The position numbers and the translations under genes are program-made. Source: Rhodoferax fermentans (lineage in GTDB: Bacteria > Pseudomonadota > Gammaproteobacteria > Burkholderiales > Burkholderiaceae_C). From it: DNA of 64,000 bases. A model generated the notes under the pieces. The model ran no database searches, had not been told where the DNA came from, and worked only from the letters and a program-made list of their open reading frames with translations. Of the stretch, positions 1 to 64,000 are shown one piece after another. Every line of letters begins with the position of its first letter. Positions within the stretch are counted from its first letter, which is position 1. The stretch covers positions 558,001-622,000 of the forward strand of contig NZ_MTJN01000002.1 of assembly GCF_002017865.1 (NCBI RefSeq), written 5' to 3'.

Positions 1-25
1 GTGCGAGCAGATCGTCGGCGAGCAT
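1..25 (-). CDS. Start of next prophage gene, cut by window edge
   Basis: An ATG lies 2 bases after the stop of the preceding minus-strand gene and reads MLADDLLA to the window edge. The tight spacing and same orientation suggest the structural operon continues. Only eight codons are visible, so no function can be given. Confidence 0.35.
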
Positions 26-27
26 GG

Positions 28-411
28 CTAGCCAGCCTTCGCCTTGAGGTACTCTTCCCAAAGCTCGTCGCGCTCTTTACCGATCACCTCGTAGCCGAGC
101 AGCTCTTTCAGGATGCTCAGGTTCGGACGACCGCTGCCGGTGAAGTCACCGCGCTCGTTGCGCGCTTCGAGCTGTGCGAATACCGCCAGTACCTGAGCCG
201 CGCGTTCTTGGCCAGAAGGGGCCAGCGGCAGCGCCGGTTTGTCAGGGTCCAGCACGTCCTGCTTGGGGCCATCGACGGGCTCAGCACCCAGCGCTGTGAC
301 CTCCTTCTCCAGCGCCGGGGGCACCCAGGTGGGCATCCCTTTGACGAAGTTGACGATGTGGCCCAAGGTAGAGCGGTGGGTGTAGGTGCGGTTGAGCACG
401 TAGTCCGGCAT
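28..411 (-). CDS. Hypothetical phage structural-region protein (127 aa)
   Basis: This small protein is encoded downstream of the major capsid gene, in the position where head-completion or decoration proteins usually lie. The start at 411 is chosen because a GGAG ribosome site precedes it and because the longer reading frame would run back through an intrinsic terminator (430-457). The middle is Pro/Asp-rich, and the C-terminal third (ILKELLGYEV..ERDELWEEYLKAK) looks helical and charged. No family is recognised. Confidence 0.6.
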   Translation of the reverse strand: MPDYVLNRTYTHRSTLGHIVNFVKGMPTWVPPALEKEVTALGAEPVDGPKQDVLDPDKPALPLAPSGQERAAQVLAVFAQLEARNERGDFTGSGRPNLSILKELLGYEVIGKERDELWEEYLKAKAG

Positions 412-429
412 GATGGTCTCCAGGAAGGT

Positions 430-457
430 AAAAAAGAAGCGGGCCGAAGCCCGCTTC
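430..457 (-). terminator. Intrinsic terminator after the 469-1020 gene
   Basis: Read on the minus strand, a perfect 9-bp stem (GAAGCGGGC / GCCCGCTTC) with a 4-base loop is followed by a run of six T. It sits just past the stop at 469-471 and just before the ribosome site of the next gene. It could reduce expression of that gene relative to the capsid genes. Confidence 0.85.
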
Positions 458-468
458 AAGGGCGGCAC

Positions 469-1020
469 TTAGGAGGCGCTGACCTCGTTGATACGACCGT
501 CAATCGTGTACATGACACGGACGCGGACGCGGCCAGCAGTGGCGTTACCGGCACCCAGCACCAGGGCCATGCGCAGGTCAAGGCCAGTGGCCGCGTGCGT
601 GGGCGAGTTGTCGGTGTCTTCCAGCGGCAAGGTCAGCGCAGTGCGAGCTGCGGTCTTGGCGTCGATGGCAGCGGAGTACCAGGAGCCGGTTACCGCGTCA
701 CCGAACTGCACGGTGGCTGTGGCCGGGCCGACGTAGGCGTTCTCGACGTGGACGTCGCCGCCGATCACCTGGGCGTTGATGGGCAGGGCCAGCACTTCAA
801 AGTAGCTGGTCTTGCCGCCACCGCCGGTGACGTAGGTGACACCCGACAGCATGCCGTCAGGTTGCACGCCGGAACCAAAGTCAGTCACGTTGGACTTGGG
901 GTTCTGGTCGACGCTGGCGCCGTTGAGAGCCGACAGGAAGGCTTGCCCGTCGTTGAAGTTGAAGACGTACTCAGCTACCAGGGGGTACTGAGCACCACGG
1001 GTGCGGTTTTTGACTGCCAT
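469..1020 (-). CDS. Hypothetical virion protein following the capsid gene (183 aa)
   Basis: The start at 1020 has AAGGAG eight bases upstream; a longer frame to 1230 would overlap the capsid gene and is rejected. The protein is rich in Gly, Ala, Thr and Val, with short alternating hydrophobic stretches and no membrane segment, consistent with a beta-rich particle protein. Its position 22 bp after the major capsid gene and before a terminator suggests a decoration, stabilisation or head-fibre role, which is inferred from position only. No motif identifies the family. Confidence 0.65.
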   Translation of the reverse strand: MAVKNRTRGAQYPLVAEYVFNFNDGQAFLSALNGASVDQNPKSNVTDFGSGVQPDGMLSGVTYVTGGGGKTSYFEVLALPINAQVIGGDVHVENAYVGPATATVQFGDAVTGSWYSAAIDAKTAARTALTLPLEDTDNSPTHAATGLDLRMALVLGAGNATAGRVRVRVMYTIDGRINEVSAS

Positions 1021-1042
1021 GATGTGTTCTCCTTGAAGCAGA

Positions 1043-2167
1043 TTACTGAGCCGTGTACAAAGAGAGCACACCGAAGTCTTCGGTGGTGCCGCCGCTGTAC
1101 TGGGTGTAGAACTGAGGCTTGAGGAAGCCCAGAATCTTGGCGACCGAGATACCTTGTTGGTTCTCGTAGTCGAAGCCTTCTTCGGTCCAGCTGGGAGCGC
1201 CGAGGTCGGCCATACCCAGCGCTTGGGCACCGCAGAACAGCACCTGGCAACCGTCGATCAAGCCACCGGCACCGTACTTCTGGCCGGAAGGGGTCAGGCG
1301 GGTGTTGGGGATGTGGCGGTACTCATGCAGGTACATGCCGTCGACACGCACCACGTCGCCAGTGAACAGCGGGTTGTCCTCGCCGCGTTGACGCGCCCAG
1401 CGCAAGTTCGACAGGTACTCGGGGTCCAGCTTCAGCTTGGCCATGGCCTGCGGGCTGAGGAAGACGTGATAGACCTCTTCGCCACCCTTGTCCTTGCAAC
1501 CGCGCACGTAGTTGTCCTTGGCGTATGCCTTGGCCTGCACCAGCATGTTGTAGGACGGGGTGTCTGCGACAGCCACCGAGCCGTTGCCGGTGCCCCACTC
1601 CATCAGCTTGGAGGTGCCGTTCCAGCGACCGAAGCGCTTGGAGCTGGGCGCGACCACGTCCTGGGCGAATTCCAGATACGGCAGATCGGAGCCGATGCGA
1701 CCCACGGTGGCGCCCACGGCGCTGAGCTTGGTGCTGTAGGACAGCCCGGCCATCGTCAGGATCGCCAGCTGGTCGACGCGGTCAGACGCCCAGTAGGACA
1801 GCTTGTCGCGGCTGTTTTCGCGGAACTGCACCACGGTCTTCTGATCGGCCATGCGGCCTTCGTTGATGTTGGCGTTACGGATCTGGTCGATCCGAATCAC
1901 CTTGTCGAAGCTGCGCAGCTGCTCTTCATTGCCGCGCAGGGTGCGATCCCCTGCGATACCGTCACCTTCGAGGTCGGTCAGCAAGGTCATCACGGCGCGC
2001 GCGCCTTTTTGGGTTTTCTTCAGCTCGGTGACGTGCTGGATCAAGCTGTTCTCGTCGCTGCCGAGAAACTTGTTGACGAAAGAAAGGTTGCGGGCCTGGC
2101 GCCAGAAATCGAGCGACCAGACTGTTTTTTGTTCGCTGGTCAGCTGCGCAAAGTTAGTCGTTGCCAT
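1043..2167 (-). CDS. Major capsid protein, N4-gp56/DUF4043-like
   Basis: This 374-aa protein has the features of the N4 gp56-type capsid family: an N-terminal segment with two hydrophobic helices (SLDFWRQARNLSFVNKFLG), a Leu-rich stretch before GDGIAGDRTLRGNEE, and the RSFDKVIRIDQIRN..I..GRMADQ region seen in these proteins. It forms the icosahedral shell. GGAG precedes the ATG. It follows scaffold and gp49-like genes in the usual portal-scaffold-capsid order, with about 200 noncoding bases upstream that probably carry its own promoter. The family call is from remembered sequence character, not from a search. Confidence 0.85.
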   Translation of the reverse strand: MATTNFAQLTSEQKTVWSLDFWRQARNLSFVNKFLGSDENSLIQHVTELKKTQKGARAVMTLLTDLEGDGIAGDRTLRGNEEQLRSFDKVIRIDQIRNANINEGRMADQKTVVQFRENSRDKLSYWASDRVDQLAILTMAGLSYSTKLSAVGATVGRIGSDLPYLEFAQDVVAPSSKRFGRWNGTSKLMEWGTGNGSVAVADTPSYNMLVQAKAYAKDNYVRGCKDKGGEEVYHVFLSPQAMAKLKLDPEYLSNLRWARQRGEDNPLFTGDVVRVDGMYLHEYRHIPNTRLTPSGQKYGAGGLIDGCQVLFCGAQALGMADLGAPSWTEEGFDYENQQGISVAKILGFLKPQFYTQYSGGTTEDFGVLSLYTAQ

Positions 2168-2363
2168 GTGAGGACTCCATAAGTTGTAAAACGAACACTC
2201 TCTGATGCAATCTGTGCATCAATCTCAGGCCACGATGTCGCGGTGACTGCGAGTTGTTCGGCTCTTACGGAGTCGCTTCGGGGGCTGTGTTGCCGCCCCT
2301 TGCATGTCAGATGTCGCTCTGGCTGGCGAGACGTCGCACTACGTGCGACGCCGCGATATTACA
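2168..2363. other. Noncoding gap upstream of the capsid gene
   Basis: About 196 bases carry no credible gene. A perfect 7-bp inverted repeat (GTCGCAC, loop TAC) lies at 2333-2349. The copy of the recurrent CTCTAACG motif at 2372-2379 (minus strand) overlaps the end of the neighbouring gene. This may be the leader and promoter region for the strongly expressed capsid gene, but no clear -10/-35 pair was seen. Confidence 0.4.
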
Positions 2364-2807
2364 TCAGATTTCGTTAGAGTGCAAACGCTGCCTCAGCTCG
2401 CAGCCCATCAGCGGCCAGATTTGCTCGATGGCGTGTTTCCTTGCCTCGACACGGCCAGTCTCTGCGCTGTGCTGCGCTGGGTCGATGGCGCCGTAGTTGA
2501 TGCCGACAATCTTGGTGCTGTTGCGCAGGATCAGGACGCAGAAGGTCAGGAGGCTTAGAGCTTCGTAGTCCTTAACTTCACCGATGGTTTGTCCTTCCGC
2601 CATCTCTCCACCAATCACGCCTTCCATAGCGGTGAAGTAGTGCTCGCTGGCAATGTTCGCCTCAATGCCCTCAGGCGTCACACGCGGCGCTGTCAGTCCT
2701 TTGGCTTGGATTTCTTGCTCGATGGTTTGGTCTGCCTGAGCGATCATCGAGCGCGTGAATTCACGCGCAGCGTCGATATAGGGGTGGAGTGGTTGACTAT
2801 GATTCAT
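2364..2807 (-). CDS. Gp49-like phage protein (N4 gp49/Sf6 gp66 family)
   Basis: This 147-aa protein contains the family's recognisable pieces: an N-terminal IEQEIQAKG..APRVTPE segment, SEHYFTA, then LSLLTFCVLILRN and a C-terminal IWPLMGCELRQRL. The function of the family is not established. A paralogue with the same blocks is encoded at 52022-52432 in the second, unrelated prophage. The gene lies between scaffold and capsid genes, and GGAGAA precedes the ATG at 2807. Both ends of the match, and the conserved IWPLMG, make the family call firm. Confidence 0.8.
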   Translation of the reverse strand: MNHSQPLHPYIDAAREFTRSMIAQADQTIEQEIQAKGLTAPRVTPEGIEANIASEHYFTAMEGVIGGEMAEGQTIGEVKDYEALSLLTFCVLILRNSTKIVGINYGAIDPAQHSAETGRVEARKHAIEQIWPLMGCELRQRLHSNEI

Positions 2808-2816
2808 AGGTTCTCC

Positions 2817-3758
2817 TTACACGAGGTCGCCGCGCATGCGCTTGAGCGTAGCGGCGGGGATGGCCTTGAGGTCGTCGACAGTCTCCAGAACGTGCTTGCC
2901 GTCCTTCATGCCCAGCTTGTCGCTGTCGAGGCCCACGTCGCGGGTGTCGGGTGGCGTGCGCAGTGCGGCGTCGACGGCCTTGGCCTTGGCGGCTTGGGTA
3001 CGGTCGGCACCCTTGGCACCTGCCAGCCCGCCAGCAGGCTTGTCGTCGGCCTTAACGGCTGGCTGAAACCGGGCCATGATGTCGGTAGTGGCTTTGACCA
3101 GCGCCTGCGACGGGCTCAGGCGGTCGCGCGTGATGAGCTGGTTCTGCGCGGCCAGCACGAGGTCTACCAAGCCCTGGTCGAACGTGTCGCTGCCCTCCTT
3201 GAGCACCGGGTAGGTCTTCTCCAGGCTCTCGATGGCCATCTCGACACGGATGCTCTCGCTGGCCTCTTCACGGCTGCGCTCGGAGATGCTGGTGCTCTCC
3301 TGGATGACGATCTGGCGGTTGATGCGGTCGATCTGGCTCTGCAGGTCCAGGCTCTTTTCCTCGTCGCCGTCAAGCCGCGCCTGGCTGTCCTGCTTGCGCA
3401 GCGCTACGAGCTGGGCTTCGAGGTCCGTCGCGGTGGCAGTGCGGCTGACCGTCTGCAGCTGCTTCTGCAGCTCAGCCACGGTGCGCTCTGCGGCCTCGCG
3501 CTTGTCGCGCTCTTTGGTCACGGCCTCGTCGAAGCGTGCCTTGGGGATGAAGCGGCCCTTGTCGTCGCGCACAGCCTCGTCGCCCTTGGCCTCGTCGGTG
3601 ACATCGGCGCCAGTGACCGCGACCTTCTTGTCAGCGACCAGCTGGTCTTCGAGCGTGATAGCTGTGCCGAGCGTGTCGTGGGCCAGCGTGTCGTCGTCCG
3701 CGTCGACGGTGGGGGTGAACGTGTCGCCACGGTCGATGGTGTCTTCAGTGCCTGCCAT
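2817..3758 (-). CDS. Putative capsid scaffold protein
   Basis: The 313-aa product is acidic and strongly charged. It has a predicted coiled coil at about residues 75-170 (many Glu/Lys/Gln, e.g. AAERTVAELQKQLQ) and a disordered Asp/Thr-rich N-terminus. These are features of tailed-phage scaffolds that direct assembly of the capsid shell and leave before packaging. Its place directly after the portal gene (2 bp) and upstream of the capsid gene supports this. GGAG lies upstream of the ATG. No conserved catalytic motif is visible, so it is not a protease fusion. Confidence 0.7.
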   Translation of the reverse strand: MAGTEDTIDRGDTFTPTVDADDDTLAHDTLGTAITLEDQLVADKKVAVTGADVTDEAKGDEAVRDDKGRFIPKARFDEAVTKERDKREAAERTVAELQKQLQTVSRTATATDLEAQLVALRKQDSQARLDGDEEKSLDLQSQIDRINRQIVIQESTSISERSREEASESIRVEMAIESLEKTYPVLKEGSDTFDQGLVDLVLAAQNQLITRDRLSPSQALVKATTDIMARFQPAVKADDKPAGGLAGAKGADRTQAAKAKAVDAALRTPPDTRDVGLDSDKLGMKDGKHVLETVDDLKAIPAATLKRMRGDLV

Positions 3759-3760
3759 GC

Positions 3761-6289
3761 TTACTCCTTTGTGGTTGTGGGTGAACTCTCGCTCTTCTCC
3801 GCCTGCGCACGCTGTGCATAGGCGTTCTGCTCAGCCTGCTGCGCCTGCTGGGCGCGCCGGGCTTGGGCATCTTCTTGCTGAATCTGCTGCTTGAGTGCGT
3901 GCTCTTCGCGCATCTGCTGCAGCTTGATAGCCGCCTGCTCACGCTCGAACTGCAGCTTCTCCTGGCGCTCCTGGCGCTCCATCTCGAAGCGCTCGCGCTC
4001 GATCTGCAACTCCTGCTGGAGCTTGGCAGCTTCGCCGTTGTCGCCGCCTTGGGCCAGGTTCTGCGTCTCGACGGTCTCCTTCTCGGTGCGGGCCGTGTCG
4101 AGTGCACTCTTGGTGTGCTTCTCCTGCGCCTCGCCTTCGAGCTTGGAGACGTTGGCCTCCATCGCGCGCATTTCGAGCGCCTTCTTCTGCTGGGCCTCGG
4201 GGCTCTGGGCCTCGGCCTGCATCTGCTTGACGATCTCGCCCCGGCGCATGAGGCGGCTGTTCTCGATGAGCACGTCGTCTGGGATGGCGATGCCCAGCTC
4301 CTTGAGGCTCTTGGCCTGCTCGAACTGGCTGTCTTCGAGCGTCGCGCGGTCTGGCTGTGCGGTGATGATGATGCCGTACTCGCCCAGCGTCAGGTCATTG
4401 ATGATGGTGTCGGTGGCTGGGTCATACTGGTTGACAGTCAACGTCTGCGGCGAGTTGACCAGGTCGTTGCCGGTGATGTGGATGATGCGTTCCTCGGTGT
4501 AATACTCCTGCACCAGATCCAGCACGTTGCGCGCCAAGAAGTAGTCGGTGCGCTCCAAGTTGTCGAGCACGCGCACCAGGTTGGCCTGGCCGCTCTGGCG
4601 CTTGGCAGTGATGGCCTTGGCCGCGACGTCCTCACGGTCAAAACCTTGCATGCTGTCGCTCACGCCGCTGATGGACTTCATGTGTTCCTCAGCCTTGTAG
4701 CTGATGCGGTCCATGCCCTGTGGTATCGAGTTGGGGGTGATCTTCTTGACGTCTTTCTCGGTGTCGCCGTTGACCTCGATCACCAGGCCCGTCTTCGCCC
4801 CGCTCTGCTCCAGGTCTTCGACCTCCATGTTGACAAGGGTGCCGGTCTTGACGATCCAGCCGCTGTTGGCGCTGGTGTTGATGACGTGCAGCTCCTGGCT
4901 GGAGGACTTGTTGAGCAGTTCCTGGCTACCGAGCAGGTTCTCGACCAGGCCGATGGTGCGCCCGTGGTGGAAGTGCGGGAAGTACGGCACAGGCGTGAAG
5001 TGCTTGTATGGCGACCAGTCGTCGTGCAGCACCACGTTGTCGGCAGTCACGGTCCAGCGGATGCGCTTGACCTTCTTCTTGAGCACCGTCAGTTGGCCCT
5101 GCGTGCGCTCCAGCAAGGCAGCGATGCGGTTGCGGTCCCAGCTCTCGGGTACCGGGCGGGCGTCGCCGGTCTGCACATCGACGAAGTGTTTTTGACTGTC
5201 GAGCTTGCGGTACTGACGCTCGACCGTGCGTATGTTGCGCCGGACGTGGGCGGTGTCGAGCAAGCCGTAGTAGCTGCCGGTGAGCTGGGAGCCTGCAAAG
5301 CGGTCGCGCACCCGTTCAATGCTGTCATAGGCGTAGGGGAACAGGCTTTCCTCGCGCATCTTGAGGTAGTCAGCATCGTCCTGGTTGTACAGCGTGGCGA
5401 TGTCCTGGTAGGTCAGCCACTTGGTCACAAAGACGTCGTTCCACTCGTCCGGGTCGTACTGCTCGGCGTCGGGGTCGATGACCACGTTCTTGCCATTGAG
5501 GTTGGTGATGCGGACCTCGCCCTTGAGGTTGTCCGTGAAGTCAAGCCTCACGTCGTAGAAGCCACGGCTGCGGATGAAGCCGTCGGCAGCGACGTCTGAG
5601 CGCACCCAGTTGAGCTGGTTGCTCGCTGCGATCTGCGCCCAGACCTTCTGCAATGCGTCGGCCACCTCGCTGTTGGCACCCTCCCCCGCTGGGCGGTAAG
5701 ACACCTCGTTGCGGTTGTAAATCTGCTGCCCCATGATCGTTGAGACCGTAGAAATTATCTTGTTTATGGTCAAACTCGGTCGACGAGCAAGTTGCAGCGC
5801 GTTGAGGTCAGCCACATCCCACTGGTCCCCCGCGAAGAACTTGTCGCATTTATCGGCTTTGGCCAGGAAGTCGTGGTGGCCGCGCTCCAAGCAGTTGTGA
5901 CAGATCACCAGCCCGGTGTCGCCAAGCACGGCGAACCGCGAACGCGGACCACAGTTGACGATGTCGTAGACATCTTGCGTGTGGCCTTCGCGGTACTCAA
6001 CCCTGCGCCCAAGGGTCGGTAGTGCGTCCGCACGCACCCAGTTGCCTGCGGAGTCGAGCACCTCGTGCTCAGGCGTCATGAATACGCCGTCAACACCAAC
6101 TGTGGCTTTACGACCTTTGGCAACAAGGCCGTCGTGGTTGACATACTCCACACCGTCAAATATGCGGTGGGTGCCCGTGATACGGTCGAGACGCACGTAC
6201 CCGGCGTCGGTCAGTACAAGTGCGTCACCGGAGACGCAGTAGCGAAATCTGTACCAAATTTCGCTGGCAAGGGAGTCATTGACTGGCAA
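3761..6289 (-). CDS. Portal protein (P22-like) containing a mini-intein
   Basis: The product is the dodecameric ring at the DNA-packaging vertex. The precursor of about 842 aa should splice to about 727 aa. The N-extein ends IWYRFRY and the C-extein begins CLERGHH, giving a continuous P22-type portal N-terminus (FFAGDQW..LTINKI). The last 230 residues are a very long Glu/Gln/Arg-rich coiled coil, like the portal barrel. The start is taken as TTG at 6289, because GGAGG sits six bases before it; there is no ATG in frame. This start lies inside the last codons of the upstream HNH gene, so insertion of that gene may have replaced the original start. Confidence 0.85.
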   Translation of the reverse strand: MPVNDSLASEIWYRFRYCVSGDALVLTDAGYVRLDRITGTHRIFDGVEYVNHDGLVAKGRKATVGVDGVFMTPEHEVLDSAGNWVRADALPTLGRRVEYREGHTQDVYDIVNCGPRSRFAVLGDTGLVICHNCLERGHHDFLAKADKCDKFFAGDQWDVADLNALQLARRPSLTINKIISTVSTIMGQQIYNRNEVSYRPAGEGANSEVADALQKVWAQIAASNQLNWVRSDVAADGFIRSRGFYDVRLDFTDNLKGEVRITNLNGKNVVIDPDAEQYDPDEWNDVFVTKWLTYQDIATLYNQDDADYLKMREESLFPYAYDSIERVRDRFAGSQLTGSYYGLLDTAHVRRNIRTVERQYRKLDSQKHFVDVQTGDARPVPESWDRNRIAALLERTQGQLTVLKKKVKRIRWTVTADNVVLHDDWSPYKHFTPVPYFPHFHHGRTIGLVENLLGSQELLNKSSSQELHVINTSANSGWIVKTGTLVNMEVEDLEQSGAKTGLVIEVNGDTEKDVKKITPNSIPQGMDRISYKAEEHMKSISGVSDSMQGFDREDVAAKAITAKRQSGQANLVRVLDNLERTDYFLARNVLDLVQEYYTEERIIHITGNDLVNSPQTLTVNQYDPATDTIINDLTLGEYGIIITAQPDRATLEDSQFEQAKSLKELGIAIPDDVLIENSRLMRRGEIVKQMQAEAQSPEAQQKKALEMRAMEANVSKLEGEAQEKHTKSALDTARTEKETVETQNLAQGGDNGEAAKLQQELQIERERFEMERQERQEKLQFEREQAAIKLQQMREEHALKQQIQQEDAQARRAQQAQQAEQNAYAQRAQAEKSESSPTTTKE
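5894..6238 (-). mobile_element. Mini-intein in the portal protein (115 aa)
   Basis: This is an in-frame protein-splicing element. Block A starts CVSGDALVLTDAGYV with Cys1. Block B contains TPEHEV with its conserved Thr and His. Block F is DVYDIVNCGPRSRFAV, and block G is VICHN followed by Cys+1. All residues needed for splicing are present. At 115 residues it is at the extreme small end for inteins and has no endonuclease domain. An HNH gene lies directly upstream of the host gene and might supply mobility in trans. The insertion point is 17 codons after the start. Confidence 0.88.
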
Positions 6290-7013
6290 GATACACCTCC
6301 GGGTCAAATTTATTGCTCTTGCGACAGTTCTCGCTGCGCGTCAGTAGCTGCAGATTGGCAGGCACATGAAGCCCGCAAACGAGTTTGTGTTTGAGCGGGA
6401 TGATGTGATCTACCGTCAAGTTCTGGCGATCAGCTTCTGTGTAGACGGCGTCAAGCTCTCTGCGATCCGCCCAGGCGGGGGTTGCGTGGCGTACCCGCTG
6501 GCGACGACGGGCTTTGGTCAACTTGACTTTGAGGGGGTTGGCCTTCACCCAGGCCGCGTCGTTCTGAGCCTTTCGCTCTGGATTTGCGTCGCGCCAGGCT
6601 TTGGCCTGCGCAAGTACCGTTTCGCGGTTGGCTTTGAAGTACGCACGATCACCCGCCTTTTTCTTCTCGGGGTTGGCTGCAGCCCAGGCGCGTGTTTTAG
6701 CGCGAACAAGCTCAGCGTTGCGCCGGTTGTATTCAGCGGACTTCGCACGGCGCTTCTCAGGGTCTGCCAGATGTGCGGCTTTTGCCTCGGCGCTGATCCG
6801 CTCACGGTTCTCGGCGTACCAGGCATCTTTGTAGGCTTTGACCTCGACGGCATGCTCCTTGCGGTACTGAGCGTCGTATGCCTTCTTGGTAGCGCTCTTG
6901 TTCCATTCGGCCTTTGCAGCTTTGATCTTCGCGCGGTTTTTCGCCCGGTACGCACGGTCGTACGCAGCCTTGGCGTCTTTCCGTTCTGCTTCCGATGGCG
7001 TGGCGGTTTGCAT
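6276..7013 (-). CDS. HNH homing-type endonuclease upstream of portal
   Basis: This 245-aa protein has a very basic N-terminal two-thirds made of repeating Ala/Lys/Arg/Tyr helices (AWAAANPEKKKAGD, AWRDANPERKAQND), probably DNA-binding. A C-terminal HNH nuclease follows: LTVDHIIPLKHKLVCGLH..NLQLLTRSENCRKSNKF, with the catalytic DH and the NLQLL..N motif. It sits between terL and portal, overlapping the portal start by 14 bases, and a GGAGG signal for the portal lies within its last codons. The placement is typical of a free-standing homing endonuclease that targets a neighbouring gene. Start ATG at 7013 has GGAGGC upstream. Confidence 0.85.
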   Translation of the reverse strand: MQTATPSEAERKDAKAAYDRAYRAKNRAKIKAAKAEWNKSATKKAYDAQYRKEHAVEVKAYKDAWYAENRERISAEAKAAHLADPEKRRAKSAEYNRRNAELVRAKTRAWAAANPEKKKAGDRAYFKANRETVLAQAKAWRDANPERKAQNDAAWVKANPLKVKLTKARRRQRVRHATPAWADRRELDAVYTEADRQNLTVDHIIPLKHKLVCGLHVPANLQLLTRSENCRKSNKFDPEVYLASQ

Positions 7014-7060
7014 GCGTACGAAGCCTCCGAGTGTGTGCGATGACGTTAGAGTTTATCAGA

Positions 7061-9724
7061 CTAAGCGGCCATGTGCGAGGCCCCGCCGCCGCGCAGCTGC
7101 TTCATCAGCTTGGTTTTCCAGCTCTCAGGCATCTTCGGTTTCGGTGGCCCCTTGGGTGCGGCGTGCGTCGTGGCCAGCCGCACGACGTGGGCCAGCGCGT
7201 CCACCTGGTCGTCGTGCTTGCCACCAGCCTGAAAGCGCAGCAGCTCCTTTTTGAACTCGGCGTACCACGGTGCCCGGCTGGGGAACTGGATCTTCTTCTG
7301 CTGCATGCGCCCGCGTGCGGGCTGGGCACGGGTGCGCTTGTCGGTCAGCGGTGTGATGACCTCGTACGACGGGTAGTGCTTGGCCATCTCGCACGCCTTG
7401 CTGAAGTTGGCCTTGATGGACTTCCAAATCTGACCATCCTCCACCGCAATCTGGTCGGCGTTCCAGAGCTTGGCGTAGCTCTGGACGGCGGTGCCCAGCT
7501 CGATGCCGTCGTCTGTCTTGAAGCGCCAGACGTCGAGCACGTACATGTTGTCGTACTCGTCGACCAGAACGGTGATACCGACGGTGTAATCGCTCTTCTG
7601 GTTCTCGGTGATGGCAAAGTCCCACGCCTGGTAGACGATGCGCCCGTGGCGCTGTGGCGCGTGCACGTACTCGATGAACATGTCCTTGGTGAAGAACGAG
7701 CCATCCTCGGGTGTCGGGTTCTGCTGGTAGAGCGCCGCCCACCACCGCTGCTGACCAAGCGCGTAGTAGTTGGCCATGCGCTTCTTGAGCATCTCGAACG
7801 TGTAGCGCGCCGGATGCAGCGCACTGTTCATCAACCGGGTGAGCTTGGAACCCTCGGGCGGTGTGGTGCCGGGCGGGAACTGCTCGATGGTGTCGTCGGG
7901 CAGGATGTACTCGTCGCCCTGGTCGTTGATGGCTGGGTACTTGACGATCTCGAACGTGTCGCCGTCACCGGTGGCCATGACCTGCTGGATACGCCCTGCC
8001 CAGTCGTCCTCGTTCCACCACGTATTGTGGCTCACCAAGCCGTTGGCAATGAAGTTTTCTGTGTCGTTTACTTGAACGTCGAAGACTTCCTCTACTCCGT
8101 CAAGCTCTACGCTTACCACGCGCTCCAGAGTGAAGTCGGAGATACCGAGCGGCGGCAAGTGCCACTGGCTCAGTAGCAAGGTGTCCGATTCCGGCATTGC
8201 AGTCGTTGCACAGGAGTCCTCGGACTTTTCCTGTGTCGTGACAATGGTCGACGGCGAGCTTGTGCTTCCAGTGAGCAGGCGAATTGCCCGCTTCAGCAGG
8301 CTTCCCACAAATCGCGCAGCAGCCTTTCTGGTGCTCGTACATGGCGTCGTAGTCCGCGTTTGTGATGCCGTATCGGTGTTTGAGACGCGCGTTGCGTCGT
8401 GGGATGGCATTGTCAGAGCCTGAACGGTGTCCATCTGCCCAGCGTTTTTTGGAATAGTGACTTGCGCAAAGTCCGCGGCACACGGCAGGCTGCTCGCACC
8501 CCTCGGCAGAGCACGTAACGCCTCGCCATTTGCCCCACTGCCCTTCACGGTTACGATTTTCAGGGCTGTAGTCAAGTTTTTCAGACGCGTCCACGATACC
8601 TCTCCGTTAGGTGCCACGGTCAGAAACGGGTGCCTCTGATTGGCTCTAACGATTCTACCAGAGTTCGTTAGAATTCTGTAGACTGAATCACGACGACTTG
8701 ACTTTATAGCTGCGACAGTTGTGCGTGCAAGCGTTCCGCGAGCGTACGTGGCGATCTCGTCGGCAGGCTTGAGCGTGTCGAGCCTGCGCTGAGAGCCGTC
8801 AGCCATCAAAACAGGTGTGTCACCCGTCATGCACATGATGCCCAGCACGCCGCCACCGGGTGCGAGCCGGGTCAGTGCGGTGGACATGTACCACTCCCAC
8901 ACAGCGTCGCGGATGACCTGTGAGTCCGCAGCCTCGGCGTCCTTCACCGGGTCGTCGATGACCAGGATGTGTGCGCCGCGCCCAGTGATCATGGTGCCGA
9001 TACCGGCTGCAAGGTAGCCGCCACCGTAGGTCGTGTTCCAGTTCTCGACGGACTGGCTGCTGGGGTCCAGGCGCATGTGCTCGAAGACACTCTGGTACGC
9101 CGGGTCGCGCACGAGGTCGCGGATGTACCGGCTGAAGCTCATGGCCAGGCTCTGGGCGCCCGAGGCGGCGATGATTTCCCAGTCGGGGTGCTTGCCCAGC
9201 ACCCACGGGGCAAAGTGGCGGCTGGCGATCTCGCTTTTGCCGTGGCGCACAGGCATCATCAGCAGCAGTCGGGGCTCCAGACCGGCTTCGACATCAGCGA
9301 CGAACTTCTCCAGGCGACGGCAAATGTCCTGGTGGACCCAGCCAGCGTCGTATTTGGGCCGGAATCGCTTGATAAACGCCAGCAAGCGGCGTCGGGCCAG
9401 GGTTCTGGCAGCGATTTCCTTCTCAACCCCGCTCAGTGGGCCGGGGGAGATGAAAACTTCGCCCGTAGAGGCGTTTTCGAGGCCCGGCGGGGGTGTTTGG
9501 GGGGTCTCTTCGGGCGGTACAGCGGTGATCTTGAGGCTGGGCGTGCGCTTCTTGGGCGGCGGAGCTACCGGCTCGGGTGATTCGAGCGTGTTTTCGGCGT
9601 CTGCTGCGAGTTTTGCCAGGCAATCGGTGCACTCCGTGTCGTTGTCACGAGGGAATAGCGTCGGTGGCCGCTTTTCTCCGCAGTGCTTGCAGACAAACTT
9701 AGTGCTGCGTCTTGGGCTCGACAT
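7061..9724 (-). CDS. Terminase large subunit interrupted by an intein
   Basis: This packaging ATPase-nuclease is an 887-aa precursor and 617 aa after splicing. It has an N-terminal zinc ribbon (CKHCGEK..CTDC, about residues 12-34), Walker A MPVRHGKS (about 157-164), Walker B HILVIDDP (about 252-259), and then the coupling motif. The intein cuts this motif: exteins GIM and TWWNEDDWAGR join to the usual terminase T-x-W-x-E-D-D signature. Nuclease acidic residues lie in QAWDFAI and GKHDDQVDAL. The start at 9724 is preceded by AGGAGGT and overlaps the terS end by 26 bases. The intein contains an out-of-frame endonuclease gene. Confidence 0.92.
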   Translation of the reverse strand: MSSPRRSTKFVCKHCGEKRPPTLFPRDNDTECTDCLAKLAADAENTLESPEPVAPPPKKRTPSLKITAVPPEETPQTPPPGLENASTGEVFISPGPLSGVEKEIAARTLARRRLLAFIKRFRPKYDAGWVHQDICRRLEKFVADVEAGLEPRLLLMMPVRHGKSEIASRHFAPWVLGKHPDWEIIAASGAQSLAMSFSRYIRDLVRDPAYQSVFEHMRLDPSSQSVENWNTTYGGGYLAAGIGTMITGRGAHILVIDDPVKDAEAADSQVIRDAVWEWYMSTALTRLAPGGGVLGIMCMTGDTPVLMADGSQRRLDTLKPADEIATYARGTLARTTVAAIKSSRRDSVYRILTNSGRIVRANQRHPFLTVAPNGEVSWTRLKNLTTALKIVTVKGSGANGEALRALPRGASSLPCAADFAQVTIPKNAGQMDTVQALTMPSHDATRVSNTDTASQTRTTTPCTSTRKAAARFVGSLLKRAIRLLTGSTSSPSTIVTTQEKSEDSCATTAMPESDTLLLSQWHLPPLGISDFTLERVVSVELDGVEEVFDVQVNDTENFIANGLVSHNTWWNEDDWAGRIQQVMATGDGDTFEIVKYPAINDQGDEYILPDDTIEQFPPGTTPPEGSKLTRLMNSALHPARYTFEMLKKRMANYYALGQQRWWAALYQQNPTPEDGSFFTKDMFIEYVHAPQRHGRIVYQAWDFAITENQKSDYTVGITVLVDEYDNMYVLDVWRFKTDDGIELGTAVQSYAKLWNADQIAVEDGQIWKSIKANFSKACEMAKHYPSYEVITPLTDKRTRAQPARGRMQQKKIQFPSRAPWYAEFKKELLRFQAGGKHDDQVDALAHVVRLATTHAAPKGPPKPKMPESWKTKLMKQLRGGGASHMAA
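8100..8594 (-). CDS. Endonuclease VII-like homing nuclease nested in intein
   Basis: This 164-aa protein lies wholly inside the terminase intein in a different frame on the same strand. The N-terminal Cys cluster (CSAEGCEQPAVCRGLC) and the C-terminal DHCHDTGKVRGLLCNDCN signature with an upstream CAICGKP pair match the Endonuclease VII/His-Me finger family. The start is GTG at 8594 with GGAGAGG four bases upstream, so it can be translated on its own. It is presumably the homing enzyme for the intein's insertion site. Independent function is inferred from the intact motif, the ribosome site and full-length conservation. Confidence 0.88.
   Translation of the reverse strand: MDASEKLDYSPENRNREGQWGKWRGVTCSAEGCEQPAVCRGLCASHYSKKRWADGHRSGSDNAIPRRNARLKHRYGITNADYDAMYEHQKGCCAICGKPAEAGNSPAHWKHKLAVDHCHDTGKVRGLLCNDCNAGIGHLATEPVALAAARYLRLHSGARGKRRA
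8645..8672. repeat. Inverted repeat ahead of the nested endonuclease
   Basis: TCTAACGA (8645-8652) and TCGTTAGA (8665-8672) form a perfect 8-bp inverted repeat with a 12-base spacer. It lies about 50 bases before the GTG start at 8594. Each arm matches the CTCTAACG motif found at several gene starts in this prophage. It may be a promoter or operator that drives the endonuclease separately from terL. Confidence 0.45.
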
Positions 9725-10151
9725 CCACGACCTCCTGTGTGGGGGCCATCTGCAGGGCAAGTAGCTCTTCGTCGGTCATGGCCTCGAACTTGGAACGCAG
9801 CCGCTGCTGGTTCATGTTCACGTTGATGGTCTTGACCTCTGGCGCGTAGTGGCCCAGTATCTTGGCCACCTCGGTCCAGCCCTTGATCATGTTGCCCGAG
9901 TCACCCTGCATGCGGGCGCAGGCAATGCCGTCCAGAATGCCGTCGATCACGTCCACCCGCTTGATGGTGGTCAGGTCGGTGAGCTTCTCGCGGGCCTGGG
10001 CGATCTCAAGGCGGATAGCTTCGGAGATGTCTGGGGCGCTGGAGTTGGGATACCCCGCAGCGAGGGCCGACGCATGCCGTGACTTGCCCGTGAGCACGCC
10101 GTCGACGAAGGCGTTCTGCTTGGGGGTGAGGGCTGAGGGACGACGGGCCAT
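9699..10151 (-). CDS. Terminase small subunit
   Basis: This 150-aa protein has the N-terminal helix-turn-helix layout of small terminases (LTPKQNAFVDGVLTGKSRHASALAAGY), a central helical oligomerisation region and an acidic C-terminal tail. It recognises phage DNA and recruits the large subunit, whose start overlaps its end. An in-frame TAA lies four codons upstream of the ATG at 10151, and no Shine-Dalgarno site is visible. A strong promoter at 10160-10188 would start transcription at or next to the ATG, so the message may be leaderless. Confidence 0.85.
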   Translation of the reverse strand: MARRPSALTPKQNAFVDGVLTGKSRHASALAAGYPNSSAPDISEAIRLEIAQAREKLTDLTTIKRVDVIDGILDGIACARMQGDSGNMIKGWTEVAKILGHYAPEVKTINVNMNQQRLRSKFEAMTDEELLALQMAPTQEVVDVEPKTQH

Positions 10152-10159
10152 GGTTCGAG

Positions 10160-10188
10160 ATTATAAGAGTCCGTGAGATTTATGTTAA
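10160..10188 (-). promoter_or_regulatory. Sigma-70-like promoter for terS and the head operon
   Basis: On the minus strand, TTAACA (10188-10183) and a perfect TATAAT (10165-10160) are separated by exactly 17 bases. The predicted start falls at about 10151-10153, at the A of the terS ATG. Confidence 0.7.
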
Positions 10189-10380
10189 GTGCTATGGAAA
10201 TGAGAGCAAGGTCTGTGAAAATTTTGAAAATTTTTATGGAGAACTTCGTGCTATGAAAAGGGGAGCGGGGTTCTGGGAAATGACGCGAACAAAGTCAAGC
10301 TGCCGACCCTCCCAGGGCTCGGAATTCCACCGCCCCACTTCGGATTCGGTTTCGTAGCAACCTTGGAGTCCCTTAACACC

Positions 10381-10432
10381 CAGCTTCGCAGAGCGAAGCT
10401 GAAAGACTCTTGGTTGTGTGGACGACGTGTTC
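10381..10432 (+). promoter_or_regulatory. Hairpin plus conserved 30-base leader block, copy 1
   Basis: A 9-bp stem (CAGCTTCGC, loop AGA) at 10381-10401 is followed directly by a 30-base block at 10403-10432 that includes GACTCTTGGTTGTG. The block matches 25 of 30 bases at 11222-11251, where a hairpin also precedes it and a ribosome site follows. This duplicated unit probably controls the early small genes; whether it acts as promoter or RNA leader is unknown. Confidence 0.5.
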
Positions 10433-10453
10433 ATAACCAACTAGGAGTTAATC

Positions 10454-10648
10454 ATGGCTACATCACCCAAGACCCTTGCAAACATGACCGCTGCTGAACG
10501 TCTGGCGTTCTACCGCGAAGCAACCAAGAACCAGGCTGTCAAGCAGTCTGACACCAGCTTCGCTGAAACAGTCGGCAAGTTCGGCGCTGACAGTCGCAAC
10601 TTCTTCACCAACGCACAAGCTGCGTACAAGTTCCACCGCATTCAGTGA
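10454..10648 (+). CDS. Small early phage protein (64 aa)
   Basis: The ATG is preceded by AGGAG nine bases upstream. The protein is soluble and helical, with an Ala/Lys-rich middle (YREATKNQAVKQ) and a C-terminal RNFFTNAQAAYKFHRIQ. It is the first gene of the early operon and sits behind the conserved leader unit, so it is likely expressed strongly and early. No family is recognised. Confidence 0.65.
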   Translation: MATSPKTLANMTAAERLAFYREATKNQAVKQSDTSFAETVGKFGADSRNFFTNAQAAYKFHRIQ

Positions 10649-10650
10649 CA

Positions 10651-10675
10651 CCACAGGGCCGCAAGGCCCTTGTGG
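10651..10675 (+). terminator. Hairpin between two small early genes
   Basis: CCACAGGGCC pairs with GGCCCTTGTGG across a GCAA loop (one extra T), directly after the stop of the first early gene. There is no T-run, so it may stabilise the upstream mRNA or pause polymerase rather than terminate fully. Confidence 0.4.
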
Positions 10676-10725
10676 CATTGCAACCTACGCATGGTGCGTC
10701 GGTGCTAACTAACAAGGAGTACGTC

Positions 10726-10836
10726 ATGGACGTCACTGAACTCACTCAGAGCATGGTCAGCTATCGCATCTACAACGAGCTTCGCGCCTTGGGCTACAGC
10801 CCGACGGCTGCGTGGAAGAAGGCGTATCAGCTATGA
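10726..10836 (+). CDS. Very small phage protein (36 aa)
   Basis: AAGGAG lies eight bases before the ATG. The peptide MDVTELTQSM..ALGYSPTAAWKKAYQL looks like a compact helix-turn-helix-sized fold, too short to classify. Its stop overlaps the start of the next gene (ATGA), implying translational coupling. Confidence 0.55.
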   Translation: MDVTELTQSMVSYRIYNELRALGYSPTAAWKKAYQL

Positions 10837-11078
10837 ACGGCTTCTTTGGTCATATAGATGCAGCACCGCTGTTCTACGGCCTGCTGCTGGCCATCGGCAT
10901 CTTCAGCATGTTGCGCAAGCTGCTGAAGTTCGACCTCGGCACCCTCGCTGTTGAGGTCATCGTGTTCTATGTGGTGTTCAGCATGCACAAGGGCACGCTC
11001 ACAGGCGGCATGTCCGCTGCCATCTGCGCACTGATCGTCGGGCTTGCCTTCAAGCTCGTGGTGCGCTGGTCTAAATAA
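10833..11078 (+). CDS. Small membrane protein (81 aa)
   Basis: The ATG overlaps the preceding stop. Three hydrophobic segments are visible (about residues 10-25, 33-48 and 55-73: LFYGLLLAIGIFSML, VEVIVFYVVFSM, ISAAICALIVGLAF-like), with a basic C-terminus (VVRWSK). It lies among other tiny membrane genes in the early region and may modify the host envelope, for example in superinfection exclusion. That role is only a guess. Confidence 0.6.
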   Translation: MNGFFGHIDAAPLFYGLLLAIGIFSMLRKLLKFDLGTLAVEVIVFYVVFSMHKGTLTGGMSAAICALIVGLAFKLVVRWSK

Positions 11079-11088
11079 GGAGAACGCT

Positions 11089-11193
11089 ATGCTTTTCGAC
11101 AAACACTGGCTTGTTGACGTCGTAACAGAAGCCTGCCTCGTTGTGGTCTTCATCATCGAGCTTGTAGTGCTCATCATCGTCTGTGTTGTTTGA
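11089..11193 (+). CDS. Single-span membrane peptide (34 aa)
   Basis: AAGGAG lies six bases before the ATG at 11089. The peptide begins MLFDKHWLVDVV, and its last 20 residues are almost entirely hydrophobic (VVVFIIELVVLIIVCVV). It follows the previous membrane gene by 10 bases. The clear ribosome site and placement make it more than a chance frame. Confidence 0.55.
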   Translation: MLFDKHWLVDVVTEACLVVVFIIELVVLIIVCVV

Positions 11194-11198
11194 CCACC

Positions 11199-11251
11199 AG
11201 AGCCACGCAGCGCGTGGCTCTAAGACTTTTGGTTGTGCAGACGATGTGCTC
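11199..11251 (+). promoter_or_regulatory. Hairpin plus conserved leader block, copy 2
   Basis: A perfect 10-bp stem (AGAGCCACGC, loop AGC) at 11199-11221 leads into the 30-base block 11222-11251, which matches 25 of 30 bases in the copy at 10403-10432. AAGGAG and the ATG of the next gene follow. The hairpin may also end transcription from the genes upstream. Confidence 0.5.
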
Positions 11252-11275
11252 TGTATATCAACCAAGGAGTCTTTC

Positions 11276-11458
11276 ATGATTCTTCAATCCGGTGAGCTTT
11301 ACACGCTCGCCACCGACCCGATGCTGATCCTGATGGCACGCGAGTGTGAGGACGTCGAAGACGAACTCGAACTCGCTGCGCTCAGCGCTCAGCGCGAGTC
11401 CACCCTGCTCGCTGCACAGGCTTACACCGCAGCACGTCAATCCTCTCAATCGTTCTAA
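11276..11458 (+). CDS. Small acidic phage protein (60 aa)
   Basis: AAGGAG precedes the ATG by seven bases. The sequence contains an acidic helix (ARECEDVEDELELAAL) followed by an Ala/Gln/Ser-rich tail. It lies 12 bp before the next gene and is probably cotranscribed with it from the second leader unit. The family is unknown. Confidence 0.6.
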   Translation: MILQSGELYTLATDPMLILMARECEDVEDELELAALSAQRESTLLAAQAYTAARQSSQSF

Positions 11459-11470
11459 GGAGCTTCCATC

Positions 11471-12406
11471 ATGTTCAATCGTTCATTCAATCTCACCAAC
11501 TTCGTCAAAGACATCCCCTCGCTGGCGCTGCGCAAAGCTGCTTGGCTCAGCCTTGTGGGCTCAGTCAACGCCTCGCTGTTCGGTGCAGCCGACGCCATCG
11601 TGCAAAAGCTGCAAGCTGCTGGTTACACCGAGCTGAAGGAACTCAGCACGCGCGAGATCAAGGCGCTTTGCTCTGGCCCCGAGACCGGCGCAAGCGTTGA
11701 TGTCATCGCTGCCAACAAGAAGCTGTACAAGCTGCACGTTGAATGGCGTGCCGAGTTGCAGCACACCACTGTGGTCAGCTCAGGCCGCAAGGCTGACGAC
11801 ACGCTCGGCAGCATTGCCAGCACCATCACGATGATGACTGGCCCGCAGAAGGAGCGCGACATCAACCGTGAAGCGGTACCGCTGCTCGCCTCGCTTGGCA
11901 TCACCGTGACGCCGGACATGATCGCTGCTGCAAAGAAACAGCGTCTCATGGACGACAACCACTTCGCCAACATGCGCAAGCAACGCGCGGGCATGATCGA
12001 GTACATCATCGACAACTTGTTTGCCAGCAACGACAGCAAGTATGACGGCGATGACGACGAGAACTATTCGACGCTCGATGTCGAGGTGAAGGAGTACCTG
12101 GCCAACAAGCTCATGGCTTCGATGAACAAGGCGATGACGACCAGTGTCAACAACACACTGTTCGGTCGTGCCGGTGACAACGTGCTCGGCGTGGGTGACT
12201 ACATGATCGCGCAGCGCATCGTGCCTCAGCTGGTCGATGCAATGACCGGCGTGGCCAAGCCCAAAGCTGCAAAGGCACCGCGTGCGAAGAAAGTCAAAGC
12301 GCCCGTCGTGCAACGCGCACCGCGCCCAACACAGAAGAGCGTCGTGACAACGGTCAACGACAACGGCTTCAAGGTGACACGCCCGGTTGAAGCCGCAACA
12401 GCGTAA
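11471..12406 (+). CDS. Hypothetical early phage protein (311 aa)
   Basis: The start has AAGGAG 8-9 bases upstream. The protein is mostly helical, with a mid-region acidic stretch (SKYDGDDDENYST, about residues 190-205) and a C-terminal basic Ala/Lys/Pro tail (PKAAKAPRAKKVKAP) suited to nucleic-acid binding. It is the last gene of the first early cluster, ending at a strong hairpin terminator. No family is recognised. Size and position, next to the candidate origin, allow a replication-associated or host-takeover role, but nothing proves this. Confidence 0.7.
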   Translation: MFNRSFNLTNFVKDIPSLALRKAAWLSLVGSVNASLFGAADAIVQKLQAAGYTELKELSTREIKALCSGPETGASVDVIAANKKLYKLHVEWRAELQHTTVVSSGRKADDTLGSIASTITMMTGPQKERDINREAVPLLASLGITVTPDMIAAAKKQRLMDDNHFANMRKQRAGMIEYIIDNLFASNDSKYDGDDDENYSTLDVEVKEYLANKLMASMNKAMTTSVNNTLFGRAGDNVLGVGDYMIAQRIVPQLVDAMTGVAKPKAAKAPRAKKVKAPVVQRAPRPTQKSVVTTVNDNGFKVTRPVEAATA

Positions 12407-12412
12407 ACAGTC

Positions 12413-12444
12413 TGGTCATCACACTTCGGTGTGGTGGCCATTTT
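12413..12444 (+). terminator. UUCG-loop terminator closing the first early cluster
   Basis: A 12-bp stem with two G-U pairs is capped by TTCG inside CACAC/GTGTG and followed by TTTT. It lies 7 bases after the 311-aa gene's stop codon. Confidence 0.8.
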
Positions 12445-13005
12445 GTGCGTCGGGCTGACGAACATGGTGCTATGAACTTTGTAGCAATGCAAACACGAAC
12501 ATGGTGACGACGTGACAGTGCAACATGGCCGGTTTGAACGGTTTGAACGTGTACCAGTACCAATGTACCAAAACAGTTTTAGCTCATCCTACAATACAAA
12601 TATATATTCTCTCTATCTCTATCTATTTATTTGAATAATAAATAAATTTCAGTACATTGGTACAAAAGAGGTAGTTCTCAGAGGGAAGCCCTACGTACCA
12701 AAGTGTGTACCACCACCGTCCAATAACACCGCCAATGTACCAAGAATTTCACCGTTCAGCGCCACGACGAACCAGGTGCCTCGGCCACACCGAAACATGT
12801 AACTAAATTACCGACTTTTTAGAGTTCAAAAATCAGTACAAACCGTGCTTTGAACTCTAAAAAGCCTGTTCCTGACTGAAATCTTACAGTTTTCACAGTC
12901 AAATAGGATAGCAGCTATGATCTTAATAGCAAACTATCGTTGTTCCTATTCAAATTCTTTGCTATCATTTTTGATGGTAACCAAATTACACAGGAGAAAA
13001 TCCAA
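12445..13005. other. Noncoding region with repeated TGTACCAA sites, candidate origin
   Basis: About 560 bases have no credible gene. TGTACCAA or its complement TTGGTACA recurs at about 12553-12575 (twice, overlapping GTACCAGTACCAATGTACC), 12653-12664, 12693-12713 (ACGTACCAAAG, GTGTACCAC) and 12733-12742. Between the first groups lies a very AT-rich tract (12590-12650, with TATATAT and TAAATAAATTT). Iterated sites flanking AT-rich DNA upstream of a primase-helicase gene are the layout of a replication origin. Inferred from arrangement alone. Confidence 0.55.
12815..12864. repeat. Perfect 16-bp inverted repeat
   Basis: CTTTTTAGAGTTCAAA (12815-12830) is repeated in inverse orientation at 12849-12864 around an 18-base loop. 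The arms contain the TTGAACTCTAA core shared with the recurrent leader motif of this prophage. Options are an operator, a cruciform near the origin, or a transcriptional roadblock. Confidence 0.7.
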
Positions 13006-13356
13006 ATGGCACTTGATGCAGAACTGAACTCATTAGCCCGCCTTGCTATACGCAATGCCTTCTGGGCTGACTTCAGCGCCCTAGCTAATCACTACATCAA
13101 ACTTGGAGCCGGGCTGGACACGGAACTCTTAGAGATGGAACTAGGCGAATTAACAAGTATCTACGGACGAAACACTAAAGCAACCGGCGATGAGTTCATA
13201 AATCTGTGGGTTCAAACCACTCGCGGGACAAATGGTCACGAAACAGTCGTGGAAGCCCTCAAACAAGAAGACGCTCTTGAAGTTCACCTCCAAGGCAAAC
13301 TAGTTTTCAAACGTGTGAAAGGTATGTGGTTCTTTCAAGAGAAAGCACTTGGCTGA
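13006..13356 (+). CDS. Hypothetical protein near origin (116 aa)
   Basis: AGGAG lies ten bases before the ATG at 13006. This protein is lower in G+C and more AT-rich in codon use than its neighbours (GAACTGAACTCATTAGCCCG..), hinting at separate acquisition. It is largely helical with C-terminal VFKRVKGMWFFQEKALG. It stands alone between the candidate origin and the primase-helicase gene. The family is unknown. Confidence 0.6.
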   Translation: MALDAELNSLARLAIRNAFWADFSALANHYIKLGAGLDTELLEMELGELTSIYGRNTKATGDEFINLWVQTTRGTNGHETVVEALKQEDALEVHLQGKLVFKRVKGMWFFQEKALG

Positions 13357-13479
13357 TTATTGAGGGAGCAAACCTCATTGAAAGAATTAATCGACAATCT
13401 GAACTCTAAGGTGATCTAATCGTCTCCCTCGAAACAACAGGCATCGCCTCTTCGCACAACATCTGAAAGTGCTCCCACC

Positions 13480-15966
13480 ATGAACTCGACTGCTATACAT
13501 TTTCTAGCGGCGGAAATGACTCTCGGTAAGTCATTCTGGCTAGACAGTCAAGGCGAACTCTGCAAATCAAACTACCCAAATGTCCGTGATTTCACATCGA
13601 CCACAGTGCACTGCAGCTCGCTCAAAGAGTTTCATGCGGCGCTCATCAAACACGCAGCTGAAGGCATGTGCCTGCTCAAAGGCAAGCTGCACAAAAAGCT
13701 CGACCGTGAATCACGCGCAGGCAGCACCAAGTCCGATGACCCAACCAACTGGTTATGTCTGGACCTCGATGGTGCGCCTTATGACACGCCTCAGCAGTTC
13801 ATGGCAGCAATCCCTGAGTTCAAAGATGTCTCGCACATCGTTCAATACTCAGCGTCCTATGGCATCAACGGCAACAAAAAACTGAGTTGCCACATCTTTA
13901 TGCTCCTGGACCAAGCCCTCCCCGCCGCCAACATCAAGACCTGGCTGATGGACAAAAACCTCAGCGACGGTCTGCGCAAGGGCATCACACTCAGCCGCAT
14001 AGGTGCAACGCTACACTGGCCACTCGACGTGACGGCGTGCCAGAACGACAAGCTGCTGTATATCGCACCGCCAACTCTTGGGAAAGGTGTCACTTCAACT
14101 CTAAAGGCATCTGAACGAATCCAATACGTTCCAGGCAGACTCCAAGTCCTATCTGTCAAACACCTCCAACCCAAACGCACACTCGAACAAGTCAAAGAAG
14201 AATCCAAGAAACTGCGTGACGACCTGCGTAAAGCGGCGAACTTGCCAGCTCTGCGCTCAGGAACCAAATGGGTCGGTGAACTGGAGATTCAAAGCAAACC
14301 AGGTGTAGCCAGTATTACCGGCAGAAAGGAAGAACGTGGGTTTGTATATTTCAACCTTAATGGCGGCGACAGCTGGTCTTATTACCACCCTGTTGGTAAC
14401 CCTGAGTTCATCCGATGCTTCAAAGATCCTGACCTCAGCTACCTCACCCGTGAGCTTCTGCCTGACTATTACAAAGACCAGCGAATCACGCAGCGCATAC
14501 AACAGTCCCAACCCACCGAAGGTGGTGAACTGGTGCTGGCCTTCAGGGACAAGCGAACAGCTCAATACTGGAACGGAACCTGGCAAGAAGAAACCCAGAC
14601 CCTTGACCTTCATCCAGCCAAGTCCGAGCTGCAGCTCAACCACTGGATGCAAGGCCACCAGCTCCCACCCTTTGACGTGATCCCTGTATGGGACATGCTG
14701 TTCAACCCACAATCCACCGTCATCATTGACGAAGCTGCACACACTATCAACACGTATGTGCCGACCAAGTATTTCAGGCAAGAGCACAACCCCAAAGCCG
14801 CCCTGAACGACTGCCCACTGATCAAGCGCATCATGCTGCATGCCATCAGCGGCGGACAAGAAGACGAGACCTTCGAGCACTGGCTCAACTGGCTGGCCGT
14901 CATCTTCCAGCAAAAAGTCAAACCCAAGACAGCCTGGATACTCCATGGCGAAGAAGGAACAGGCAAGGGCGTCATCGTCAGCCGCGTACTCACGCCGCTA
15001 CTGGGTGCCCAGTACGTCCAGCAAAAGCGCGCCAGCGAGCTGGAAGAGAAGTTCACTGGGTGGCTGGAGAAAGCCCTCATCGCATTCATCGACGAGATTG
15101 AGGTCTCAGCCTCACAGCGCAAAGACACCATCAGCGGCGACCTGCGCTCCTTCATCACAGAGGACGTGGTCACTATCCGACACATGAACCGCGCAGCGGT
15201 GCAAACCACGAACTACACCGGTTTCATCTTCAGCTCCAACAAGACGACACCCGTCGTCATCAGCTCTGGGGACCGCCGCTACAACGTAGGCTTCTTCCAG
15301 AAACAACGTCTCCAAGTTACTCAAAACGAACTCGACCACACACTGCCCAAAGAACTGCCCGCCTTCATGAGCTACATCATGACGCGCGAGGCCGACGTAC
15401 AGACAGCAGGCCAAGCACTCAAAAACCAAGCGCACAAAGACCTGGTCGAAGGCAACAAGACCAGCGCAGACATCACCGCAGGCCAGCTAGCCAACGGCGA
15501 CATCATGGCCCTGTGGGAGATGCGTATGGACCTGAACCTGGCCCTGCAGATCACTGGTGGCAATGCAGGCTTCGCACACATGTACCACGACATCATCAAG
15601 CGTGAGGTAGAGCTGCTGGCCACAAGCCCCAACGCAGACACCTACAAAGGCCGCGTGTCCAAATCTGCCAAGCAAGACATCGTCGTGACTGCCGAGTCAA
15701 GACTCAGCCGCGACGAGCTGCTGGTTGTATTCGAGCACTGCGTGGGCAACATGCCCAAGACACCAAACAAATTCACCTCGCTGCTCAAGCACAGAGGCAT
15801 CAAGACCGAACAGCTTCGTGTCAACGGTGCCAAGACCTTCGGCCTCAAAGTCGAATGGAAAGCACCTCGCTCCTGGCTCGACGAGGTCATGCAGGAAATC
15901 GAAGAAGCCAAGCCCCGCACCAGCCGGGCCAAGATCATCAAGCTCTCAGAACGGAGGACAGCATGA
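13480..15966 (+). CDS. Primase-helicase (SF3-type, DUF5906-like)
   Basis: The 828-aa protein combines an N-terminal primase-like part (LCLDLDG near residue 90, SASYGINGNKKLSCHIF near 126-142) with a C-terminal superfamily 3 helicase. The helicase has Walker A ILHGEEGTGKGVIV at about 487-500, Walker B ALIAFIDEIE at about 530, and sensor IFSSNKTTPVVI at about 580. It would unwind and prime phage DNA at replication start, which fits its position downstream of the repeat-rich noncoding region. No strong Shine-Dalgarno site is visible. Its stop overlaps the next start (ATGA). Confidence 0.88.
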   Translation: MNSTAIHFLAAEMTLGKSFWLDSQGELCKSNYPNVRDFTSTTVHCSSLKEFHAALIKHAAEGMCLLKGKLHKKLDRESRAGSTKSDDPTNWLCLDLDGAPYDTPQQFMAAIPEFKDVSHIVQYSASYGINGNKKLSCHIFMLLDQALPAANIKTWLMDKNLSDGLRKGITLSRIGATLHWPLDVTACQNDKLLYIAPPTLGKGVTSTLKASERIQYVPGRLQVLSVKHLQPKRTLEQVKEESKKLRDDLRKAANLPALRSGTKWVGELEIQSKPGVASITGRKEERGFVYFNLNGGDSWSYYHPVGNPEFIRCFKDPDLSYLTRELLPDYYKDQRITQRIQQSQPTEGGELVLAFRDKRTAQYWNGTWQEETQTLDLHPAKSELQLNHWMQGHQLPPFDVIPVWDMLFNPQSTVIIDEAAHTINTYVPTKYFRQEHNPKAALNDCPLIKRIMLHAISGGQEDETFEHWLNWLAVIFQQKVKPKTAWILHGEEGTGKGVIVSRVLTPLLGAQYVQQKRASELEEKFTGWLEKALIAFIDEIEVSASQRKDTISGDLRSFITEDVVTIRHMNRAAVQTTNYTGFIFSSNKTTPVVISSGDRRYNVGFFQKQRLQVTQNELDHTLPKELPAFMSYIMTREADVQTAGQALKNQAHKDLVEGNKTSADITAGQLANGDIMALWEMRMDLNLALQITGGNAGFAHMYHDIIKREVELLATSPNADTYKGRVSKSAKQDIVVTAESRLSRDELLVVFEHCVGNMPKTPNKFTSLLKHRGIKTEQLRVNGAKTFGLKVEWKAPRSWLDEVMQEIEEAKPRTSRAKIIKLSERRTA

Positions 15967-16265
15967 AGTGCGTCGCGGGCGATCTCGCCGTCATCCTTAA
16001 TGACCCCTATCCAGAAAACATAGGGGCCTTTGTAAAGGTTACTCAGCGCGTCACAGACACCGATGCGTGGTATGGATACAGCGGAGAAGAATGGGAGTGC
16101 AAACCGCTGCAACCAATTCGCGGCTGGGTAAGTGACGACAAAACACAAAGCACAGTCGGATTAGAAGCCTGCGCTCTTTTCGACGCTGACCTCAAACCCA
16201 TTCGCGGCAAGAAAGCCGCCGACAAGCAACTCACCATCAACCCGCCAGAAGAGGCTCTCGCATGA
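15963..16265 (+). CDS. Hypothetical phage protein (100 aa)
   Basis: It is translationally coupled to the primase-helicase by a 4-base overlap. The N-terminal part (MKCVAGDLAVILND..GAFVKVTQR) reads like a small beta-barrel of SH3 type, and the middle holds several Trp residues (DAWYGYSGEEWECKPL). It is found in a run of coupled small genes. Function is unknown. Confidence 0.65.
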   Translation: MKCVAGDLAVILNDPYPENIGAFVKVTQRVTDTDAWYGYSGEEWECKPLQPIRGWVSDDKTQSTVGLEACALFDADLKPIRGKKAADKQLTINPPEEALA

Positions 16266-16459
16266 AGCACTCACAAATCCAACTCGCCATCGCAGCTGCC
16301 AAGCGCTTCATCAAAGCAGCTGAACAAGTCGAGCGTGCCACTTTCAGTGGAACCAGCTCACCGGCTGGCGACTACATCAACACAGGCAAAACCAGCGGAG
16401 CTGCGCGCCGAGCTTCTCTGGATCTCACTCGTCAACTCGCAGAAATGAGGAAACCATGA
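16262..16459 (+). CDS. Small helical phage protein (65 aa)
   Basis: The start overlaps the previous stop by 4 bases and the end overlaps the next start by 4. A basic helix (IAAAKRFIKAAEQVERA) is followed by a Gly/Ser loop and a second helix. It is unclassified; the coupling supports it as a real gene. Confidence 0.6.
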   Translation: MKHSQIQLAIAAAKRFIKAAEQVERATFSGTSSPAGDYINTGKTSGAARRASLDLTRQLAEMRKP

Positions 16460-16854
16460 GCAACACACCCGTCGAAATCAACCAGCTTCAACTCGCAGTC
16501 CTTCGTGCCTTAGGCGCCACCTTCGAGGGCAACGTCATCCGTTGCTCAGGACGCAAAGGCATCGTCTACCTGCGTACAAGCAAAGGCACAGCGCCCATCG
16601 CTCACAACAAACTGACTGGCAAGCCCATCGTCTCAGGTTGTGAACACGAAGGTGCTGACAGCGTCGCTAACTTCATCTCAGAAGTAGCACTTGCGAACCT
16701 CATGACTGTGCTGTTCGGCGGCAAAGAATACGTGCTGCCCAAGCCCGAAGACTTCTTCTACGTGTTCGTCGAAGACCTCGACAACGACAACGAACCTGAG
16801 ATCACAGACACCTCGGACGCAGCCACTGTGCTCGCAGCTATTCAACAACTCTGA
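16456..16854 (+). CDS. Hypothetical phage protein (132 aa)
   Basis: It is coupled by ATGA-type overlap to the preceding gene. It has a possible winged-helix-like N-terminus (INQLQLAVLRALGATFEGNVIRC) and a very acidic C-terminus (FVEDLDNDNEPEITDTSD). No family is recognised. Confidence 0.6.
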   Translation: MSNTPVEINQLQLAVLRALGATFEGNVIRCSGRKGIVYLRTSKGTAPIAHNKLTGKPIVSGCEHEGADSVANFISEVALANLMTVLFGGKEYVLPKPEDFFYVFVEDLDNDNEPEITDTSDAATVLAAIQQL

Positions 16855-16902
16855 AAGAAACCTCACCATGCTCAACACAAACCGCCTCGCCGCCTCGCCG
16901 CC

Positions 16903-17175
16903 ATGGCAGCAGCCATGCCGGCCTCAGCAGGATCGGTCGGTAATACTCAAGTCGTAGTTGTGTCTGGAAACACACCTACTGCCGCTGAACTGCAAAAACA
17001 GCTGCCTGTCGAACGGACGCCACGCCAGAAAAAACTCGCATCCTTGGGCTTCGACATCTCTTACGCCACCCGGCCACGACGTCGCGCGGGCTATGGCTGG
17101 ACGAACGCACATGCCAATCGTGTCGCACGGAAGGCACGCAATGTCAAACGGCACCGTGCCGCAGCGAAAGGCTGA
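16903..17175 (+). CDS. Hypothetical basic protein (90 aa)
   Basis: The C-terminal half is strongly basic and aromatic (ATRPRRRAGYGWTNAHANRVARKARNV split by short loops), suggesting nucleic-acid binding. No clear ribosome site precedes this ATG. A second ATG at 16869 in another frame soon meets a stop, so the start is uncertain. Confidence 0.45.
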   Translation: MAAAMPASAGSVGNTQVVVVSGNTPTAAELQKQLPVERTPRQKKLASLGFDISYATRPRRRAGYGWTNAHANRVARKARNVKRHRAAAKG

Positions 17176-17250
17176 CCATGATCCATCGTCCTGAACAGCT
17201 CGACTATGGCTAGCGGCCCATAGCCCAAAACACAAACCAACAGAGTAACC

Positions 17251-17282
17251 GGACGGTAGCTTGGAGGGACTTGCTACCGTCC
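17251..17282 (+). repeat. Inverted repeat in the 17.2-kb gap
   Basis: GGACGGTAGC and GCTACCGTCC form a perfect 10-bp stem with a 12-base loop containing GGAGGGA. It lies in the 160-base gap before an endonuclease VII-like gene. It may be a terminator or regulatory hairpin; there is no T-run. Confidence 0.55.
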
Positions 17283-17334
17283 ACAAATTCGATAGCGTTG
17301 CGTGCAACATTATCAAATTCGTAAAGAAGGATGT

Positions 17335-17616
17335 ATGGAACTCCCAGTTAACTACAACGACACACCGTTCTCTGAGCGACGTGCTGTCCGTGAAGAGTAC
17401 GCCCGCATTCAAGAAGGCAAATGCTCACACTGCGGCGCACAGCTTGATGGCGCGCCCACCGCCGAGATCCTAAGCAAACGGATCAACACACGCTTGTTCC
17501 CCGAAAACTTCTTCAAGTGGCCTGTTCACCTGCACCACGATCACGACACAGGCATGACCATCGGTGCCGTTCACAGCACATGCAACGCCGTCCTTTGGCA
17601 ATACCACGGAGAGTAA
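17335..17616 (+). CDS. Endonuclease VII/HNH-like small nuclease (93 aa)
   Basis: The start has AAGGA upstream. Features are CSHCGAQL, then HLHHDHDTGMTIGAVHSTCN, matching the zinc-bound His-Me finger (DHDHxTG..R/H..CN) of endonuclease VII-type enzymes. It may be a free-standing homing nuclease or a resolvase of branched DNA. The core motif DHDTG is intact, but the usual Arg after the His-Me core is replaced by Ile/Gly, so activity is not certain. Confidence 0.7.
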   Translation: MELPVNYNDTPFSERRAVREEYARIQEGKCSHCGAQLDGAPTAEILSKRINTRLFPENFFKWPVHLHHDHDTGMTIGAVHSTCNAVLWQYHGE

Positions 17617-17618
17617 GT

Positions 17619-17810
17619 ATGCAAGTCAATCAACGCGGCGAACCAGTCGTCGAAGAGCACCTGTTTAGGTACGGTATCCGCTCAGCTACAGACGACGAGC
17701 GGGACACAGCCATCGTGCTCATCCTTGAGCACCTTGGCCTCGTGATTGTTAAAACGAATGCAACGAAACACGGGACTACCGAGTTGGAGTTGCGAAAGGA
17801 AGCACCATGA
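17619..17810 (+). CDS. Small hypothetical protein (63 aa)
   Basis: It starts two bases after the nuclease stop codon and overlaps the next gene by four bases. It has a single compact alpha/beta pattern (VVEEHLFRYGIRSATDDERDTA..). No family is known. Confidence 0.55.
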   Translation: MQVNQRGEPVVEEHLFRYGIRSATDDERDTAIVLILEHLGLVIVKTNATKHGTTELELRKEAP

Positions 17811-18304
17811 AGATCAAAGTAAGCGAAACCACGCCCATCCAGCTCGACTGGCTGGTGGCGAAGTGCTTGGGTGGCGTCGTTAAACCTAGCCGCTGTTTCG
17901 ACTGCAAGCATTATGAAGAAAGACAAGGGCGAGACGAGGCTATTCAATACTGTCATCACCCTAAGATGGATTTTGAAGACGGCTCGGGTGCAATCCATAG
18001 CTGGCCCTCTGACCATGAAACGCACAGTCAATGCCCAATCAGTGACCTAACTCCAGAACCGTTCTCCACCGACCCAGCACAAGGTCAGCCGATCTTGGAG
18101 CGGGAGGGCGTCCATACTGGCCCACTGACTTACGGAAATGCGTGTCGGGTCATAGGAAAGTGGCGGGGAATTATTGGCTATGCACCTGATGGCGGTGAGC
18201 ATTTGTTTGAGCAGTTTGGCCCAACCATGCTGATCGCCGGTCTGCGCTGCTTCGTGGCGTCCAAGCTGGGTGACGAAGTCGAAGTACCGGATGACCGCAC
18301 CTGA
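17807..18304 (+). CDS. DUF2591/NinX-like protein with Cys-rich insert
   Basis: The N-terminus MKIKVSE..LDWLVAKCLGG and the C-terminal LIAGLRCFVASKLGDEVEVPD with YSTDPAQGQPILEREG-like core are the hallmarks of the DUF2591 (NinX) phage family, whose function is unknown. This copy carries an unusual insert at about residues 30-65 with four Cys and two His (CFDCKHYEE..YCHHP) that could bind metal. The gene is coupled by overlap to its predecessor. Confidence 0.75.
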   Translation: MKIKVSETTPIQLDWLVAKCLGGVVKPSRCFDCKHYEERQGRDEAIQYCHHPKMDFEDGSGAIHSWPSDHETHSQCPISDLTPEPFSTDPAQGQPILEREGVHTGPLTYGNACRVIGKWRGIIGYAPDGGEHLFEQFGPTMLIAGLRCFVASKLGDEVEVPDDRT

Positions 18305-18355
18305 TCAAACCTTTCACTGACCCGCAACTCTAACCACCTCTAACTAAGGACCACC

Positions 18356-20344
18356 ATGTCGACATTCAAACCCTTCGCCAAAGTCATTCACGACCGTCTG
18401 GTCGAGCTGTCCAAACACGAGCTGTACACCACGTCGATCACCGGCGACGAGCTGTGGGCCGCGTACCTCGCCGCCTTCCCTGAAGGCACCAACCCGATTT
18501 ACAAAACCCGCACTGAGCACGACTGCAGCTGCTGCAAGAACTTCGTGCGCAACTTCGGGCCGCTGGTGGCGATCATCAATGGCCAGACGCACTCAATCTG
18601 GCGCGCCGAGGGTCTGGAGCACCCCTTCAACGTCGTGGCCTCCCAGCTTGACAGCCTTGTGGGCAGCGCCACCATCAAAGGCGTGTTCCGCACCTCGGAG
18701 AGCCAGTACGGCGCCGAGACGACCCGCAGTCTCGAGGATGGCAACACCAAGACATGGAACCACTTCCACGGGCGGGTGGCAGAACGCCACCAGAACCACA
18801 TGCCCGACAAGGCTCGTGGTGACATCAACACCACCGCCCAAGTGTTCCTGCGCGGCCTCGAAGAGCTAACGAGGGATGCGATCGGTCAAGTGGTTCAGCT
18901 GATCGAAGGCAACGCGCTGTACCGCGGTGAAGAACATCTGGCCGCTGTCAAGGCTTTCCAGAAGCTGCACAACCAATACTGGCTCGTGGACTCGAAGGGG
19001 CAAGACCTGTTCATCTGGCAGCACGCCACCAACCCCGCCGTGCGTTTCCGCAACACCGTGATCGGCACGCTGGTGGACGACCTGTCCAAGGGCGTCGATC
19101 TGGAAGCCGCGGTGCGCTCGTTCGAGGCCAAGGTAGCACCCGCCAACTACAAACGCACATCGGCCCTGATCACGCCGCGCATGGTGGCTGACGCCATGAA
19201 GACCATCAATGACCTGGGCCTGGAATCCGCACTGGAACGCCGCCACGCCACGCTGTCTGATGTCAGCGTCAACAACGTGCTGTGGGTGGACAACGACGCC
19301 AAGGCCAAGATGAAAGGCGGTGTTGAGTCCTTGTTGCTGGCCGCCGCCGTGGCGCCGGAGCCCAAGGGCAAGCCCGAAGACATCAGCATCGACGACTTCA
19401 TGGCCAAAGTAATTCCAACCGCTGTGTCCATGTCGGTGATGGTGAAGAACAGCCAGCAGGCCAACTTCATGAGCCTGACTGCTCCGGTGCATGCCGACGT
19501 CGCCCCACTGTTCAAGTGGGACAACAACTTTGCCTGGAGCTACGACGGCAACGTCACCGACTCCATCAAGGAGCGCGTCAAACGTGCCGGTGGCAACATC
19601 ACCACCGCCAAGCTGCGCGTCAGCCTGGCCTGGTTCAACTACGACGACCTGGATATTCACGTCATTGAACCCAGTGGCAACCACATCGACTTCCGCAACA
19701 AGTGCGGCAAGCTGGATGTGGACATGAATGCTGGTGGTGGCCAGACCCGTGAGCCCGTGGAGAACGTGAGCTGGACATCCGCCAATCTGCGTGACGGTGT
19801 GTACATGGTGATCATTGATCAGTGGTCGCGCCGCGAAACCAAGGACGTCGGCTTTGAACTGGAAGTCGAAAGTAACGGACAAATCCACCGCTTCGCCTAT
19901 AAGAAAGCGCTGATGGACGAGTGTGATGCCTTGGTGCTCACTGTCAAGAACGGCGCTGTCGTGGACATCAAGCTGCACGCCGACCTCACAGGTGGCGGCT
20001 TCTCGCAAGAAAAGTGGGGTATCAAAACCGAAGCTTGGACCAAGGTCAACACCCTGATGTACAGCCCCAACTACTGGGATGACAACCACACCGGCAACCG
20101 CCATGTGTTCTTCATCCTGGATGGCTGTGTCAGCGATGCCGCCACCCGTGGCATCTACAACGAGTTCCTGAAACCCGAGCTGGAAAAGCACCGCAAGGTG
20201 TTTGAAGTCCTGGGCAACCGGACGCAATGCACGCCGTCGACTGAGCAGCTCAGCGGCGTAGGATTTTCCTCAACCAACAAGGACACGGTCGTGGTGCGCG
20301 TCACCACTGCCAAGTCCAACCGTGTCTACAACGTCAACTTCTGA
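18356..20344 (+). CDS. Large hypothetical protein with YfaP-like domain (662 aa)
   Basis: AAGGA precedes the ATG. The N-terminal part has a Cys-rich patch (CSCCKNF, about residue 57). At about 418-520 lies AKLRVSLAWFNYDDLDIHVI..PSGNHI, which resembles the YfaP/DUF2135 beta-sandwich seen in secreted or TerD-linked proteins, including a likely metal-binding DLDIHV. The rest is unassigned. It forms a pair with the next gene and is preceded by two copies of the CTCTAAC motif. The large size in an early-gene context makes it a notable unknown. Confidence 0.7.
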   Translation: MSTFKPFAKVIHDRLVELSKHELYTTSITGDELWAAYLAAFPEGTNPIYKTRTEHDCSCCKNFVRNFGPLVAIINGQTHSIWRAEGLEHPFNVVASQLDSLVGSATIKGVFRTSESQYGAETTRSLEDGNTKTWNHFHGRVAERHQNHMPDKARGDINTTAQVFLRGLEELTRDAIGQVVQLIEGNALYRGEEHLAAVKAFQKLHNQYWLVDSKGQDLFIWQHATNPAVRFRNTVIGTLVDDLSKGVDLEAAVRSFEAKVAPANYKRTSALITPRMVADAMKTINDLGLESALERRHATLSDVSVNNVLWVDNDAKAKMKGGVESLLLAAAVAPEPKGKPEDISIDDFMAKVIPTAVSMSVMVKNSQQANFMSLTAPVHADVAPLFKWDNNFAWSYDGNVTDSIKERVKRAGGNITTAKLRVSLAWFNYDDLDIHVIEPSGNHIDFRNKCGKLDVDMNAGGGQTREPVENVSWTSANLRDGVYMVIIDQWSRRETKDVGFELEVESNGQIHRFAYKKALMDECDALVLTVKNGAVVDIKLHADLTGGGFSQEKWGIKTEAWTKVNTLMYSPNYWDDNHTGNRHVFFILDGCVSDAATRGIYNEFLKPELEKHRKVFEVLGNRTQCTPSTEQLSGVGFSSTNKDTVVVRVTTAKSNRVYNVNF

Positions 20345-20353
20345 AAGCCAACC

Positions 20354-20755
20354 ATGAACATCTTTGAACAAGCCTCCATCAACAAACTGCGCTTCTCCAC
20401 CAACAAGGGCGACCTGACCACCGAACAACTGTGGGACTTGCCGCTGACCTCCAAGACAAGCTTCGACCTGGACACCATCGCCAAGTCAGTCAATGATGAG
20501 CTGCGTGGTGCAACGGAAGAAAGTTTCGTAGCGACCAGCACCAACCCGGCTAAGCCCAGCCTGGAACTGAAACTCGAAATCCTCAAGCACATCATCGCTA
20601 TCAAACTGGCCCAGAACGACGCTCGCCGTCTCGCCGCACAACGTGCCGAAGAACGTCGCAAGCTGCTCGACATCCTGAGTAAGAAGGAAGACGCAGCGCT
20701 GGAAAGCCTAAAGCCTGAAGAACTACGCGCTCGCCTGGCAGCGCTCGACTCGTGA
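20354..20755 (+). CDS. Hypothetical coiled-coil phage protein (133 aa)
   Basis: It begins nine bases after the 662-aa gene. The N-terminal half is MNIFEQASINKLRF..GDLTTEQLWDLPL, and the C-terminal half is a charged helix (DARRLAAQRAEERRKLLDI). It is likely a partner of the preceding protein. Its stop overlaps a GTG start of the next small gene. Confidence 0.65.
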   Translation: MNIFEQASINKLRFSTNKGDLTTEQLWDLPLTSKTSFDLDTIAKSVNDELRGATEESFVATSTNPAKPSLELKLEILKHIIAIKLAQNDARRLAAQRAEERRKLLDILSKKEDAALESLKPEELRARLAALDS

Positions 20756-20898
20756 ACTCTAACGACCTCGAACAACGTGCGCAGCAACTCTACCCTGCGC
20801 AGCCAAGCTACCGCGCAGCCTGGCTGCGCATGGTTCAGCTGCTTGGCAACAAGTGGCTTCTCGCTGCGAACGCAGTACCTCGTCCTAAAGGAAATTAA
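20752..20898 (+). CDS. Small protein with GTG start (48 aa)
   Basis: The GTG overlaps the stop of the previous gene, and the frame ends two bases before the next GTG start. The product (MNSNDLEQRAQQL..YRAAWLRMVQLLGN) has a plausible amphipathic helix. The exact fit between neighbours and natural residue composition argue that it is coding. The family is unknown. Confidence 0.5.
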   Translation: MNSNDLEQRAQQLYPAQPSYRAAWLRMVQLLGNKWLLAANAVPRPKGN

Positions 20899-20900
20899 CC

Positions 20901-21252
20901 GTGAACATCAACGACCTTACCCTGGGCCAAGCCAAAGAACTCGCAGCTCTGTTCGGCGCAACAACGGCAACAGTTAAACCCACCCACCCGTTCGTCGGCA
21001 AATATGTCATCGCACGTTGCTACACAGCTGGCGTGCATGCTGGCGAAGTTATCAGCGCCGAGGGCGAAAACGTCATCCTGAAAAACTCGCGCCGCCTCTG
21101 GAGCTGGAAAGCCAAAGACGGCATAGCTCTGTCCGGTGTTGCTCAGAACGGCGTGCAAAGCGGTTGCAAGATCGACGTGCTCAATCCTGAGATTTATCTC
21201 ACAGGTATTTGCGAACTCATCCCTTGCAGCGCAACAGCTAAGGAGTCCATCA

Positions 21253-21269
<17 letters not shown>
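20901..21269 (+). CDS. DUF6948-like phage protein
   Basis: This 122-aa protein has the family pattern VGKYVIARCYTAGVHAGEV, LKNSRRLWSWK, then LSGVAQNG and a C-terminal ICELIPCSATA. The function is unknown. The start is GTG with AAAGGA upstream. In many phages this gene precedes a Gly-X repeat protein, and here too the next gene is one, overlapping the end by 17 bases. Confidence 0.75.
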
Positions 21270-21570
<301 letters not shown>

Positions 21571-21707
21571 AGTAGGCGCATTGGCATTGTCACGATGTAA
21601 CGGGCAGATAGCCCCAACCTATCCCACCAGCCCCCACAGTAGCGAAATTCAACGCCACTTCGCTCACTACTCTCATACACTCTAACGCCATCTTACGAAA
21701 GCGAACC

Positions 21708-22427
21708 ATGCCCTGGTCATACTCCAAGCTACTCGACTTCGAGCAATGCAAGCTGCGCTACAAATATAAACACATCGACCGTGTGCCCGAAGAAAAGAGT
21801 CCCGCAGCAGACCGTGGCACAGCCATCCATACCTTGGCTGAGAAGTTCGTCGACGGTCGCTTGAAGAGCTTGCCCACCGAGCTGATGAAGTTCCAGAACG
21901 ACTTCTGCGCTCTTCGCGAACGGTACTCTAACGGACTCGTATCGAACGAGGGCGAATGGGGATTCGATCAGAACTGGCAACCCGCCGCCTACAAAACAGC
22001 GTGGCTTCGCATGAAGGCCGACTCAGTGGCGTTCAACGAAAACCGCACTGAGGCCATTGTCATCGACTTCAAGACCGGCAAGAAGTGGGGCAACGAACTC
22101 AAGCATGGTGAACAAACACAGCTCTACTCGCTGGCCACAGCCATCCGCAACCCGACTGTCAAGAAGGTCACCGCAGAACTCTGGTATCTGGACAAAGACG
22201 AGCTGACCCCAGTCACGTACACCCGTGAGCAGGCCATCAACTTTGTCAAGAGCTTCGACAAACGCGCCAAGCGTATCGACCACGCACACAGCACCGGGAT
22301 CTTCGAGCCTTCGCCCAACATGGTGAGCTGTCAGTGGTGCCCCTACGGCCCGCAGAAGGGCAACCAGTGCCAACACGCCTACACCACCTCCATGACCATT
22401 GCTGACTACCGGAGAAAGTACGCATGA
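21708..22427 (+). CDS. PD-(D/E)XK nuclease (Cas4/RecB-like)
   Basis: This 239-aa protein begins WSYSKLLDFEQCKLRYKYKH with the first Cys, then RGTAIHTLAEKF, the catalytic IVIDFKTGK (about residues 122-130) and QTQLYSLA. It ends with SCQWCPY..GNQCQHA, completing a possible four-Cys iron-sulfur cluster as in Cas4/AddB-type enzymes. It probably trims DNA ends in phage recombination or replication. A copy of the CTCTAACG motif lies 20 bases before the start. Confidence 0.85.
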   Translation: MPWSYSKLLDFEQCKLRYKYKHIDRVPEEKSPAADRGTAIHTLAEKFVDGRLKSLPTELMKFQNDFCALRERYSNGLVSNEGEWGFDQNWQPAAYKTAWLRMKADSVAFNENRTEAIVIDFKTGKKWGNELKHGEQTQLYSLATAIRNPTVKKVTAELWYLDKDELTPVTYTREQAINFVKSFDKRAKRIDHAHSTGIFEPSPNMVSCQWCPYGPQKGNQCQHAYTTSMTIADYRRKYA

Positions 22428-22585
22428 ACCTCGAAGACGTCAAACAACAGGCCATCTACGAGCTTCATCAGGAACATGCACGCCAGCAAATTGAAGCCCT
22501 CAAAGCACAGCTTCGCACGCGCAAAACCATTTGGCAGCGCCTCGCCGATCTCCTTCCCTTCACCCTAACCTGGAAAAAACCATGA
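22424..22585 (+). CDS. Small helical protein (53 aa)
   Basis: It overlaps the previous stop and the next start by four bases each. The product (MNLEDVKQQAIYELHQEH..RQQIEALKAQLRT) is a single charged helix with a hydrophobic tail (LADLLPFTLTW). The chain of overlaps supports it as coding. Confidence 0.6.
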   Translation: MNLEDVKQQAIYELHQEHARQQIEALKAQLRTRKTIWQRLADLLPFTLTWKKP

Positions 22586-22779
22586 ACATCAAAGCCATCA
22601 CCGCAACTCCTTCTGTCCGTGAACAAGCCGAGGCAGAAGTGCGCCAAGAGCAAGCCGCCAAAGCCAAAGAAAAGATGAAAGCCAAACTGCGTGACTTGGC
22701 TGCGGCACAAGCCGTGGTCAAGGGCATCGAAATCCAGATCGCTGACTTGGAACGGCAGATCGAAGATGGCACTCTTTGA
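22582..22779 (+). CDS. Coiled-coil phage protein (65 aa)
   Basis: It starts inside the stop of the previous gene. It consists almost wholly of a Lys/Glu/Ala coiled coil (EQAEAEVRQEQAAKAKEKMK). Function is unknown. Confidence 0.6.
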   Translation: MNIKAITATPSVREQAEAEVRQEQAAKAKEKMKAKLRDLAAAQAVVKGIEIQIADLERQIEDGTL

Positions 22780-23338
22780 GCCACGCATTCTGAGTCGACC
22801 CTACAAAGTTCACTTTGCAGGATTCGAGTCCAGTACCTACAGGCTTCAACAAGCCGGGTGGCAAATTGCCGTTGAACAAGATTTTTACGGTGAGCGGATT
22901 AACCTCGCGTTACACCACCCAGTCTTGAAGCTCTCGATGCTGGCAAAACTACAAGATTTCTACTTCGCAGGGCAACCCAATCAATGGGTCGACCCACAGT
23001 CCGTGGGTCGACCACTTGAGTTCCACATCACACACTGCTCTTCAAACCTGGGCGTTCAAGTGCTAGCAAACTCATTCGACTTTAAGCCAATTGACGCTCG
23101 TCCACAGTTCGTCAACACGGAGTACAAAAACATTGAGGACTACGGCATCTTTGCAACGCCCTTGGTCCGCACAGAAGAAATTCTGATCGAACCCAGCTCG
23201 GTGGCTGAGTGCCTTGACCTGATCCGTAGGCTTCAGGCTCCAGACCTGGCTGACATCCGCCAGCGCAACCGCGCCGCCAACGACGCACCCATCGCCCGAC
23301 AAACTTTCCACGCTCAGATTCTGAGCCTCGCAGCATGA
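22766..23338 (+). CDS. Hypothetical phage protein (190 aa)
   Basis: The ATG overlaps the previous gene by 14 bases. This protein is a mixed alpha/beta globular product with N-terminal ALFEPRILSRPYKVHFAGFE and several aromatic residues. No motif is recognised. It is coupled to the DHH phosphoesterase gene by a 4-base overlap. Confidence 0.6.
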   Translation: MALFEPRILSRPYKVHFAGFESSTYRLQQAGWQIAVEQDFYGERINLALHHPVLKLSMLAKLQDFYFAGQPNQWVDPQSVGRPLEFHITHCSSNLGVQVLANSFDFKPIDARPQFVNTEYKNIEDYGIFATPLVRTEEILIEPSSVAECLDLIRRLQAPDLADIRQRNRAANDAPIARQTFHAQILSLAA

Positions 23339-24234
23339 CTACCAAACCCATCATTTTTTACCACGCCAACTGCGCCGACGGGTTCGGTGCTGCATACGCC
23401 GCCTGGAAACGCTTCGGCGACGATGCGGAGTACGTCGCTGTTAAATACGGTGACATCAAAACGACCGACGACATTGACCTGCTCGGCCAGATCGAAGGGC
23501 GCAACGTCTACATCCTGGACTTCAGCTTTCCGCACGACGTGATGGTTCACATCATGGCCGTTGCCAAGCACACCACCTGGCTGGATCACCACAAGACCTC
23601 CTTCGAGATGTGGGTGCCCGAAGAGCCGTTCACACCAACATCGTGCTATGTCCAGCAGGACGATGTGATGATCATCCTCCTGAACAACACACGCTCCGGC
23701 GCCTTGATTGCATGGAGCTACTTCGTCGGGACAAACCCGCCGCTGGCAATCAGATTCATCGACGACTATGACCGCTGGCAATTCGCATTGCCCGACACCA
23801 AGCCATTCAACAAAGCGCTCTGGTCTTACGCACCCTGGAACTTCAAACAATGGGATGAGATCGTCAACGCAGACCCGGACAAATGCGACGCTTTCTTGGC
23901 TACCGGCGACGCCCTGCTCCGCGATCACTCGGCCCGAATCTCTAAGCACGTCGAACGCTCTCGCATGTGCTCCATCGCAGGCAAGCCGGGCCTGGCCATC
24001 AACGCACCAGGCTACGTCAGCAGCGACGCAGGTCATGATCTGGCCATCCAGAGCGGCACGTACGGCATGACCTACACCATCGACGAGCACCTCGTGGTTA
24101 AGGCCAGCTTGCGCAGCAACGGCGACTACGACGTCAGCGCCCTGGCCAAGACCCTAGGTGGCGGCGGACATCGCAACGCCGCAGGCTTCGAGTGCACCGT
24201 ACACCAACTGATGAACATCCTCACACCAGCATGA
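23335..24234 (+). CDS. DHH/DHHA1 family phosphoesterase
   Basis: The 299-aa protein has an N-terminal DHH domain (YHANCADGFGAAYAAW near residue 9, YILDFSFP near 59, WLDHHKT near 82-88) and a C-terminal DHHA1 domain with GGGGHRNAAGFEC near 275. These are the metal and phosphate-binding motifs of RecJ/NrnA-like nucleases. It would degrade short oligonucleotides or single-stranded DNA during phage nucleotide recycling. Confidence 0.85.
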   Translation: MTTKPIIFYHANCADGFGAAYAAWKRFGDDAEYVAVKYGDIKTTDDIDLLGQIEGRNVYILDFSFPHDVMVHIMAVAKHTTWLDHHKTSFEMWVPEEPFTPTSCYVQQDDVMIILLNNTRSGALIAWSYFVGTNPPLAIRFIDDYDRWQFALPDTKPFNKALWSYAPWNFKQWDEIVNADPDKCDAFLATGDALLRDHSARISKHVERSRMCSIAGKPGLAINAPGYVSSDAGHDLAIQSGTYGMTYTIDEHLVVKASLRSNGDYDVSALAKTLGGGGHRNAAGFECTVHQLMNILTPA

Positions 24235-24431
24235 AAGTCAACCCCACCTCGGCCACACACCTGTTTCCGATGAAGCCGGTCAAACGATACGCCAGTACCA
24301 AGGCACCGGGCACAGCGCTCTCTGTCCAGATCGGTATTCCGAAGGACGAGTACGACAGCAAAGACCTGCGTCCATTTGACGGCAGGCCAGGTGCGCTGGA
24401 TTTTCTGAAATGTCCAAGCAGAGGGTTTTAG
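24231..24431 (+). CDS. Small hypothetical protein (66 aa)
   Basis: It overlaps the phosphoesterase stop by four bases. It shows KPVKRYASTKAPGTALSVQIGIP and ends CPSRGF. It is short and unclassified. Confidence 0.5.
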   Translation: MKVNPTSATHLFPMKPVKRYASTKAPGTALSVQIGIPKDEYDSKDLRPFDGRPGALDFLKCPSRGF

Positions 24432-24433
24432 CC

Positions 24434-24634
24434 ATGAGCACCTTCAATTTCAACATCCCTCACTGCCCGCGCTGCAACGGAGACATCGTAAATAACAAAT
24501 GCCAGAACTGCAGATACGAAGGCAAAGGCGAAATCGTAAAGCCGTTCACTTCCCAAGCCGCGTACGAACGTGAAGCGTACAAAGACCGCAACAACGGCGA
24601 CTACGACAGAACGTACTATGGGGATGAACTCTAA
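24434..24634 (+). CDS. Small zinc-ribbon protein (66 aa)
   Basis: Two CxxC pairs (CPRCNG and CQNCRY) ten residues apart form a probable zinc ribbon at residues 11-27. The tail is charged and aromatic (YEREAYKDRNNGDYDRTYYG). It directly precedes the SNF2 helicase gene, sharing a base at the stop/start (TAATG). Confidence 0.6.
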   Translation: MSTFNFNIPHCPRCNGDIVNNKCQNCRYEGKGEIVKPFTSQAAYEREAYKDRNNGDYDRTYYGDEL

Positions 24635-26013
24635 TGGCCTCGCATAAACCACCCCCGCTCTTCAAGCATCAAGGCCAAACCAAGAAAGCGCTCAAAAATG
24701 CACACCGATTCTTTGACCAAAGCGAGCCCGGCACGGGGAAAACCCGTGTCGAGGTCGAAGACTTCGCAGAGCGCCGCGCCCGTGGTGGCAAGCCAGCCAT
24801 CGTCCTGGCCACCCGCTCCACGATGGACTCGGCCTGGGGCGACGACTTCAAAAAGTACGCCCCAGACCTCAAAGTCGCTGTGGCCTACGCGAACAATCGA
24901 GAGAAAGCCTTCGCCTCGGGCGCAGATGTTTACATCACGAATCACGATGCGGTGAACTGGCTAGCCAAGCAGAAGGCACCGTTCTGGAAAAAGTTCGAGG
25001 GTGGCACACTGGTCGTCGACGAGAGCACTGCCTTCAAGCACAACACAAGCATGCGTTCAAAGAACGCAGCCAAGATCATCAAGCGCTTCGAGTGGCGGCG
25101 CATGATGAGTGGCCTGGCTGACCCCAACGGCATCCTTGACCTCTGGCACCAGTATTTCCTGCTCGACGAAGGCAAGCGCCTGGGCAAGAGCTTCTTCGGG
25201 TTTCGCAGCGCCGTCTGCACACCACAGCAGGTCGGCCCGATGCCCAACATGGTCAAGTGGGTCGAAAAAGAAGGCATCGCCAACATCGTCGCCGCCCTGG
25301 TCAAAGACATCACCATCAAGCACCTGTTCGAAGAGTGTGTCGACATTCCACCCAACCACGAATACACCCGCGCCGTCACGCTAGGGACCAAACATGCGAA
25401 GCACTACACCGAGATGGCTGAGGACATGGTCACGATGGCTAAGGGTCAAGTCCTGTCAGCTGTCAACAAAGCGGTGCTTTGTATCAAGCTGCTACAAATT
25501 GCATCGGGCGCGGTGTACAACAGCGAAGAGACCGGCTATACGCGCTTCGATACTGACCGCTATGAGCTTGTGCTCGATCTGGTTCAGGAGTGCGAGCATA
25601 GCGTCGTGTTTTTCCAGTGGGAGCACCAGCGCGACGAACTCGTCAAAGAAGCCGAACGACGTGGCCTGAACTTCGCTGTCTACGACGGCAAAACAACGGA
25701 CAAAGAACGCAAGGCGATCACCGAGGACTTCCAGAAGGGCGCCTACGACTGCATCTTCGCCCACCCCAAAAGTGCGGCGCACGGGCTCACCTGGGTCAAG
25801 GGTACACGCACCATCTGGGCGTCGCCTTCATCAAATTTGGAGTGGTACAGGCAAGGCTTAAAGCGTATCTATCGCATTGGCCAAACGCAGAAAACCGAAA
25901 CCATCACCATCATTGCAGCAGGAACTTACGACGAAGTCGAGTGGGAGCGCCTGACAGGCAAGTGCCTTCGCTCAGATGAGTTCACTCAGAAGCTGAAGGA
26001 ATTTCTTTCATGA
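24634..26013 (+). CDS. SNF2-family DEAD-like helicase
   Basis: The 459-aa protein has the Q-tip/Walker A SEPGTGKTRVE (about 30-40), motif Ia TRSTMDSAW, DEST-type Walker B LVVDESTAF (about 125-133), and C-terminal motifs IFAHPKSAAHGLTW and QGLKRIYRIGQ (about 405-416) typical of SNF2 translocases. It likely remodels or branch-migrates DNA in replication or recombination. It overlaps the following HNH endonuclease gene by four bases. Confidence 0.88.
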   Translation: MASHKPPPLFKHQGQTKKALKNAHRFFDQSEPGTGKTRVEVEDFAERRARGGKPAIVLATRSTMDSAWGDDFKKYAPDLKVAVAYANNREKAFASGADVYITNHDAVNWLAKQKAPFWKKFEGGTLVVDESTAFKHNTSMRSKNAAKIIKRFEWRRMMSGLADPNGILDLWHQYFLLDEGKRLGKSFFGFRSAVCTPQQVGPMPNMVKWVEKEGIANIVAALVKDITIKHLFEECVDIPPNHEYTRAVTLGTKHAKHYTEMAEDMVTMAKGQVLSAVNKAVLCIKLLQIASGAVYNSEETGYTRFDTDRYELVLDLVQECEHSVVFFQWEHQRDELVKEAERRGLNFAVYDGKTTDKERKAITEDFQKGAYDCIFAHPKSAAHGLTWVKGTRTIWASPSSNLEWYRQGLKRIYRIGQTQKTETITIIAAGTYDEVEWERLTGKCLRSDEFTQKLKEFLS

Positions 26014-26513
26014 GCGCCCCGCACACTCCTGAATCCTTCTGGGCGAACGTCAAAAAGCAACCGTCAGGCTGCTGGGAGTGGCAAGGCTGTACAAACGTTC
26101 CGAATGGCTACGGACTTGTCAGGTGGGACAGAAAGCAACGAGTCACACATCGAGTCGCAGCTTTCATAAGCGGCATGATTGTGGACGTCAAAGCGCCACC
26201 AAATAAGCAAGACAAAACGCACGTCCTACACACATGCGACAACAAACTTTGCTGTAACCCAGATCATTTATATCTGGGTTCCTATTCAGACAACCTGCGC
26301 CACGCTTACAAAACAGGACTGAAGAAGCCAGCCTGCGGAGAGCATGCAAACTCAAAATTAACTGCCTTAAAAGTGCGCCAGATATTCACAAAACGCCGCC
26401 AAGGACAGCCCCGTGCATCGGTTGCAAACCAATTTGGTATCTCAAAAGCAATGGTAGACAAGATTGCTCAAGGAAACGCTTGGAAACACATCACAAAGGA
26501 GTTTTTAGCATGA
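26010..26513 (+). CDS. HNH homing endonuclease with C-terminal HTH
   Basis: The N-terminal half has the I-HmuI-like HNH pattern CWEWQG..GYGLV..THRVA and VLHTCDNKLCCNPDHLYLGS (about residues 70-90) with metal-binding and catalytic His/Asn. The C-terminal part (SKLTALKVRQIF..ASVANQFGISKAMVDKI) is a DNA-binding helix-turn-helix. It is a free-standing selfish gene squeezed between the SNF2 helicase and a small gene with four-base overlaps on both sides. Confidence 0.85.
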   Translation: MSAPHTPESFWANVKKQPSGCWEWQGCTNVPNGYGLVRWDRKQRVTHRVAAFISGMIVDVKAPPNKQDKTHVLHTCDNKLCCNPDHLYLGSYSDNLRHAYKTGLKKPACGEHANSKLTALKVRQIFTKRRQGQPRASVANQFGISKAMVDKIAQGNAWKHITKEFLA

Positions 26514-26719
26514 CTACAAAAGTTACTCGTCAAGACCCAGTGAACCTTATCCGAGACCGCCTCGTCACCCGTCTCTCCAAGCGCGGCACAGTGCGCGACG
26601 ACCTCTGGATGAAGAATGTTTGGGCTGACTTCAGCCACATGGTCGCAGTGTTCCACATGCAAAGCGCTGTGAACAACATCGCAGAACATCTTCCTGTCGA
26701 ACTGAAAAGAGCGGCATGA
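26510..26719 (+). CDS. Small hypothetical protein (69 aa)
   Basis: It is coupled to the HNH gene by overlap and has a GGAG site upstream (AAGGAG within the HNH end). It contains NLIRDRLVTRLSKRGTVRDD and a helical C-terminus. Function is unknown. Confidence 0.55.
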   Translation: MTTKVTRQDPVNLIRDRLVTRLSKRGTVRDDLWMKNVWADFSHMVAVFHMQSAVNNIAEHLPVELKRAA

Positions 26720-27060
26720 ACATCACCTTCGACCCTGCCGCCACAGGTGCAGATAAAACCGTCATCACTACATGGCTTCGCAGACCTGCGATCCTCAATC
26801 GCCCACACCTCAGCCCAGACTCAATCATCGCGGTAGGTTTTGGCTCAGCCTTCTGTACTAAAGACCTTGAACTCATCTGCGACGAGCAAGACGTGCCGGA
26901 AGGAGATGAGTACAGAACCTGCGCTGACATCGAACTGCTGGCAGCTGCTGACCCGGACCATGACTGGCAGATCAATTACCACGCACCGCTGTACGACGCT
27001 GTCTATCAACGCCAAGACGGCTTCTGGGTGCTGATCGAAGAAGGGCGAGGTTTTGCATGA
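26716..27060 (+). CDS. Hypothetical phage protein (114 aa)
   Basis: It is acidic, with several Asp-rich loops (EQDVPEGDEYRTCAD, ADPDHDWQIN) and an aromatic C-terminus. It is coupled by four bases to the polymerase gene. No family is recognised. Confidence 0.55.
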   Translation: MNITFDPAATGADKTVITTWLRRPAILNRPHLSPDSIIAVGFGSAFCTKDLELICDEQDVPEGDEYRTCADIELLAAADPDHDWQINYHAPLYDAVYQRQDGFWVLIEEGRGFA

Positions 27061-28160
27061 ATAACCAGCACATCATCTTCGACTGCGAAATCATCGGCAA
27101 AGACAAGCCGGTCTTCCTGGTCCGCACGCTGAACGTCGAGACGCGCGAGCGCTGCGAGTTTTGGTATCACAAGCGCGGCCACATGAACAAGCTGGCGCGC
27201 ATGCTGGCCACCCCGGACTACACCTGGGTGGGGTTCAACAGCGAGAACTTCGACCGGCCTCTGATCGCCATGGCCATGGACCCGGAGTACGACGTGCACG
27301 GTATCAAAGAGCTGGCCACGATCATCATCGAAGAACGGCTGCGCTCCTGGCAGACCTACAAGCAGTTCAACCTGGAGTTCATCGACTACGACCACATCGA
27401 CCTGTTTGAAGTCATGCCTGGTGTGATGATCAGTCTGAAGACCTACGCCGGGCGCATGGGTTACAAGACCATGGTCGACCTGCCCTTCCACCACGACACC
27501 GACCTGACCCCAGCCCAGCAGAAGGTGCTCAGCACCTACTGCGACAACGATCTGGGTGTCACCGAAGCGGCGTTTCTGAGCCAGAAGACCGAGCTGGAGC
27601 TGCGTGCCGAGATGAGTGAAGAGTACGGCATCGACCTGCGCTCCAAGAGCGACGCCCAGATCGCCGAGGCCATCCTCAAGAAGCGCGTGGGCATCGGTGC
27701 TGGCTCCAAGCATGTACCGCACAGTGTCGATTACGAGGCCCCTGACTTCATCGTCACAGACAGCCCTGTCATCAACGAGCTGGCCGACCTGCTCAGCCGC
27801 TTCCCCTTCGTGCTCAACCGTGGCAACGGCAGTCCGACGGCACCCAAGTTCCTCGACGAGCCAGTCGTCATCGGCAGTGGCACCTACCAGTGCGGCGTGG
27901 GTGGGTTACACAGCACCCACGACAAAGCTATGTACCTCGAAGCCTCTGACGACTTGCTGCTCAGTGACTTTGACGTGGCCAGCTACTACCCCAACATCAT
28001 GCTCAAGGCGGGCCTGGCTCCAAAGCTCGGTGGCAACAAGGGCAACAAGTTTCTCGAAGAGTACCGACACATCTACGAGACACGCATTGCGGCAAAGCGA
28101 CGCGCTCAACAACTATCTGCTGAGATCAAAGTGATTGAGGCCCAGTTGGCAAATGGCTAA
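27057..28160 (+). CDS. Family B DNA polymerase, N-terminal part (split gene)
   Basis: This 367-aa fragment carries the exonuclease motifs (ExoI IIFDCEI, ExoII FNSENFDRP, ExoIII YCDNDLGVT) and polymerase motif A (DFDVASYYPNIM, about 310-321). It then stops at IEAQLANG, in the coiled linker before motif B. The remaining polymerase (motifs B and C) is encoded at 28559-29548, beyond an inserted HNH gene. The two parts join naturally at AEIKVIEAQL / EKLKTERRK. The first part ends 7 bases into the HNH gene. If expressed, the two chains would have to assemble into one enzyme. Confidence 0.9.
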   Translation: MNNQHIIFDCEIIGKDKPVFLVRTLNVETRERCEFWYHKRGHMNKLARMLATPDYTWVGFNSENFDRPLIAMAMDPEYDVHGIKELATIIIEERLRSWQTYKQFNLEFIDYDHIDLFEVMPGVMISLKTYAGRMGYKTMVDLPFHHDTDLTPAQQKVLSTYCDNDLGVTEAAFLSQKTELELRAEMSEEYGIDLRSKSDAQIAEAILKKRVGIGAGSKHVPHSVDYEAPDFIVTDSPVINELADLLSRFPFVLNRGNGSPTAPKFLDEPVVIGSGTYQCGVGGLHSTHDKAMYLEASDDLLLSDFDVASYYPNIMLKAGLAPKLGGNKGNKFLEEYRHIYETRIAAKRRAQQLSAEIKVIEAQLANG

Positions 28161-28641
28161 TCGAACGTATCACGAGCGAGGAAAACTAATCCAAGGTTTT
28201 CCTTGCAAAAAGCACCCGCTCTATAACACCTGGGTGCTGATGCGTCAACGCTGCGACAACCCGAATAATCCAGCGTACCGTCATTACGGTGGCCGAGGGA
28301 TCACAGTTTGCGAACGCTGGCAATCTTTTGAGAACTTCGCGCTGGACATGGGGATGAAGCCCTCGCAAAAGCATTCTCTTGAGCGCGAAGACAACGACAA
28401 GGGTTACTCGCCCGAGAACTGCAAATGGGAAACCGTTGAAGCACAACGGCTTAACCGACGTTGCTTTGTGACCAGCGAAAGCGGTCACACCGGAGTTCGC
28501 CAAATCAAACCCGGTTGCTTTCAAGCAATGGTTCATATCAACAAAGTGAGATATATCCTTGGAAAATTCAAAACCATCGAAGAAGCTGTCGCAGCAAGAA
28601 CGAACTTCATTGCAAACAAAGCTGGAAAAGCTCAAAACTGA
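28153..28641 (+). CDS. HNH endonuclease with AP2-like domain splitting the polymerase
   Basis: This 162-aa protein has the common phage pattern YHNTW/YNTWVLMRQRC, YGGRGITVCERW, SLEREDNDKGYSPENCKW, followed by an AP2-type DNA-binding domain (GHTGVRQIKPGCFQAMV..YILGKF). It sits within the DNA polymerase gene and uses polymerase sequence for its last codons. The gap between polymerase halves is nearly the length of this gene, leaving no room for an intron structure, so it appears to be a free-standing homing gene that split its target. Confidence 0.9.
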   Translation: MANRTYHERGKLIQGFPCKKHPLYNTWVLMRQRCDNPNNPAYRHYGGRGITVCERWQSFENFALDMGMKPSQKHSLEREDNDKGYSPENCKWETVEAQRLNRRCFVTSESGHTGVRQIKPGCFQAMVHINKVRYILGKFKTIEEAVAARTNFIANKAGKAQN

Positions 28642-29548
28642 GCGACGCAAAAACCTTCAAGTTGCAAACGCGCTTAAGATTTGCCTTAACGGCACGTTCG
28701 GCAAACTAGGCAGCATTTACTGCAGCTTCTATGCGCCTGAACTGATGCTCGCTGTGACGCTGACAGGCCAGCTCAACTTGTTGTGCCTCATCCACGAGCT
28801 GGAGAAGATCAAAGGTTGTAATGTCAAGTCGGCCAACACCGACGGCCTACTTGTTGCCTACAAACCTAATGTTCGTGAGCGTGTGCTGAAAGTCTTTGCT
28901 AAAAACGCAAAGCACACGGGTTTCGAGTACGAAGAAACTCCGTACGCCAAGTACGCAGCCAAGGACGTAAACAACTTTATCGCTCTCAAGACCGACGGCA
29001 AAGTCAAGTCCAAGGGGCTATACACCCTGAATGACCCCAAAGATAATCCGCTGTACCTGATGAAGAACCCGACGATGGACGTGTGCACACGCATGGTCAT
29101 CGACTATCTCAAGTGCGGCACACGCCCTGAGTCCAGCATCCTTGGTTACACCGACATGAAGGACTTCGTGGCCATCCGCAACGTCCAGGGCGGCGGCATC
29201 CAGTACACCGGGTACAAAAAGGTGGACGACTGGGTCGAGACCGCGCCGGGCAACTGGCGTCGTCCTGACTGGCCCAGCCTGAAAGCCTCGGTACGTCGCA
29301 AGTCGCGCCCCGCTCCGGTGGATGTCGGTGTCGGTGGTGAGCCCTTTGGGCGTGTCGCACGCTGGTACATGACGACGGCTGACCTGCCCCCGCTCACGTA
29401 CCTCAGCTCGGGCAACCAGGTGCCCAAGACTGAAGGCGCTCGCATCTGCATGACGCTGCCCGACAAGCTGCCCAAGGACTTGAACAAACAGTGGTACGTC
29501 GACGAGGCGTACGCAATCTTGGAGTCAATCGGCGTGAAGGCGCGATAG
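28559..29548 (+). CDS. Family B DNA polymerase, C-terminal part (split gene)
   Basis: This fragment contains motif B (NALKICLNGTFGKLG) and motif C (VKSANTDGLLV), plus the thumb region with KDVNNFIALKTDGK. It begins inside the HNH gene in another frame. Possible starts are TTG at 28559 or TTG at 28610, neither with a convincing ribosome site, so translation may depend on ribosomes ending the HNH gene at 28641. It follows EKLKTERRKNLQ, which continues the coiled linker of the N-terminal part. All catalytic motifs are intact across the two parts. Confidence 0.88.
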   Translation: MENSKPSKKLSQQERTSLQTKLEKLKTERRKNLQVANALKICLNGTFGKLGSIYCSFYAPELMLAVTLTGQLNLLCLIHELEKIKGCNVKSANTDGLLVAYKPNVRERVLKVFAKNAKHTGFEYEETPYAKYAAKDVNNFIALKTDGKVKSKGLYTLNDPKDNPLYLMKNPTMDVCTRMVIDYLKCGTRPESSILGYTDMKDFVAIRNVQGGGIQYTGYKKVDDWVETAPGNWRRPDWPSLKASVRRKSRPAPVDVGVGGEPFGRVARWYMTTADLPPLTYLSSGNQVPKTEGARICMTLPDKLPKDLNKQWYVDEAYAILESIGVKAR

Positions 29549-29611
29549 CTTTTTTCAATCACTGTAATCTAACGCAATCTGATATTCTCTCAAACCCAAA
29601 GGACGCAAACC

Positions 29612-30019
29612 ATGGCAACCGTATCTGCTCTGCGAAAACCCAAAGTCACCGTCGGCAGTCTCATCGACCAGCTCCACACCATACGCTCCCAGAAGCGCGA
29701 GCTGGCAGTCCGTGAGAAAGAACTTACCACCGAATACGAAGCCACTGAGCAGCAGCTCATGGCCCTGATGGACGCCGAGGGCGTGACCAAGTCCACTGGC
29801 AAGACAGCCACCGCCTCGCTCTCCACGGTGCAGACATTCAACTTCATCCCCGAAACTGGCTTCGACGCCTTCTTCGCCTACGCGGCCAAGATCAAGCGTC
29901 CCGACCTGCTGCAGCGGCGCATCTCGGTGCCCGCCGTGCGCGAGCTGTGGAGCATGAAAGGCGCCGTCCCCGGCCTCGTCCCATTTGAAGAAAAGAAGAT
30001 TGGCCTGCGCGATCTCTGA
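29612..30019 (+). CDS. Hypothetical DNA-replication-region protein (135 aa)
   Basis: It has an N-terminal basic segment, a coiled coil (HTIRSQKRELAVREKELTTE) and an alpha/beta C-terminal half ending FEEKKIGLRDL. AAAGGA precedes the ATG, and an AATCTAACG leader motif lies 40 bases upstream. It is located between the polymerase and a Cys-containing protein, and may be a single-stranded DNA-binding or processivity factor. That is inferred from position only. Confidence 0.6.
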   Translation: MATVSALRKPKVTVGSLIDQLHTIRSQKRELAVREKELTTEYEATEQQLMALMDAEGVTKSTGKTATASLSTVQTFNFIPETGFDAFFAYAAKIKRPDLLQRRISVPAVRELWSMKGAVPGLVPFEEKKIGLRDL

Positions 30020-30083
30020 TCCTCAACTCTAAGCGAATCGAAGCGAACCAACGACACTCTTCAACAACCTTGCAAGGAAAACC

Positions 30084-30890
30084 ATGGTAACCAAAGCAAC
30101 CCCCAAGAAAACCACCTCTGCCTTCGACGCTACCAAGCCCGTCGGCACTGCGCTGGTCAAAGCGAAAGTCAATCTCCCCGCGAACATCCAGGAGCAGTTC
30201 GCTGCTGAAGTGGCCGCACTGCAAAAGCGCATCGCTGCGCCGAGCGGTGACCGCATCACAGTGACCCAAGGCCGCACCCTCAAGCTGCCCAACGGCCTGG
30301 AGGTCGATGAAATCGAGTGCGTCATCGTCGACTTCGTCGCAGCCAACTTCTACTACTCGTCGGACTTCGACCGCCAGAACATCGTGCCACCAGACTGTTT
30401 CGCCATCGGTATGGAGCCTGCGGGCCTCGTGCCTTCGGACAACAGCCCTGACAAGCAGTGTGCTGCGTGCGCCGGATGCTGGGCGAACCAGTTCAAGTCA
30501 GCCAAGAACGGTCGTGGCAAAGCGTGCTCCAACACGCGGCTGCTGGCGGTGCTCCCGCTGGACGCCGACGCCGAGTCGCAGATCATGATTCTGAAGGTGT
30601 CCAGCACCGGACTCAAGAGCTTCGACGGTCATGTGGCGAACGTGGTCAGCAAGTACGGCGTGCCAATCCGTGGTGTCACCACCCGTGTGACGATGAGCGA
30701 CGAAGAATACGCCTCGCTGCGTTTCTCTGTCATCGAGAAGCTGTCCCCCAAAGACCCGCTGCTCGCCATCGCGCAAAGCCTCAAAGAAACCGCGCTCACA
30801 CGACTGCAGACTGAGCCCGACGTGACTGCGGCCACCGCCGAACCTGCACCGGCTCGCCGGGCGCCAGCCAAGAAGGCTGTGCGCCGCTAA
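30084..30890 (+). CDS. Putative single-stranded DNA-binding-type phage protein (268 aa)
   Basis: It contains a central Cys cluster CAACAGCWANQF..GKACSNTR (about residues 131-155, four Cys) that may bind zinc. Flanking beta-rich stretches are VDEIECVIVDFVAANFYYSSD and ILKVSSTGLKS. A Lys/Ala-rich C-terminal tail ends in KKAVRR. Similar proteins occur beside polymerases in temperate phages. The single-stranded DNA-binding assignment is a hypothesis from this layout. It has its own AACTCTAAG leader motif. Confidence 0.6.
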   Translation: MVTKATPKKTTSAFDATKPVGTALVKAKVNLPANIQEQFAAEVAALQKRIAAPSGDRITVTQGRTLKLPNGLEVDEIECVIVDFVAANFYYSSDFDRQNIVPPDCFAIGMEPAGLVPSDNSPDKQCAACAGCWANQFKSAKNGRGKACSNTRLLAVLPLDADAESQIMILKVSSTGLKSFDGHVANVVSKYGVPIRGVTTRVTMSDEEYASLRFSVIEKLSPKDPLLAIAQSLKETALTRLQTEPDVTAATAEPAPARRAPAKKAVRR

Positions 30891-30968
30891 AAGTTTCGAT
30901 TCTCGAATGGCAGGCCGGAAAGACGGCCATCTCGTTTCTTTTTCACAACAACCTGGAGTATTTTTATC

Positions 30969-31211
30969 ATGGCACGTTCCCCATCCGCAGTTCTCTCTCC
31001 CGCTGACCGCAAAGCCGCTCTGGCCAACGCCAAGGTCGCTGCAAAAACTGCTGCAGCCGCAGTGAGCGCCAGCGAAAAAGCCGCAGTCGCAGCCGCCAAG
31101 TCGTACGCCAAGGCTCAGGCCGCAGCCGACAAGGAATTGATCAAGCTCAAGAAAGAAGCTGACAAAGCCAAGGCTGCTCTGGACGCGCTGGCACCCACAG
31201 CTGCAGTCTGA
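30969..31211 (+). CDS. Ala/Lys-rich coiled-coil protein (80 aa)
   Basis: It is almost wholly Ala, Lys, Glu and Asp in helical order (AAVAAAKSYAKAQAAADKEL). GGAG lies ten bases before the ATG. It resembles small histone-like or coiled-coil phage proteins, and function is unknown. A short GGCCG-type hairpin lies in the gap before it. Confidence 0.55.
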   Translation: MARSPSAVLSPADRKAALANAKVAAKTAAAAVSASEKAAVAAAKSYAKAQAAADKELIKLKKEADKAKAALDALAPTAAV

Positions 31212-31252
31212 TCTGATCTAATCTGATCAAGGGTCGCCTCTCAACGAGGCGG

Positions 31253-31285
31253 CTCTGTTGAGAGCACAACGTGCTCTCAACAGAG
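31253..31285 (+). terminator. Perfect 15-bp hairpin after the Ala/Lys-rich gene
   Basis: CTCTGTTGAGAGCAC is mirrored by GTGCTCTCAACAGAG with an AAC loop, and TTTCG follows. It is a strong hairpin, probably a terminator or mRNA-stabilising element between transcription units. Confidence 0.7.
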
Positions 31286-31310
31286 TTTCGATTAACCCAA
31301 AGGAGTGAAG

Positions 31311-31652
31311 ATGAACTGCGCTGTTACGCAAGCCAAAGAACAACCCGAATGGATCAAAGACAAAACTGCACCGCCTTGCGAACCGACAGCGCCAGCCTTG
31401 CTCATCAAAGCCGCCAGCATTATGCAAGCACGCGCGGCGACCTACGACAAACCAGAAGGTGAACGCTCGATGGCGGCTACAGTGACGGCGTTCAACGCTG
31501 TCACCGGGCACACCCTCACCGAATCGCATGGGTGGCTGCTCATGATTTTACTCAAAGCCGTGCGCGACAATCAGCGGGCCGAACCACACGTCGACTCTGT
31601 TGAAGACCTCGTCGCCTACGCCAGCCTTTATGGCGAAGCCCGCCTTAAATGA
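31311..31652 (+). CDS. DUF6378-like phage protein (113 aa)
   Basis: AAAGGAG lies six bases before this ATG. Features are ASIMQARAATYDKPEGERSMAATVTAFN, then LTESHGWLLMILLKAVRDNQ and DSVEDLVAYASLYGEA. These fit the DUF6378 pattern (YD/YG.PE.N...AFN.. L....W.....K..R). The function of the family is unknown. It is coupled to the next gene by overlap. Confidence 0.7.
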   Translation: MNCAVTQAKEQPEWIKDKTAPPCEPTAPALLIKAASIMQARAATYDKPEGERSMAATVTAFNAVTGHTLTESHGWLLMILLKAVRDNQRAEPHVDSVEDLVAYASLYGEARLK

Positions 31653-32170
31653 GCCGCAAACCCGAGACAGCGTTCATTGATTCGGTCCACAGGCACTTAC
31701 CCAAGAGCCTGTACCGAATCAAAAACAACAATCCCTTCAACGGAGGCCAAGCCGACTGCTGGTATAGCGGAAAATACGCAGACCTTTGGATTGAGTACAA
31801 ATTCATCGAGCGTATAGCTAAAGACGGCGTTTGTGCAAACTTATCCGCACTGCAGTCTGAGTGGTTGCGTGATCGGTACTCAGAAGGCCGCAACATAGCG
31901 GTTATCGTTGGAAGCAAAGACGGCGGCGTCCTCTTGCGTGATCTTGAGTGGGAAACTAAGCTCCCACAACAGACTTTTATAAACAATTTAAAAAGCCGCC
32001 AGGAACTTGCGCGGTGGATACAAAGCGAAACCGGAGTCCAAAATGATAAAGTCCGAAGCGGAGATTTACCAGATACTCGAAGAACTCCTTCGAGCGGCGG
32101 GCAACACACCCCAGACGTGTGTCGACCTGCACGACGACCCACGCGTGCGGGCGCTCGCACCCAGCCCTAA
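31649..32170 (+). CDS. Putative PD-(D/E)XK endonuclease (VRR-NUC-like)
   Basis: The 173-aa product has ETAFIDSVHRHLP..YRIKNNNPFNGGQADCWYSG and a catalytic-looking DLWIEYKFI (about residues 44-52), which fits a small PD-(D/E)XK nuclease. The last 42 residues (Arg/Pro/Thr-rich) are encoded by the same bases as the start of the next gene in another frame. The nuclease fold itself probably ends near LARWIQSETG. The C-terminal tail may be an artefact of an unused stop or a recent frameshift. Confidence 0.65.
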   Translation: MSRKPETAFIDSVHRHLPKSLYRIKNNNPFNGGQADCWYSGKYADLWIEYKFIERIAKDGVCANLSALQSEWLRDRYSEGRNIAVIVGSKDGGVLLRDLEWETKLPQQTFINNLKSRQELARWIQSETGVQNDKVRSGDLPDTRRTPSSGGQHTPDVCRPARRPTRAGARTQP

Positions 32171-32429
32171 CCGCGTCAGCGACTACCTCGGCCACATGTG
32201 GCGTAGAGGTCTAGTACAGCGCTGGTACGCCAGCAAGGAAACCGCGCAGCGTTCGCGCTATGCCTACACCTGGATTGATCAACCTGAAGAAAAGCCTGAG
32301 CCTGTATCCCGCCTGACAGTGCCTCAGCGCAAAGCCGCGCCAGAGAAGCCCAACGTGACGGTCGTCGAAGACGATGGCAGCATCACGCTTGACTTCAAAG
32401 AATTCACCATCACGGTCAAGCGCAAATAA
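32043..32429 (+). CDS. Winged-helix-like hypothetical protein (128 aa)
   Basis: It starts inside the end of the preceding nuclease gene (128-base overlap) with CGGAG upstream. The N-terminal part (IYQILEELLRAAGNTPQTCVDL..RVSDYLGHMWRRGLVQRWY) looks like a winged helix, and the tail is charged (FKEFTITVKRK). It ends at a strong terminator. The function is unknown; a DNA-binding regulator is possible. Confidence 0.6.
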   Translation: MIKSEAEIYQILEELLRAAGNTPQTCVDLHDDPRVRALAPSPNRVSDYLGHMWRRGLVQRWYASKETAQRSRYAYTWIDQPEEKPEPVSRLTVPQRKAAPEKPNVTVVEDDGSITLDFKEFTITVKRK

Positions 32430-32460
32430 AGCGGGCTGCGGGTGACTGCAGCCTTTATTT
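32424..32460 (+). terminator. Bidirectional terminator
   Basis: AAATAAA-GGCTGC pairs with GCAGCC-TTTATTT, giving a stem with U-rich tail at the stop of the preceding gene. Confidence 0.75.
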
Positions 32461-32485
32461 AAACCCACAACTCTAACGAGGTCTT

Positions 32486-32539
32486 ATGAACATCAATACA
32501 GATGACGAACGAGCACGTCTGATCGGCGGCGCATCATGA
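32486..32539 (+). CDS. Possible 17-codon leader peptide
   Basis: ATG at 32486 with GAGG upstream reads MNINTDDERARLIGGAS, and its stop overlaps the next ATG (ATGA). The CTCTAACG motif lies 8 bases before the ribosome site. It could be a leader that couples translation to the next gene, but it is too short to be certain. Confidence 0.3.
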   Translation: MNINTDDERARLIGGAS

Positions 32540-32724
32540 GAGCGGGCTGGAAGAACGACCCCGCCACGCGCGCCTACTTCGAGATCAAGCGCGCCGTCCA
32601 GCAGCACAACGCACGCTGCAACCAGATGCATGAGATTCAGCTCCAGGCACTGGATGTGGTGGCCGCAGAACTTCTCAAGACCGCTGCGGACGCAGCGAAC
32701 CGCAGCAAAGAAACGAGGCACTGA
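32536..32724 (+). CDS. Small hypothetical protein (62 aa)
   Basis: It overlaps the possible leader by four bases. It is helical and charged (AYFEIKRAVQQHNARCNQMHE). Function is unknown. It lies immediately before an HNH gene. Confidence 0.5.
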   Translation: MRAGWKNDPATRAYFEIKRAVQQHNARCNQMHEIQLQALDVVAAELLKTAADAANRSKETRH

Positions 32725-32726
32725 AG

Positions 32727-33380
32727 ATGACAAAGCTCACTGACTTGTCGGGAAAGGTCATCGGGCGACTGTTCGTTCAACGCCGTGCCAAAGACTTCGT
32801 ACAGCCAAACGGTCGAAAGCGCGCTCAATGGCATTGCATCTGTGCCTGCGGAAACGTGATATTGGTTGAAGCCAGCAATCTTGCTTCAGCTCACACACGT
32901 TCTTGCGGGTGCCTGGTTGTGGACACCTGTTCTGACGTTGGATGCAAAAATCGAACGCACAGCAAGACAGACACCCGCGAATGGAACGCGTGGGCCGGAG
33001 CCAAGAGTCGGTGCTCTAATCCAAACGTAAGCGCGTTTAAAAACTACGGTGGGCGTGGAATAACAATGTGCCGTCGATGGCTAAATTCATTCGCAGCGTT
33101 TTTTGCTGACATGGGGCCTTGCCCTCCAAGATTCACTCTCGAACGCAAAGATGTGAACCGAGGCTATACCCCCAAAAATTGCATCTGGGCTTCAGCCAAA
33201 ACGCAAGCCCGCAATAGACGCACCACTGTTTATGTGCGGCGTAAAGGCCGAAAAATCACTTTGGCTCAAGCGGCTGAAGACCACGGTTTACGACTTAGCC
33301 TTGTGCGCGACAGATTTTGCCGCCAAGGTTGGAGTCTTGAAAGATCATTAACAACCCCTGTAAGGAAAATCTGTGTTTAA
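32727..33380 (+). CDS. HNH endonuclease upstream of DNA ligase (217 aa)
   Basis: The N-terminal zinc-binding region (CICACGNVILVEASNLASA..SCGC) is followed by the family core YGGRGITMCRRW, FFADMG, ERKDVNRGYTPKNC and a C-terminal helix-turn-helix (LAQAAEDHGLRLSLVRDRF). It ends eight bases inside the ligase gene, so it looks like a homing gene inserted at the ligase start. It belongs to the same family as the genes at 28153, 34236 and 38287. Confidence 0.85.
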   Translation: MTKLTDLSGKVIGRLFVQRRAKDFVQPNGRKRAQWHCICACGNVILVEASNLASAHTRSCGCLVVDTCSDVGCKNRTHSKTDTREWNAWAGAKSRCSNPNVSAFKNYGGRGITMCRRWLNSFAAFFADMGPCPPRFTLERKDVNRGYTPKNCIWASAKTQARNRRTTVYVRRKGRKITLAQAAEDHGLRLSLVRDRFCRQGWSLERSLTTPVRKICV

Positions 33381-34239
33381 ACCATTACTTGCTGCAGCTA
33401 TTGAAGACGTCACCAAGCTAGATTTTTCACGAGGCTGGATGGTTTCCGCCAAGCTCGACGGCGTACGCGCCATCGTTAAGGATGGCATCGTACTCTCACG
33501 AAGTCTGAAGAAGATTCCAAATCTGCACGTTCAGACTCTGTTCGGCCAGTGCGAGCACTTCGACGGCGAACTCATCGTCGGTGAACCGACCAGCAAGACC
33601 TGTTACACCGACACGGTGTCCGGGGTCATGCGTGTCAGCGGGCAACCCGACGTGCGGTTCTACGTGTTCGACAGCGTTCAGTTTCCGCAACGCACCTACT
33701 TCGAGCGCCGCCCTCGGCTTTCAGACGAACAAAAGCACCTCGTCGAAGTTAAGCAGACCGTCATCAACGACCTCGACGAGCTACTGGCAATGGAACAGCG
33801 CCACCTGACGCTGGGCTACGAAGGCTTGATCCTACGTGACCCAAACGGCAAATACAAGTTTGGACGCAGCACGGCCAATGAAGGTATTTTGCTCAAGCTC
33901 AAGCGTATGGAAACCGACGAAGCCGTCGTGCTTGCGGTCGTCGAAGAGCAGCACAACGGCAACGAGGCGACAACCAGTGAGCTGGGCCGCACCAAGCGCA
34001 GTTCGCACCAAGCGAACAAGACGGGCAAGGGTTCGATGGGCGCGCTGCATGTGCGTGATGTCAAGAGCGGCATCGACTTTCACATTGGAACAGGCTTTAC
34101 CGCTGAAGACCGCGCAGCCCTTTGGGCCAAACCACCTATCGGGAAGATCGTCAGCTACAACCACTTCCCTATTGGGCGCGTTGACCGACCCCGACACCCC
34201 TCGTTCAAGGGGTTCCGCGACGCGCGAGATATGTCATGA
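33373..34239 (+). CDS. ATP-dependent DNA ligase (T7-like)
   Basis: This 288-aa enzyme has nucleotidyl-transfer motif I SAKLDGVRA (Lys27), motif III FYVFDSV, motif IV YEGLILRD and motif V LLKLKR. It seals nicks in replicating phage DNA with ATP as cofactor. The start is a GTG at 33373 inside the end of the upstream HNH gene, with AAGGAAA upstream. Another HNH gene overlaps its stop by four bases, so both ends are flanked by related endonuclease genes. Confidence 0.9.
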   Translation: MFKPLLAAAIEDVTKLDFSRGWMVSAKLDGVRAIVKDGIVLSRSLKKIPNLHVQTLFGQCEHFDGELIVGEPTSKTCYTDTVSGVMRVSGQPDVRFYVFDSVQFPQRTYFERRPRLSDEQKHLVEVKQTVINDLDELLAMEQRHLTLGYEGLILRDPNGKYKFGRSTANEGILLKLKRMETDEAVVLAVVEEQHNGNEATTSELGRTKRSSHQANKTGKGSMGALHVRDVKSGIDFHIGTGFTAEDRAALWAKPPIGKIVSYNHFPIGRVDRPRHPSFKGFRDARDMS

Positions 34240-34679
34240 AGACGCACGGCCACGGCTCAGTTGCAAAGGGTATCTCTACGACTTACCGCAGCTGGCAAGA
34301 GATGCGTAAACGGTGCAACAACCCGAACGTGATCAGCTACAAAAATTACGGCGGGCGGGGTATACGTATTTGCCCGCGCTGGGATTCATATGAAGCGTTC
34401 CTTCAAGACATGGGCGAGCGCCCACCAGGCACCAGTCTCGACCGCAAAGATGGCGAAGGCGACTACACGCCAGAAAACTGTTGTTGGTCTACACGTTTGG
34501 TCCAAAACAACAACCGACGCAACTGTCTTTTTGTGACACACCTCGGGCGTAAACAAACCGTTGCACAGTGGTGCACCGAGCTGAAATTGAACTACGCACG
34601 GACCTACAGCCGATTGTTTCGTTCGTGTATGCCTCCCGCGCAAGCCTTCGCAGCGCCAGCTCTGCGCAAAAGCCTATGA
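34236..34679 (+). CDS. HNH endonuclease downstream of DNA ligase (147 aa)
   Basis: The family core is intact: YRSWQEMRKRCNNPN, YGGRGIRICPRW, FLQDMG, LDRKDGEGDYTPENCCW. The C-terminus carries a helix-turn-helix (TVAQWCTELKLNYARTYSRL) rather than the AP2 domain of the polymerase-linked copy. It begins inside the ligase stop and ends inside the next start. Confidence 0.85.
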   Translation: MKTHGHGSVAKGISTTYRSWQEMRKRCNNPNVISYKNYGGRGIRICPRWDSYEAFLQDMGERPPGTSLDRKDGEGDYTPENCCWSTRLVQNNNRRNCLFVTHLGRKQTVAQWCTELKLNYARTYSRLFRSCMPPAQAFAAPALRKSL

Positions 34680-34882
34680 CCCGCCCCGAGTACGCAGCCG
34701 CTGAGGTCTGCTGTCTGGGTAAAGACAAGCTCAGCACGATGAACTTGGCGCGTGGCATCGCCAAGCGCATGTCCAAGGTCCGCGAGAAAGCCATTACGGC
34801 CTACAAGTGCCCGCACTGTGATGCCTATCACGTCGGGGAAGATAACCGCAAAGGGAGACTCCATGGAAAACCGAGAACTTGA
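34676..34882 (+). CDS. Small zinc-binding-type protein (68 aa)
   Basis: C-terminal CPHCDAYHVGE could bind zinc with a partner; the N-terminal helix contains MNLARGIAKRMSKVREKA. It overlaps both neighbours by a few bases. It may be a short nucleic-acid binding protein. No family is known. Confidence 0.55.
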   Translation: MTRPEYAAAEVCCLGKDKLSTMNLARGIAKRMSKVREKAITAYKCPHCDAYHVGEDNRKGRLHGKPRT

Positions 34883-35573
34883 ATCCATCCGCCAGGAACT
34901 GGCCGGTCGCCTGGTGCAGCGCGAAGTGGTGTGCTGCGTCAGCAGCCTGATGACAGGCGTCATGCGGCTTAGCCAACTCGTGAGCTACGAAGAGATGCAG
35001 GACGCGCTGAGCACGGACTCTGACGAACTCTCAGAACTGTTCGTCAGACAGGACTACGAAGAAGCGGTACGTCAGTTCATCATGAACGATGCCGACCGCG
35101 TCGAACTCGAAGAAGTGGCTGAACAGCATGGCTACTGGAGCGAGGTGCTGGTGGACGCCAAGGTGCCGGAGGTCTTCGAGTCATCGCCCGACGAAGACGG
35201 CGACACGCTCTGGGGCTACGAAGGGGCGGACCCCACGTACGGCGACGAAGACGATGCCCGCGAAGCCGCCATAGAGTCCGTCTTGCCCGCCATCCGAGCC
35301 TGCGTCTGGGAGCTGATCAACACCGATGACGAGTACCAGTGGGTGTGCCGCGAGTACGACCTCGACTACGACTACGACGAGGTTTACGAGCACTGGGTGG
35401 TCAGTGGCTGGTTGCAGCGTAAGCTGGCCGAGAAAGGCGAGATCACGGGCGACCTGTGCGGCCTGACGATCTGGGGCCGCTGCTGCACCGGACAGAGCAT
35501 GGTGCTCGACCACGTCATTCAAGAAATCACCCGTGAGCTGTGGCCCGAGGAATGGCCTGGGGAGAAGGCGTGA
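34863..35573 (+). CDS. Acidic phage protein (236 aa)
   Basis: It has dense Asp/Glu throughout (SSPDEDGDTLWGYEGAD, YGDEDDAREAA, YDLDYDYDEVYEHW) and a C-terminal YEHWVVSGWLQRKLAEKGEI..GLTIWGRCCTGQ that I recall as widespread in phages and plasmids without assigned function. The ribosome site GGGAG precedes the ATG. It starts a run of three large acidic proteins. DNA mimicry against restriction is a possible role, inferred only from charge and context. Confidence 0.6.
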   Translation: MENRELESIRQELAGRLVQREVVCCVSSLMTGVMRLSQLVSYEEMQDALSTDSDELSELFVRQDYEEAVRQFIMNDADRVELEEVAEQHGYWSEVLVDAKVPEVFESSPDEDGDTLWGYEGADPTYGDEDDAREAAIESVLPAIRACVWELINTDDEYQWVCREYDLDYDYDEVYEHWVVSGWLQRKLAEKGEITGDLCGLTIWGRCCTGQSMVLDHVIQEITRELWPEEWPGEKA

Positions 35574-36334
35574 TGGAAGCGCGCATCCCTTTTTCCGGGT
35601 TCTACGAAACCAAGTGGTCCGAAGGCATCGACGAAGAAGAAAACCGTTACGCCGAAGAGCTGGCTGCCGAGTACGACGTTCCTATGAGCGAAGTTGCTGC
35701 GCTGCTTTTCCGTCACACGAAGTACCACGACGCTTACCGCCAAGTGGCCCGCGACTACGTGCCTTCTTTCTCAGCCCTCATCGACGTGCCCATGACCTAC
35801 AAGGACATGACGAGCCCGCGCGAGTACAACTTCGAGACCGACCGTGTCTTCGTCGAGGTGGCCTACAAGGACATGCTGCGCTTGGCCCGGCGCGTCGGGC
35901 GCAAGGCGCTGCGCAAAGCTGCCAAGGACATGTTCACGTCGCGCAGCGGCTTCATCAGTTTCTATGACGCCGATATAGCACGCTGGGGACCGCTGCGGGG
36001 CTGGGACCACAACCAGCTGTACTGCCTACTGACTGCTGCGGTCGACGCCCTGGACGAAGAAGACTGGGACTGGAGCATCTACGAAGACTTCCTCTCCAAC
36101 GGCGACTTCTCGAACGCCTTCCACGGCGCACTCGACAGTGAAGCCTTGATGCTGAACATCGGCAAGCTCGTTGGACGGCGCGAGCTGCGCGAAGAACTCG
36201 AAGAGTCCGACGACGACGGTGGTAAGCGGTTCCCAGTGGCTTGGTCCAACACCGCCGACTATGTCAACCGCTACAACGCAATGAACCCGGATGTGCCGCC
36301 AACCTCAGTCGTTTTTGTCAGGATCACACCATGA
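35573..36334 (+). CDS. Acidic phage protein, partner of the 34863 gene (253 aa)
   Basis: The ATG overlaps the preceding stop. The N-terminus MEARIPFSGFYETKWSEGID and the core TSPREYNFETDRVF are shared by a widespread phage family of unknown function. The C-terminal half is very acidic and aromatic (LDEEDWDWSIYEDFL, LEESDDDGG). It is strictly coupled to the 236-aa gene, suggesting they act together. Confidence 0.6.
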   Translation: MEARIPFSGFYETKWSEGIDEEENRYAEELAAEYDVPMSEVAALLFRHTKYHDAYRQVARDYVPSFSALIDVPMTYKDMTSPREYNFETDRVFVEVAYKDMLRLARRVGRKALRKAAKDMFTSRSGFISFYDADIARWGPLRGWDHNQLYCLLTAAVDALDEEDWDWSIYEDFLSNGDFSNAFHGALDSEALMLNIGKLVGRRELREELEESDDDGGKRFPVAWSNTADYVNRYNAMNPDVPPTSVVFVRITP

Positions 36335-36546
36335 CCCACGAACCCTACTTCGCAGCCCGCAGCGGTCAGCGCTACACCTTCCGCTCGATAGCTGAGGCCA
36401 TCCACGAAGACCACCCGCACCTCGACGGCAAGCACATCTTTGTGCAGCTCGACGCGGTGGACCTGCGTGCTGAGTTCGACGCAGGCGACACGCCGTACGG
36501 CCTGCCCTATTCGTTCACGGATTACCTGGAGACAGCTCATGCGTAA
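36331..36546 (+). CDS. Small acidic protein (71 aa)
   Basis: It overlaps the previous stop by four bases. The sequence FRSIAEAIHEDHPHLDGKHIFVQLD and an acidic tail continue the acidic theme of the cluster. No family is recognised. Confidence 0.5.
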   Translation: MTHEPYFAARSGQRYTFRSIAEAIHEDHPHLDGKHIFVQLDAVDLRAEFDAGDTPYGLPYSFTDYLETAHA

Positions 36547-37477
36547 ACGCACCACCTATCTTGAAGACGTCGAAGGCGTTGACTGCGAACTGACGTTTGA
36601 ACCTGTCGAATGGATCGACATGCACAAGGCCAAGGTCGACGACAAGTACGTCGTCGCCTACTGCGTACAGGACAACGACTACCGCGACATCGACGACCTC
36701 CTGGGCGACTGCATGGGCAAGATGTACAGCTTCCACCGGCACGCTGGGCACGACGACCACTCTAACGGCCTCGAAGCGCTGGGCAACACCTCTGACGGTG
36801 AAGCGGACCTCGACGCGGTGTGGGACAGGGCCTGGCATGAAGCCACAGATCGGCTCGTCAAGCGCGTCATGCTGCGCTACGAACTGGCCGACATCGCAGC
36901 AACGTACGACGGCACATCGTATGAAGAGCCGTACCAGGATCAGGAAAAGTACGTCGAGTCGTGCCTGCGTCAAGACTGCAATGACAGCGGCTGGGCCAAC
37001 ATCATGTACGACGAAGACCTCCGGGCTGTCCTCGAAGAAATGTGGTCCGAGCCCGCCTACTTCCCAGGTGACAAAGACGCGCAGCTGCTGGATGTTTACT
37101 CTCACAGCGGCGAGCACTGGAGCCTGAGCGGCGGCGGCATGCGCTGCAGGTGGGACACAGCCAGCGGCGCGGGCGTCTGGGTGCCTGACGAGTATCTGCG
37201 CCAGCAGCTCGACGATGACGAAGCCAAGGGCAAAGACCGCGCAGACCAGGCTCGCACCTACTGCGAGCAATTCCTCGACACGTACAACGACATCATCAGT
37301 GGCAACGTGTTCGGCTGCGTCGTCGAGTGGTTCGACGAAGACGGCACGAGCATCGACCACGACAGCTGCTGGGGCTTCATCGGTGACGACCACGCCCAGG
37401 AAGCGCTCAAGAGCGAGTTCTTCGACCCGGTGTGCAAGCGTCTGGCCGACGAAGTGCCTGCGGAGGCAGGGGTATGA
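36539..37477 (+). CDS. Large acidic phage protein (312 aa)
   Basis: It begins inside the previous gene (8-base overlap). Asp/Glu are abundant along the whole length (DNDYRDIDDLLGD, LDAVWDRAWHEATD, LRQQLDDDEAKGKD), with many Trp and Tyr. No catalytic motif is seen. It is the third large acidic protein of the cluster; the shared charge suggests a shared function such as binding to a DNA-binding host protein. Confidence 0.55.
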   Translation: MRKRTTYLEDVEGVDCELTFEPVEWIDMHKAKVDDKYVVAYCVQDNDYRDIDDLLGDCMGKMYSFHRHAGHDDHSNGLEALGNTSDGEADLDAVWDRAWHEATDRLVKRVMLRYELADIAATYDGTSYEEPYQDQEKYVESCLRQDCNDSGWANIMYDEDLRAVLEEMWSEPAYFPGDKDAQLLDVYSHSGEHWSLSGGGMRCRWDTASGAGVWVPDEYLRQQLDDDEAKGKDRADQARTYCEQFLDTYNDIISGNVFGCVVEWFDEDGTSIDHDSCWGFIGDDHAQEALKSEFFDPVCKRLADEVPAEAGV

Positions 37478-37674
37478 AATTCAAATTCACCACCACACCG
37501 CTCAAAGACTTGCCGCTGGGCAGCGTCGTCGACGGCTACAAGCTCACCGCGCGCTCGGCCACTGGCAACGGCTGCTTCGCACATCGTGTCGACGCCGACG
37601 GCTTCCCGACCACGCCGCGCGAGAAAGTCCTGCTGCTTTACACGAACGAACAACCTGTCGAGGAACAGACATGA
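37474..37674 (+). CDS. Small hypothetical protein (66 aa)
   Basis: It overlaps the acidic gene's stop by four bases. It is beta-rich in appearance (FKFTTTPLKDLPLGSVVDGYKLT) and may be a small barrel. Function is unknown. Confidence 0.5.
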   Translation: MKFKFTTTPLKDLPLGSVVDGYKLTARSATGNGCFAHRVDADGFPTTPREKVLLLYTNEQPVEEQT

Positions 37675-38078
37675 AAACACCACTCTTTGAACTCGGCCAG
37701 ATCGTGGCCACCCGAGGCGCGCCTGTGGACGCCGACCTCGACAAGCTGGTCAAAGAGCTGGCTGACGTGGGCTACTACGCCATCCGCCTCGACCACAAGG
37801 AGTGGGAACGCTGGGCCTGGCCCGGTGGCTACCCGCTCTACTACCTCTGCGCTGACGGCGGCGTGCTGTGCAGCAAGTGCGCGAACAAAGAGATTGAGTT
37901 GACCAGCACTCCAGACGCTGAGGCGGACTGGCACATCGTCGCGGCTGACATCAACTACGAAGACCCGCATCTGGAGTGCAGCGCCTGTGGCGAATTCTGC
38001 GAGTCTGCGTACGGTGAACCGATTGACAAGGACATGGGGTCCTCGCACAGCAGCGTCTGCCCAGGAGCCACATCATGA
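37671..38078 (+). CDS. Hypothetical Cys-containing protein (135 aa)
   Basis: It includes Cys pairs CSKC and CSACGEFC that could form a zinc site, and an N-terminal region like small regulatory folds (LFELGQIVATRG..LVKELADVGYYAIRLD). It is coupled by overlap to both neighbours. No family is known. Confidence 0.5.
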   Translation: MKTPLFELGQIVATRGAPVDADLDKLVKELADVGYYAIRLDHKEWERWAWPGGYPLYYLCADGGVLCSKCANKEIELTSTPDAEADWHIVAADINYEDPHLECSACGEFCESAYGEPIDKDMGSSHSSVCPGATS

Positions 38079-38290
38079 CCGCCACAGCCACAGCCACTCT
38101 GCAAGACGTGCACGGCAAGAAGGGCCGTGGCAGCCGGATCGAGGTCAAGTTGTCTGCCACCCAGATCGACTTCCCGTACACCGACGAGGCGCAGCGCCTG
38201 GCCCAGTTGGGCAACGCCCGCGCCTACCTCAAGCACGCGCAGCAGGCCGGTGCCAAACTGAAGATCAAGGAACTGGAGGACAAGGTATGA
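38075..38290 (+). CDS. Small hypothetical protein (71 aa)
   Basis: It is a short coupled gene with a basic middle (GKKGRGSRIEVKLSA) and helical C-terminus (AQQAGAKLKIKELEDKV). It is followed by an HNH gene beginning at its stop. Confidence 0.5.
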   Translation: MTATATATLQDVHGKKGRGSRIEVKLSATQIDFPYTDEAQRLAQLGNARAYLKHAQQAGAKLKIKELEDKV

Positions 38291-38916
38291 GCACATTAAG
38301 TGGTTCAATTATCGGGAGGTGGCGTGTTTTTGAGCGTGTCGCAGAACCACGCAAAGAAACAAAATACAGATGCATATGCGTGTGCGGCACTGAGCGCTTG
38401 ATTCGCGCGTCCAGACTTTCTTCGTTTGACTCGCTGTCATGTGGGTGCATGGCAAAAGACCTTCTCTCTGAAGCCACTAAAACGCATGGAATGTCTAAAT
38501 CCGCCGAGTTCCGCGCTTGGGCAAACATGTGGGACCGTTGTACGCGGCCCACGCACAAACAATACCCGCAATACAAAGCGCGAACGCCGCCATTGCGCTG
38601 GCGCTCATTTGAAATGTTTCTTTCGGATGTAGGGCTCCGCCCAAGCAAATTGCATTCTTTGGACAGGATAGACAACAGCAAGCCTTATGGACCCGATAAC
38701 ACACGTTGGGCGACATCCACACAGCAGCAAAACAACACGAGCCGCACAGTTCGCTTAACCCACGCTGGGCGCACGCAAGGCATCGCGCAATGGGCGAGAG
38801 AACTAGGTGTATCAAAAAGCACTTTGTGTACGCGCCTTTATCGCGGCTGGACCGTAAACGAAATACTCGCGCGGCCCATCCGTGCTAAGCATAAGGAGCA
38901 GCAACTATGTCCATGA
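38287..38916 (+). CDS. HNH endonuclease, divergent family member (209 aa)
   Basis: The N-terminal zinc region (CICVCGTERLIRASRLS..SCGC) and the core FRAWANMWDRC, LRWRSFEMFLSDVG and SLDRIDNSKPYGPDNTRW match the other copies in this prophage. The usual YGGRGI element is replaced by YKARTPPL. A C-terminal helix-turn-helix (GIAQWARELGVSKSTLCTRLY) follows. The altered core suggests a degenerate or differently tuned enzyme. Confidence 0.75.
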   Translation: MSTLSGSIIGRWRVFERVAEPRKETKYRCICVCGTERLIRASRLSSFDSLSCGCMAKDLLSEATKTHGMSKSAEFRAWANMWDRCTRPTHKQYPQYKARTPPLRWRSFEMFLSDVGLRPSKLHSLDRIDNSKPYGPDNTRWATSTQQQNNTSRTVRLTHAGRTQGIAQWARELGVSKSTLCTRLYRGWTVNEILARPIRAKHKEQQLCP

Positions 38917-39095
38917 TTTTGATCGAAGTCCGTGGCGGCATCGTCAACACCGTCTGGTGCTCTGAGCCCGACGGTGTGGAGGTCTTTATCCGTGATCTCG
39001 ACGACATCTACGACGCCGACGATCAGGTCTTCGACCCGCTGGTCGCCATACCCGGCCTGAAGGAACTGCGTGTTCCGCACTTTGTAATTTACTAG
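38907..39095 (+). CDS. Small hypothetical protein (62 aa)
   Basis: The start is ATG at 38907 or 38913, with AAGGAG upstream. It begins as a beta-strand-rich chain (MILIEVRGGIVNTVWC) with acidic loops (DLDDIYDADDQVFD). Function is unknown. Confidence 0.55.
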   Translation: MSMILIEVRGGIVNTVWCSEPDGVEVFIRDLDDIYDADDQVFDPLVAIPGLKELRVPHFVIY

Positions 39096-39103
39096 GAGGA
39101 TTT

Positions 39104-39436
39104 ATGAACCCCATCGAAGCACTACGGGCCTCGGGCCTGAACCCCATCGTCATCGACGAAGACACCGACCTGGACAGCGCCTTGGGCGAGCTGCTGGGTG
39201 AAACCGCCACGCCGCCGCGACCCGAGACGAACGAAGAATTCATCGCCCGCGTCATGAACTTTGGTTGCCCAACGGGCGCACTGATTCAGTCCTTCATCAT
39301 CGAAGCTCTGATGCAGTACAGCCAGAAGGTGTCCGAGAGCGACGCTGTCTGGGACAACGGCCTGCTCAACTCCGCGACGTGCAAGCGCACGGCAGTGTGG
39401 CTGCTGGCCGAAATCAACGCTAAGTACAAAGGCTGA
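39104..39436 (+). CDS. Hypothetical phage protein (110 aa)
   Basis: AGGAGG lies six bases upstream of the ATG. The N-terminus is acidic (VIDEDTDLDSALGELLGE), and the C-terminal half is helical with two Cys. It is found with the small protein before it. No family is recognised. Confidence 0.55.
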   Translation: MNPIEALRASGLNPIVIDEDTDLDSALGELLGETATPPRPETNEEFIARVMNFGCPTGALIQSFIIEALMQYSQKVSESDAVWDNGLLNSATCKRTAVWLLAEINAKYKG

Positions 39437-39438
39437 GC

Positions 39439-39597
39439 ATGTTCTGGAAAGTTTTAGCTGGCATGGCCAAGGGTTCGTTCTATCTCAGTCGCACAGCCAC
39501 AGCCCTTGGTGCGGCGGTCGTCATCACGGTGGGCGTGTACGACTTTCTCAAAGCTCGGAAACGCCACGACGAGCAACCGGTACGGAGGATCAGATGA
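39439..39597 (+). CDS. Small single-span membrane protein (52 aa)
   Basis: The ATG lies two bases past the previous stop. A hydrophobic segment (TATALGAAVVITVGVYDFL) is followed by a basic tail (KARKRHDEQPVRRIR). The type is consistent with a membrane anchor, and function is unknown. Its stop overlaps the next start. Confidence 0.5.
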   Translation: MFWKVLAGMAKGSFYLSRTATALGAAVVITVGVYDFLKARKRHDEQPVRRIR

Positions 39598-39764
39598 AAG
39601 CGTTTTACGTCGAAGTCACGAAGATTATCGTGATCACTATCGAGGCTGAGGACTATGACTCCGCCATTAAAGAGATCGAAAAACAGGAAACTGACGGTGA
39701 GCATGGGTATAGCTGGGTTCGGGCTGAGCCCCAGTTCAAACTGCTCGACGAATTCAATCTATAG
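39594..39764 (+). CDS. Small hypothetical protein (56 aa)
   Basis: It is coupled by ATGA overlap. It shows a compact alpha/beta pattern (MKAFYVEVTKIIVITIEAED..). It resembles small ferredoxin-like phage proteins. No family is assigned. Confidence 0.5.
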   Translation: MKAFYVEVTKIIVITIEAEDYDSAIKEIEKQETDGEHGYSWVRAEPQFKLLDEFNL

Positions 39765-39766
39765 CT

Positions 39767-40072
39767 ATGACCCTCGTCCTCAGCCCCGAGGAACTGGTCA
39801 GCCTGACCGGATACAAGCAGCCTGCCCGGCAGGCCAAGTGGCTCAAGACCAACGGCTTCAAGTTCATCATGAACCGCTTCAAACAGCCCAAGGTCGACCG
39901 AGCCCACTACCACGCCAAGATGGGGCTTGGCAAGATCAAAGAGCCCGAACCGAACTGGACCGCGAAACAAGGAGCAATCAATGAGCAACAACCTGCCCGT
40001 GCCAGGCGTGCCGGGCCTGTACCAGCGTCCCGGCAAGCGCCGGGTCTTGTACTTCTGCAAGCCTCAAAATAA
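39767..40072 (+). CDS. DUF4224 protein, integrase-associated
   Basis: The N-terminus LSPEELVSLTGYKQPARQAKWL is the DUF4224 signature found just upstream of phage tyrosine integrases, often proposed as an excisionase-like partner. The frame overlaps the integrase start by 92 bases; the tail (PARARRAGPVPAS) is probably not structured. It starts two bases after the preceding stop. Confidence 0.75.
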   Translation: MTLVLSPEELVSLTGYKQPARQAKWLKTNGFKFIMNRFKQPKVDRAHYHAKMGLGKIKEPEPNWTAKQGAINEQQPARARRAGPVPASRQAPGLVLLQASK

Positions 40073-41027
40073 ATACACGCCGCTGGGCTACGACCTCGAA
40101 GTGGCCAAGGCCGAGCTGGCCAAGCTCATGGAAACGCCGCCCGCGCCAGGCCAGCACACCGTGGCGTACATGTGCCACGAGTTCATCAAGGAGCAGCGCG
40201 CGTACATCGCCGCGCATGACCCAGAGGCACGCGCGGTCAGCACCATCGACGACTACGAGGCCAGCCTGACGCGCTTCATCATCCCGGTCTTCGGCCACAT
40301 GCACCCGGACAGCGTGACCAAGAACCACATCGCCAAGTACCTCAAGGATGGCCGTGCCACACGGCGTGTTCGGGCCAACCGCGACCGCGCTGCACTCTCC
40401 GGCGCCTACAAGTTCGGCCTCGGTGAAGGGCTGGCGCAAGCCAACCCCTGTATCGGCGTGCCGCGCAACATGGAGCGTGCCCGTACGCGCAAGGTCTCCA
40501 TCGCAGAGTTCAACGACTTTCTGGAGCACGCCCGCAGCAAGGGCGGCTCGGCCTACCTCGTGGCCCTGATCGGCTGCACCGTGGCTCTCACCGGCAGGCG
40601 CCGGGCCGAGATACTGCACCTGACCAAGAGCGCTCTGCAGCCCGAGGGCTTCAAGGTCAAGGACTCCAAGACCAAGTTCAACGAGCCTGAGCGCCACTAC
40701 CTCATCGCCTGGAGCGACCTGCTGCACCAGGTGATAGCTGAGGTGGCAGCGATCAAACGCCGGGTGTCGAGCATCTACCTGTTCGCCACGCTCGACGGCA
40801 CGCCGTACGTCGACGCAGGCTTCAAGTGCCTGTGGAACCGGCTGATGCACAGCTACGCACCGGGCGGCACCAAGGACGCCAAGTGGTTCACGGCGCACGA
40901 CCTGCGCGCACTTTATGTCTCAGAAATGAAACACCAGGAGCGTGATCCCAACACCCACCGCCAGGAAAAGACCATGAACCGGGTCTATGACCGGCGCGAA
41001 TTGATCAAGGTAACGCCGCTGGCGTGA
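39981..41027 (+). CDS. int: Tyrosine integrase
   Basis: The 348-aa protein has an N-terminal arm-binding/core-binding part and a catalytic domain. The domain shows Arg in TGRRRAEILHL (about residue 205), Lys near KVKDSKTKF, His-X-X-Arg in AHDLRALYVSE (about 305-308), and the nucleophile Tyr in NRVYDRRE (about 335). It would integrate the phage at the adjacent tRNA-His. AAGGAG precedes the ATG. It is the last large gene before the host junction. Confidence 0.92.
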   Translation: MSNNLPVPGVPGLYQRPGKRRVLYFCKPQNKYTPLGYDLEVAKAELAKLMETPPAPGQHTVAYMCHEFIKEQRAYIAAHDPEARAVSTIDDYEASLTRFIIPVFGHMHPDSVTKNHIAKYLKDGRATRRVRANRDRAALSGAYKFGLGEGLAQANPCIGVPRNMERARTRKVSIAEFNDFLEHARSKGGSAYLVALIGCTVALTGRRRAEILHLTKSALQPEGFKVKDSKTKFNEPERHYLIAWSDLLHQVIAEVAAIKRRVSSIYLFATLDGTPYVDAGFKCLWNRLMHSYAPGGTKDAKWFTAHDLRALYVSEMKHQERDPNTHRQEKTMNRVYDRRELIKVTPLA

Positions 41028-41037
41028 AGGAAGAACT

Positions 41038-41214
41038 ATGGTTTACATACAACGTCGCGGCAACGGATACCTCGAAACAGTAGACGAGTTTGAAACAATG
41101 GACGAGGCAAAAAAGATGTTGGGCGAGTATCGGCTGAGCGATCCGTCCGCTGAATACTACACATCGTCTCGCCCGTGCAAGGGTTGGAATAGCGACGCCA
41201 ACCCGGCACAGTGA
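41038..41214 (+). CDS. Small conserved-type phage protein (58 aa)
   Basis: AAGGAAG lies upstream of the ATG. The product starts MVYIQRRGNGYLETVDEF and includes ETMDEAKKMLGEYR, a pattern seen in small genes next to integrases. Function is unknown. Confidence 0.6.
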   Translation: MVYIQRRGNGYLETVDEFETMDEAKKMLGEYRLSDPSAEYYTSSRPCKGWNSDANPAQ

Positions 41215-41230
41215 AACGCAGGAGGACCAA

Positions 41231-41449
41231 ATGTCAACAAGTGCTGAACACGTCAAACAATTCTTTGACCTTCTGAACTCAGGCAAGAAAGCCGCGCTCG
41301 ACGTACGCCTTGACACAGGCGAAGTGTTTTGTCAGGCGACGCACAACACGGCGACCGGGGCAGTCGGTAACGGTACACCCGGCCAGACGTTCACAGAACG
41401 CTGGACCCGCGTCGCAAGTTGTGCCGATGGGAAGCTAACGCAGTCATGA
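41231..41449 (+). CDS. Small hypothetical protein (72 aa)
   Basis: AGGAGG lies six bases before the ATG. Features are VKQFFDLLNSGKKAALDVRLDTGEVF and a Thr/Gly-rich middle. It is one of three small genes between the integrase and the tRNA. Function is unknown. Confidence 0.5.
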   Translation: MSTSAEHVKQFFDLLNSGKKAALDVRLDTGEVFCQATHNTATGAVGNGTPGQTFTERWTRVASCADGKLTQS

Positions 41450-41598
41450 CGCCTGCTGAGTCAGCCACCGCGAACTCAGGGCTCTGCCCGAAGTGCCTGA
41501 TACCTTTCGACGTCAAACACAGAGCGCCGGTTGAAGGCGGCGGAGAACTCTGGGCCGCGTACTGTCGAAAGTGTGGCTCGACGTACATCCTCGGCTAA
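41446..41598 (+). CDS. Small zinc-ribbon protein (50 aa)
   Basis: It overlaps the previous gene by four bases. Two CxxC pairs (CPKCLIPF and CRKCGSTY) indicate a zinc ribbon. It is the last prophage gene before the terminator and tRNA. Confidence 0.55.
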   Translation: MTPAESATANSGLCPKCLIPFDVKHRAPVEGGGELWAAYCRKCGSTYILG

Positions 41599-41628
41599 AA
41601 ATAAACCCGCTCTAGGCGGGTTTATTTT
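41598..41628 (+). terminator. Perfect bidirectional terminator at the prophage end
   Basis: AAAATAAACCCGC is mirrored by GCGGGTTTATTTT with a TCTAG loop and extra T. It closes the early operon before the attachment site. Confidence 0.9.
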
Positions 41629-41721
41629 TGGTGTCGAGCTGTGGTCTTTGCGACTTGCTACGTTTCACCGTTTTTGCTACGATTTACGCTACTATTTTTG
41701 TAGTGCGAAACCCTTTATTAC

Positions 41722-41798
41722 TGGGGTGGCTGATGGGGCTCGAACCCACGACAACAGGAATCACAATCCTGGACTCTACCAACTGAGCTACAGCCACC
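41722..41798 (-). tRNA. tRNA-His (GTG anticodon)
   Basis: A complete cloverleaf can be read on the minus strand. It starts GGTGGCTGTAGCTCAG and has the anticodon loop TTGTGAT with GTG. GTTCGAGCC in the T arm and an encoded CCA follow. The extra G at position -1 pairing with C73 is typical of tRNA-His. The 3' end is adjacent to the prophage, so the phage most likely integrated here and restored the gene's end. Confidence 0.95.
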
Positions 41799-41992
41799 GT
41801 GCCCAAAATTATAACATCACACCACAACCAAAATGCCGCGCACTTGAATCCAAAAGCGAGATAAGGCCATTAACTTTCGATGGCCTCGCTGTGAGGGGGA
41901 GCACAGTGCGGATTCAGACTCGCATGTTTTTTGGCATGCCTGCGTAGAACACAGATAAATTTTTGCAAGATAACCAGGCTTTTAGTGCCGGA

Positions 41993-42361
41993 TCAACGCG
42001 GTGTGATTCGTTTGGGCTCTACATCGGTGACCTCTGTCACGTCCGTCACCTCTGCATCCACCACGTTGTCAGGGCTCGGCGTTGCCCTGCCAGGCTGGCC
42101 AAAACCGCCTTGGTTAAAACGCTGCCACATGGCCTGGCGATTCATCTGAAACGTCCATGGGCTCACCGGCTGGCCGGTTAACTTGGCCCACAACGCACGC
42201 AACAGCCAAAGGATCAGAACCAGCAAACCTGCGGCCATCAAGCTGGCAAAAAACACCAGCCCCGCCAGCAGCAGTCCGACCCGCACAACAAAACCCAATA
42301 ATTTCAACAACACGTCACTCAAAACATTGCTCCTTGTGAACCGTTCAAATGGGGCATCCAT
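41993..42361 (-). CDS. Small membrane protein downstream of tRNA-His (122 aa)
   Basis: It has a basic N-terminus, then two hydrophobic stretches (LLLAGLVFFASLMAAGLLVLI split over about residues 30-60), and a Pro/Asp-rich C-terminus. The start is ATG at 42361, with a TTG four codons upstream as an alternative. It is chromosomal, not phage, by codon use and position. No family is identified. Confidence 0.65.
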   Translation of the reverse strand: MDAPFERFTRSNVLSDVLLKLLGFVVRVGLLLAGLVFFASLMAAGLLVLILWLLRALWAKLTGQPVSPWTFQMNRQAMWQRFNQGGFGQPGRATPSPDNVVDAEVTDVTEVTDVEPKRITPR

Positions 42362-42430
42362 CCCCTTTTGCAAGCCACTTTACCTCGCCGATGCAAGCCA
42401 CCACACTCTGTGGCACAAGCGCTTTCTTCT

Positions 42431-44638
42431 TCAAAGCGACCCGGCAACGGCTTGTATCTGCCCGCCCACCCGGCGCAGCACCGCATACGGCGGCAAGCCT
42501 TTCAGCATACGTCTGCCATACGGGGTGGACAGCAGGCGTTTGTCGTAACACACCACCCGCGCCAAATCGTCTTCGGTGCGGATGGCGCGCCCGGTCCACT
42601 GCAGCAGGCGAATGCCAGTGGCAGGCACCACCAGTTCAGAAAACGGATCGCGCCCTTCGCGCTTGAGCCACTCAGAACGGGCTTCCTCCACCGGGTCGGA
42701 TGGGGAGGCAAAAGGCAGTTTGGTGATGAACACCGTCTCGCACAACTGGCCAGGCAAATCCAGCCCCTCGCCAAACGACTGCATGCCAAAAATCACGGAG
42801 GGCTGGCCCGCCTCCACCCGCGCCATGTGGGTGCCCAGCAGACGCGCACGCGACAACTGGCCTTGCACCAACACCATGCCCAACAGTGCAGCGTCCAGCG
42901 CATCCACCGCTGCCTTCATCTGCGCACGCGAGGTGAACAGCACCAATGCGCCGTGCGCGACCAAGCGCAAATCGGCCTGCAAGGTGGCGACCATCTCACG
43001 GGTGAAATTCTCCACCTGACGTGGGTCGGCCACGGTGTCGACCACCAGTAACTGGCCCTGCTTGCGGTAATCAAACGGGCTGTCCACCGCCAGCGTGCTG
43101 ACATGGTCGAGCCGATGCAGCCCGGTTTCTGCCAAAAAATAGTCAAAACTGCCACAACTGGTGAGAGAAGCCGAGGTGATCACCGCACCACGCACCTGAC
43201 GCCACAGGTGGTGGCGCAGCAAGCTGCCAGGCACGATCGGGCAGGCATGGGCACTCAATGACACCAAGCCGCTGCTGGTGTCGGACTTGAGCCACTTGGC
43301 CATCGGCTGCGCGTCATGGGCCAGCAGCATCGCGCTGGTGCCCAACACGCTGTTGAGTTTGGGCGCCATCTGGCCCAGCTTGGCGTACTGCACCGAGTTT
43401 TGGGCAGCTTGTGTCGGGTCTTCTTTGGCGCGGGCTTTGAGTTCCGCCCCCAGGGCTTCAAGCACCTCCGACAAACCTTTGGCATGGCCCTGAATCAGAG
43501 ACATCGGGTCCATAAAAGCTTCGGGTAGCACACCATCCGGAAAACGGTGCACGATGTCGTAGCTGTCGGTCACACCACGCAGCAAGTCCATGGCAATGCG
43601 GCCAGCGTCCAGCAGTGCGGTTTTGAGCTGCTGGGCCAAGGTGATCACATCTTGCTCGACCGCAACTCCCATTTTTTCAGCCACTTCGTGCAGGATTTTG
43701 GGCAGCTTGTCGAGCCAGCGCAGGCCGGTCAGGTCCATGGCGCCCGAGAACTGGTCCAGCGCCACCGCAGGCAGGTGGTGGCCTTCGTCAAACACCACCA
43801 GGCAGTTGTCGAGTTCGGGCAGCGCCTTCATACCCAGCGAGGCCAGCACCAGGTCGTGGTTGGCCACAATCACCTGGGCCTGTGCCAACAGCGTACGTGC
43901 GTTGTAGTAACTGCAATTGCGAAACAGCGGGCAGTGGCGTGCGGTGCAGGTGTGGCGCTCGGCGGCTACCGTGGACCAGTCGCGCGGGTCGGGCTGCTCG
44001 GCCAGGCTGTCGCGGTCACCATCCCAACGGCCAGCGGCCAGCGCATTGGCCAGGGTGTCGTACAAGGCCATACGACGCTCTTCGGGATCTTGCCAGTCCT
44101 GGCCCTTGAGCTGTTTGGCATACGCGGTTGGGGGCGGCGGCGCATCTTCATCCACGCCAAACAACTCGCTGCTGTCGTCCTCACCGGCTCCGGCCAGACG
44201 CTCCAGTTTGAGTTTGCAGACATACCGACCCCGGCCCTTGGCCAATGCGTACACAAACGGGGTGTCCAACGCTGCGGCCAGCGCGGGCAGGTCTTTGGTC
44301 ATGAGCTGCTCTTGCAGCGCCACCGTGGCGGTAGAGACCACCACCCGTGTCTTGCGTGCCAGCGCCAGCGCCACTGTGGTCGACAAATAAGCTGCCGATT
44401 TGCCAACACCGGTACCGGCCTGGATCACCGCAATGGCTTTTTCGGGGTCAGCGTGCTCACCGAGGGTGACGTTGTGCAAGGCGGTGGCAATGCGTTCTGC
44501 CATCTCGCGCTGGCCGGGACGCGACCGGAACGCCGAAGTGCTGGCGACCATCCGGTCAAACGCGGCCAGCGACAGCGCTGCCAAGGGGTGGTCAGTCAAA
44601 GCGACGCCCACCCGCGCCCACCGTGGTGGCTTCAACAA
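42431..44638 (-). CDS. dinG: ATP-dependent DNA helicase DinG
   Basis: This XPD-like superfamily 2 helicase has Walker A QAGTGVGKSAAYL (near residue 75), an iron-sulfur domain with four Cys (YVCKLKL..CTARHCPLFRNC), DEGHHLP as the DEAH-type Walker B, and C-terminal motifs FGMQSFGEGLD and QWTGRAIRTEDD. It resolves R-loops and G-quadruplexes and is SOS-linked in other bacteria. The 735-aa frame opens with TTG at 44638; an internal GTG at about codon 12 is an alternative start. Confidence 0.95.
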   Translation of the reverse strand: MLKPPRWARVGVALTDHPLAALSLAAFDRMVASTSAFRSRPGQREMAERIATALHNVTLGEHADPEKAIAVIQAGTGVGKSAAYLSTTVALALARKTRVVVSTATVALQEQLMTKDLPALAAALDTPFVYALAKGRGRYVCKLKLERLAGAGEDDSSELFGVDEDAPPPPTAYAKQLKGQDWQDPEERRMALYDTLANALAAGRWDGDRDSLAEQPDPRDWSTVAAERHTCTARHCPLFRNCSYYNARTLLAQAQVIVANHDLVLASLGMKALPELDNCLVVFDEGHHLPAVALDQFSGAMDLTGLRWLDKLPKILHEVAEKMGVAVEQDVITLAQQLKTALLDAGRIAMDLLRGVTDSYDIVHRFPDGVLPEAFMDPMSLIQGHAKGLSEVLEALGAELKARAKEDPTQAAQNSVQYAKLGQMAPKLNSVLGTSAMLLAHDAQPMAKWLKSDTSSGLVSLSAHACPIVPGSLLRHHLWRQVRGAVITSASLTSCGSFDYFLAETGLHRLDHVSTLAVDSPFDYRKQGQLLVVDTVADPRQVENFTREMVATLQADLRLVAHGALVLFTSRAQMKAAVDALDAALLGMVLVQGQLSRARLLGTHMARVEAGQPSVIFGMQSFGEGLDLPGQLCETVFITKLPFASPSDPVEEARSEWLKREGRDPFSELVVPATGIRLLQWTGRAIRTEDDLARVVCYDKRLLSTPYGRRMLKGLPPYAVLRRVGGQIQAVAGSL

Positions 44639-44940
44639 ACAGCCACAGACAACGCGACATGGATATTTTTTTAATATAAATCATAGGCTTATGCCCAAAC
44701 CAAGCATCTGGTTCAGGCGCCGATGATTGTATCTGGCAAGGCTTAACCCCCGTGATGCACGCCAAGACAGCTTTCACAGGTATGCCATCCAAGTCCCAAA
44801 ACCAATGACCGGATCAATGCAAGGCGTGCAAACTCGCTACGCCACATAGGCAAACGGGGACCCGTGGCCCCCGTGTTGTCATGCTTTAGACAGACTTACC
44901 AAAAGTGTCCAACACCCTGGTGTTGACACTCGCACAACAT
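44639..44940. other. Intergenic region between ackA and dinG
   Basis: About 300 bases hold no gene. They contain the ackA terminator (44901-44930), a GC-rich hairpin (ACGGGG..CCCCGT near 44855-44872) and, close to dinG, AT-rich DNA (TATTTTTTTAATATAAAT near 44660-44682) that may carry its promoter. Confidence 0.5.
44901..44930 (-). terminator. Terminator after ackA
   Basis: On the minus strand AGTGTCAACACC pairs with GGTGTTGGACACT (one bulge) and is followed by TTTT, ten bases past the ackA stop. Confidence 0.8.
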
Positions 44941-46143
44941 CTAAGCAGCCGCAAGCAGGTTCATCGCGTGTTTGGCAATCATCATTTCTTCGTTGGTCGG
45001 CACCACAAAGGTGGGAACGCGTGCATCTGTCGCCGAAATGTTGAATTGACGTGAAGAGTTGGCATCAGCATCCAACTTGACACCGAGCCACGCCAGACGT
45101 TGAGCAATCATGTTGCGAATGTAGGGCGAGTTTTCTCCGATACCAGCCGTAAACACCAGAGCATCAAGCCCGCCCATGGAGGCAGCCATCGCAGCAACTT
45201 CCTTGGCTACGCGAAAACAGAACAGGTCAACAGCTTCTTTGGCGTGGGGATCGTCCGACTCCTCGAGCACCTTCATGTCATTGGACAGGCCGGATACACC
45301 GAGCAAACCCGAACGCCGATACAGCAGATCCTCGATGGCTTCCAGGTCCATCTTCTTCTCACGCATTAGGTAGAGCAGCACACCCGGATCAATGCTGCCC
45401 GAGCGGGTGCCCATCGGCACACCGTCCAGCGCCGTGAAGCCCATGGTGGTGTCCATGCTGCGGCCATCCTTGACTGCACACAGGCTGGATCCATTGCCCA
45501 AATGACAGATCACGATGTGGCCTGAGGCCAACTCCGGGCGCGTGGCCAGCAGTTGTTTGCTGACGTATTCGTAAGACAGGCCGTGAAAACCGTATTTGCA
45601 TACACCCTCGTCGCTAAGTGCCCGTGGCAGTGCGTAGGTCTTAGCCTGCTTGGGTTGGGTGCTATGAAAAGCGGTGTCAAAACAAGCCACCTGATCCAGT
45701 TCAGGGTGATTGCGTGCCAGGATATGGATGGGTGCCAAATTGTGTGGCTGATGCAGCGGTGCCAGCGGAACCAGTTGCTCCAGATCGTTCAACAACGCAG
45801 GTGTGACCTTCATTGGCAGGCCCAGGAAGCGCCCGCCATGAACCACGCGATGGCCGGCGGCAACAATCTGATCGTCCACCAGGGTGCTACTGATCCAGTC
45901 CAGCAGATACTGGAGCATGATGTCGCGGCTGTTCGAGTCGCTTTCGTTCCAGCTGTGTTTGGCCAAAACGCGGCGACTGGCGTCTTTGGCTTCAAAGGTG
46001 GCAAGGCTGCCAATTCCCGCAATCTGTCCAGACAGGATGGTTTGCAACTCTGTGGAGCCCGTCGCTTGGCGAAATACTGAAAACTTCAGGCTCGAAGAAC
46101 CGGCGTTGAGAACCAGATAGGCTTTGTGCTTGGTCATGTTCAT
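44941..46143 (-). CDS. ackA: Acetate kinase
   Basis: This 400-aa enzyme interconverts acetyl phosphate + ADP and acetate + ATP. Motifs of the acetokinase family are LVLNAGSSSLKFSVF at the N-terminus, VACFDTAFHSTQP, VICHLGNGSSLCAVK, GTRSGSIDPG and LDALVFTAGIGENS. The start is ATG at 46143, with a second ATG two codons later. It is divergent from uxaB, sharing an upstream region with a palindrome. Confidence 0.95.
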   Translation of the reverse strand: MNMTKHKAYLVLNAGSSSLKFSVFRQATGSTELQTILSGQIAGIGSLATFEAKDASRRVLAKHSWNESDSNSRDIMLQYLLDWISSTLVDDQIVAAGHRVVHGGRFLGLPMKVTPALLNDLEQLVPLAPLHQPHNLAPIHILARNHPELDQVACFDTAFHSTQPKQAKTYALPRALSDEGVCKYGFHGLSYEYVSKQLLATRPELASGHIVICHLGNGSSLCAVKDGRSMDTTMGFTALDGVPMGTRSGSIDPGVLLYLMREKKMDLEAIEDLLYRRSGLLGVSGLSNDMKVLEESDDPHAKEAVDLFCFRVAKEVAAMAASMGGLDALVFTAGIGENSPYIRNMIAQRLAWLGVKLDADANSSRQFNISATDARVPTFVVPTNEEMMIAKHAMNLLAAA

Positions 46144-46485
46144 GTTTCACTGTGTAGGTTGAACAGCGCCCAATGGACATCAAGTCACTTCAGGCTGATG
46201 CAGAGAATATACGACAAAGTCTGCAATTTATGAAACATCGTTTCAATAATTTGTGAAAATAGTCATCGTAAACAAAACAGTGTTTCATGTTTCTTGGATT
46301 TTGACCCGATTTGGTGTAGAGTCCGCGCCTGTCAAGCACACACAAGTGTGAATCGAGCGATCAAGCGCCTGCCCAGGGCAAGCCTAACCACCATTGGCCG
46401 CTTTGACGGCACATTCTGACAAACACCTGAAGTGCGCTGCGCTCTTGGAGGCACGGCGGAATAAATGACCAGAAAGGATCAAGAC
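46144..46485. promoter_or_regulatory. Divergent control region of ackA and uxaB
   Basis: This region of about 340 bases has no gene. It includes the palindrome TGAAACATCGTTTCA at 46231-46245, a second related half-site GTTTCATGTTTC near 46283, and AT-rich DNA between. AAAGGA before the uxaB ATG is the ribosome site. Shared control of the two genes is plausible. Confidence 0.55.
46231..46245. promoter_or_regulatory. Palindromic operator-like site
   Basis: TGAAAC and GTTTCA flank ATC in a perfect 6-bp inverted repeat, with a similar half-site about 40 bases downstream. Such sites often bind dimeric repressors of sugar-acid catabolism genes, in keeping with the uxaB gene next to it. The regulator is unknown. 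Confidence 0.5.
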
Positions 46486-47982
46486 ATGTATGAACTGAAC
46501 CGCCAGAGGCTTGCCGAAGGCAAACTGGGTGTTGAATCAACAGCCCCCTCGTCCCTGAAGCCCGTGCGCATCCTGCAAATTGGTGACGGCAACTTCCTGC
46601 GCGGCTTTGTCGACTGGATGGTCGATGTGACCAATGGTGCGGGCCTGATGAACGCCGAAGTGATCATGGCGCAACCCATCGACCGCGGTATCGCCGACCT
46701 GATGAAAGCCCAGGACCAGCTGTTCACGGTATTGTTGCGCGGTGTGCAAAATGGCCAACCGGTCCAGTCCAAACGCTTGGTGAGCTGTGTCAAAGACACC
46801 CTCAACCCCTACACCCAATGGGACGCCATGCTGGCCACTATGCAGGACCCGACTTTGCGTTTTGTCGTCTCCAACACCACCGAGGCCGGTATCGCTTATG
46901 TCCCTGAAGCCTTGTTCGAAGGCCAATGCCCGGCCAACTTCCCGGCCAAGGTGACGGCGCTGCTGCTGGCGCGTTTTAAAGCCTTTGGCGGCTCCGCTGA
47001 ATCGGGCCTGGTGTTCCTGCCCGCTGAACTGATCGAAGCCAACGGCACCAAGCTCAAAAACTATGTGTTGCAATTTGCCGATGTCTGGAAGTTGCCCTCA
47101 GAGTTCGTCGCTTGGGTCAAAGAACACAACGTGTTCTGCAACACCCTGGTGGACCGCATCGTCCCGGGTTATCCTGCTGCCGAAGCCGAGGCGCTGTTCG
47201 CCGAGTTTGGCTACAAGGATCCGCTGACGGTGGCGGCCGAGCCGTTCCTGCTGTGGGTCATCGAAGGGCCGGCCAAGATTGCCGACGAACTGCCTCTGCA
47301 CAAGGCGGGCCTGGATGTGGTGTGGACAAAAGACTTGCAGCCCTACCGCACACGCAAGGTGCGCATTCTCAACGGCGCCCATACCGCCAGTTCTCTTGCG
47401 GCCTACTGCGCCGGGCTGGACACGGTGCGCGAGATGACCGAAGACGCTGTGGTGTCCAAGTTCCTGAACAAGGTGATGTTCGAAGAAATTGTCCCCTTTG
47501 TGCCACTGCCAGAGGCCGAGCGCAAGGCTTATGCAGAAACCATTGTGGAGCGTTTTGCCAACCCACACATCCGCCATGAACTGATCTCGATTGCGCTGAA
47601 TTCGGTCTCCAAGTGGCAGGTGCGGGTGTTGCCAACCATCAAGGATTACGCTGCCAAACACGGCAAAGCACCTGCCGGGCTCTCGTTTTCATTGGCTGCG
47701 CTGCTCACTTTTTACAAGGGACAGTTCGCTGCGAACGGAGACTACGAGGGTCTGCGCCAGGGACAAAGTTATCCGATCAAAGACAACGCCGACATTCTGG
47801 TCATCATGCACGCTGCGTGGCATGGCGCCACGGACTTGAACCAAGTCGCATCAACGCTGCTGGCAGACGTCCGGCTGTGGGGCGAGGACCTGACCCAGGT
47901 TCCTGGCTTGGCCCAGCAGACGGCCAGCGCTTTGATCCGGATCAAGGAGATCGGTATCAAGTCGGCCATGGGCGCGCTGTGA
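46486..47982 (+). CDS. uxaB: Tagaturonate reductase (altronate oxidoreductase)
   Basis: This 498-aa protein of the mannitol dehydrogenase family has an N-terminal nucleotide-binding motif ILQIGDGNFLRGFVDW, SNTTEAGIAY and the RKVRILNGAHT signature with the catalytic Lys. It reduces tagaturonate to altronate with NADH in galacturonate breakdown. The start at 46486 has AAAGGATC upstream; an ATG seven codons earlier lacks a good site. No other uxa/uxu gene is nearby. Confidence 0.88.
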   Translation: MYELNRQRLAEGKLGVESTAPSSLKPVRILQIGDGNFLRGFVDWMVDVTNGAGLMNAEVIMAQPIDRGIADLMKAQDQLFTVLLRGVQNGQPVQSKRLVSCVKDTLNPYTQWDAMLATMQDPTLRFVVSNTTEAGIAYVPEALFEGQCPANFPAKVTALLLARFKAFGGSAESGLVFLPAELIEANGTKLKNYVLQFADVWKLPSEFVAWVKEHNVFCNTLVDRIVPGYPAAEAEALFAEFGYKDPLTVAAEPFLLWVIEGPAKIADELPLHKAGLDVVWTKDLQPYRTRKVRILNGAHTASSLAAYCAGLDTVREMTEDAVVSKFLNKVMFEEIVPFVPLPEAERKAYAETIVERFANPHIRHELISIALNSVSKWQVRVLPTIKDYAAKHGKAPAGLSFSLAALLTFYKGQFAANGDYEGLRQGQSYPIKDNADILVIMHAAWHGATDLNQVASTLLADVRLWGEDLTQVPGLAQQTASALIRIKEIGIKSAMGAL

Positions 47983-48205
47983 ACCCGTGAAGAAGGCAAA
48001 ATACAGGGTCTTGTGCTTTACATCAATAAGCTAACAGAAAACTGACTATCCACCATGACCACAGGCACGATCTGGCGCAAGTCGACCACCGATGGCACCA
48101 AGCGTGAACAGACTCCACCTGACTCGATGCTCCCTAGCGGAACATCGAGTGAACGTTAATGACTCACAGAGCGAGATTTTTAAAATGACTAAGGAATTGA
48201 AAAAA

Positions 48206-49624
48206 ATGCACCGTAACCGTAACGCCAAAATCGTCGCTACCCTCGGACCAGCCAGCGCTGACCGCGAAACCATTCAAGCCCTGTTTGAAGCTGGCGCCGA
48301 CGTTTTCCGATTGAACTTCAGCCACGGCACACAAGAAGATCACAAACAACGCCTGGACACCATCCGCGCGATTGAACGCCATGCAGGCCGCCCGATTGGT
48401 GTGTTGCTTGATCTGCAAGGCCCCAAGTTGCGCCTGGGCACATTTGCCAAGGGCCCGATCATGCTGGCGGAAGGTGCGTCTTTCCGCCTGGACCTGAACA
48501 CCGACAAACCCGGTGACCAAACCCGGGCGCCGATGCCCCACCCTGAAATTTTTAATGCCTTGGAAGTTGGCACTGACTTGTTGGTCGACGACGGCCGGGT
48601 GCGTCTGCGTGTGGAGAGTTTTGGCCCCGACTTTGCAGAAACCCGCGTGATCGCCGGTGGTGCTGTGTCTGACCGCAAGGGTGTCAATGTGCCTGGCGTC
48701 GTTTTGCCGCTGTCGGCCCTGACCGAAAAAGACCGCTCAGACTTGGACTACGGACTGACACTGGGCATCGACTGGATCGCCTTGTCGTTTGTGCAACGGC
48801 CAGAAGACATTGTGGAGATCAAATCCATCGTCAAGGGGCGCGCACGTATTGTGGCCAAGCTTGAAAAACCGGCGGCCATCCTGAGCCTGGATGCCATCGT
48901 GGCGGAAACGGATGCTGTGATGGTGGCGCGTGGTGATCTGGGTGTGGAAATGCCACCAGAACAAGTGCCAGCCATTCAAAAACGCATCGTCCGTGCCTGC
49001 CGCGAAGCCGGCAAACCAGTGATTGTGGCCACACAGATGCTCGAGTCGATGGTCACCGCACCGGTGCCCACCCGTGCCGAAGCCTCCGACGTGGCCACCG
49101 CGATTTACGACGGTGCTGATGCCGTGATGTTGTCCGCCGAATCCGCCTCCGGTAAATACCCGGTCGAAGCTGTGTGCATGATGAACTCCATCATTGCGCA
49201 AACCGAAGCTGACCCCTACTACCGTGAGGCGATCAAAGCCTCTCAGACCACCCACATCCCGGTGCCGTCTGATGCCATCGGTGTGGCGGTGCGCAGTGTG
49301 GCTGAGCTTTTGAATGTGGCGGCTGTTGTGGCCTACACCAGTTCAGGTTATTCCGCGCTGCGTATGGCTCGTGAACGCCCCCAAGCCCCCATCATCGGCA
49401 TGACCCCACGCCGTGCCGTTGCACGTCAGCTGGCGCTGACCTGGGGCGTCTACCCCGTGCTGTGCCATGACGTTCAAGACGTGCTGGAGATGAGCGACTG
49501 GGCCTGCGAAACCGCCAAAAAAGAAGGTCTAGGCAAAACGGGCGACACCATCGTGGTGTCGGCTGGTGTTCCCTTCAACACCTCAGGCACCACCAATTTG
49601 ATGCGTATCGCACAAATCGGCTGA
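48206..49624 (+). CDS. pyk: Pyruvate kinase
   Basis: This enzyme converts phosphoenolpyruvate and ADP to pyruvate and ATP. Motifs are KIVATLGPAS, FRLNFSHG, LLDLQGPKLRLG, AVMVARGDLGVEMP, the signature PVIVATQMLESM and YDGADAVMLSAESA. The ATG at 48206 has AAGGAA ten bases upstream; an earlier ATG at 48185 is the alternative. It lies 220 bases after uxaB and ends at a clear terminator. Confidence 0.95.
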   Translation: MHRNRNAKIVATLGPASADRETIQALFEAGADVFRLNFSHGTQEDHKQRLDTIRAIERHAGRPIGVLLDLQGPKLRLGTFAKGPIMLAEGASFRLDLNTDKPGDQTRAPMPHPEIFNALEVGTDLLVDDGRVRLRVESFGPDFAETRVIAGGAVSDRKGVNVPGVVLPLSALTEKDRSDLDYGLTLGIDWIALSFVQRPEDIVEIKSIVKGRARIVAKLEKPAAILSLDAIVAETDAVMVARGDLGVEMPPEQVPAIQKRIVRACREAGKPVIVATQMLESMVTAPVPTRAEASDVATAIYDGADAVMLSAESASGKYPVEAVCMMNSIIAQTEADPYYREAIKASQTTHIPVPSDAIGVAVRSVAELLNVAAVVAYTSSGYSALRMARERPQAPIIGMTPRRAVARQLALTWGVYPVLCHDVQDVLEMSDWACETAKKEGLGKTGDTIVVSAGVPFNTSGTTNLMRIAQIG

Positions 49625-49638
49625 TAAAAGCTTGCGTC

Positions 49639-49681
49639 AACGCGCTTGTCCCGGCTTCGGGGCAAGCGCGTTTTTCTTTTT
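49639..49681 (+). terminator. Terminator after pyk
   Basis: AACGCGCTTG..CCCG and CGGG..CAAGCGCGTT form a long GC-rich stem with a GCTT loop, followed by TTTTTCTTTTT. Confidence 0.92.
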
Positions 49682-49822
49682 GTGCGTTACCCGGGCACCT
49701 TTGCAAAACGCACCACCAGATCGGCAAGCAAGGCACGCCGCCCTTGCCTATTCTCTCAATCACAGCGTTGAAGTTCAGCAGGCAATCAGGCCACAGCAAA
49801 TGCCTGCGCACTCAGATCCAGA

Positions 49823-50022
49823 TCAGCGGTTCACGGGAAGATAAGACGTGATATTGGCCAGCGCACGGTCAACATACAGCTCTTTTTCACCGACTGGGGC
49901 CACGTAAAACATCGCTTCCTTGGCTGCCTCCAGCCCCGCCAGGCGGGCAATGACCCAGGTTGCCAGGGGGGGGATGTTTGAATTGATCCAGGGGAAAGGC
50001 GCCAGAAATACCGAAAAAGGCC
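49823..50022 (-). pseudogene. 3' end of a host gene cut by the Mu-like prophage
   Basis: An open stretch on the minus strand reads APFPWINSNIPPLATWVIAR and later KEAMFYVAPVGEKELYVDR, ending SYLPVNR and stop at 49823-49825. It has no start codon of its own and stays protein-like up to about 50022, where the prophage end begins. It is the C-terminal part of an unidentified chromosomal gene whose front should lie at the far end of the prophage. Confidence 0.6.
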
Positions 50023-50025
50023 TAT

Positions 50026-50301
50026 TGAATCAATGATTTACGGGAAAGAGAGCAAAAACGCCAGGAACGTTTATTTTGATCCAGTCAGTGACCAAAATTC
50101 GACTGAAAGTGTTCATTAAATGCCGATTAAATGCCTGGTGAAGTGCTAGAAAAATGCCCGAATATTGCTAAGAACAGACGATGGGCTTAAACTTCGACCA
50201 AGTCAGTGGACTGGAAATGCACCAGCCAAAATCCGCGAAGGCGGCTTTATTATGAAGACGTAGCGCCCTTTCTGACCCAAGCCCACCCTGTGTGGGCTTT
50301 T
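50026..50301. other. End of the Mu-like prophage with repeated sites
   Basis: The sequence from about TGAATCAATGATTTACG (50026) inward has the TG terminus of Mu-type ends. Short repeats follow: ATTAAATGCC at 50115-50124 and 50126-50135, and AAAATGCC near 50151. These could be transposase binding sites. A hairpin AAGCCCAC/GTGGGCTT at 50279-50299 lies just past the last head gene. No credible gene is present. The exact end is uncertain by several tens of bases. Confidence 0.55.
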
Positions 50302-51519
50302 TCATGGGTCTAGGGTTCCCAGCAGCAGATCGTAGGCATTCCGGTCTTGCAAGTTTGCGGCAGATGCACTTCCCAGAGAGATGACAGATGCAGACGTGCC
50401 AAATTTGGTGGGCTCGTTTAACCGCAGTATGATTTTCGGTAGGGTCTTGTTAAAGCTACCTTGCGGTACAACGATCAGTGTATTTTTCTTCTTGTCCCAA
50501 AGCACCGCCCGGTAATTCCTGAAATGCTCTGGCAGGCTGTTGACCCACTCATCCGGCCAAGCCTGCAGGGATGATGCCTTGTGACCGCCAGCCAGATGGT
50601 TGGTCAAGCCGTCAAGCACTGAAACAGCCGTGGACTGAAGCTCAATAGCGGGCAGCTTTTCAGCCAACGCGTTGATCATGCCGCTGTCCATAAATCCAAC
50701 GATTTGGGCCTGACCACTGCGCTGTTTAATCCCCGTTTTAAAGCCCTTGAAATTGTCGCTGAGCACCTTTTGAAAGGCGGGTGAAATCGTTTTGTCGACC
50801 AATGGTCCCTGCAATTGGCGCGGCAAAGCGGCCAGTTTTTTGCCCAAGGCCAGTTCCGGACTGATCCAGGCCTGTCCGACGTTGTGATCCCAGCCTGGGT
50901 CGATGCCGACAGGCACCCTGTCCTTGATTTCACCATCGCCTGTGATCACCTCACGGGTCTTGATCTCAAACGGGGCGGACTCGGACAGGTCTTTGTCTTT
51001 CATCTCGGCCTCTCCGTAGGCCCGCACCGTGCAGCGGCAGCCCCAGCCGTTGGGTGGAAAGTGGGTTTGCCAGAATGAATCCGACAGTGGATAAATCAAG
51101 CCGTTCCACATCTTGTGCAGCGGGCGCACGCGTGAGTCACCCGCTGTGCGGTATTGCAGATAGGGGCGCTGTGCCTGATTGGCAATCAGTTGCTTCCAGC
51201 GGCCCGCCATGTGCGCTGATCGCATGTTGGTGTTGAAGATCACCGCTGACCTCCAGCCGCGCTTGCCCTTGTAGGTCCAGCCATGTTGCTGCACGATGCG
51301 GTCAAAGTCTTTTCGGAACTGGCTGAGGGTGCTGCCGTTGCTAAGTGCATCTGTCACGGCCACATGCATGTCGAGAACCAGGTCAGCGGATGTGGCACCA
51401 GCTATGGTGAACACCTTGCCATGCACCGGCCCTGCCAGATCGTCCCACTTCAGGCTGACCTCGGGCAGCTTGCCCTTGAGATAGTCGATGGCTTCGGTGA
51501 ACTTGACGCCATCAGCCAT
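50302..51519 (-). CDS. MuF-like minor head protein
   Basis: This 405-aa protein begins MADGVKFTEAIDYLKGK with GGAGG upstream. The MuF core is recognisable: VFNTNMRSAHMAGRW-like region (IFNTNMRSAHMAGRW), RVRPLHKMWNGLIYP, WQTHFPPNGWGCRCTVRA. It is a capsid vertex protein needed for head assembly. The C-terminal 150 residues (RAVLWDKKKNTLIVVPQGS..) are a separate domain with a beta-rich look, perhaps a nuclease/toxin-type MuF tail, unproven. It is the last late gene before the prophage end. Confidence 0.85.
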   Translation of the reverse strand: MADGVKFTEAIDYLKGKLPEVSLKWDDLAGPVHGKVFTIAGATSADLVLDMHVAVTDALSNGSTLSQFRKDFDRIVQQHGWTYKGKRGWRSAVIFNTNMRSAHMAGRWKQLIANQAQRPYLQYRTAGDSRVRPLHKMWNGLIYPLSDSFWQTHFPPNGWGCRCTVRAYGEAEMKDKDLSESAPFEIKTREVITGDGEIKDRVPVGIDPGWDHNVGQAWISPELALGKKLAALPRQLQGPLVDKTISPAFQKVLSDNFKGFKTGIKQRSGQAQIVGFMDSGMINALAEKLPAIELQSTAVSVLDGLTNHLAGGHKASSLQAWPDEWVNSLPEHFRNYRAVLWDKKKNTLIVVPQGSFNKTLPKIILRLNEPTKFGTSASVISLGSASAANLQDRNAYDLLLGTLDP

Positions 51520-51838
51520 TGAATACCTCCGGTCCATGCTGGATGGCGCTTTCCAGAACGACAGTAAAGCCCAGCATGCCAGCCAGCCAGCGCTCAATAC
51601 GGGCACCGCGTGAACCGCGCCAGCCCGGCAGCAGAGCGACAACATCACATGTCACCAGCTGACGGATGGCCAAGCGCATGTAGCCGAGCCAGGTGCCGCA
51701 TTTGGGGTCCGGGTTCTCAGCAGGGTTTTCAACCTCAAAGCCGAGCGCCCGCAAGCGCTGGGCGGCCGCGTTGAAGGCGGGATAGTTGAACTGGGGCAAA
51801 CCGGTCATTGGGCCTGCGATGTAAACGCGCTTTTTCAT
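51512..51838 (-). CDS. DUF4406 protein (deoxyribosyltransferase-like)
   Basis: The 108-aa protein starts KKRVYIAGPMTGLPQFNYPAF and has CDVVALLPGWRGSRGARIE, the DUF4406 signature. The family is related to nucleoside 2-deoxyribosyltransferases. It overlaps the MuF gene by eight bases. Its role in this phage is unknown. Confidence 0.85.
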   Translation of the reverse strand: MKKRVYIAGPMTGLPQFNYPAFNAAAQRLRALGFEVENPAENPDPKCGTWLGYMRLAIRQLVTCDVVALLPGWRGSRGARIERWLAGMLGFTVVLESAIQHGPEVFNG

Positions 51839-51843
51839 GCAGC

Positions 51844-52029
51844 CTATGCCTTTGCTGCCGCTTCAGCACCGACCAAGGCCAGCGCGAGTTGGCCGGTCAC
51901 ACCCGCACTTTCGACGGTTGCCCTGATCTGTTCAGCGATCTGTTTCACCTTCTCTTGGTCTGACGCGGGAAGATCAAAGATGACACCCTTGACCGCCAGC
52001 AGAACAGCGTCGTCGCTCGAATTAGCCAT
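51844..52029 (-). CDS. Small phage protein (61 aa)
   Basis: GGAGG precedes the ATG at 52029. The sequence ANSSDDAVLLAVKGVIFDLP..EQIRATVESAG is helical. It overlaps the gp49-like gene by eight bases. It is unclassified. Confidence 0.6.
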   Translation of the reverse strand: MANSSDDAVLLAVKGVIFDLPASDQEKVKQIAEQIRATVESAGVTGQLALALVGAEAAAKA

Positions 52030-52432
52030 GGTGTTCCTCCCGGTCGTCCTGGGCGGCCAGCTTTGAGCGCAGCTCGTAGCCCATGAGTGGCCAGATTTTG
52101 TTGACAGCGTTTTGCCGGGCGATCTTGCGACCAATCTCGGCATCAAAGTTTTCAGGCGATGCGCAGGCCGACTCGCCGGTCACGGTGAAGCCGTTGCGCA
52201 GGACAAGAACGCAGAATGTCAGGAGACTGAGTTGCTGATTCCTTTTTGGAAGGTCTCCTGGGTATGTTCCAAGGCCCTCAGCGGCGAGCCTATTTGCAAA
52301 CTTCCCGACGACGCCTTCATCAGCCGTGAAATAGTGCTCGGCGGCAATCGCAGCTTCGATGTCCGCAGGCGTCACACGCGCGGCTGTCTTGCCCTTGGCT
52401 TGGATTTCTTGCTCGATAGATTGGTCAGTCAT
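52022..52432 (-). CDS. Gp49-like phage protein, second copy
   Basis: This 136-aa protein shares with the product of 2364-2807 the blocks IEQEIQAKG, ARVTPADIEA, AEHYFTA, LSLLTFCVLVLRN and IWPLMGYELRSKL. The middle part is different (GLGTYPGDLPKRNQQ). It lies between the portal gene and MuF gene of a Mu-like phage. The shared gene in two unrelated phages suggests horizontal exchange. Confidence 0.85.
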   Translation of the reverse strand: MTDQSIEQEIQAKGKTAARVTPADIEAAIAAEHYFTADEGVVGKFANRLAAEGLGTYPGDLPKRNQQLSLLTFCVLVLRNGFTVTGESACASPENFDAEIGRKIARQNAVNKIWPLMGYELRSKLAAQDDREEHHG

Positions 52433-52451
52433 GGTGCTCTCCGTTAAAAAA

Positions 52452-54020
52452 TCAGTTGGCCTGCGTGGCAGCGCCGCGCAGGATGGAATAGGTCAAGGCG
52501 CGGTCGATGACTTCGCGCAGGGATTCGTTGTCCATCTGGCCGACCAGGCCCTCCAGGGCGGTCTGGAACTCGGCCAGGGTTTTGCCTTCGGACTCGAACT
52601 GCACCAGCATCTGGTAGACGGGCGCGATCATGTTGTCTTCGATGGCCTGGTCAGCGGCATCGGCAGCGAGCGCCATGGCTTCGTCTTCTGTCATGCCTGC
52701 AGCCTTGGCAAAGGTGAAACCGGCCACGGCGTTGAAGTCCACCGCTGGCTGACTTGCGTCGCCTGCAGCTGCTGGCTTGTTGCTTGTTACGCCGGAAAGG
52801 CGTGCAGTCAGGGGCAACAAGGCGTCGGCATCATCCACCGCAGGTGGAATATCGAGTTCATTCAGCATGGCCTTGCGTGAGGGTTTAGCACCCATGTTGG
52901 CGGCGATCTGATAGGTCTCGGCCCGCGCCTTGCCAGCAGCTTCCTGCTTGAAAAACTCCAGTGTTGGCGGCGAGACGCCATCACCGAAGTTGAACAAGGT
53001 GATCCACTTGAAAATCTGCGCCATGCTGGCCGCCGAGATATCGCGGTCAGAGTCATGCACCGAGTTCTGCCGATCCATCGCTGTCTCTGCAGCAGCGCGG
53101 GCACCTACGTCGAGCTGCTCGCCGATCATGGCCTGGCTGGTGAGCGCCTTGCTCATTTCACGGTTGCACAAAGTGATCAAATTTTGCTGTGGCAGATTGC
53201 TGCCACCACCTGTGGGCGTCAACAGCTCCAGACCAGTGCCTACCTCTGTCACCACATAACCGGCTTCAATCATCCCGGCCAGTGCATCGGCCAGTTTGTC
53301 CTGATCTTCTTCACTGGTGCCAGCCGGATAGCGCTCCACGGGCCAAGGCAGGCCGTGGCGCTCGCAGTACTTGACGAAATACCGCCAGCCACCGGTCTTG
53401 AAGGTCCAGGGCCAAAAGCAGCTCGAAAGCAAGGCCATGCCATAGGGGTTGTCAGTGGTGGGCATGTGCCGGGACACCACAAACTGATACGGCTCGACCG
53501 GCGCGCCCTGCCACTGGTCGCGTGAGATCAGCAGCGGCGCGCCATAGGCATCGAAGCGAAAGCGCCGACCTGGGCGGTCCAGCACCATGCTGGGCAGGTA
53601 ATGACCGTCCACCAGGTCCCAGACTATTTCATGCACCCGGTAACCAGTGAAGATGGAGGCGGTCATTTGCCACATCACCTCCAGCCAGTCAGACACGTCA
53701 TTGGGTGCCAGGGACTGCATCCACTTAACACACAGCTCCATGGCCGCTGCGGCCTTGCTGTCGTTGTCACTGCCGGGAGTCAGTCGGTAGTGGTAAGAAC
53801 GAAAGGAGCCCCGGATAGAGCGGATTTCGCCCATGACATGGGCGTCGGCCATGATGGAGTAGTAGACCTTTTCCGCCTGGCCCATCTCGCGCAGGATGGG
53901 GTCGGGGTTGGGCAGCGAGAACATCGTGCCAAAGTACTTTTGCGGGTCGGTATCAGGCCCTGCGATGGGCTTGCCGAGCCAGCCTTTCATTGTTTGAACT
54001 AGGCCGCGTGTAGAAATCAT
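52452..54020 (-). CDS. Portal protein (Mu gp29-like, DUF935)
   Basis: The 522-aa protein has the Mu-type portal pattern: PDPILREMGQAEKVYYSIMADAHV at the N-terminus, GYRVHEIVWDLVDGHYLPSM, RHGLPWPVERYP and LPQQNLITLCNREMSKALTSQ. It forms the packaging ring. It overlaps the terminase stop by four bases. No intein is present here. Confidence 0.92.
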   Translation of the reverse strand: MISTRGLVQTMKGWLGKPIAGPDTDPQKYFGTMFSLPNPDPILREMGQAEKVYYSIMADAHVMGEIRSIRGSFRSYHYRLTPGSDNDSKAAAAMELCVKWMQSLAPNDVSDWLEVMWQMTASIFTGYRVHEIVWDLVDGHYLPSMVLDRPGRRFRFDAYGAPLLISRDQWQGAPVEPYQFVVSRHMPTTDNPYGMALLSSCFWPWTFKTGGWRYFVKYCERHGLPWPVERYPAGTSEEDQDKLADALAGMIEAGYVVTEVGTGLELLTPTGGGSNLPQQNLITLCNREMSKALTSQAMIGEQLDVGARAAAETAMDRQNSVHDSDRDISAASMAQIFKWITLFNFGDGVSPPTLEFFKQEAAGKARAETYQIAANMGAKPSRKAMLNELDIPPAVDDADALLPLTARLSGVTSNKPAAAGDASQPAVDFNAVAGFTFAKAAGMTEDEAMALAADAADQAIEDNMIAPVYQMLVQFESEGKTLAEFQTALEGLVGQMDNESLREVIDRALTYSILRGAATQAN

Positions 54021-55609
54021 TTTCTTTTTCCAGTTCTGATTTTGGGAATGCCCCCGGCGCTCTTTTGAAAGAGCTTCCAGAGCATTTGCAGACCATCGGG
54101 ACCGTCGTCATGTGCGGCCTCTGGGTAGTGCTTCACGTTGTCGTTGAAGACGGTGTGGCGCTGGTTGAAAAGGATCAGGCCGTTATTGACGTGCGGCGCG
54201 ACACCTTCGATCAGGATGTCTTTGTCCCGGTCGTTGTGGATGCCTACGGCGGGCACCGGAACAAATAGCTTCGCCGACTCTTTGACGATTTGCTGCCTGA
54301 AATACTCCTGGAAGGCAGTGTCTTCAATGCCCCAAGTGATGCATCGGTATTCGCGCTGAAAGTCGATGATCTTTTCGATCTGCTTATCAGGTTTGATGCG
54401 GGCGAGAATGGCTTCAACGATATGCAGCTTCAACTCGTTACGAGGAGAGGCACCAACCAAGATGCAGCAGGGGTCGCCCTTTCGAGCGCTGCGTCCCATG
54501 CTGGGGTCATCAACACCGCGATAAATCCACTCACGTTTGATTTCAAACCAGAACTGCATTCCCGTGAAGATCGCGTTCTCTTCATTTGATGGGTCGTTCT
54601 GATACTCGCAGTCAAAGGCGTGGTGATCGCTGGCCCGAATCTTCATCAGGCGCAATAGTGGGCGAACGGTGGGCCAGCTGACCACGGCGCCCTGGTCCAT
54701 ATCTTTCTTGCGAGTTGCGTAGTAGGCGTCCGCAGCTTCCTCGCCTTCGCTTTTGAAGACGTCTTCCCATTCTTGCCATAAATCCATGCGGTCAGGCCAG
54801 CGCACGATAGCCTTGAACTTGAACCGCTTCCACATAGGGTTTTGGTGGAAGCGGTTCGCCACTGAGTCGTGGTGCAAGATGGTGTTGAGGTACAGGATGT
54901 GCATGGAACCATCGGGCGGCCCCAGCGGCATCACCACTTTCTTGACCCATGCCTCGGTCTTGTCGCGTTGCTCTTTTGAGCGGACGTTTTCATCGTTTTC
55001 GATATCGTCCAAAGTGACAAAGCCAGGGCGGTGTGGGCCGTGGCGCAGGCCACGCATTTTCTTGCCGGAGCCGAATGCTTGAACCTTGCGGCCATTGGCT
55101 GTAACGATCACGCCTGCATTCCACACTCGACCACGACCACAGGCATTGGGGAAGTCCATAGCCAAACGTGGGTTGCTCTCCAGCTCTGCCTTGATGGCTT
55201 CCAACATGGTGGCGGCCTGGTCAAAACTGTCCATGACGATGGGCAGGAACCACTGACGCTCGGTCACCACAAGCCACAAGTTGATCAGCTGCGTACCCAA
55301 TGTTGACTTCGCCTCACCACGCGGGGCAGACACTTCGATGAGCTGGCCGACCTTCATATCCAACATGGGTGGCACGTTGTCATAGAACCAGCGATGAAAG
55401 ACAGACGGATCGCCCTTGATGTAGTGCGGGAAGTAGGTCTTGCCGAAGAACTCGAAGTCGTTCTGTGCGCGGCTGGCCCGTTGATCACGTGCCGCATGGT
55501 CCGTAGAGAAACCGTCGCACTCGGCTGCAATCAGGCGGCGCTGTTCGTCTGCAAAGGCGCGCAGCTCTTCCAGGAACTCTTTGTCCTTGAGGCGTTTTTG
55601 CTTTGCCAT
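54017..55609 (-). CDS. Terminase large subunit (Mu gp28-like)
   Basis: This 530-aa packaging motor shows SAPRGEAKSTLGTQL as Walker A (about residues 91-105), VTLDDIEND as Walker B and a nuclease domain with FDCEYQNDPSNEENAIF. The sequence is distinct from the terminase of the first prophage. It starts one base into the end of the small-terminase gene. Confidence 0.92.
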   Translation of the reverse strand: MAKQKRLKDKEFLEELRAFADEQRRLIAAECDGFSTDHAARDQRASRAQNDFEFFGKTYFPHYIKGDPSVFHRWFYDNVPPMLDMKVGQLIEVSAPRGEAKSTLGTQLINLWLVVTERQWFLPIVMDSFDQAATMLEAIKAELESNPRLAMDFPNACGRGRVWNAGVIVTANGRKVQAFGSGKKMRGLRHGPHRPGFVTLDDIENDENVRSKEQRDKTEAWVKKVVMPLGPPDGSMHILYLNTILHHDSVANRFHQNPMWKRFKFKAIVRWPDRMDLWQEWEDVFKSEGEEAADAYYATRKKDMDQGAVVSWPTVRPLLRLMKIRASDHHAFDCEYQNDPSNEENAIFTGMQFWFEIKREWIYRGVDDPSMGRSARKGDPCCILVGASPRNELKLHIVEAILARIKPDKQIEKIIDFQREYRCITWGIEDTAFQEYFRQQIVKESAKLFVPVPAVGIHNDRDKDILIEGVAPHVNNGLILFNQRHTVFNDNVKHYPEAAHDDGPDGLQMLWKLFQKSAGGIPKIRTGKRK

Positions 55610-56118
55610 CAGGCACCGCCTCCACTGAACTCGCGCACAAAGTCGTCTGCTGCGGCTTCGGTGATTTCAATGAACTGTTCGCGCAGCTTGGGGTAGCGGC
55701 CCGCAATGAACACGCTCAGGAACTTGACCACGTCCATGGCCACGGCCAGGCGGTTGGCGTTGGGCATGGCCCGGCTGGCGGCGCCGATGGCCTTGTTGTA
55801 ACCGTCCATCAGGCGCACCATGATGTCGGCGCGCTTGTCGGCAGGCATCTTGGGGTCTTTCTTAACGGCTTCCAGTGTGGCCAGGAACTGCTCGGCGAGT
55901 TCGCCCAACACCTCGTTGGCCATGTCTTCCACACCGCTCTTGGTCATGCGCCTGGCGTTGCGCGTCAAGTCCCAGTCGTTGCCGTCGTCAGCGTCCTGGC
56001 GCTTCCAGTTGCGGGCGGTGTTGTAGGGCACCTTGCACGCTTCGGCAGCGGTGGCCAGGGGCAGGCCCTGCACGTACTTGGCGCGCACCTTGTTGCGGGT
56101 GGAACGTTCGTAAGCCAT
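55609..56118 (-). CDS. DUF1804 protein, probable small terminase
   Basis: The 169-aa protein begins AYERSTRNKVRAKYVQGLPL with the helix-turn-helix AAEACKVPYNTARNWK, then NEVLGELAEQFLATLEAVKKD and a C-terminal helical region. In Mu-like phages this gene precedes the terminase, as here. Confidence 0.88.
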   Translation of the reverse strand: MAYERSTRNKVRAKYVQGLPLATAAEACKVPYNTARNWKRQDADDGNDWDLTRNARRMTKSGVEDMANEVLGELAEQFLATLEAVKKDPKMPADKRADIMVRLMDGYNKAIGAASRAMPNANRLAVAMDVVKFLSVFIAGRYPKLREQFIEITEAAADDFVREFSGGGA

Positions 56119-56121
56119 TGA

Positions 56122-56409
56122 TCAGTGCCCCAGGCCCCGCATTGCTGCGATACCTGCTGCCACGATGGCCCCCGCCAGAGCGCCGGTGCCAGCGGCGCGG
56201 ATCGCGGTGCCGCGTTCATTCGCCTCCAGCGTAGTCAAACGGCTTTTGACATCATCAAATTGGACGCCTACCGACTTGCTCAAATCTTCAATACGCGTTT
56301 GCGTGGCAAGATGATTTTGCTGTAGCAGTGCCGTCATAGCGGTGAGTTGCCCCTTGACCTGGCCCATTTCAACCAGCAAGGCATTGGCTACAGCGGTGGG
56401 GTCACTCAT
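56122..56409 (-). CDS. Mu gp25/26-like protein (95 aa)
   Basis: It has a coiled coil (TRIEDLSKSVGVQFDDVKSR) and a C-terminal hydrophobic helix rich in Ala/Gly (GTGALAGAIVAAGIAAM). It overlaps the next gene by eight bases. It is probably a membrane-anchored phage protein; function is unknown. Confidence 0.65.
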   Translation of the reverse strand: MSDPTAVANALLVEMGQVKGQLTAMTALLQQNHLATQTRIEDLSKSVGVQFDDVKSRLTTLEANERGTAIRAAGTGALAGAIVAAGIAAMRGLGH

Positions 56410-56629
56410 GATTTCTTCCTTTTAGCTTTTCAAAAATGGTTTGGCAGGTGACACACCTGATGGCGTTGGGTGCCGCTTTGCGGCGCTCGCGCGGGATCGG
56501 TTCGCGGCAGTCTTCACAGCGGGCTTTGCCTTTTCCCTGCAGTGCACGGCGCGCGGCGGATAGACCATCGTCACGGCGGCTTTGCTCCAGGGCGGCGGCT
56601 TGTTCATGAAACTTTTCATCCACAGACAC
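56402..56629 (-). CDS. DksA/TraR-type zinc finger protein (75 aa)
   Basis: The C-terminal CEDCREPIPRERRKAAPNAIRCVTC is a four-Cys DksA/TraR finger, split here by the text limit as CEDCREPIP and RCVTC. TraR/DksA family proteins bind RNA polymerase and can alter transcription without ppGpp. In a phage lysis-late operon it may steer host transcription. Confidence 0.85.
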   Translation of the reverse strand: MSVDEKFHEQAAALEQSRRDDGLSAARRALQGKGKARCEDCREPIPRERRKAAPNAIRCVTCQTIFEKLKGRNHE

Positions 56630-56634
56630 GGCTC

Positions 56635-56919
56635 CTAGCGATCTGCTTCAAACTTGATGCAGATGTCATGGTTGATCTCCAGGAAGGACAGCAGGTTGCA
56701 CATCTGCTGAGCCAGCAGGTGATAGGCCCGCGCTGTGGCCAGGTGGTTTGATTCCAAGTCCCGCATCTGGCCGGAGTCCGGGGGTGGCAACGGCTGGGGC
56801 GGTGCTGTCAGGCTGGCCGGGGGCGGCACCTTCGGTGGTGTGCCCGGCGTTGGCGTCGGCCCAACGGCGCAAGCGCTCAGCAGGCAGCACGCAACTATCG
56901 ACAGGGTCAGCAGGCGCAT
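56635..56919 (-). CDS. Rz1: Rz1-like outer spanin lipoprotein, nested in Rz
   Basis: It starts MRLLTLSIVACCLLSACAVG with a lipobox ending at Cys17 and continues Pro-rich (PPKVPPPASL, PPQPLPPPDSG), as outer-membrane spanin subunits do. Most of it overlaps the end of the Rz gene in another frame, the classical Rz/Rz1 arrangement. It disrupts the outer membrane at lysis with Rz. Confidence 0.85.
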   Translation of the reverse strand: MRLLTLSIVACCLLSACAVGPTPTPGTPPKVPPPASLTAPPQPLPPPDSGQMRDLESNHLATARAYHLLAQQMCNLLSFLEINHDICIKFEADR

Positions 56920-57178
56920 GATCTTGGTCCTTGGCAAGTTGATTGAAAAAAGTGTTGACGGCGACACGCCCGCGTTCCTGGCGGGTGCCCACAACATCGG
57001 CGCGCTTGATCACGGCCTGGGTGTCGGCCTTTTGGGTGGCTTCGGCCTTTTCATTGACCTTCAGCTGGGCGGCTTCGCAGGTGGTTTGACCACTGGAGGC
57101 ACCGAGGTCATAGACATATAGGAGCGCTGCCATGAATGCGATGGTCGCCAGGGCGAGATAGATGGCTGAGCGGATCAT
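56666..57178 (-). CDS. Rz: Rz-like inner spanin
   Basis: The 170-aa protein has a single N-terminal transmembrane helix (YLALATIAFMAALLYVYDLG) and a charged helical periplasmic part (KVNEKAEATQKADTQ), then a Pro/Gly-rich tail where the Rz1 frame overlaps. It pairs with Rz1 in spanin-mediated membrane fusion. It overlaps the transglycosylase gene by four bases. Confidence 0.82.
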   Translation of the reverse strand: MIRSAIYLALATIAFMAALLYVYDLGASSGQTTCEAAQLKVNEKAEATQKADTQAVIKRADVVGTRQERGRVAVNTFFNQLAKDQDHAPADPVDSCVLPAERLRRWADANAGHTTEGAAPGQPDSTAPAVATPGLRPDAGLGIKPPGHSAGLSPAGSADVQPAVLPGDQP

Positions 57179-57795
57179 GCGCAGCTCCTGGTGCCCCAGC
57201 TGGCGTACAGCGGCTCAAACTTGCGCAGGATCACCACGGGGTAATGCTGGTTTTCTGCCTGGCTGGCTTGCGCCACGCCGGGGTTGAGGTTGCAGGTGCG
57301 GTCCAGGCACACGCCCGGTGTCGGGCTGATCTTCTGGCGCTTGTAAACCCACCCCAAGCCGCCGTTGTAGGCGCTGAGGGTGAAGGCCATTCGCTCACAG
57401 TCGTTCGCCGCCTTGATGCGGTCAGACAGCCACTTGTCATAGGTAACCAGGGCGCGCAAGGCCCATGTGGGGTTGGTGGGGGCGCGCTCGCCCAGGCTGG
57501 CGTAGAGGCCACTGATCCAGGTGCTGGTGGCGGGCATGAACTGCGCGAGGCCGACAGCGCCAACCGGGCTGCGCGCAGACTCACGCCAACGGCTCTCCTG
57601 GTGCACCTGGGCCGCAAAGGTGGCAATCGGCGCATTCAGGCCCCAGACGTGCTGGGCCTCGCGCTTGAGGGTGAGCTGATGGCGGTGAGCGTCACGCGGG
57701 ATAGCTTGAGCCATGGCCACAGACAGACAAGCGCCCGCCACGAAGAGCAGCATGCCGACATGCACCCAGATGGCCAGGCGAGTGATCGGCCGCAT
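57175..57795 (-). CDS. Lytic transglycosylase (endolysin)
   Basis: This protein of about 206 aa has an N-terminal signal-anchor (LAIWVHVGMLLFVAGACLSV) and an SLT domain: AQVHQESRWRESARSPVGAVGLAQFMPAT with the catalytic Glu of the ESRW motif and AYNGGLG near the end. It degrades peptidoglycan at lysis. The start is ATG at 57795, with TTG at 57813 as an alternative. Confidence 0.88.
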   Translation of the reverse strand: MRPITRLAIWVHVGMLLFVAGACLSVAMAQAIPRDAHRHQLTLKREAQHVWGLNAPIATFAAQVHQESRWRESARSPVGAVGLAQFMPATSTWISGLYASLGERAPTNPTWALRALVTYDKWLSDRIKAANDCERMAFTLSAYNGGLGWVYKRQKISPTPGVCLDRTCNLNPGVAQASQAENQHYPVVILRKFEPLYASWGTRSCA

Positions 57796-57796
57796 G

Positions 57797-58141
57797 TCAG
57801 GCCCCCAGGCCAACGCAGATCAGACAGGCCGCGACGATGATGGCGCGGCGCAGCATGGACTGACTGAACGTGCCGCCATGACAAACAGCCGTAGCAAATT
57901 CACCCGGCAGATCATCCGGTTCCGGCGTGTCGTCTATCTCCAGGTACTGATGCGGGCGGTCATAAGGGAACAGGCAGCGGTCAAGCCAGTAGCCACCCCA
58001 GCCGCCCAAGGCCATGAGGTGTGATTTGTAGACGGTGACGGCCAATAGGCTGCCGGGCTGAGATTGCTGCAGAAAGAGGCTCAAAACCATCAACAGCAGC
58101 ATGAGCACCAGAAAGACCAACATGCGCGGGATCGCAAACAT
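57797..58141 (-). CDS. Putative holin (114 aa)
   Basis: Hydrophobic segments lie at the N-terminus (MLVFLVLMLLLMVLSLFL) and C-terminus (AIIVAACLICVGLGA) with a short central hydrophobic stretch (YKSHLMALGGWGGYWLDR). The gene precedes the transglycosylase and spanins, the standard place for a holin. GGAG lies nine bases upstream. An intrinsic terminator sits 17 bases upstream of the start. Confidence 0.72.
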   Translation of the reverse strand: MFAIPRMLVFLVLMLLLMVLSLFLQQSQPGSLLAVTVYKSHLMALGGWGGYWLDRCLFPYDRPHQYLEIDDTPEPDDLPGEFATAVCHGGTFSQSMLRRAIIVAACLICVGLGA

Positions 58142-58157
58142 AGAGAACTCCAGACGT

Positions 58158-58184
58158 AAAAAAGGACTACTAAAAAAGTAGTCC
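58158..58184 (-). terminator. Terminator just upstream of the lysis-late operon
   Basis: Read on the minus strand, GGACTACT/AGTAGTCC with a TTTTT loop is followed by six T. It lies only 17 bases before the holin ATG, so transcripts from upstream would stop here unless antiterminated. It could insulate or attenuate late gene expression. Confidence 0.8.
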
Positions 58185-58384
58185 CAGTGTCTGGATTCAG
58201 GGCATTCAGGTCATGGTGAACTGGTTCACCGTGCGGGAAATCGCGCACGCGCGAAGAATGCGGGGCATGATCAAACCTCTACCTCGATTGCGCCATGATT
58301 GATGCTATCCGAGAGTATTTTGCAGGTCACCCTGTCGCCTATGGGATTTTGATTGGGGTGCTGGTGCGCCACACGCTGGGCAGT

Positions 58385-58591
58385 TTATTTCAGAGCAAGG
58401 TAGGCAAGGAAAAGGCCTGCAATGGCAAGAGTCGCGTTAAATACATTCCATGACCAAACCAGACGCACTTCTCGCACCACCCTGTGTGCCAGGGTTGCTG
58501 TCCAGTGCCAACGCACCGCCATTACCACGCCACCATCAGAGCGTTGATGCCTCTCGGGTCTACCGCGCCACCAGCGCTTGATTGGGTTCAT
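58385..58591 (-). CDS. Small membrane-type phage protein (68 aa)
   Basis: The product begins MNPIKRWWRGRPERHQRSDG, contains VRWHWTATLAHRVVREVR and ends with a hydrophobic segment (ATLAIAGLFLAYLALK). It overlaps the next gene by four bases. I recall similar small genes in Mu-like phages; no function is known. A plus-strand frame overlaps it at 58295-58453 and is less likely. Confidence 0.55.
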   Translation of the reverse strand: MNPIKRWWRGRPERHQRSDGGVVMAVRWHWTATLAHRVVREVRLVWSWNVFNATLAIAGLFLAYLALK

Positions 58592-59136
58592 TCAGCCTTT
58601 TTGCGCCTCGGTTTTGGTGGCGGCAAATTGGCAATCGCCTCGCGCACGATTTGATCAATGCTCTCTTTTTGCTTAGCTCGCGCAGTTTCGTCAATTGGAA
58701 ACGGAAGCGCATCGAACATTGCAGTCTGGTTGGTGCGAACAACTTCTGCCCGACTTTCCAGAGTCTTTAAGTTCTTGGTTTTTTCGATGATCTGGAGACT
58801 CTCGTTAATGATTTGCAGGTGTCGTGCGGATTCAGCAAATGCCGGGTAGCGATCAAGTACTTCCTGCATGGCCAGCTTGGAAGCCGGATAGCCTTCTGCT
58901 GTGGTGATGAGCATTGCCACTTCGGAAAACTGCTCGCGGTACTGATCCTCACGAACTAGCTTGATGCCGCCTTGTAGCGAAAAAGTGCCTTCGGTAAGTT
59001 GCTGTTTTATTGCACCCGCCACGCGGGTTTCTGCGGTGTCCGCAGGGTTGAAAACACGCACCTCCAGGCGACTGCGCCTGTAGCCCCACATGAGCCAGGC
59101 CAAAACGAGCAAACCCAGGGTTATTGCCCACCCCAT
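58588..59136 (-). CDS. Membrane-anchored hypothetical protein (182 aa)
   Basis: An N-terminal hydrophobic helix (AITLGLLVLAWLMWGYR) is followed by a soluble helical part (VLDRYPAFAESARHLQIINE) and a basic Pro-rich tail. It lies next to the repressor gene and is transcribed with it. It may influence lysogeny or exclude other phages; not proven. Confidence 0.6.
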   Translation of the reverse strand: MGWAITLGLLVLAWLMWGYRRSRLEVRVFNPADTAETRVAGAIKQQLTEGTFSLQGGIKLVREDQYREQFSEVAMLITTAEGYPASKLAMQEVLDRYPAFAESARHLQIINESLQIIEKTKNLKTLESRAEVVRTNQTAMFDALPFPIDETARAKQKESIDQIVREAIANLPPPKPRRKKAE

Positions 59137-59139
59137 GGC

Positions 59140-59703
59140 TCACGCTCTCTTTTTGCTGTCTGTCTTGATTTTCGGTTGCGGAACCACCCAATCATTCTTT
59201 GATTCATTGTCTTCTGCAGGTGTGTTCTTCTTCACGCGAGGTTTAACCGGGGCGGCTTCGGGCGATGGCGCCACCGCAGCTCTGGCGGCCTCACGGTTGG
59301 GCCTGTAATCAGCGACCAAGTCAATCGTCACATCATCTGAAGGCGCTGGCGCAACCGGGTTGTAGGCCGTGACATTGGCAGCCATGCCCGATGCTTGGCG
59401 GATGAATTCTTTGCCCACCGCAGGGGCCTTGCGGTAGGCCTCAATCAGAGCGCGTTCGTCTTGCGAAAGCTCACTGGATTCAGATGTCTCGCCAGTGACC
59501 AAGTAAACCAAGTCAATAGGCGACTGGAGCTGCTTGAAGTGCCCATAAAGATTCTGCAAATACGAAATGTCCGGAAGGCGCTCGCCGGCCTCGTAGTTCT
59601 GTTGGCCGCGTTTGCTAACGCCCCCCAGCGTTCCCATCGCTTCTTGGCTTTGCATTTTTTCTACACGAAGTGTCCGCAGACGCTCAGAAAAAGAAACACT
59701 CAT
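59140..59703 (-). CDS. XRE-family repressor (probable c protein)
   Basis: The N-terminal helix-turn-helix (RLRTLRVEKMQSQEAMGTL, YEAGERLPDISYLQNL) matches phage repressors. The C-terminal 90 residues are Ala/Pro/Lys-rich and low in structure. It is divergent from the Ner-like gene across an 82-base control region containing a promoter. It is likely the lysogeny repressor. Confidence 0.82.
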   Translation of the reverse strand: MSVSFSERLRTLRVEKMQSQEAMGTLGGVSKRGQQNYEAGERLPDISYLQNLYGHFKQLQSPIDLVYLVTGETSESSELSQDERALIEAYRKAPAVGKEFIRQASGMAANVTAYNPVAPAPSDDVTIDLVADYRPNREAARAAVAPSPEAAPVKPRVKKNTPAEDNESKNDWVVPQPKIKTDSKKRA

Positions 59704-59718
59704 TTTTGCATCTTTCTA

Positions 59719-59747
59719 TTGAAAAGCACTCAAACGTGCGCTATAGT
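59719..59747 (+). promoter_or_regulatory. Early promoter of the Mu-like prophage
   Basis: TTGAAA (59719-59724) and TATAGT (59742-59747) are separated by 17 bases. The spacer contains GCAC-TCAAAC-GTGC, an inverted repeat suited to repressor binding. Confidence 0.8.
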
Positions 59748-59785
59748 TTCACCATGTTCACAGCGTTTTAGGAAAGGGCAAGAAC

Positions 59786-60016
59786 ATGGAGCCAGCAGAT
59801 ATTAAAGCAGCAATTGAACGGGCCGGAACGAATCAATCGGCCATCGCCCGTTATCTGGGGGTGACCACGGGGCACATCGCCCAAGTGGTGAACAAGAAGG
59901 TGCGCAGCGCCCGCGTGGAGGCGGAGCTACAGAAGATCACGGGTCGCCCGATTCATGCGCAGAAGGCCAAGCGCGGTCGCCGTATGGCTGTGTGGAATGG
60001 GCAGGTGGCCGTATGA
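59786..60016 (+). CDS. Ner-like regulator (76 aa)
   Basis: It has a helix-turn-helix (NQSAIARYLGVTTGHIAQVV) in the Nlp/Ner pattern and a basic tail (AKRGRRMAVWNGQ). It is the first gene of the transposition operon, as Ner is in Mu, where it turns early transcription down. GGAAAGG precedes the ATG. Confidence 0.82.
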   Translation: MEPADIKAAIERAGTNQSAIARYLGVTTGHIAQVVNKKVRSARVEAELQKITGRPIHAQKAKRGRRMAVWNGQVAV

Positions 60017-60300
60017 CTGCCGCTGCTCTCCAAGACACCATCAAAGCCCGCCGCGTAACCGGTGGCGCAGTGGTGACCGTGGTCCGTGCTGACGGACGTA
60101 CCCACCGCCACCAGGTGAGCCTGCGCCGCTACAGAGCGCTGCGCGGTGCACTGACCGTTCATGACGGTTTGGCAGGCGGCAATTTCACCCATAACGGCTT
60201 CGAGTGCCGACTGCGCGACGTGGCTGGTATGGCCGCGTCACTGCGCTGGGTGAAGCGCAATGCCCCCCGCCTTTTGCGTGGCAATGGGAGGGCAGCATGA
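60013..60300 (+). CDS. Small early phage protein (95 aa)
   Basis: The start overlaps the previous stop by four bases. Basic and compact (VTVVRADGRTHRHQVSLRRY). It may be a small DNA-binding protein. No family is recognised. Confidence 0.6.
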   Translation: MTAAALQDTIKARRVTGGAVVTVVRADGRTHRHQVSLRRYRALRGALTVHDGLAGGNFTHNGFECRLRDVAGMAASLRWVKRNAPRLLRGNGRAA

Positions 60301-60668
60301 GCGCCGCCACGACTGAAGGGTTTATGGAAACCTGGCGCGGTATGACCGCTGCAAGCCTGGCTGCGGACCCCGACGATGCCGAGTTGTCCAGGCACATCGC
60401 GTGGGCCAGCCATAGGCGCTTTATGCAAAAAGAAGCCCACCAGTACCTGCACGACTTGCTGGAGGTGTGCCGTGCCGTGCGTGCTGCCGCACAGGCTAAA
60501 CCTTTGACCCCCGGCGAACTGACAGATCTTGAAAGCTGCCTGGCAGATTTTGCTGAAGCGGTGATAGCCGTCACACCGGTGGGTGAGTTGTGGCGGGTTG
60601 TGATGCTGCTGGCCTCTGAGGCGGCTGGCAACAAGGTGGTAACGGGTTTGGAGGTGCAGCATGGCTAA
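60297..60668 (+). CDS. Small early phage protein (123 aa)
   Basis: It is coupled to its neighbours by overlaps. It is helical, with ASHRRFMQKEAHQYLHDLLEV and a C-terminal LWRVVMLLASEAAGN. The family is unknown. Confidence 0.6.
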   Translation: MSAATTEGFMETWRGMTAASLAADPDDAELSRHIAWASHRRFMQKEAHQYLHDLLEVCRAVRAAAQAKPLTPGELTDLESCLADFAEAVIAVTPVGELWRVVMLLASEAAGNKVVTGLEVQHG

Positions 60669-61695
60669 GAAAAATGAAGTGGCGGTGGTGGGCAAGAAGG
60701 CTGGTGATTTGGTAGAGATTACGGATTCCGGAAAACCAGAGTCTGTAGATCCATTTGCCATGGTGCTGGACTTGCCAGCAGATGCGCTGGTGGGGCGTGC
60801 AGTAGAGGCGCTGAATGTGGCCGAGCGCTTGAATATTGGTGCTGGTCTTTGTCTGCTGAAGGCGCGAGAGTTGTGCAGTACGGAATCCGTACTTTTTGAC
60901 GACTTCCTAAAAAATCACAACTTCCCTCGGCCTCGTGCCTACGAGTTGATGGCCATTGCAGACGTTCTGCAACGCGCCACACCTGAAGATCGCAAGCGGC
61001 TGATGCAGCAGCCAAAGACCACGCTGATCGGCCTGGCCCGTATGGATGACGAAGTTCGCCAGCAGCTGCTGGACACCGGCAAGCTTGATGAGCGGCTCAC
61101 GCTCAACGAGTACAAGGCACTCCTAGAGCGCAAAGATGCGGAGCTGGCAACCCGCGGCTCTGCCATTGAAAAACTGACCGCCCAGGTGCGCACCGCCGAG
61201 CTGACCGGGCGCAAGGCGCTGGACGTGCAAACGCCGCTGACGGTGGCGCAGGTGCGCCGTGAGGCTGCCAGCTACGCACAAGATGCCTTGGCTTGTGTGC
61301 ATGGGTTCACGGGGATGGCTAACCGGCTGGTGCCGCTGGACAACGAACCCTCAACGCGGGCCTGGGTGAAGCCTGCGGCGCTGTCTATGGTGTCGCTACT
61401 CGTAGCAGTGCAAGACGCGGTGGCATACCAGTTAAGCGAGCTTGTAAGCCAGTTTGAACTGGATGTGGAGCTGCCCAGCAAGGCTGAATTGCACTTGGCA
61501 ACACCCGGGCCTGAAGAGGCAGAGCTGATTCGCCGGGCGATGACGGGGGTGCTGGTGGGGTTTGAAACCCGCCAGAGCCAGGTGGCGTATGCGCAGTACC
61601 AGGAGCAACGCGAAGCCAACCCCAGCAAAGGCGCACCGCGCAAAGCCCCCAAGGTGACCCAGGGCACAACGCGGGCGGGAGGGCTTAAAGCATGA
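60661..61695 (+). CDS. Hypothetical early protein with coiled coil (344 aa)
   Basis: The N-terminal part (LNVAERLNIGAGLCLLKARELC.. LPRPRAYELMAIAD-like) resembles DUF3102-type proteins that precede Mu-like transposases. A coiled coil (LERKDAELATRGSAIEKLTAQV) and a helical C-terminus follow. It overlaps the transposase start by four bases. Role unknown, possibly accessory to transposition. Confidence 0.65.
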   Translation: MAKKNEVAVVGKKAGDLVEITDSGKPESVDPFAMVLDLPADALVGRAVEALNVAERLNIGAGLCLLKARELCSTESVLFDDFLKNHNFPRPRAYELMAIADVLQRATPEDRKRLMQQPKTTLIGLARMDDEVRQQLLDTGKLDERLTLNEYKALLERKDAELATRGSAIEKLTAQVRTAELTGRKALDVQTPLTVAQVRREAASYAQDALACVHGFTGMANRLVPLDNEPSTRAWVKPAALSMVSLLVAVQDAVAYQLSELVSQFELDVELPSKAELHLATPGPEEAELIRRAMTGVLVGFETRQSQVAYAQYQEQREANPSKGAPRKAPKVTQGTTRAGGLKA

Positions 61696-63353
61696 GCGCC
61701 GTAATGCGACTGCCCACAGGCCCTGGCCTTCTTGCGGTGCAAGCGGTGCCAGTTAGCCCCTTGATGATGGCAAACACAAAAGCGCGAGAACAGGCCCAGG
61801 CTTTGGCAACCTTGTTGGCAAGTGCTACGGGCGGTGCCGGTGCGGATGCAGAGGCGCAGGCACTGCGCAGCCGGGTGGCAGCAGCCCTGGCCGGTGCACC
61901 CGAGTACGTGGCACTGCTGGTGGTGGCGCGCCAGGCGGGCGTGGTGCGGCCCAATGGGGCAATACAAAGCGTGCCGACGCTCAAAAGGGCCATTTTGAAG
62001 CACCGCAACGGGGGCACAGCGGCACTGCTCAAGCGGCACCAGGGCAGACCGATGCAAGTGCAGGAATGGCATGTGCGCGCCGCCCGCCTGTGGGCCAATC
62101 CGACCAAGCGCGGCTATGCAGATGTGGCCTGGAAGCTGCGCGGCGAAGGGTATGAGGTCACGGATGCGCAAGTGATGCGCTACATCAAAAGCCTGGGTGC
62201 CACGGTGGCCAGCCCGCGCAGTGCGGACCGGGTGGGCAAACACTTTTTCAAGCTCAACTACAAGCATCACAAGCGCCGCAACATGGACGAGGTGTTGGTG
62301 GGCGAGATATACGCAGCCGATGGGCACACGGTGGACGCGTACATGGCACACCCCAGTACGGGCGGGCTGTATCGCCCCGAGCTGACCCTGTTCATGGACG
62401 TGAAGAGCCGCTACTTTGCTGGCTGGTGGCTGAGCGAGGCAGAAACAAAGGAGAGCACGCTGTTTGCGCTGAGCAGCGCCATGACAAGCCACGACCATGT
62501 GCCAGCGTGGGTTTACACAGACCACGGCTCTGGCTACCGCGCCAAGATGATGAGCGACGAGAACGTGGGCTTCTATGCCAAATTCTCCATCGCCACGATT
62601 GCCGCGCTACCCGGTAATGCCAACGGCAAGGGCTGGATTGAGCGCGCCTTTCGCACGGTGCGCGACAAGCATGACAAGTTCTTTGCCGATGGCCTGATGT
62701 ATTGCGGCGACGACATGGCGCCAGAAATAAACCGCCGCCTGAGTGTTGACGTAGAGAAGGGCAAACGCAAGTTGCCCAGCTTTAACCAGTATGTGGACAG
62801 CCTGACCGCATTTATTGAGCAGTACCACAACACGCCCATGGATGCGCTGGGCGGAAAAACACCTGCGCAGGTGTGGGCGGGGTTGGAGCGCGTGCCGGTG
62901 GGCATTGAGTTTGACGCGGTGGCACGCCCCAGCGTAGAGCGCACTGTGAGTCACCAAGAGGTGCGCCTGGACAACCGGCACTACTACAGCGAAATGCTGG
63001 CCGAGTGGGACGGCAAGAAGGTGGCCGTGGAATACGACCTGCACAACGATACCAAGGTGTGGGTGCGAACACCCAAAGGCGTGCTCATCTGCGAGGCACC
63101 CCTGGTGCACACGATTGGTATTTTGCCGACCGACCGTATGGAGGAGCGGCGGCTTGTGCGTGCCGCAGATGCCGTCAAGCGCAAGCAAAAACACATTGCA
63201 GAAGACCTGGCGCGCAGCAGAGCACCCGTGGACGCCGCCAGCCAGGCCGCTGCCATTGAGGCGTTGACCTATGCCCCCAGCCCGGCGCTGCCCGCCCCGC
63301 GTGTGGATGACGATTTCAAAGTTGATCTCTTAAATTGGAGGAAAGACCAGTGA
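61692..63353 (+). CDS. MuA-like DDE transposase
   Basis: The 553-aa enzyme has an N-terminal DNA-binding part, then the catalytic triad: Asp210 in YAADGHTVD, Asp277 in VYTDHGSGY and Glu317 in GKGWIERAF. A C-terminal beta-barrel (NRHYYSEMLAEWDGKKVAVEYD..) and a charged tail that contacts the B protein follow. It joins phage ends to target DNA. GTG of the B gene follows at its stop. Confidence 0.95.
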   Translation: MSAVMRLPTGPGLLAVQAVPVSPLMMANTKAREQAQALATLLASATGGAGADAEAQALRSRVAAALAGAPEYVALLVVARQAGVVRPNGAIQSVPTLKRAILKHRNGGTAALLKRHQGRPMQVQEWHVRAARLWANPTKRGYADVAWKLRGEGYEVTDAQVMRYIKSLGATVASPRSADRVGKHFFKLNYKHHKRRNMDEVLVGEIYAADGHTVDAYMAHPSTGGLYRPELTLFMDVKSRYFAGWWLSEAETKESTLFALSSAMTSHDHVPAWVYTDHGSGYRAKMMSDENVGFYAKFSIATIAALPGNANGKGWIERAFRTVRDKHDKFFADGLMYCGDDMAPEINRRLSVDVEKGKRKLPSFNQYVDSLTAFIEQYHNTPMDALGGKTPAQVWAGLERVPVGIEFDAVARPSVERTVSHQEVRLDNRHYYSEMLAEWDGKKVAVEYDLHNDTKVWVRTPKGVLICEAPLVHTIGILPTDRMEERRLVRAADAVKRKQKHIAEDLARSRAPVDAASQAAAIEALTYAPSPALPAPRVDDDFKVDLLNWRKDQ

Positions 63354-64000
63354 GCACTCCCGCAACTGAAACACAGAACGCCTTGCCAGGCATGGCTAGC
63401 GCCCCGACTGCCTACACACCACAAGATGTGTCCAAGGTGGATGCGGTCAAGAAGTGGCTGGAGGACCGCAAGAAGAGCCGTGCCTGGCTGAGCAAGAAGG
63501 CCGACATCCCCAGCGGCACGCTGAGCCAGATTCTGAGCGGCAAATACGTCAGCAGCCCGACCCGCCAGCTCAATCAGATGCTGTCGGTGCTGGACGTGGA
63601 AGCTGATCGCCTGAAGGATGGCACGCCTGGCTATGTGAGGGGCAGCGTGCACAAGCTGATGGTCGTGGTGTGTGACCGCACCCGCAAGCACCAGAACTTT
63701 GGCGTGATCACCGGCTATGTGGGCGTGGGCAAAAGCCGCTTCTGTGCTGAGTACCACGAAACCAACCCGATGACGCTGCTGGTCGAAGTCAGCCCCAACA
63801 TGACGCCTGGTGTGCTGATGACCGAGCTGCTGGAGCAGTTGAACAACGCGGTGCCTGCCGGGCTGGACCGCAAGTTCCGCGAGCTGGTGCGGGTGCTCAA
63901 GGGCACCAACTATCTGATCGTGGCTGATGAGGCCGAGAAGATGAGCAGCAGCGCGCTGGAACACCTGCGCCGCCTGCGCGACATGGCCATGGTAGGCGTG
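63350..64000 (+). CDS. MuB-like target-DNA activator ATPase (partial)
   Basis: It starts GTG at 63350 with GGAGG-type site upstream (TTGGAGGAAAG). 217 codons are present before the window ends. An N-terminal helix-turn-helix (SRAWLSKKADIPSGTLSQIL) is followed by the AAA+ ATPase with Walker A GYVGVGKS and Walker B YLIVADEAEK. It binds target DNA and activates the transposase. Confidence 0.9.
   Translation, partial: MSTPATETQNALPGMASAPTAYTPQDVSKVDAVKKWLEDRKKSRAWLSKKADIPSGTLSQILSGKYVSSPTRQLNQMLSVLDVEADRLKDGTPGYVRGSVHKLMVVVCDRTRKHQNFGVITGYVGVGKSRFCAEYHETNPMTLLVEVSPNMTPGVLMTELLEQLNNAVPAGLDRKFRELVRVLKGTNYLIVADEAEKMSSSALEHLRRLRDMAMVGV

Follow-up and report, generated by a model that had tools for sequence, protein, structure and literature searches.

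An HNH endonuclease gene nested out of frame in a phage terminase intein of Rhodoferax fermentans

The phage terminase large subunit gene (terL) in a 64,000-nucleotide stretch of the Rhodoferax fermentans genome (the window) is interrupted by an intein, and within this intein, in its -1 frame, lies a complete gene for an HNH endonuclease. In this study, we describe the anatomy and conservation of this arrangement, and show that the HNH frame is selected, that the intein-frame linker is nearly neutral and that the element is present or absent at one site. We interpret the element as a mobile mini-intein whose HNH homing endonuclease is translated independently, homing itself being putative; we give this reading a probability of roughly 0.8.

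The terL open reading frame spans 7061-9760 as listed, with a putative start codon; like all features below it lies on the minus strand. In the whole protein, Pfam domains Terminase_6N (E 4.9e-11) and Terminase_6C (E 7.2e-12) stand on either side of the intein. The sequence of the N-extein (8834-9760) ends in GGGVLGIM and that of the C-extein (7061-8023) begins with TWWNEDDWAG; the insertion point is between Met and Thr of this junction, which is seen uninterrupted in relatives. Translation of 8024-8833 is free of stops and gives an intein of 270 residues (CMTGDTPV...SHN, then Thr) matching Intein_splicing of Pfam (E 8.3e-16). The nucleophile set is of the class 1 type and complete (Cys1, block B His68, His269-Asn270, Thr+1), as the preliminary description had read it. 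Columns C1, H68 and N270 are invariant and H269 is conserved in at least 90% of 47 aligned sequences, the invariant columns being taken from alignments of 47 and of 43 sequences. In a set of 93 inteins (80 IMG/VR, six cultured-phage and seven genome loci) 88 end in HN and four in SN, and one is cut by a contig edge. AlphaFold predicts an N-terminal splicing half (residues 1-100, 8534-8833) and a C-terminal half (residues 228-270, 8024-8152), with block pLDDT of 85-96. The fold matches of the splicing domain include DnaB, GyrA and RecA inteins; Foldseek matches the Hint fold of the two halves to an Ssp DnaB mini-intein (E 3.4e-9). Between them, residues 103-227 (8153-8527) form a linker that is predicted to be disordered (pLDDT mostly below 50; 35-48 for the overlap region in the intein frame). 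Over the overlap the intein frame is rich in Thr (15%), Ser (12%) and Ala (11%) and has no stop, again as first described.

The same DNA read in the -1 frame encodes the nuclease (8100-8594, 164 amino acids, GTG start), which matches PF02945, Endonuclease_7 (E 2.4e-21); the earlier claim of a full endonuclease VII-type gene in another frame of the same strand is thereby borne out. Its N-terminal part has a zinc-finger pattern (C28, C33, C43, H46), followed by the endonuclease VII HNH residues C93, C96, D116, H117, H119, C129, C132 and N133, whose assignment as zinc-binding or catalytic follows the residue roles of the T4 enzyme. In 47 sequences C93, C96, D116, H117, C129 and C132 are invariant and H119 and N133 are conserved in at least 90%. 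In the HNH frame the overlap DNA gives a structure model with pLDDT 85.5, of which Foldseek finds weak matches to solved nucleases (best E 6.5e-3, none at 0.001). The HNH core has a profile match to T4 endonuclease VII (1e7d, E 1.3e-8) and shares its DH.H and C..CN pattern; unlike the T4 and free-standing enzymes, the Rhodoferax protein has the additional N-terminal zinc-finger pattern and the nested position. Among the matches listed, the best from phage proteins other than terminases have 36-43% identity.

Comparison of terminases with and without the insert, as suggested in the preliminary description, places the intein and its nuclease together at one site. From 60 related TerL loci returned, 12 whose match did not begin at the junction were dropped; at the exact junction 42 of the remaining 48 are uninterrupted and six, the Rhodoferax contig itself among them, have the intein. 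Related alleles thus differ by presence or absence of the element at one exact site, the pattern of a mobile element. No HNH-profile ORF occurs in the 42 empty-site loci, in DNA of up to 4 kb either side, which means that the HNH gene goes with the intein. This bears on a different role for the nuclease. HNH proteins beside terminases can act as DNA-packaging accessories, and both the position of the gene within terL and the abundance of endonuclease VII relatives in phages (1,844 matching records) would suit such a role in place of homing. An accessory of packaging is nevertheless unlikely, given the empty-site loci and a build of zinc finger plus HNH, which is a usual one among homing enzymes. 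The many phage records also settle the concern, raised at the outset, that the nuclease might have no relatives.

The intein with a nested nuclease is not confined to Rhodoferax. The 306 fetched loci contain 250 HNH-profile ORFs, which represent 130 distinct DNA sequences and form 112 clusters at 95%. Of these ORFs, 246 are nested at -1 relative to an intein ORF that is open; three of the other four come from a single sequence, cut at a contig edge and fetched repeatedly, and the last is locus L182, which has a frameshift. Homologues with an in-frame endonuclease, which the preliminary description had named as evidence against its claim, are absent from these 250 ORFs, although the loci were fetched with the intein, HNH and TerL of the family itself as queries, so that a distant in-frame relative could escape. 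In IMG/VR, each of the best 80 of 196 loci has an open intein frame with an endonuclease VII ORF in the -1 frame. In the set of 93 inteins the intein frame is open in all, and the HNH gene is whole in 90; the exceptions are L092 (internal stop), L076 (in-frame deletion) and L035 (cut by a contig edge). The intein is matched by 1,346 proteins, and inteins with a nested HNH gene range down to 33% identity with that of Rhodoferax. Six of seven cultured-phage loci read, out of 38 matching records, have the out-of-frame HNH gene (Chandler, Phlyer, Angelicage, Vincenzo, Vivi2, phi1_186018), as has a Streptomyces plasmid terminase, and the family is also found on contigs labelled Sulfuritalea, Gallionellaceae, Anaerolineae and Chloroflexi. 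In 99 further genomes searched, of which 59 belong to the same genus, the single match is weak (E 5e-4) and concerns the C-terminal part of an intein in a different protein (L089). An arrangement kept in well over a hundred related sequences is a conserved mode of hiding a selfish gene and no one-off accident.

The open intein frame is also more than chance would give. Over the HNH gene it has no stop in any of 57 non-redundant sequences (59 minus L076 and L092), whereas synonymous resampling of the HNH codons predicts between 1.3 (with HNH codon usage) and 3.4 (with that of the intein zone) intein-frame stops per sequence. The third frame of the overlap has a mean of 10.6 stops, and of seven free-standing endonuclease VII genes none has the equivalent frame open. 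Codon resampling, third-frame stops and the free-standing genes together exclude a chance ORF in GC-rich DNA.

Selection was estimated on the non-redundant set, from six pairs without shared sequence. Purifying selection (about 0.13) acts on the HNH frame and excludes a relic. Substitutions that are silent in HNH and change the intein frame accumulate at 0.75 per site, against 0.67 for synonymous substitutions in the intein-only parts; in a wider class of 16 pairs the values are 1.40 and 1.60. A run with near-identical sequences across pairs points in the same direction (1.04 against 0.90; 0.125 for substitutions altering both frames). Substitutions nonsynonymous in both frames (0.095) are rarer than those nonsynonymous only in HNH (0.146), and likewise in the wider class (0.207 against 0.312). 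The linker frame is thus possibly under slight constraint, with codon-position effects and saturation as alternative causes. Synonymous change in the two frames had been proposed as a check, and the outcome is divided: the nuclease is selected, while the intein frame evolves at about the synonymous rate. Two overlapping reading frames do share one DNA segment as claimed, but only the HNH protein is selected; in the overlap the intein frame supplies a nearly neutral linker, predicted to be disordered and maintained without stops. Distance correlations give a mixed picture of mobility as a unit: HNH divergence correlates better with that of the TerL extein (Spearman 0.57) than with that of the splicing halves (0.43), so free movement between terminases as a single unit is not established.

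These results weigh on the proposal that a formerly in-frame HNH domain was put out of frame by indels or sequencing errors, the present state being one of decay. Individual loci do decay: the frameshift of L182 lies within the overlap and breaks both products, and L092 has a dead HNH gene in an intein frame that is still open. The out-of-frame state is, however, common to nearly all HNH-profile ORFs, down to the most divergent inteins, no in-frame relative came with them, and the nuclease is under purifying selection, with its own start and a motif resembling a ribosome site. An artefact of frame is excluded by this conservation, and we consider decay highly improbable.

A second proposal would make the HNH protein by -1 ribosomal frameshifting, as a TerL-intein-HNH fusion instead of a free protein. 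It agrees with the -1 frame of HNH throughout, and at the Rhodoferax locus (L002) the sequence G AAA AAC stands in the intein frame shortly after the HNH start. Such slippery motifs are not conserved, however. G AAA AAN occurs in five of 57 non-redundant inteins, and only nine of 57 have, at differing positions, a strict slippery heptamer that is both correctly framed and close to the start. The signals for initiation, by comparison, hold their place. The GTG start codon (8592-8594) overlaps the TGG codon of intein Trp81 (8591-8593), and 58 of 59 non-redundant sequences have [A/G]TG over TGG at this point; in the one exception, L092, the usual ATG is present too. The base before the Trp codon is a purine in all 18 sequences with a codon choice (log10 P -7.1). 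The Shine-Dalgarno-like GGAGAGG (8599-8605), already noted in the preliminary description, ends 4 nt before GTG, and a motif of this kind precedes the HNH start in 47 of 57 sequences, against 389 of 3,898 same-phase control windows. Programmed frameshifting is therefore very unlikely. Having its own start, the nuclease does not need release by splicing, as had been claimed. Finally, HNH ORFs are common in group I introns, but a group I or II RNA intron with an incidentally open TerL frame has a negligible probability, given that no intron family was found by Rfam at E <= 1 over 6000-10400, that the intein frame is open throughout the family and that, according to the available text of PMC5050341, a relative splices as protein.

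We therefore favour the mini-intein with an independently translated homing endonuclease, which would work as follows. Ribosomes on terL would stay in the intein frame across the overlap. The TerL precursor would then excise its intein by protein splicing, with the part that overlaps HNH serving only as a floppy linker that joins the splicing halves. Other ribosomes would initiate inside the intein, at the ATG or GTG over the conserved Trp codon behind the Shine-Dalgarno-like site, and this would yield a free zinc-finger/endonuclease VII HNH protein. The latter probably cuts intein-less terL at the empty site, and repair of the cut allele would copy intein and HNH gene across.

A second nuclease family appears in the same configuration. 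HNH_3 nucleases at a different TerL site (the nuclease-Asp site) lie out of frame inside a TerL intein ORF in nine of nine loci (L117, L317, L318, L323 and L325-L329, of which L328 and L329 are near-identical there), three of them with weak intein support. This count leaves out L322 (a duplicate of TJE1), L324 (an intein), L330 and L331-L333, as well as a split case from Vibrio, which was tallied apart. The L117 intein has 409 residues; a locus search returned only L117 itself and a protein search found no relatives. At L330 an HNH gene is present and its +1 frame is closed. Six of 26 phage records were opened (H117, H121, H124, H127, H129, H130); in H121, H129 and H130 annotation is as separate genes. 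In the TerL of Vibrio phage 1.245.O the intein halves are separate and a gene for a related HNH nuclease, of the HNH_3 type, lies between them, again in the -1 frame. We tentatively suggest that an HNH gene nested at -1 recurs among HNH-bearing terminase inteins and may even be their default design. At least two HNH families would have arrived at it independently, one of the endonuclease VII type at the C-motif site and one of the HNH_3 type at the nuclease-Asp site. Since the linker frame is nearly neutral, stops arising in it could then yield split, trans-splicing inteins with a free-standing nuclease between the halves, and the nested form would be a missing link from one-piece inteins to 'fractured' genes.

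Canonical bifunctional inteins have the homing endonuclease fused in frame. The nuclease likewise stands between the splicing-domain halves in these, as the available part of PMC6801210 has it, whereas the Rhodoferax-type nuclease is out of frame and predicted to be a separate protein. The 'fractured genes' of Dassa et al. 2009 are reportedly split inteins whose two halves flank an endonuclease gene; they share the separate endonuclease gene, but in the Rhodoferax family the halves are not on separate ORFs, and with an uninterrupted intein frame splicing would be in cis. Splicing has been demonstrated for the TerL6-f intein of mycobacteriophage Chandler (gp6; Kelley et al. 2016, PMC5050341), and cleavage was reported for TerL1-b and TerL1-c in the available text. 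TerL6-f belongs to the same family and is placed by that paper likewise in the ATPase C-motif region, and the Chandler locus sequence has the same out-of-frame HNH gene. That paper does not mention a nuclease in another frame, as far as its available text goes, and neither 'overlap' nor 'out of frame' occurs in the main text; the present analysis shows the nested arrangement across the family sampled.

A further precedent comes from outside inteins. The ShiLan domain (Arsenault, Gosselin and Gogarten 2025, PMC11855218) is an HNH domain in the third frame of a phage methylase gene, with a GTG start. By the available text of that paper, it shares with our case the other-frame HNH, the open host frame, zinc fingers and a disjunct distribution. 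It differs in its methylase host, in which no splicing domain was found, and in that its authors detected no ribosome-site-like motif. In the Rhodoferax case the intein around the HNH gene makes it possible to restore the host protein. The same paper, in its available part, cites a 2025 preprint on actinophage inteins (Gosselin) and Gorbalenya 1998, and states that overlapping frames are frequent in actinophages; the preprint of Gosselin et al. may describe the nested-HNH architecture. The earlier statement that no case of this arrangement is well described holds for true inteins in the titles and abstract openings of the literature searched, a scope outside which Gosselin 2025 and Gorbalenya 1998 fall. 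Its novelty has to be qualified by ShiLan and possibly by the preprint, and the arrangement is by no means singular.

In textbook mobile inteins the nuclease is tied to splicing. In the present family the link between them is cut, although both remain encoded in one compact stretch of DNA. Translation of the nuclease appears to begin at a start of its own, and L092 shows that this gene can decay by itself with the intein frame staying open. As a well-sampled natural overlap, with selection acting on one frame and the other nearly neutral yet obliged to stay open, the family is a clean system for studying the cost of overlap. The split version in Vibrio makes the origin of split inteins testable. 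Surveys that read only the host frame would see large mini-inteins without an endonuclease, and mobile inteins may thus be under-counted.

The gene for the phage terminase large subunit, terL, is an open ORF at 7061-9760 (-) on contig 2 of the 4.47 Mb genome and contains an intein of 270 residues (8024-8833 (-), residues 310-579 of the listed terL ORF). The splicing residues of the preliminary description are all in place (Cys1, block B ANQRHPF with its His, His269-Asn270, then Thr as +1), and Pfam reports Intein_splicing (8.3e-16) flanked by Terminase_6N and Terminase_6C. The endonuclease VII-like gene claimed for another frame of the same strand was likewise confirmed: an ORF of 164 aa at 8100-8594 (-), in the -1 frame of the intein, has a GTG start with GGAGAGG four bases upstream and matches PF02945 Endonuclease_7 at 2.4e-21 (hereafter HNH). 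At the level of sequence the nested arrangement is clear, and it is both real and conserved. The stretch around terL is very probably a prophage, since a 117 kb IMG/VR viral contig carries the intein and the C-extein (the TerL part after the intein) at 100% identity.

Two neighbouring features were also noted. The portal gene (3761-6307) carries near the N-terminus of its P22-type portal protein an unusually small, mini-intein-like insert of 115 residues (5894-6238 (-); CVSGDALVL... VICHN, then Cys), a reading from motifs; it has no Pfam match and reaches only E 0.15 with NCBIfam intein_Nterm. Between terL and portal there is an HNH ORF of 245 aa (6276-7013 (-); PF01844 E 0.0017, below cut-off), which shares some sequence with the beginning of the listed portal ORF.

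Searched against proteins, the intein matched 1,346 at E <= 1e-3, and all 120 listed matches covered the whole query. Because protein records do not reveal the other frame, the DNA of the loci was fetched. In the best 80 of 196 IMG/VR relatives, the intein frame was open and an endonuclease VII ORF lay in the -1 frame in every case (80/80), including one copy cut by the contig edge (L035) and one with an in-frame deletion (L076). Adding six loci from cultured phages and seven from genomes brought the set to 93 inteins. Their intein frame was open throughout (93/93), Cys1 was recognised in 92 (L037 was missed through a one-codon coordinate offset) and the HNH motif pattern was positive in 87; of the six that it missed, L015-L018 and L024 have whole HNH ORFs with one variant residue and the last is L076. 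Seven of the 38 phage records matching the intein were opened: HNH is present in Chandler, Phlyer, Angelicage, Vincenzo, Vivi2 and phi1_186018, and Kikimora gave a partial, distant intein match only and no HNH-profile match. A Streptomyces plasmid terminase also carries the nested HNH, as do genome contigs labelled Sulfuritalea, Gallionellaceae, Anaerolineae, Chloroflexi, Mycolicibacterium, Nonomuraea and "uncultured bacterium" (L092). The intein was absent from 99 other genomes, 59 of them of the same genus, where a single weak match was to a different intein. Some inteins (L041, L042, L049, L050 and others) form a longer subgroup of 297-305 residues, whose HNH has an additional segment near its N-terminus that is rich in cysteine and zinc-finger-like. 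In L037, TerL also contains the C-terminal end of another, upstream intein, and the longer proteins P0009, P0014 and P0025 contain, judging by accession, additional Pfam domains of Hint or LAGLIDADG type.

An endonuclease in frame with the intein in homologues would have allowed a single indel to explain the frame shift. Profiles of intein and HNH were built and all six frames of 306 loci scanned, a set biased to the family as it was fetched with the family's own intein, HNH or TerL. Among the 250 HNH-profile ORFs found, none was an intact in-frame HNH: 246 lay inside an open intein ORF in its -1 frame, three represent one contig cut at its edge (present as L035, L167 and L273), and the last, L182, was first labelled as sharing an ORF with the intein. 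L182 was ruled out as an in-frame case, its HNH beginning in the -1 frame before a frameshift breaks both products; this frameshift lies inside the overlap (about 2229-2643) and suggests a sequencing error or recent damage. As loci overlap between scans, the ORFs reduce to 130 distinct DNA sequences (128 nested) or, when clustered at 95% identity, to 112 groups, of which 111 have a nested representative. In a DNA scan with HNH only, 75 of the best 80 of 260 loci met a simple intein pattern (42 with both halves, 33 with one), and the other five also lay inside long open ORFs in the same relative frame. Among annotated phages (1,844 matching records, 60 rows listed), the 36 best rows all fell within terminase genes; the listed rows below them, at 36-43% identity, are annotated as separate endonuclease genes.

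Selection on the two frames was compared in 57 non-redundant sequences, using six pairs that share no sequence and differ by <25%. Changes silent in HNH but altering the intein frame occurred at 0.75 per site, against a synonymous rate of 0.67 in the intein-only parts and 0.095 for changes altering both proteins; therefore purifying selection acts on the HNH frame (about 0.13), and the overlapping part of the intein frame drifts. The preliminary idea of two proteins sharing one DNA segment thus stands for the nuclease, and the overlapping intein stretch is not a second selected protein. Sixteen pairs at 25-32% divergence gave 1.40, 1.60 and 0.21 for the same classes, near saturation, and a run including near-duplicates agreed with these results; too few sites were silent in both frames for that class to be used. 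Changes altering HNH only (0.146 in the six pairs, 0.31 in the sixteen) exceeded those altering both, which may be a codon-position effect or a slight constraint on the linker. Drifting as it is, the intein frame must stay open. Synonymous resampling of HNH codons predicts 1.3 (HNH codon usage) to 3.4 (intein-zone usage) intein-frame stops per sequence, and none was observed in the 57, for which no combined P is given because related sequences are not independent. The third frame over the overlap has a mean of 10.6 stops, and seven free-standing endonuclease VII genes have 2-9 in the equivalent frame.

The predicted structures agree with a selected HNH frame and a drifting linker. AlphaFold, run with 43 sequences, gave pLDDT block means of 85-96 for intein residues 1-100 and 231-270, which match the Ssp DnaB, Npu DnaB, GyrA and RecA inteins, and of 35-48 for residues 101-230; the HNH frame of the same DNA has a predicted fold (mean 85.5). 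The HNH profile matches T4 endonuclease VII (1e7d, E 1.3e-8), and Foldseek matches of the model are weak. Both the pattern DH.H ... C..CN and an additional zinc-finger pattern (C28, C33, C43, H46) are conserved.

Slippery-site frameshifting as the route to HNH translation was rejected, since heptamers are not conserved (strict 9/57; G AAA AAN 5/57, the window among them). The start itself is conserved: in 58 of 59 non-redundant sequences the start codon (ATG 44, GTG 15) overlaps the TGG of a conserved intein Trp, the base before this TGG is A or G in 57/57 (log10 P -7.1 by intein codon usage for the 18 cases where the residue leaves a choice), and an SD-like motif stands 5-16 bases upstream in 47/57 compared to 389/3,898 control windows. 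Independent initiation is therefore favoured as the best reading of these sequence features. The one exception, L092, has the usual ATG at that place and was scored on the stretch after an internal stop. In this locus (2559-3374) the stop interrupts HNH, which still passes the motif pattern, while the intein frame stays open, so that the nuclease can be lost with the host frame kept.

Part of these findings may already be described. Kelley et al. 2016 (PMC5050341) demonstrated splicing of the Chandler TerL6-f intein, and we found no mention of an other-frame nuclease in the accessible sections of that paper. According to Arsenault et al. 2025 (PMC11855218), a phage methylase (ShiLan type) carries an out-of-frame HNH explicitly without a detectable splicing domain, whereas the terL HNH sits inside an intein; on how often frames overlap, the same authors refer to a preprint by Gosselin et al. 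about "non-canonical architecture" in inteins of actinophages, and it is there that the nested arrangement may in part have been reported.

Terminases with and without the insert both exist, as the preliminary description had proposed to look for. Of 60 TerL relatives fetched by C-extein, 48 were readable at the junction, which was uninterrupted in 42 and held an intein in six, one of them the window's own contig. A -1-frame HNH was present in five of these six (the window's contig and L136 included), the sixth (L099) being too truncated to score, and no HNH-profile ORF occurred in the fetched DNA of the 42 empty-site loci. Where both flanks were present (49 loci), mean identity was 37% for TerL flanks, 62% for splicing halves and 51% for HNH, and in 569 of 1,176 pairs exteins were <45% but inteins >60% identical; this fits horizontal spread, to which differing constraint could contribute. 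HNH distance correlates better with the exteins (Spearman 0.57) than with the splicing halves (0.43); adaptation to the target site might be the cause.

The layout recurs with a different nuclease. The TerL relative L117 has a 409-residue intein (1123-2349) at another TerL site, which adjoins the Asp motif of the nuclease domain; its -1 frame encodes an HNH_3 nuclease (7.1e-12) whose gene starts with GTG and is preceded by AAGGAG. The same layout is found in Tetrasphaera phage TJE1, Acinetobacter phage Highwayman, L323 and L325-L329, with HNH_3 above the Pfam cut-off in the -1 frame in 9/9 loci of 29-59% GC: besides L117, these inteins or intein-like inserts are at L317 2151-3104, L318 2142-3122, L323 2501-3454, L325 2226-3185, L326 1037-1987, L327 647-1390, and L328 and L329 2319-3062. 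By Pfam Intein_splicing, L117, L318, L325 and L326 exceed the cut-off, L323 falls just short of it and L317 scores lower; L327-L329 have no match, and their intein call is a motif reading with weak NCBIfam matches (L327, L328). By eye, most of these loci show no clear SD-like site. The intein frame had no stops in the eight loci tested against 4.8-8.7 expected at locus base composition, the stretch tested in L317 beginning upstream of the likely HNH start. In Vibrio phage 1.245.O (L316 2217-3464), the TerL intein is apparently split: its halves are on two separate ORFs with a related HNH between them, again in the -1 frame of both halves, and the intein frame there has stops. A transition between nested and split inteins, in one direction or the other, is suggested by this locus.
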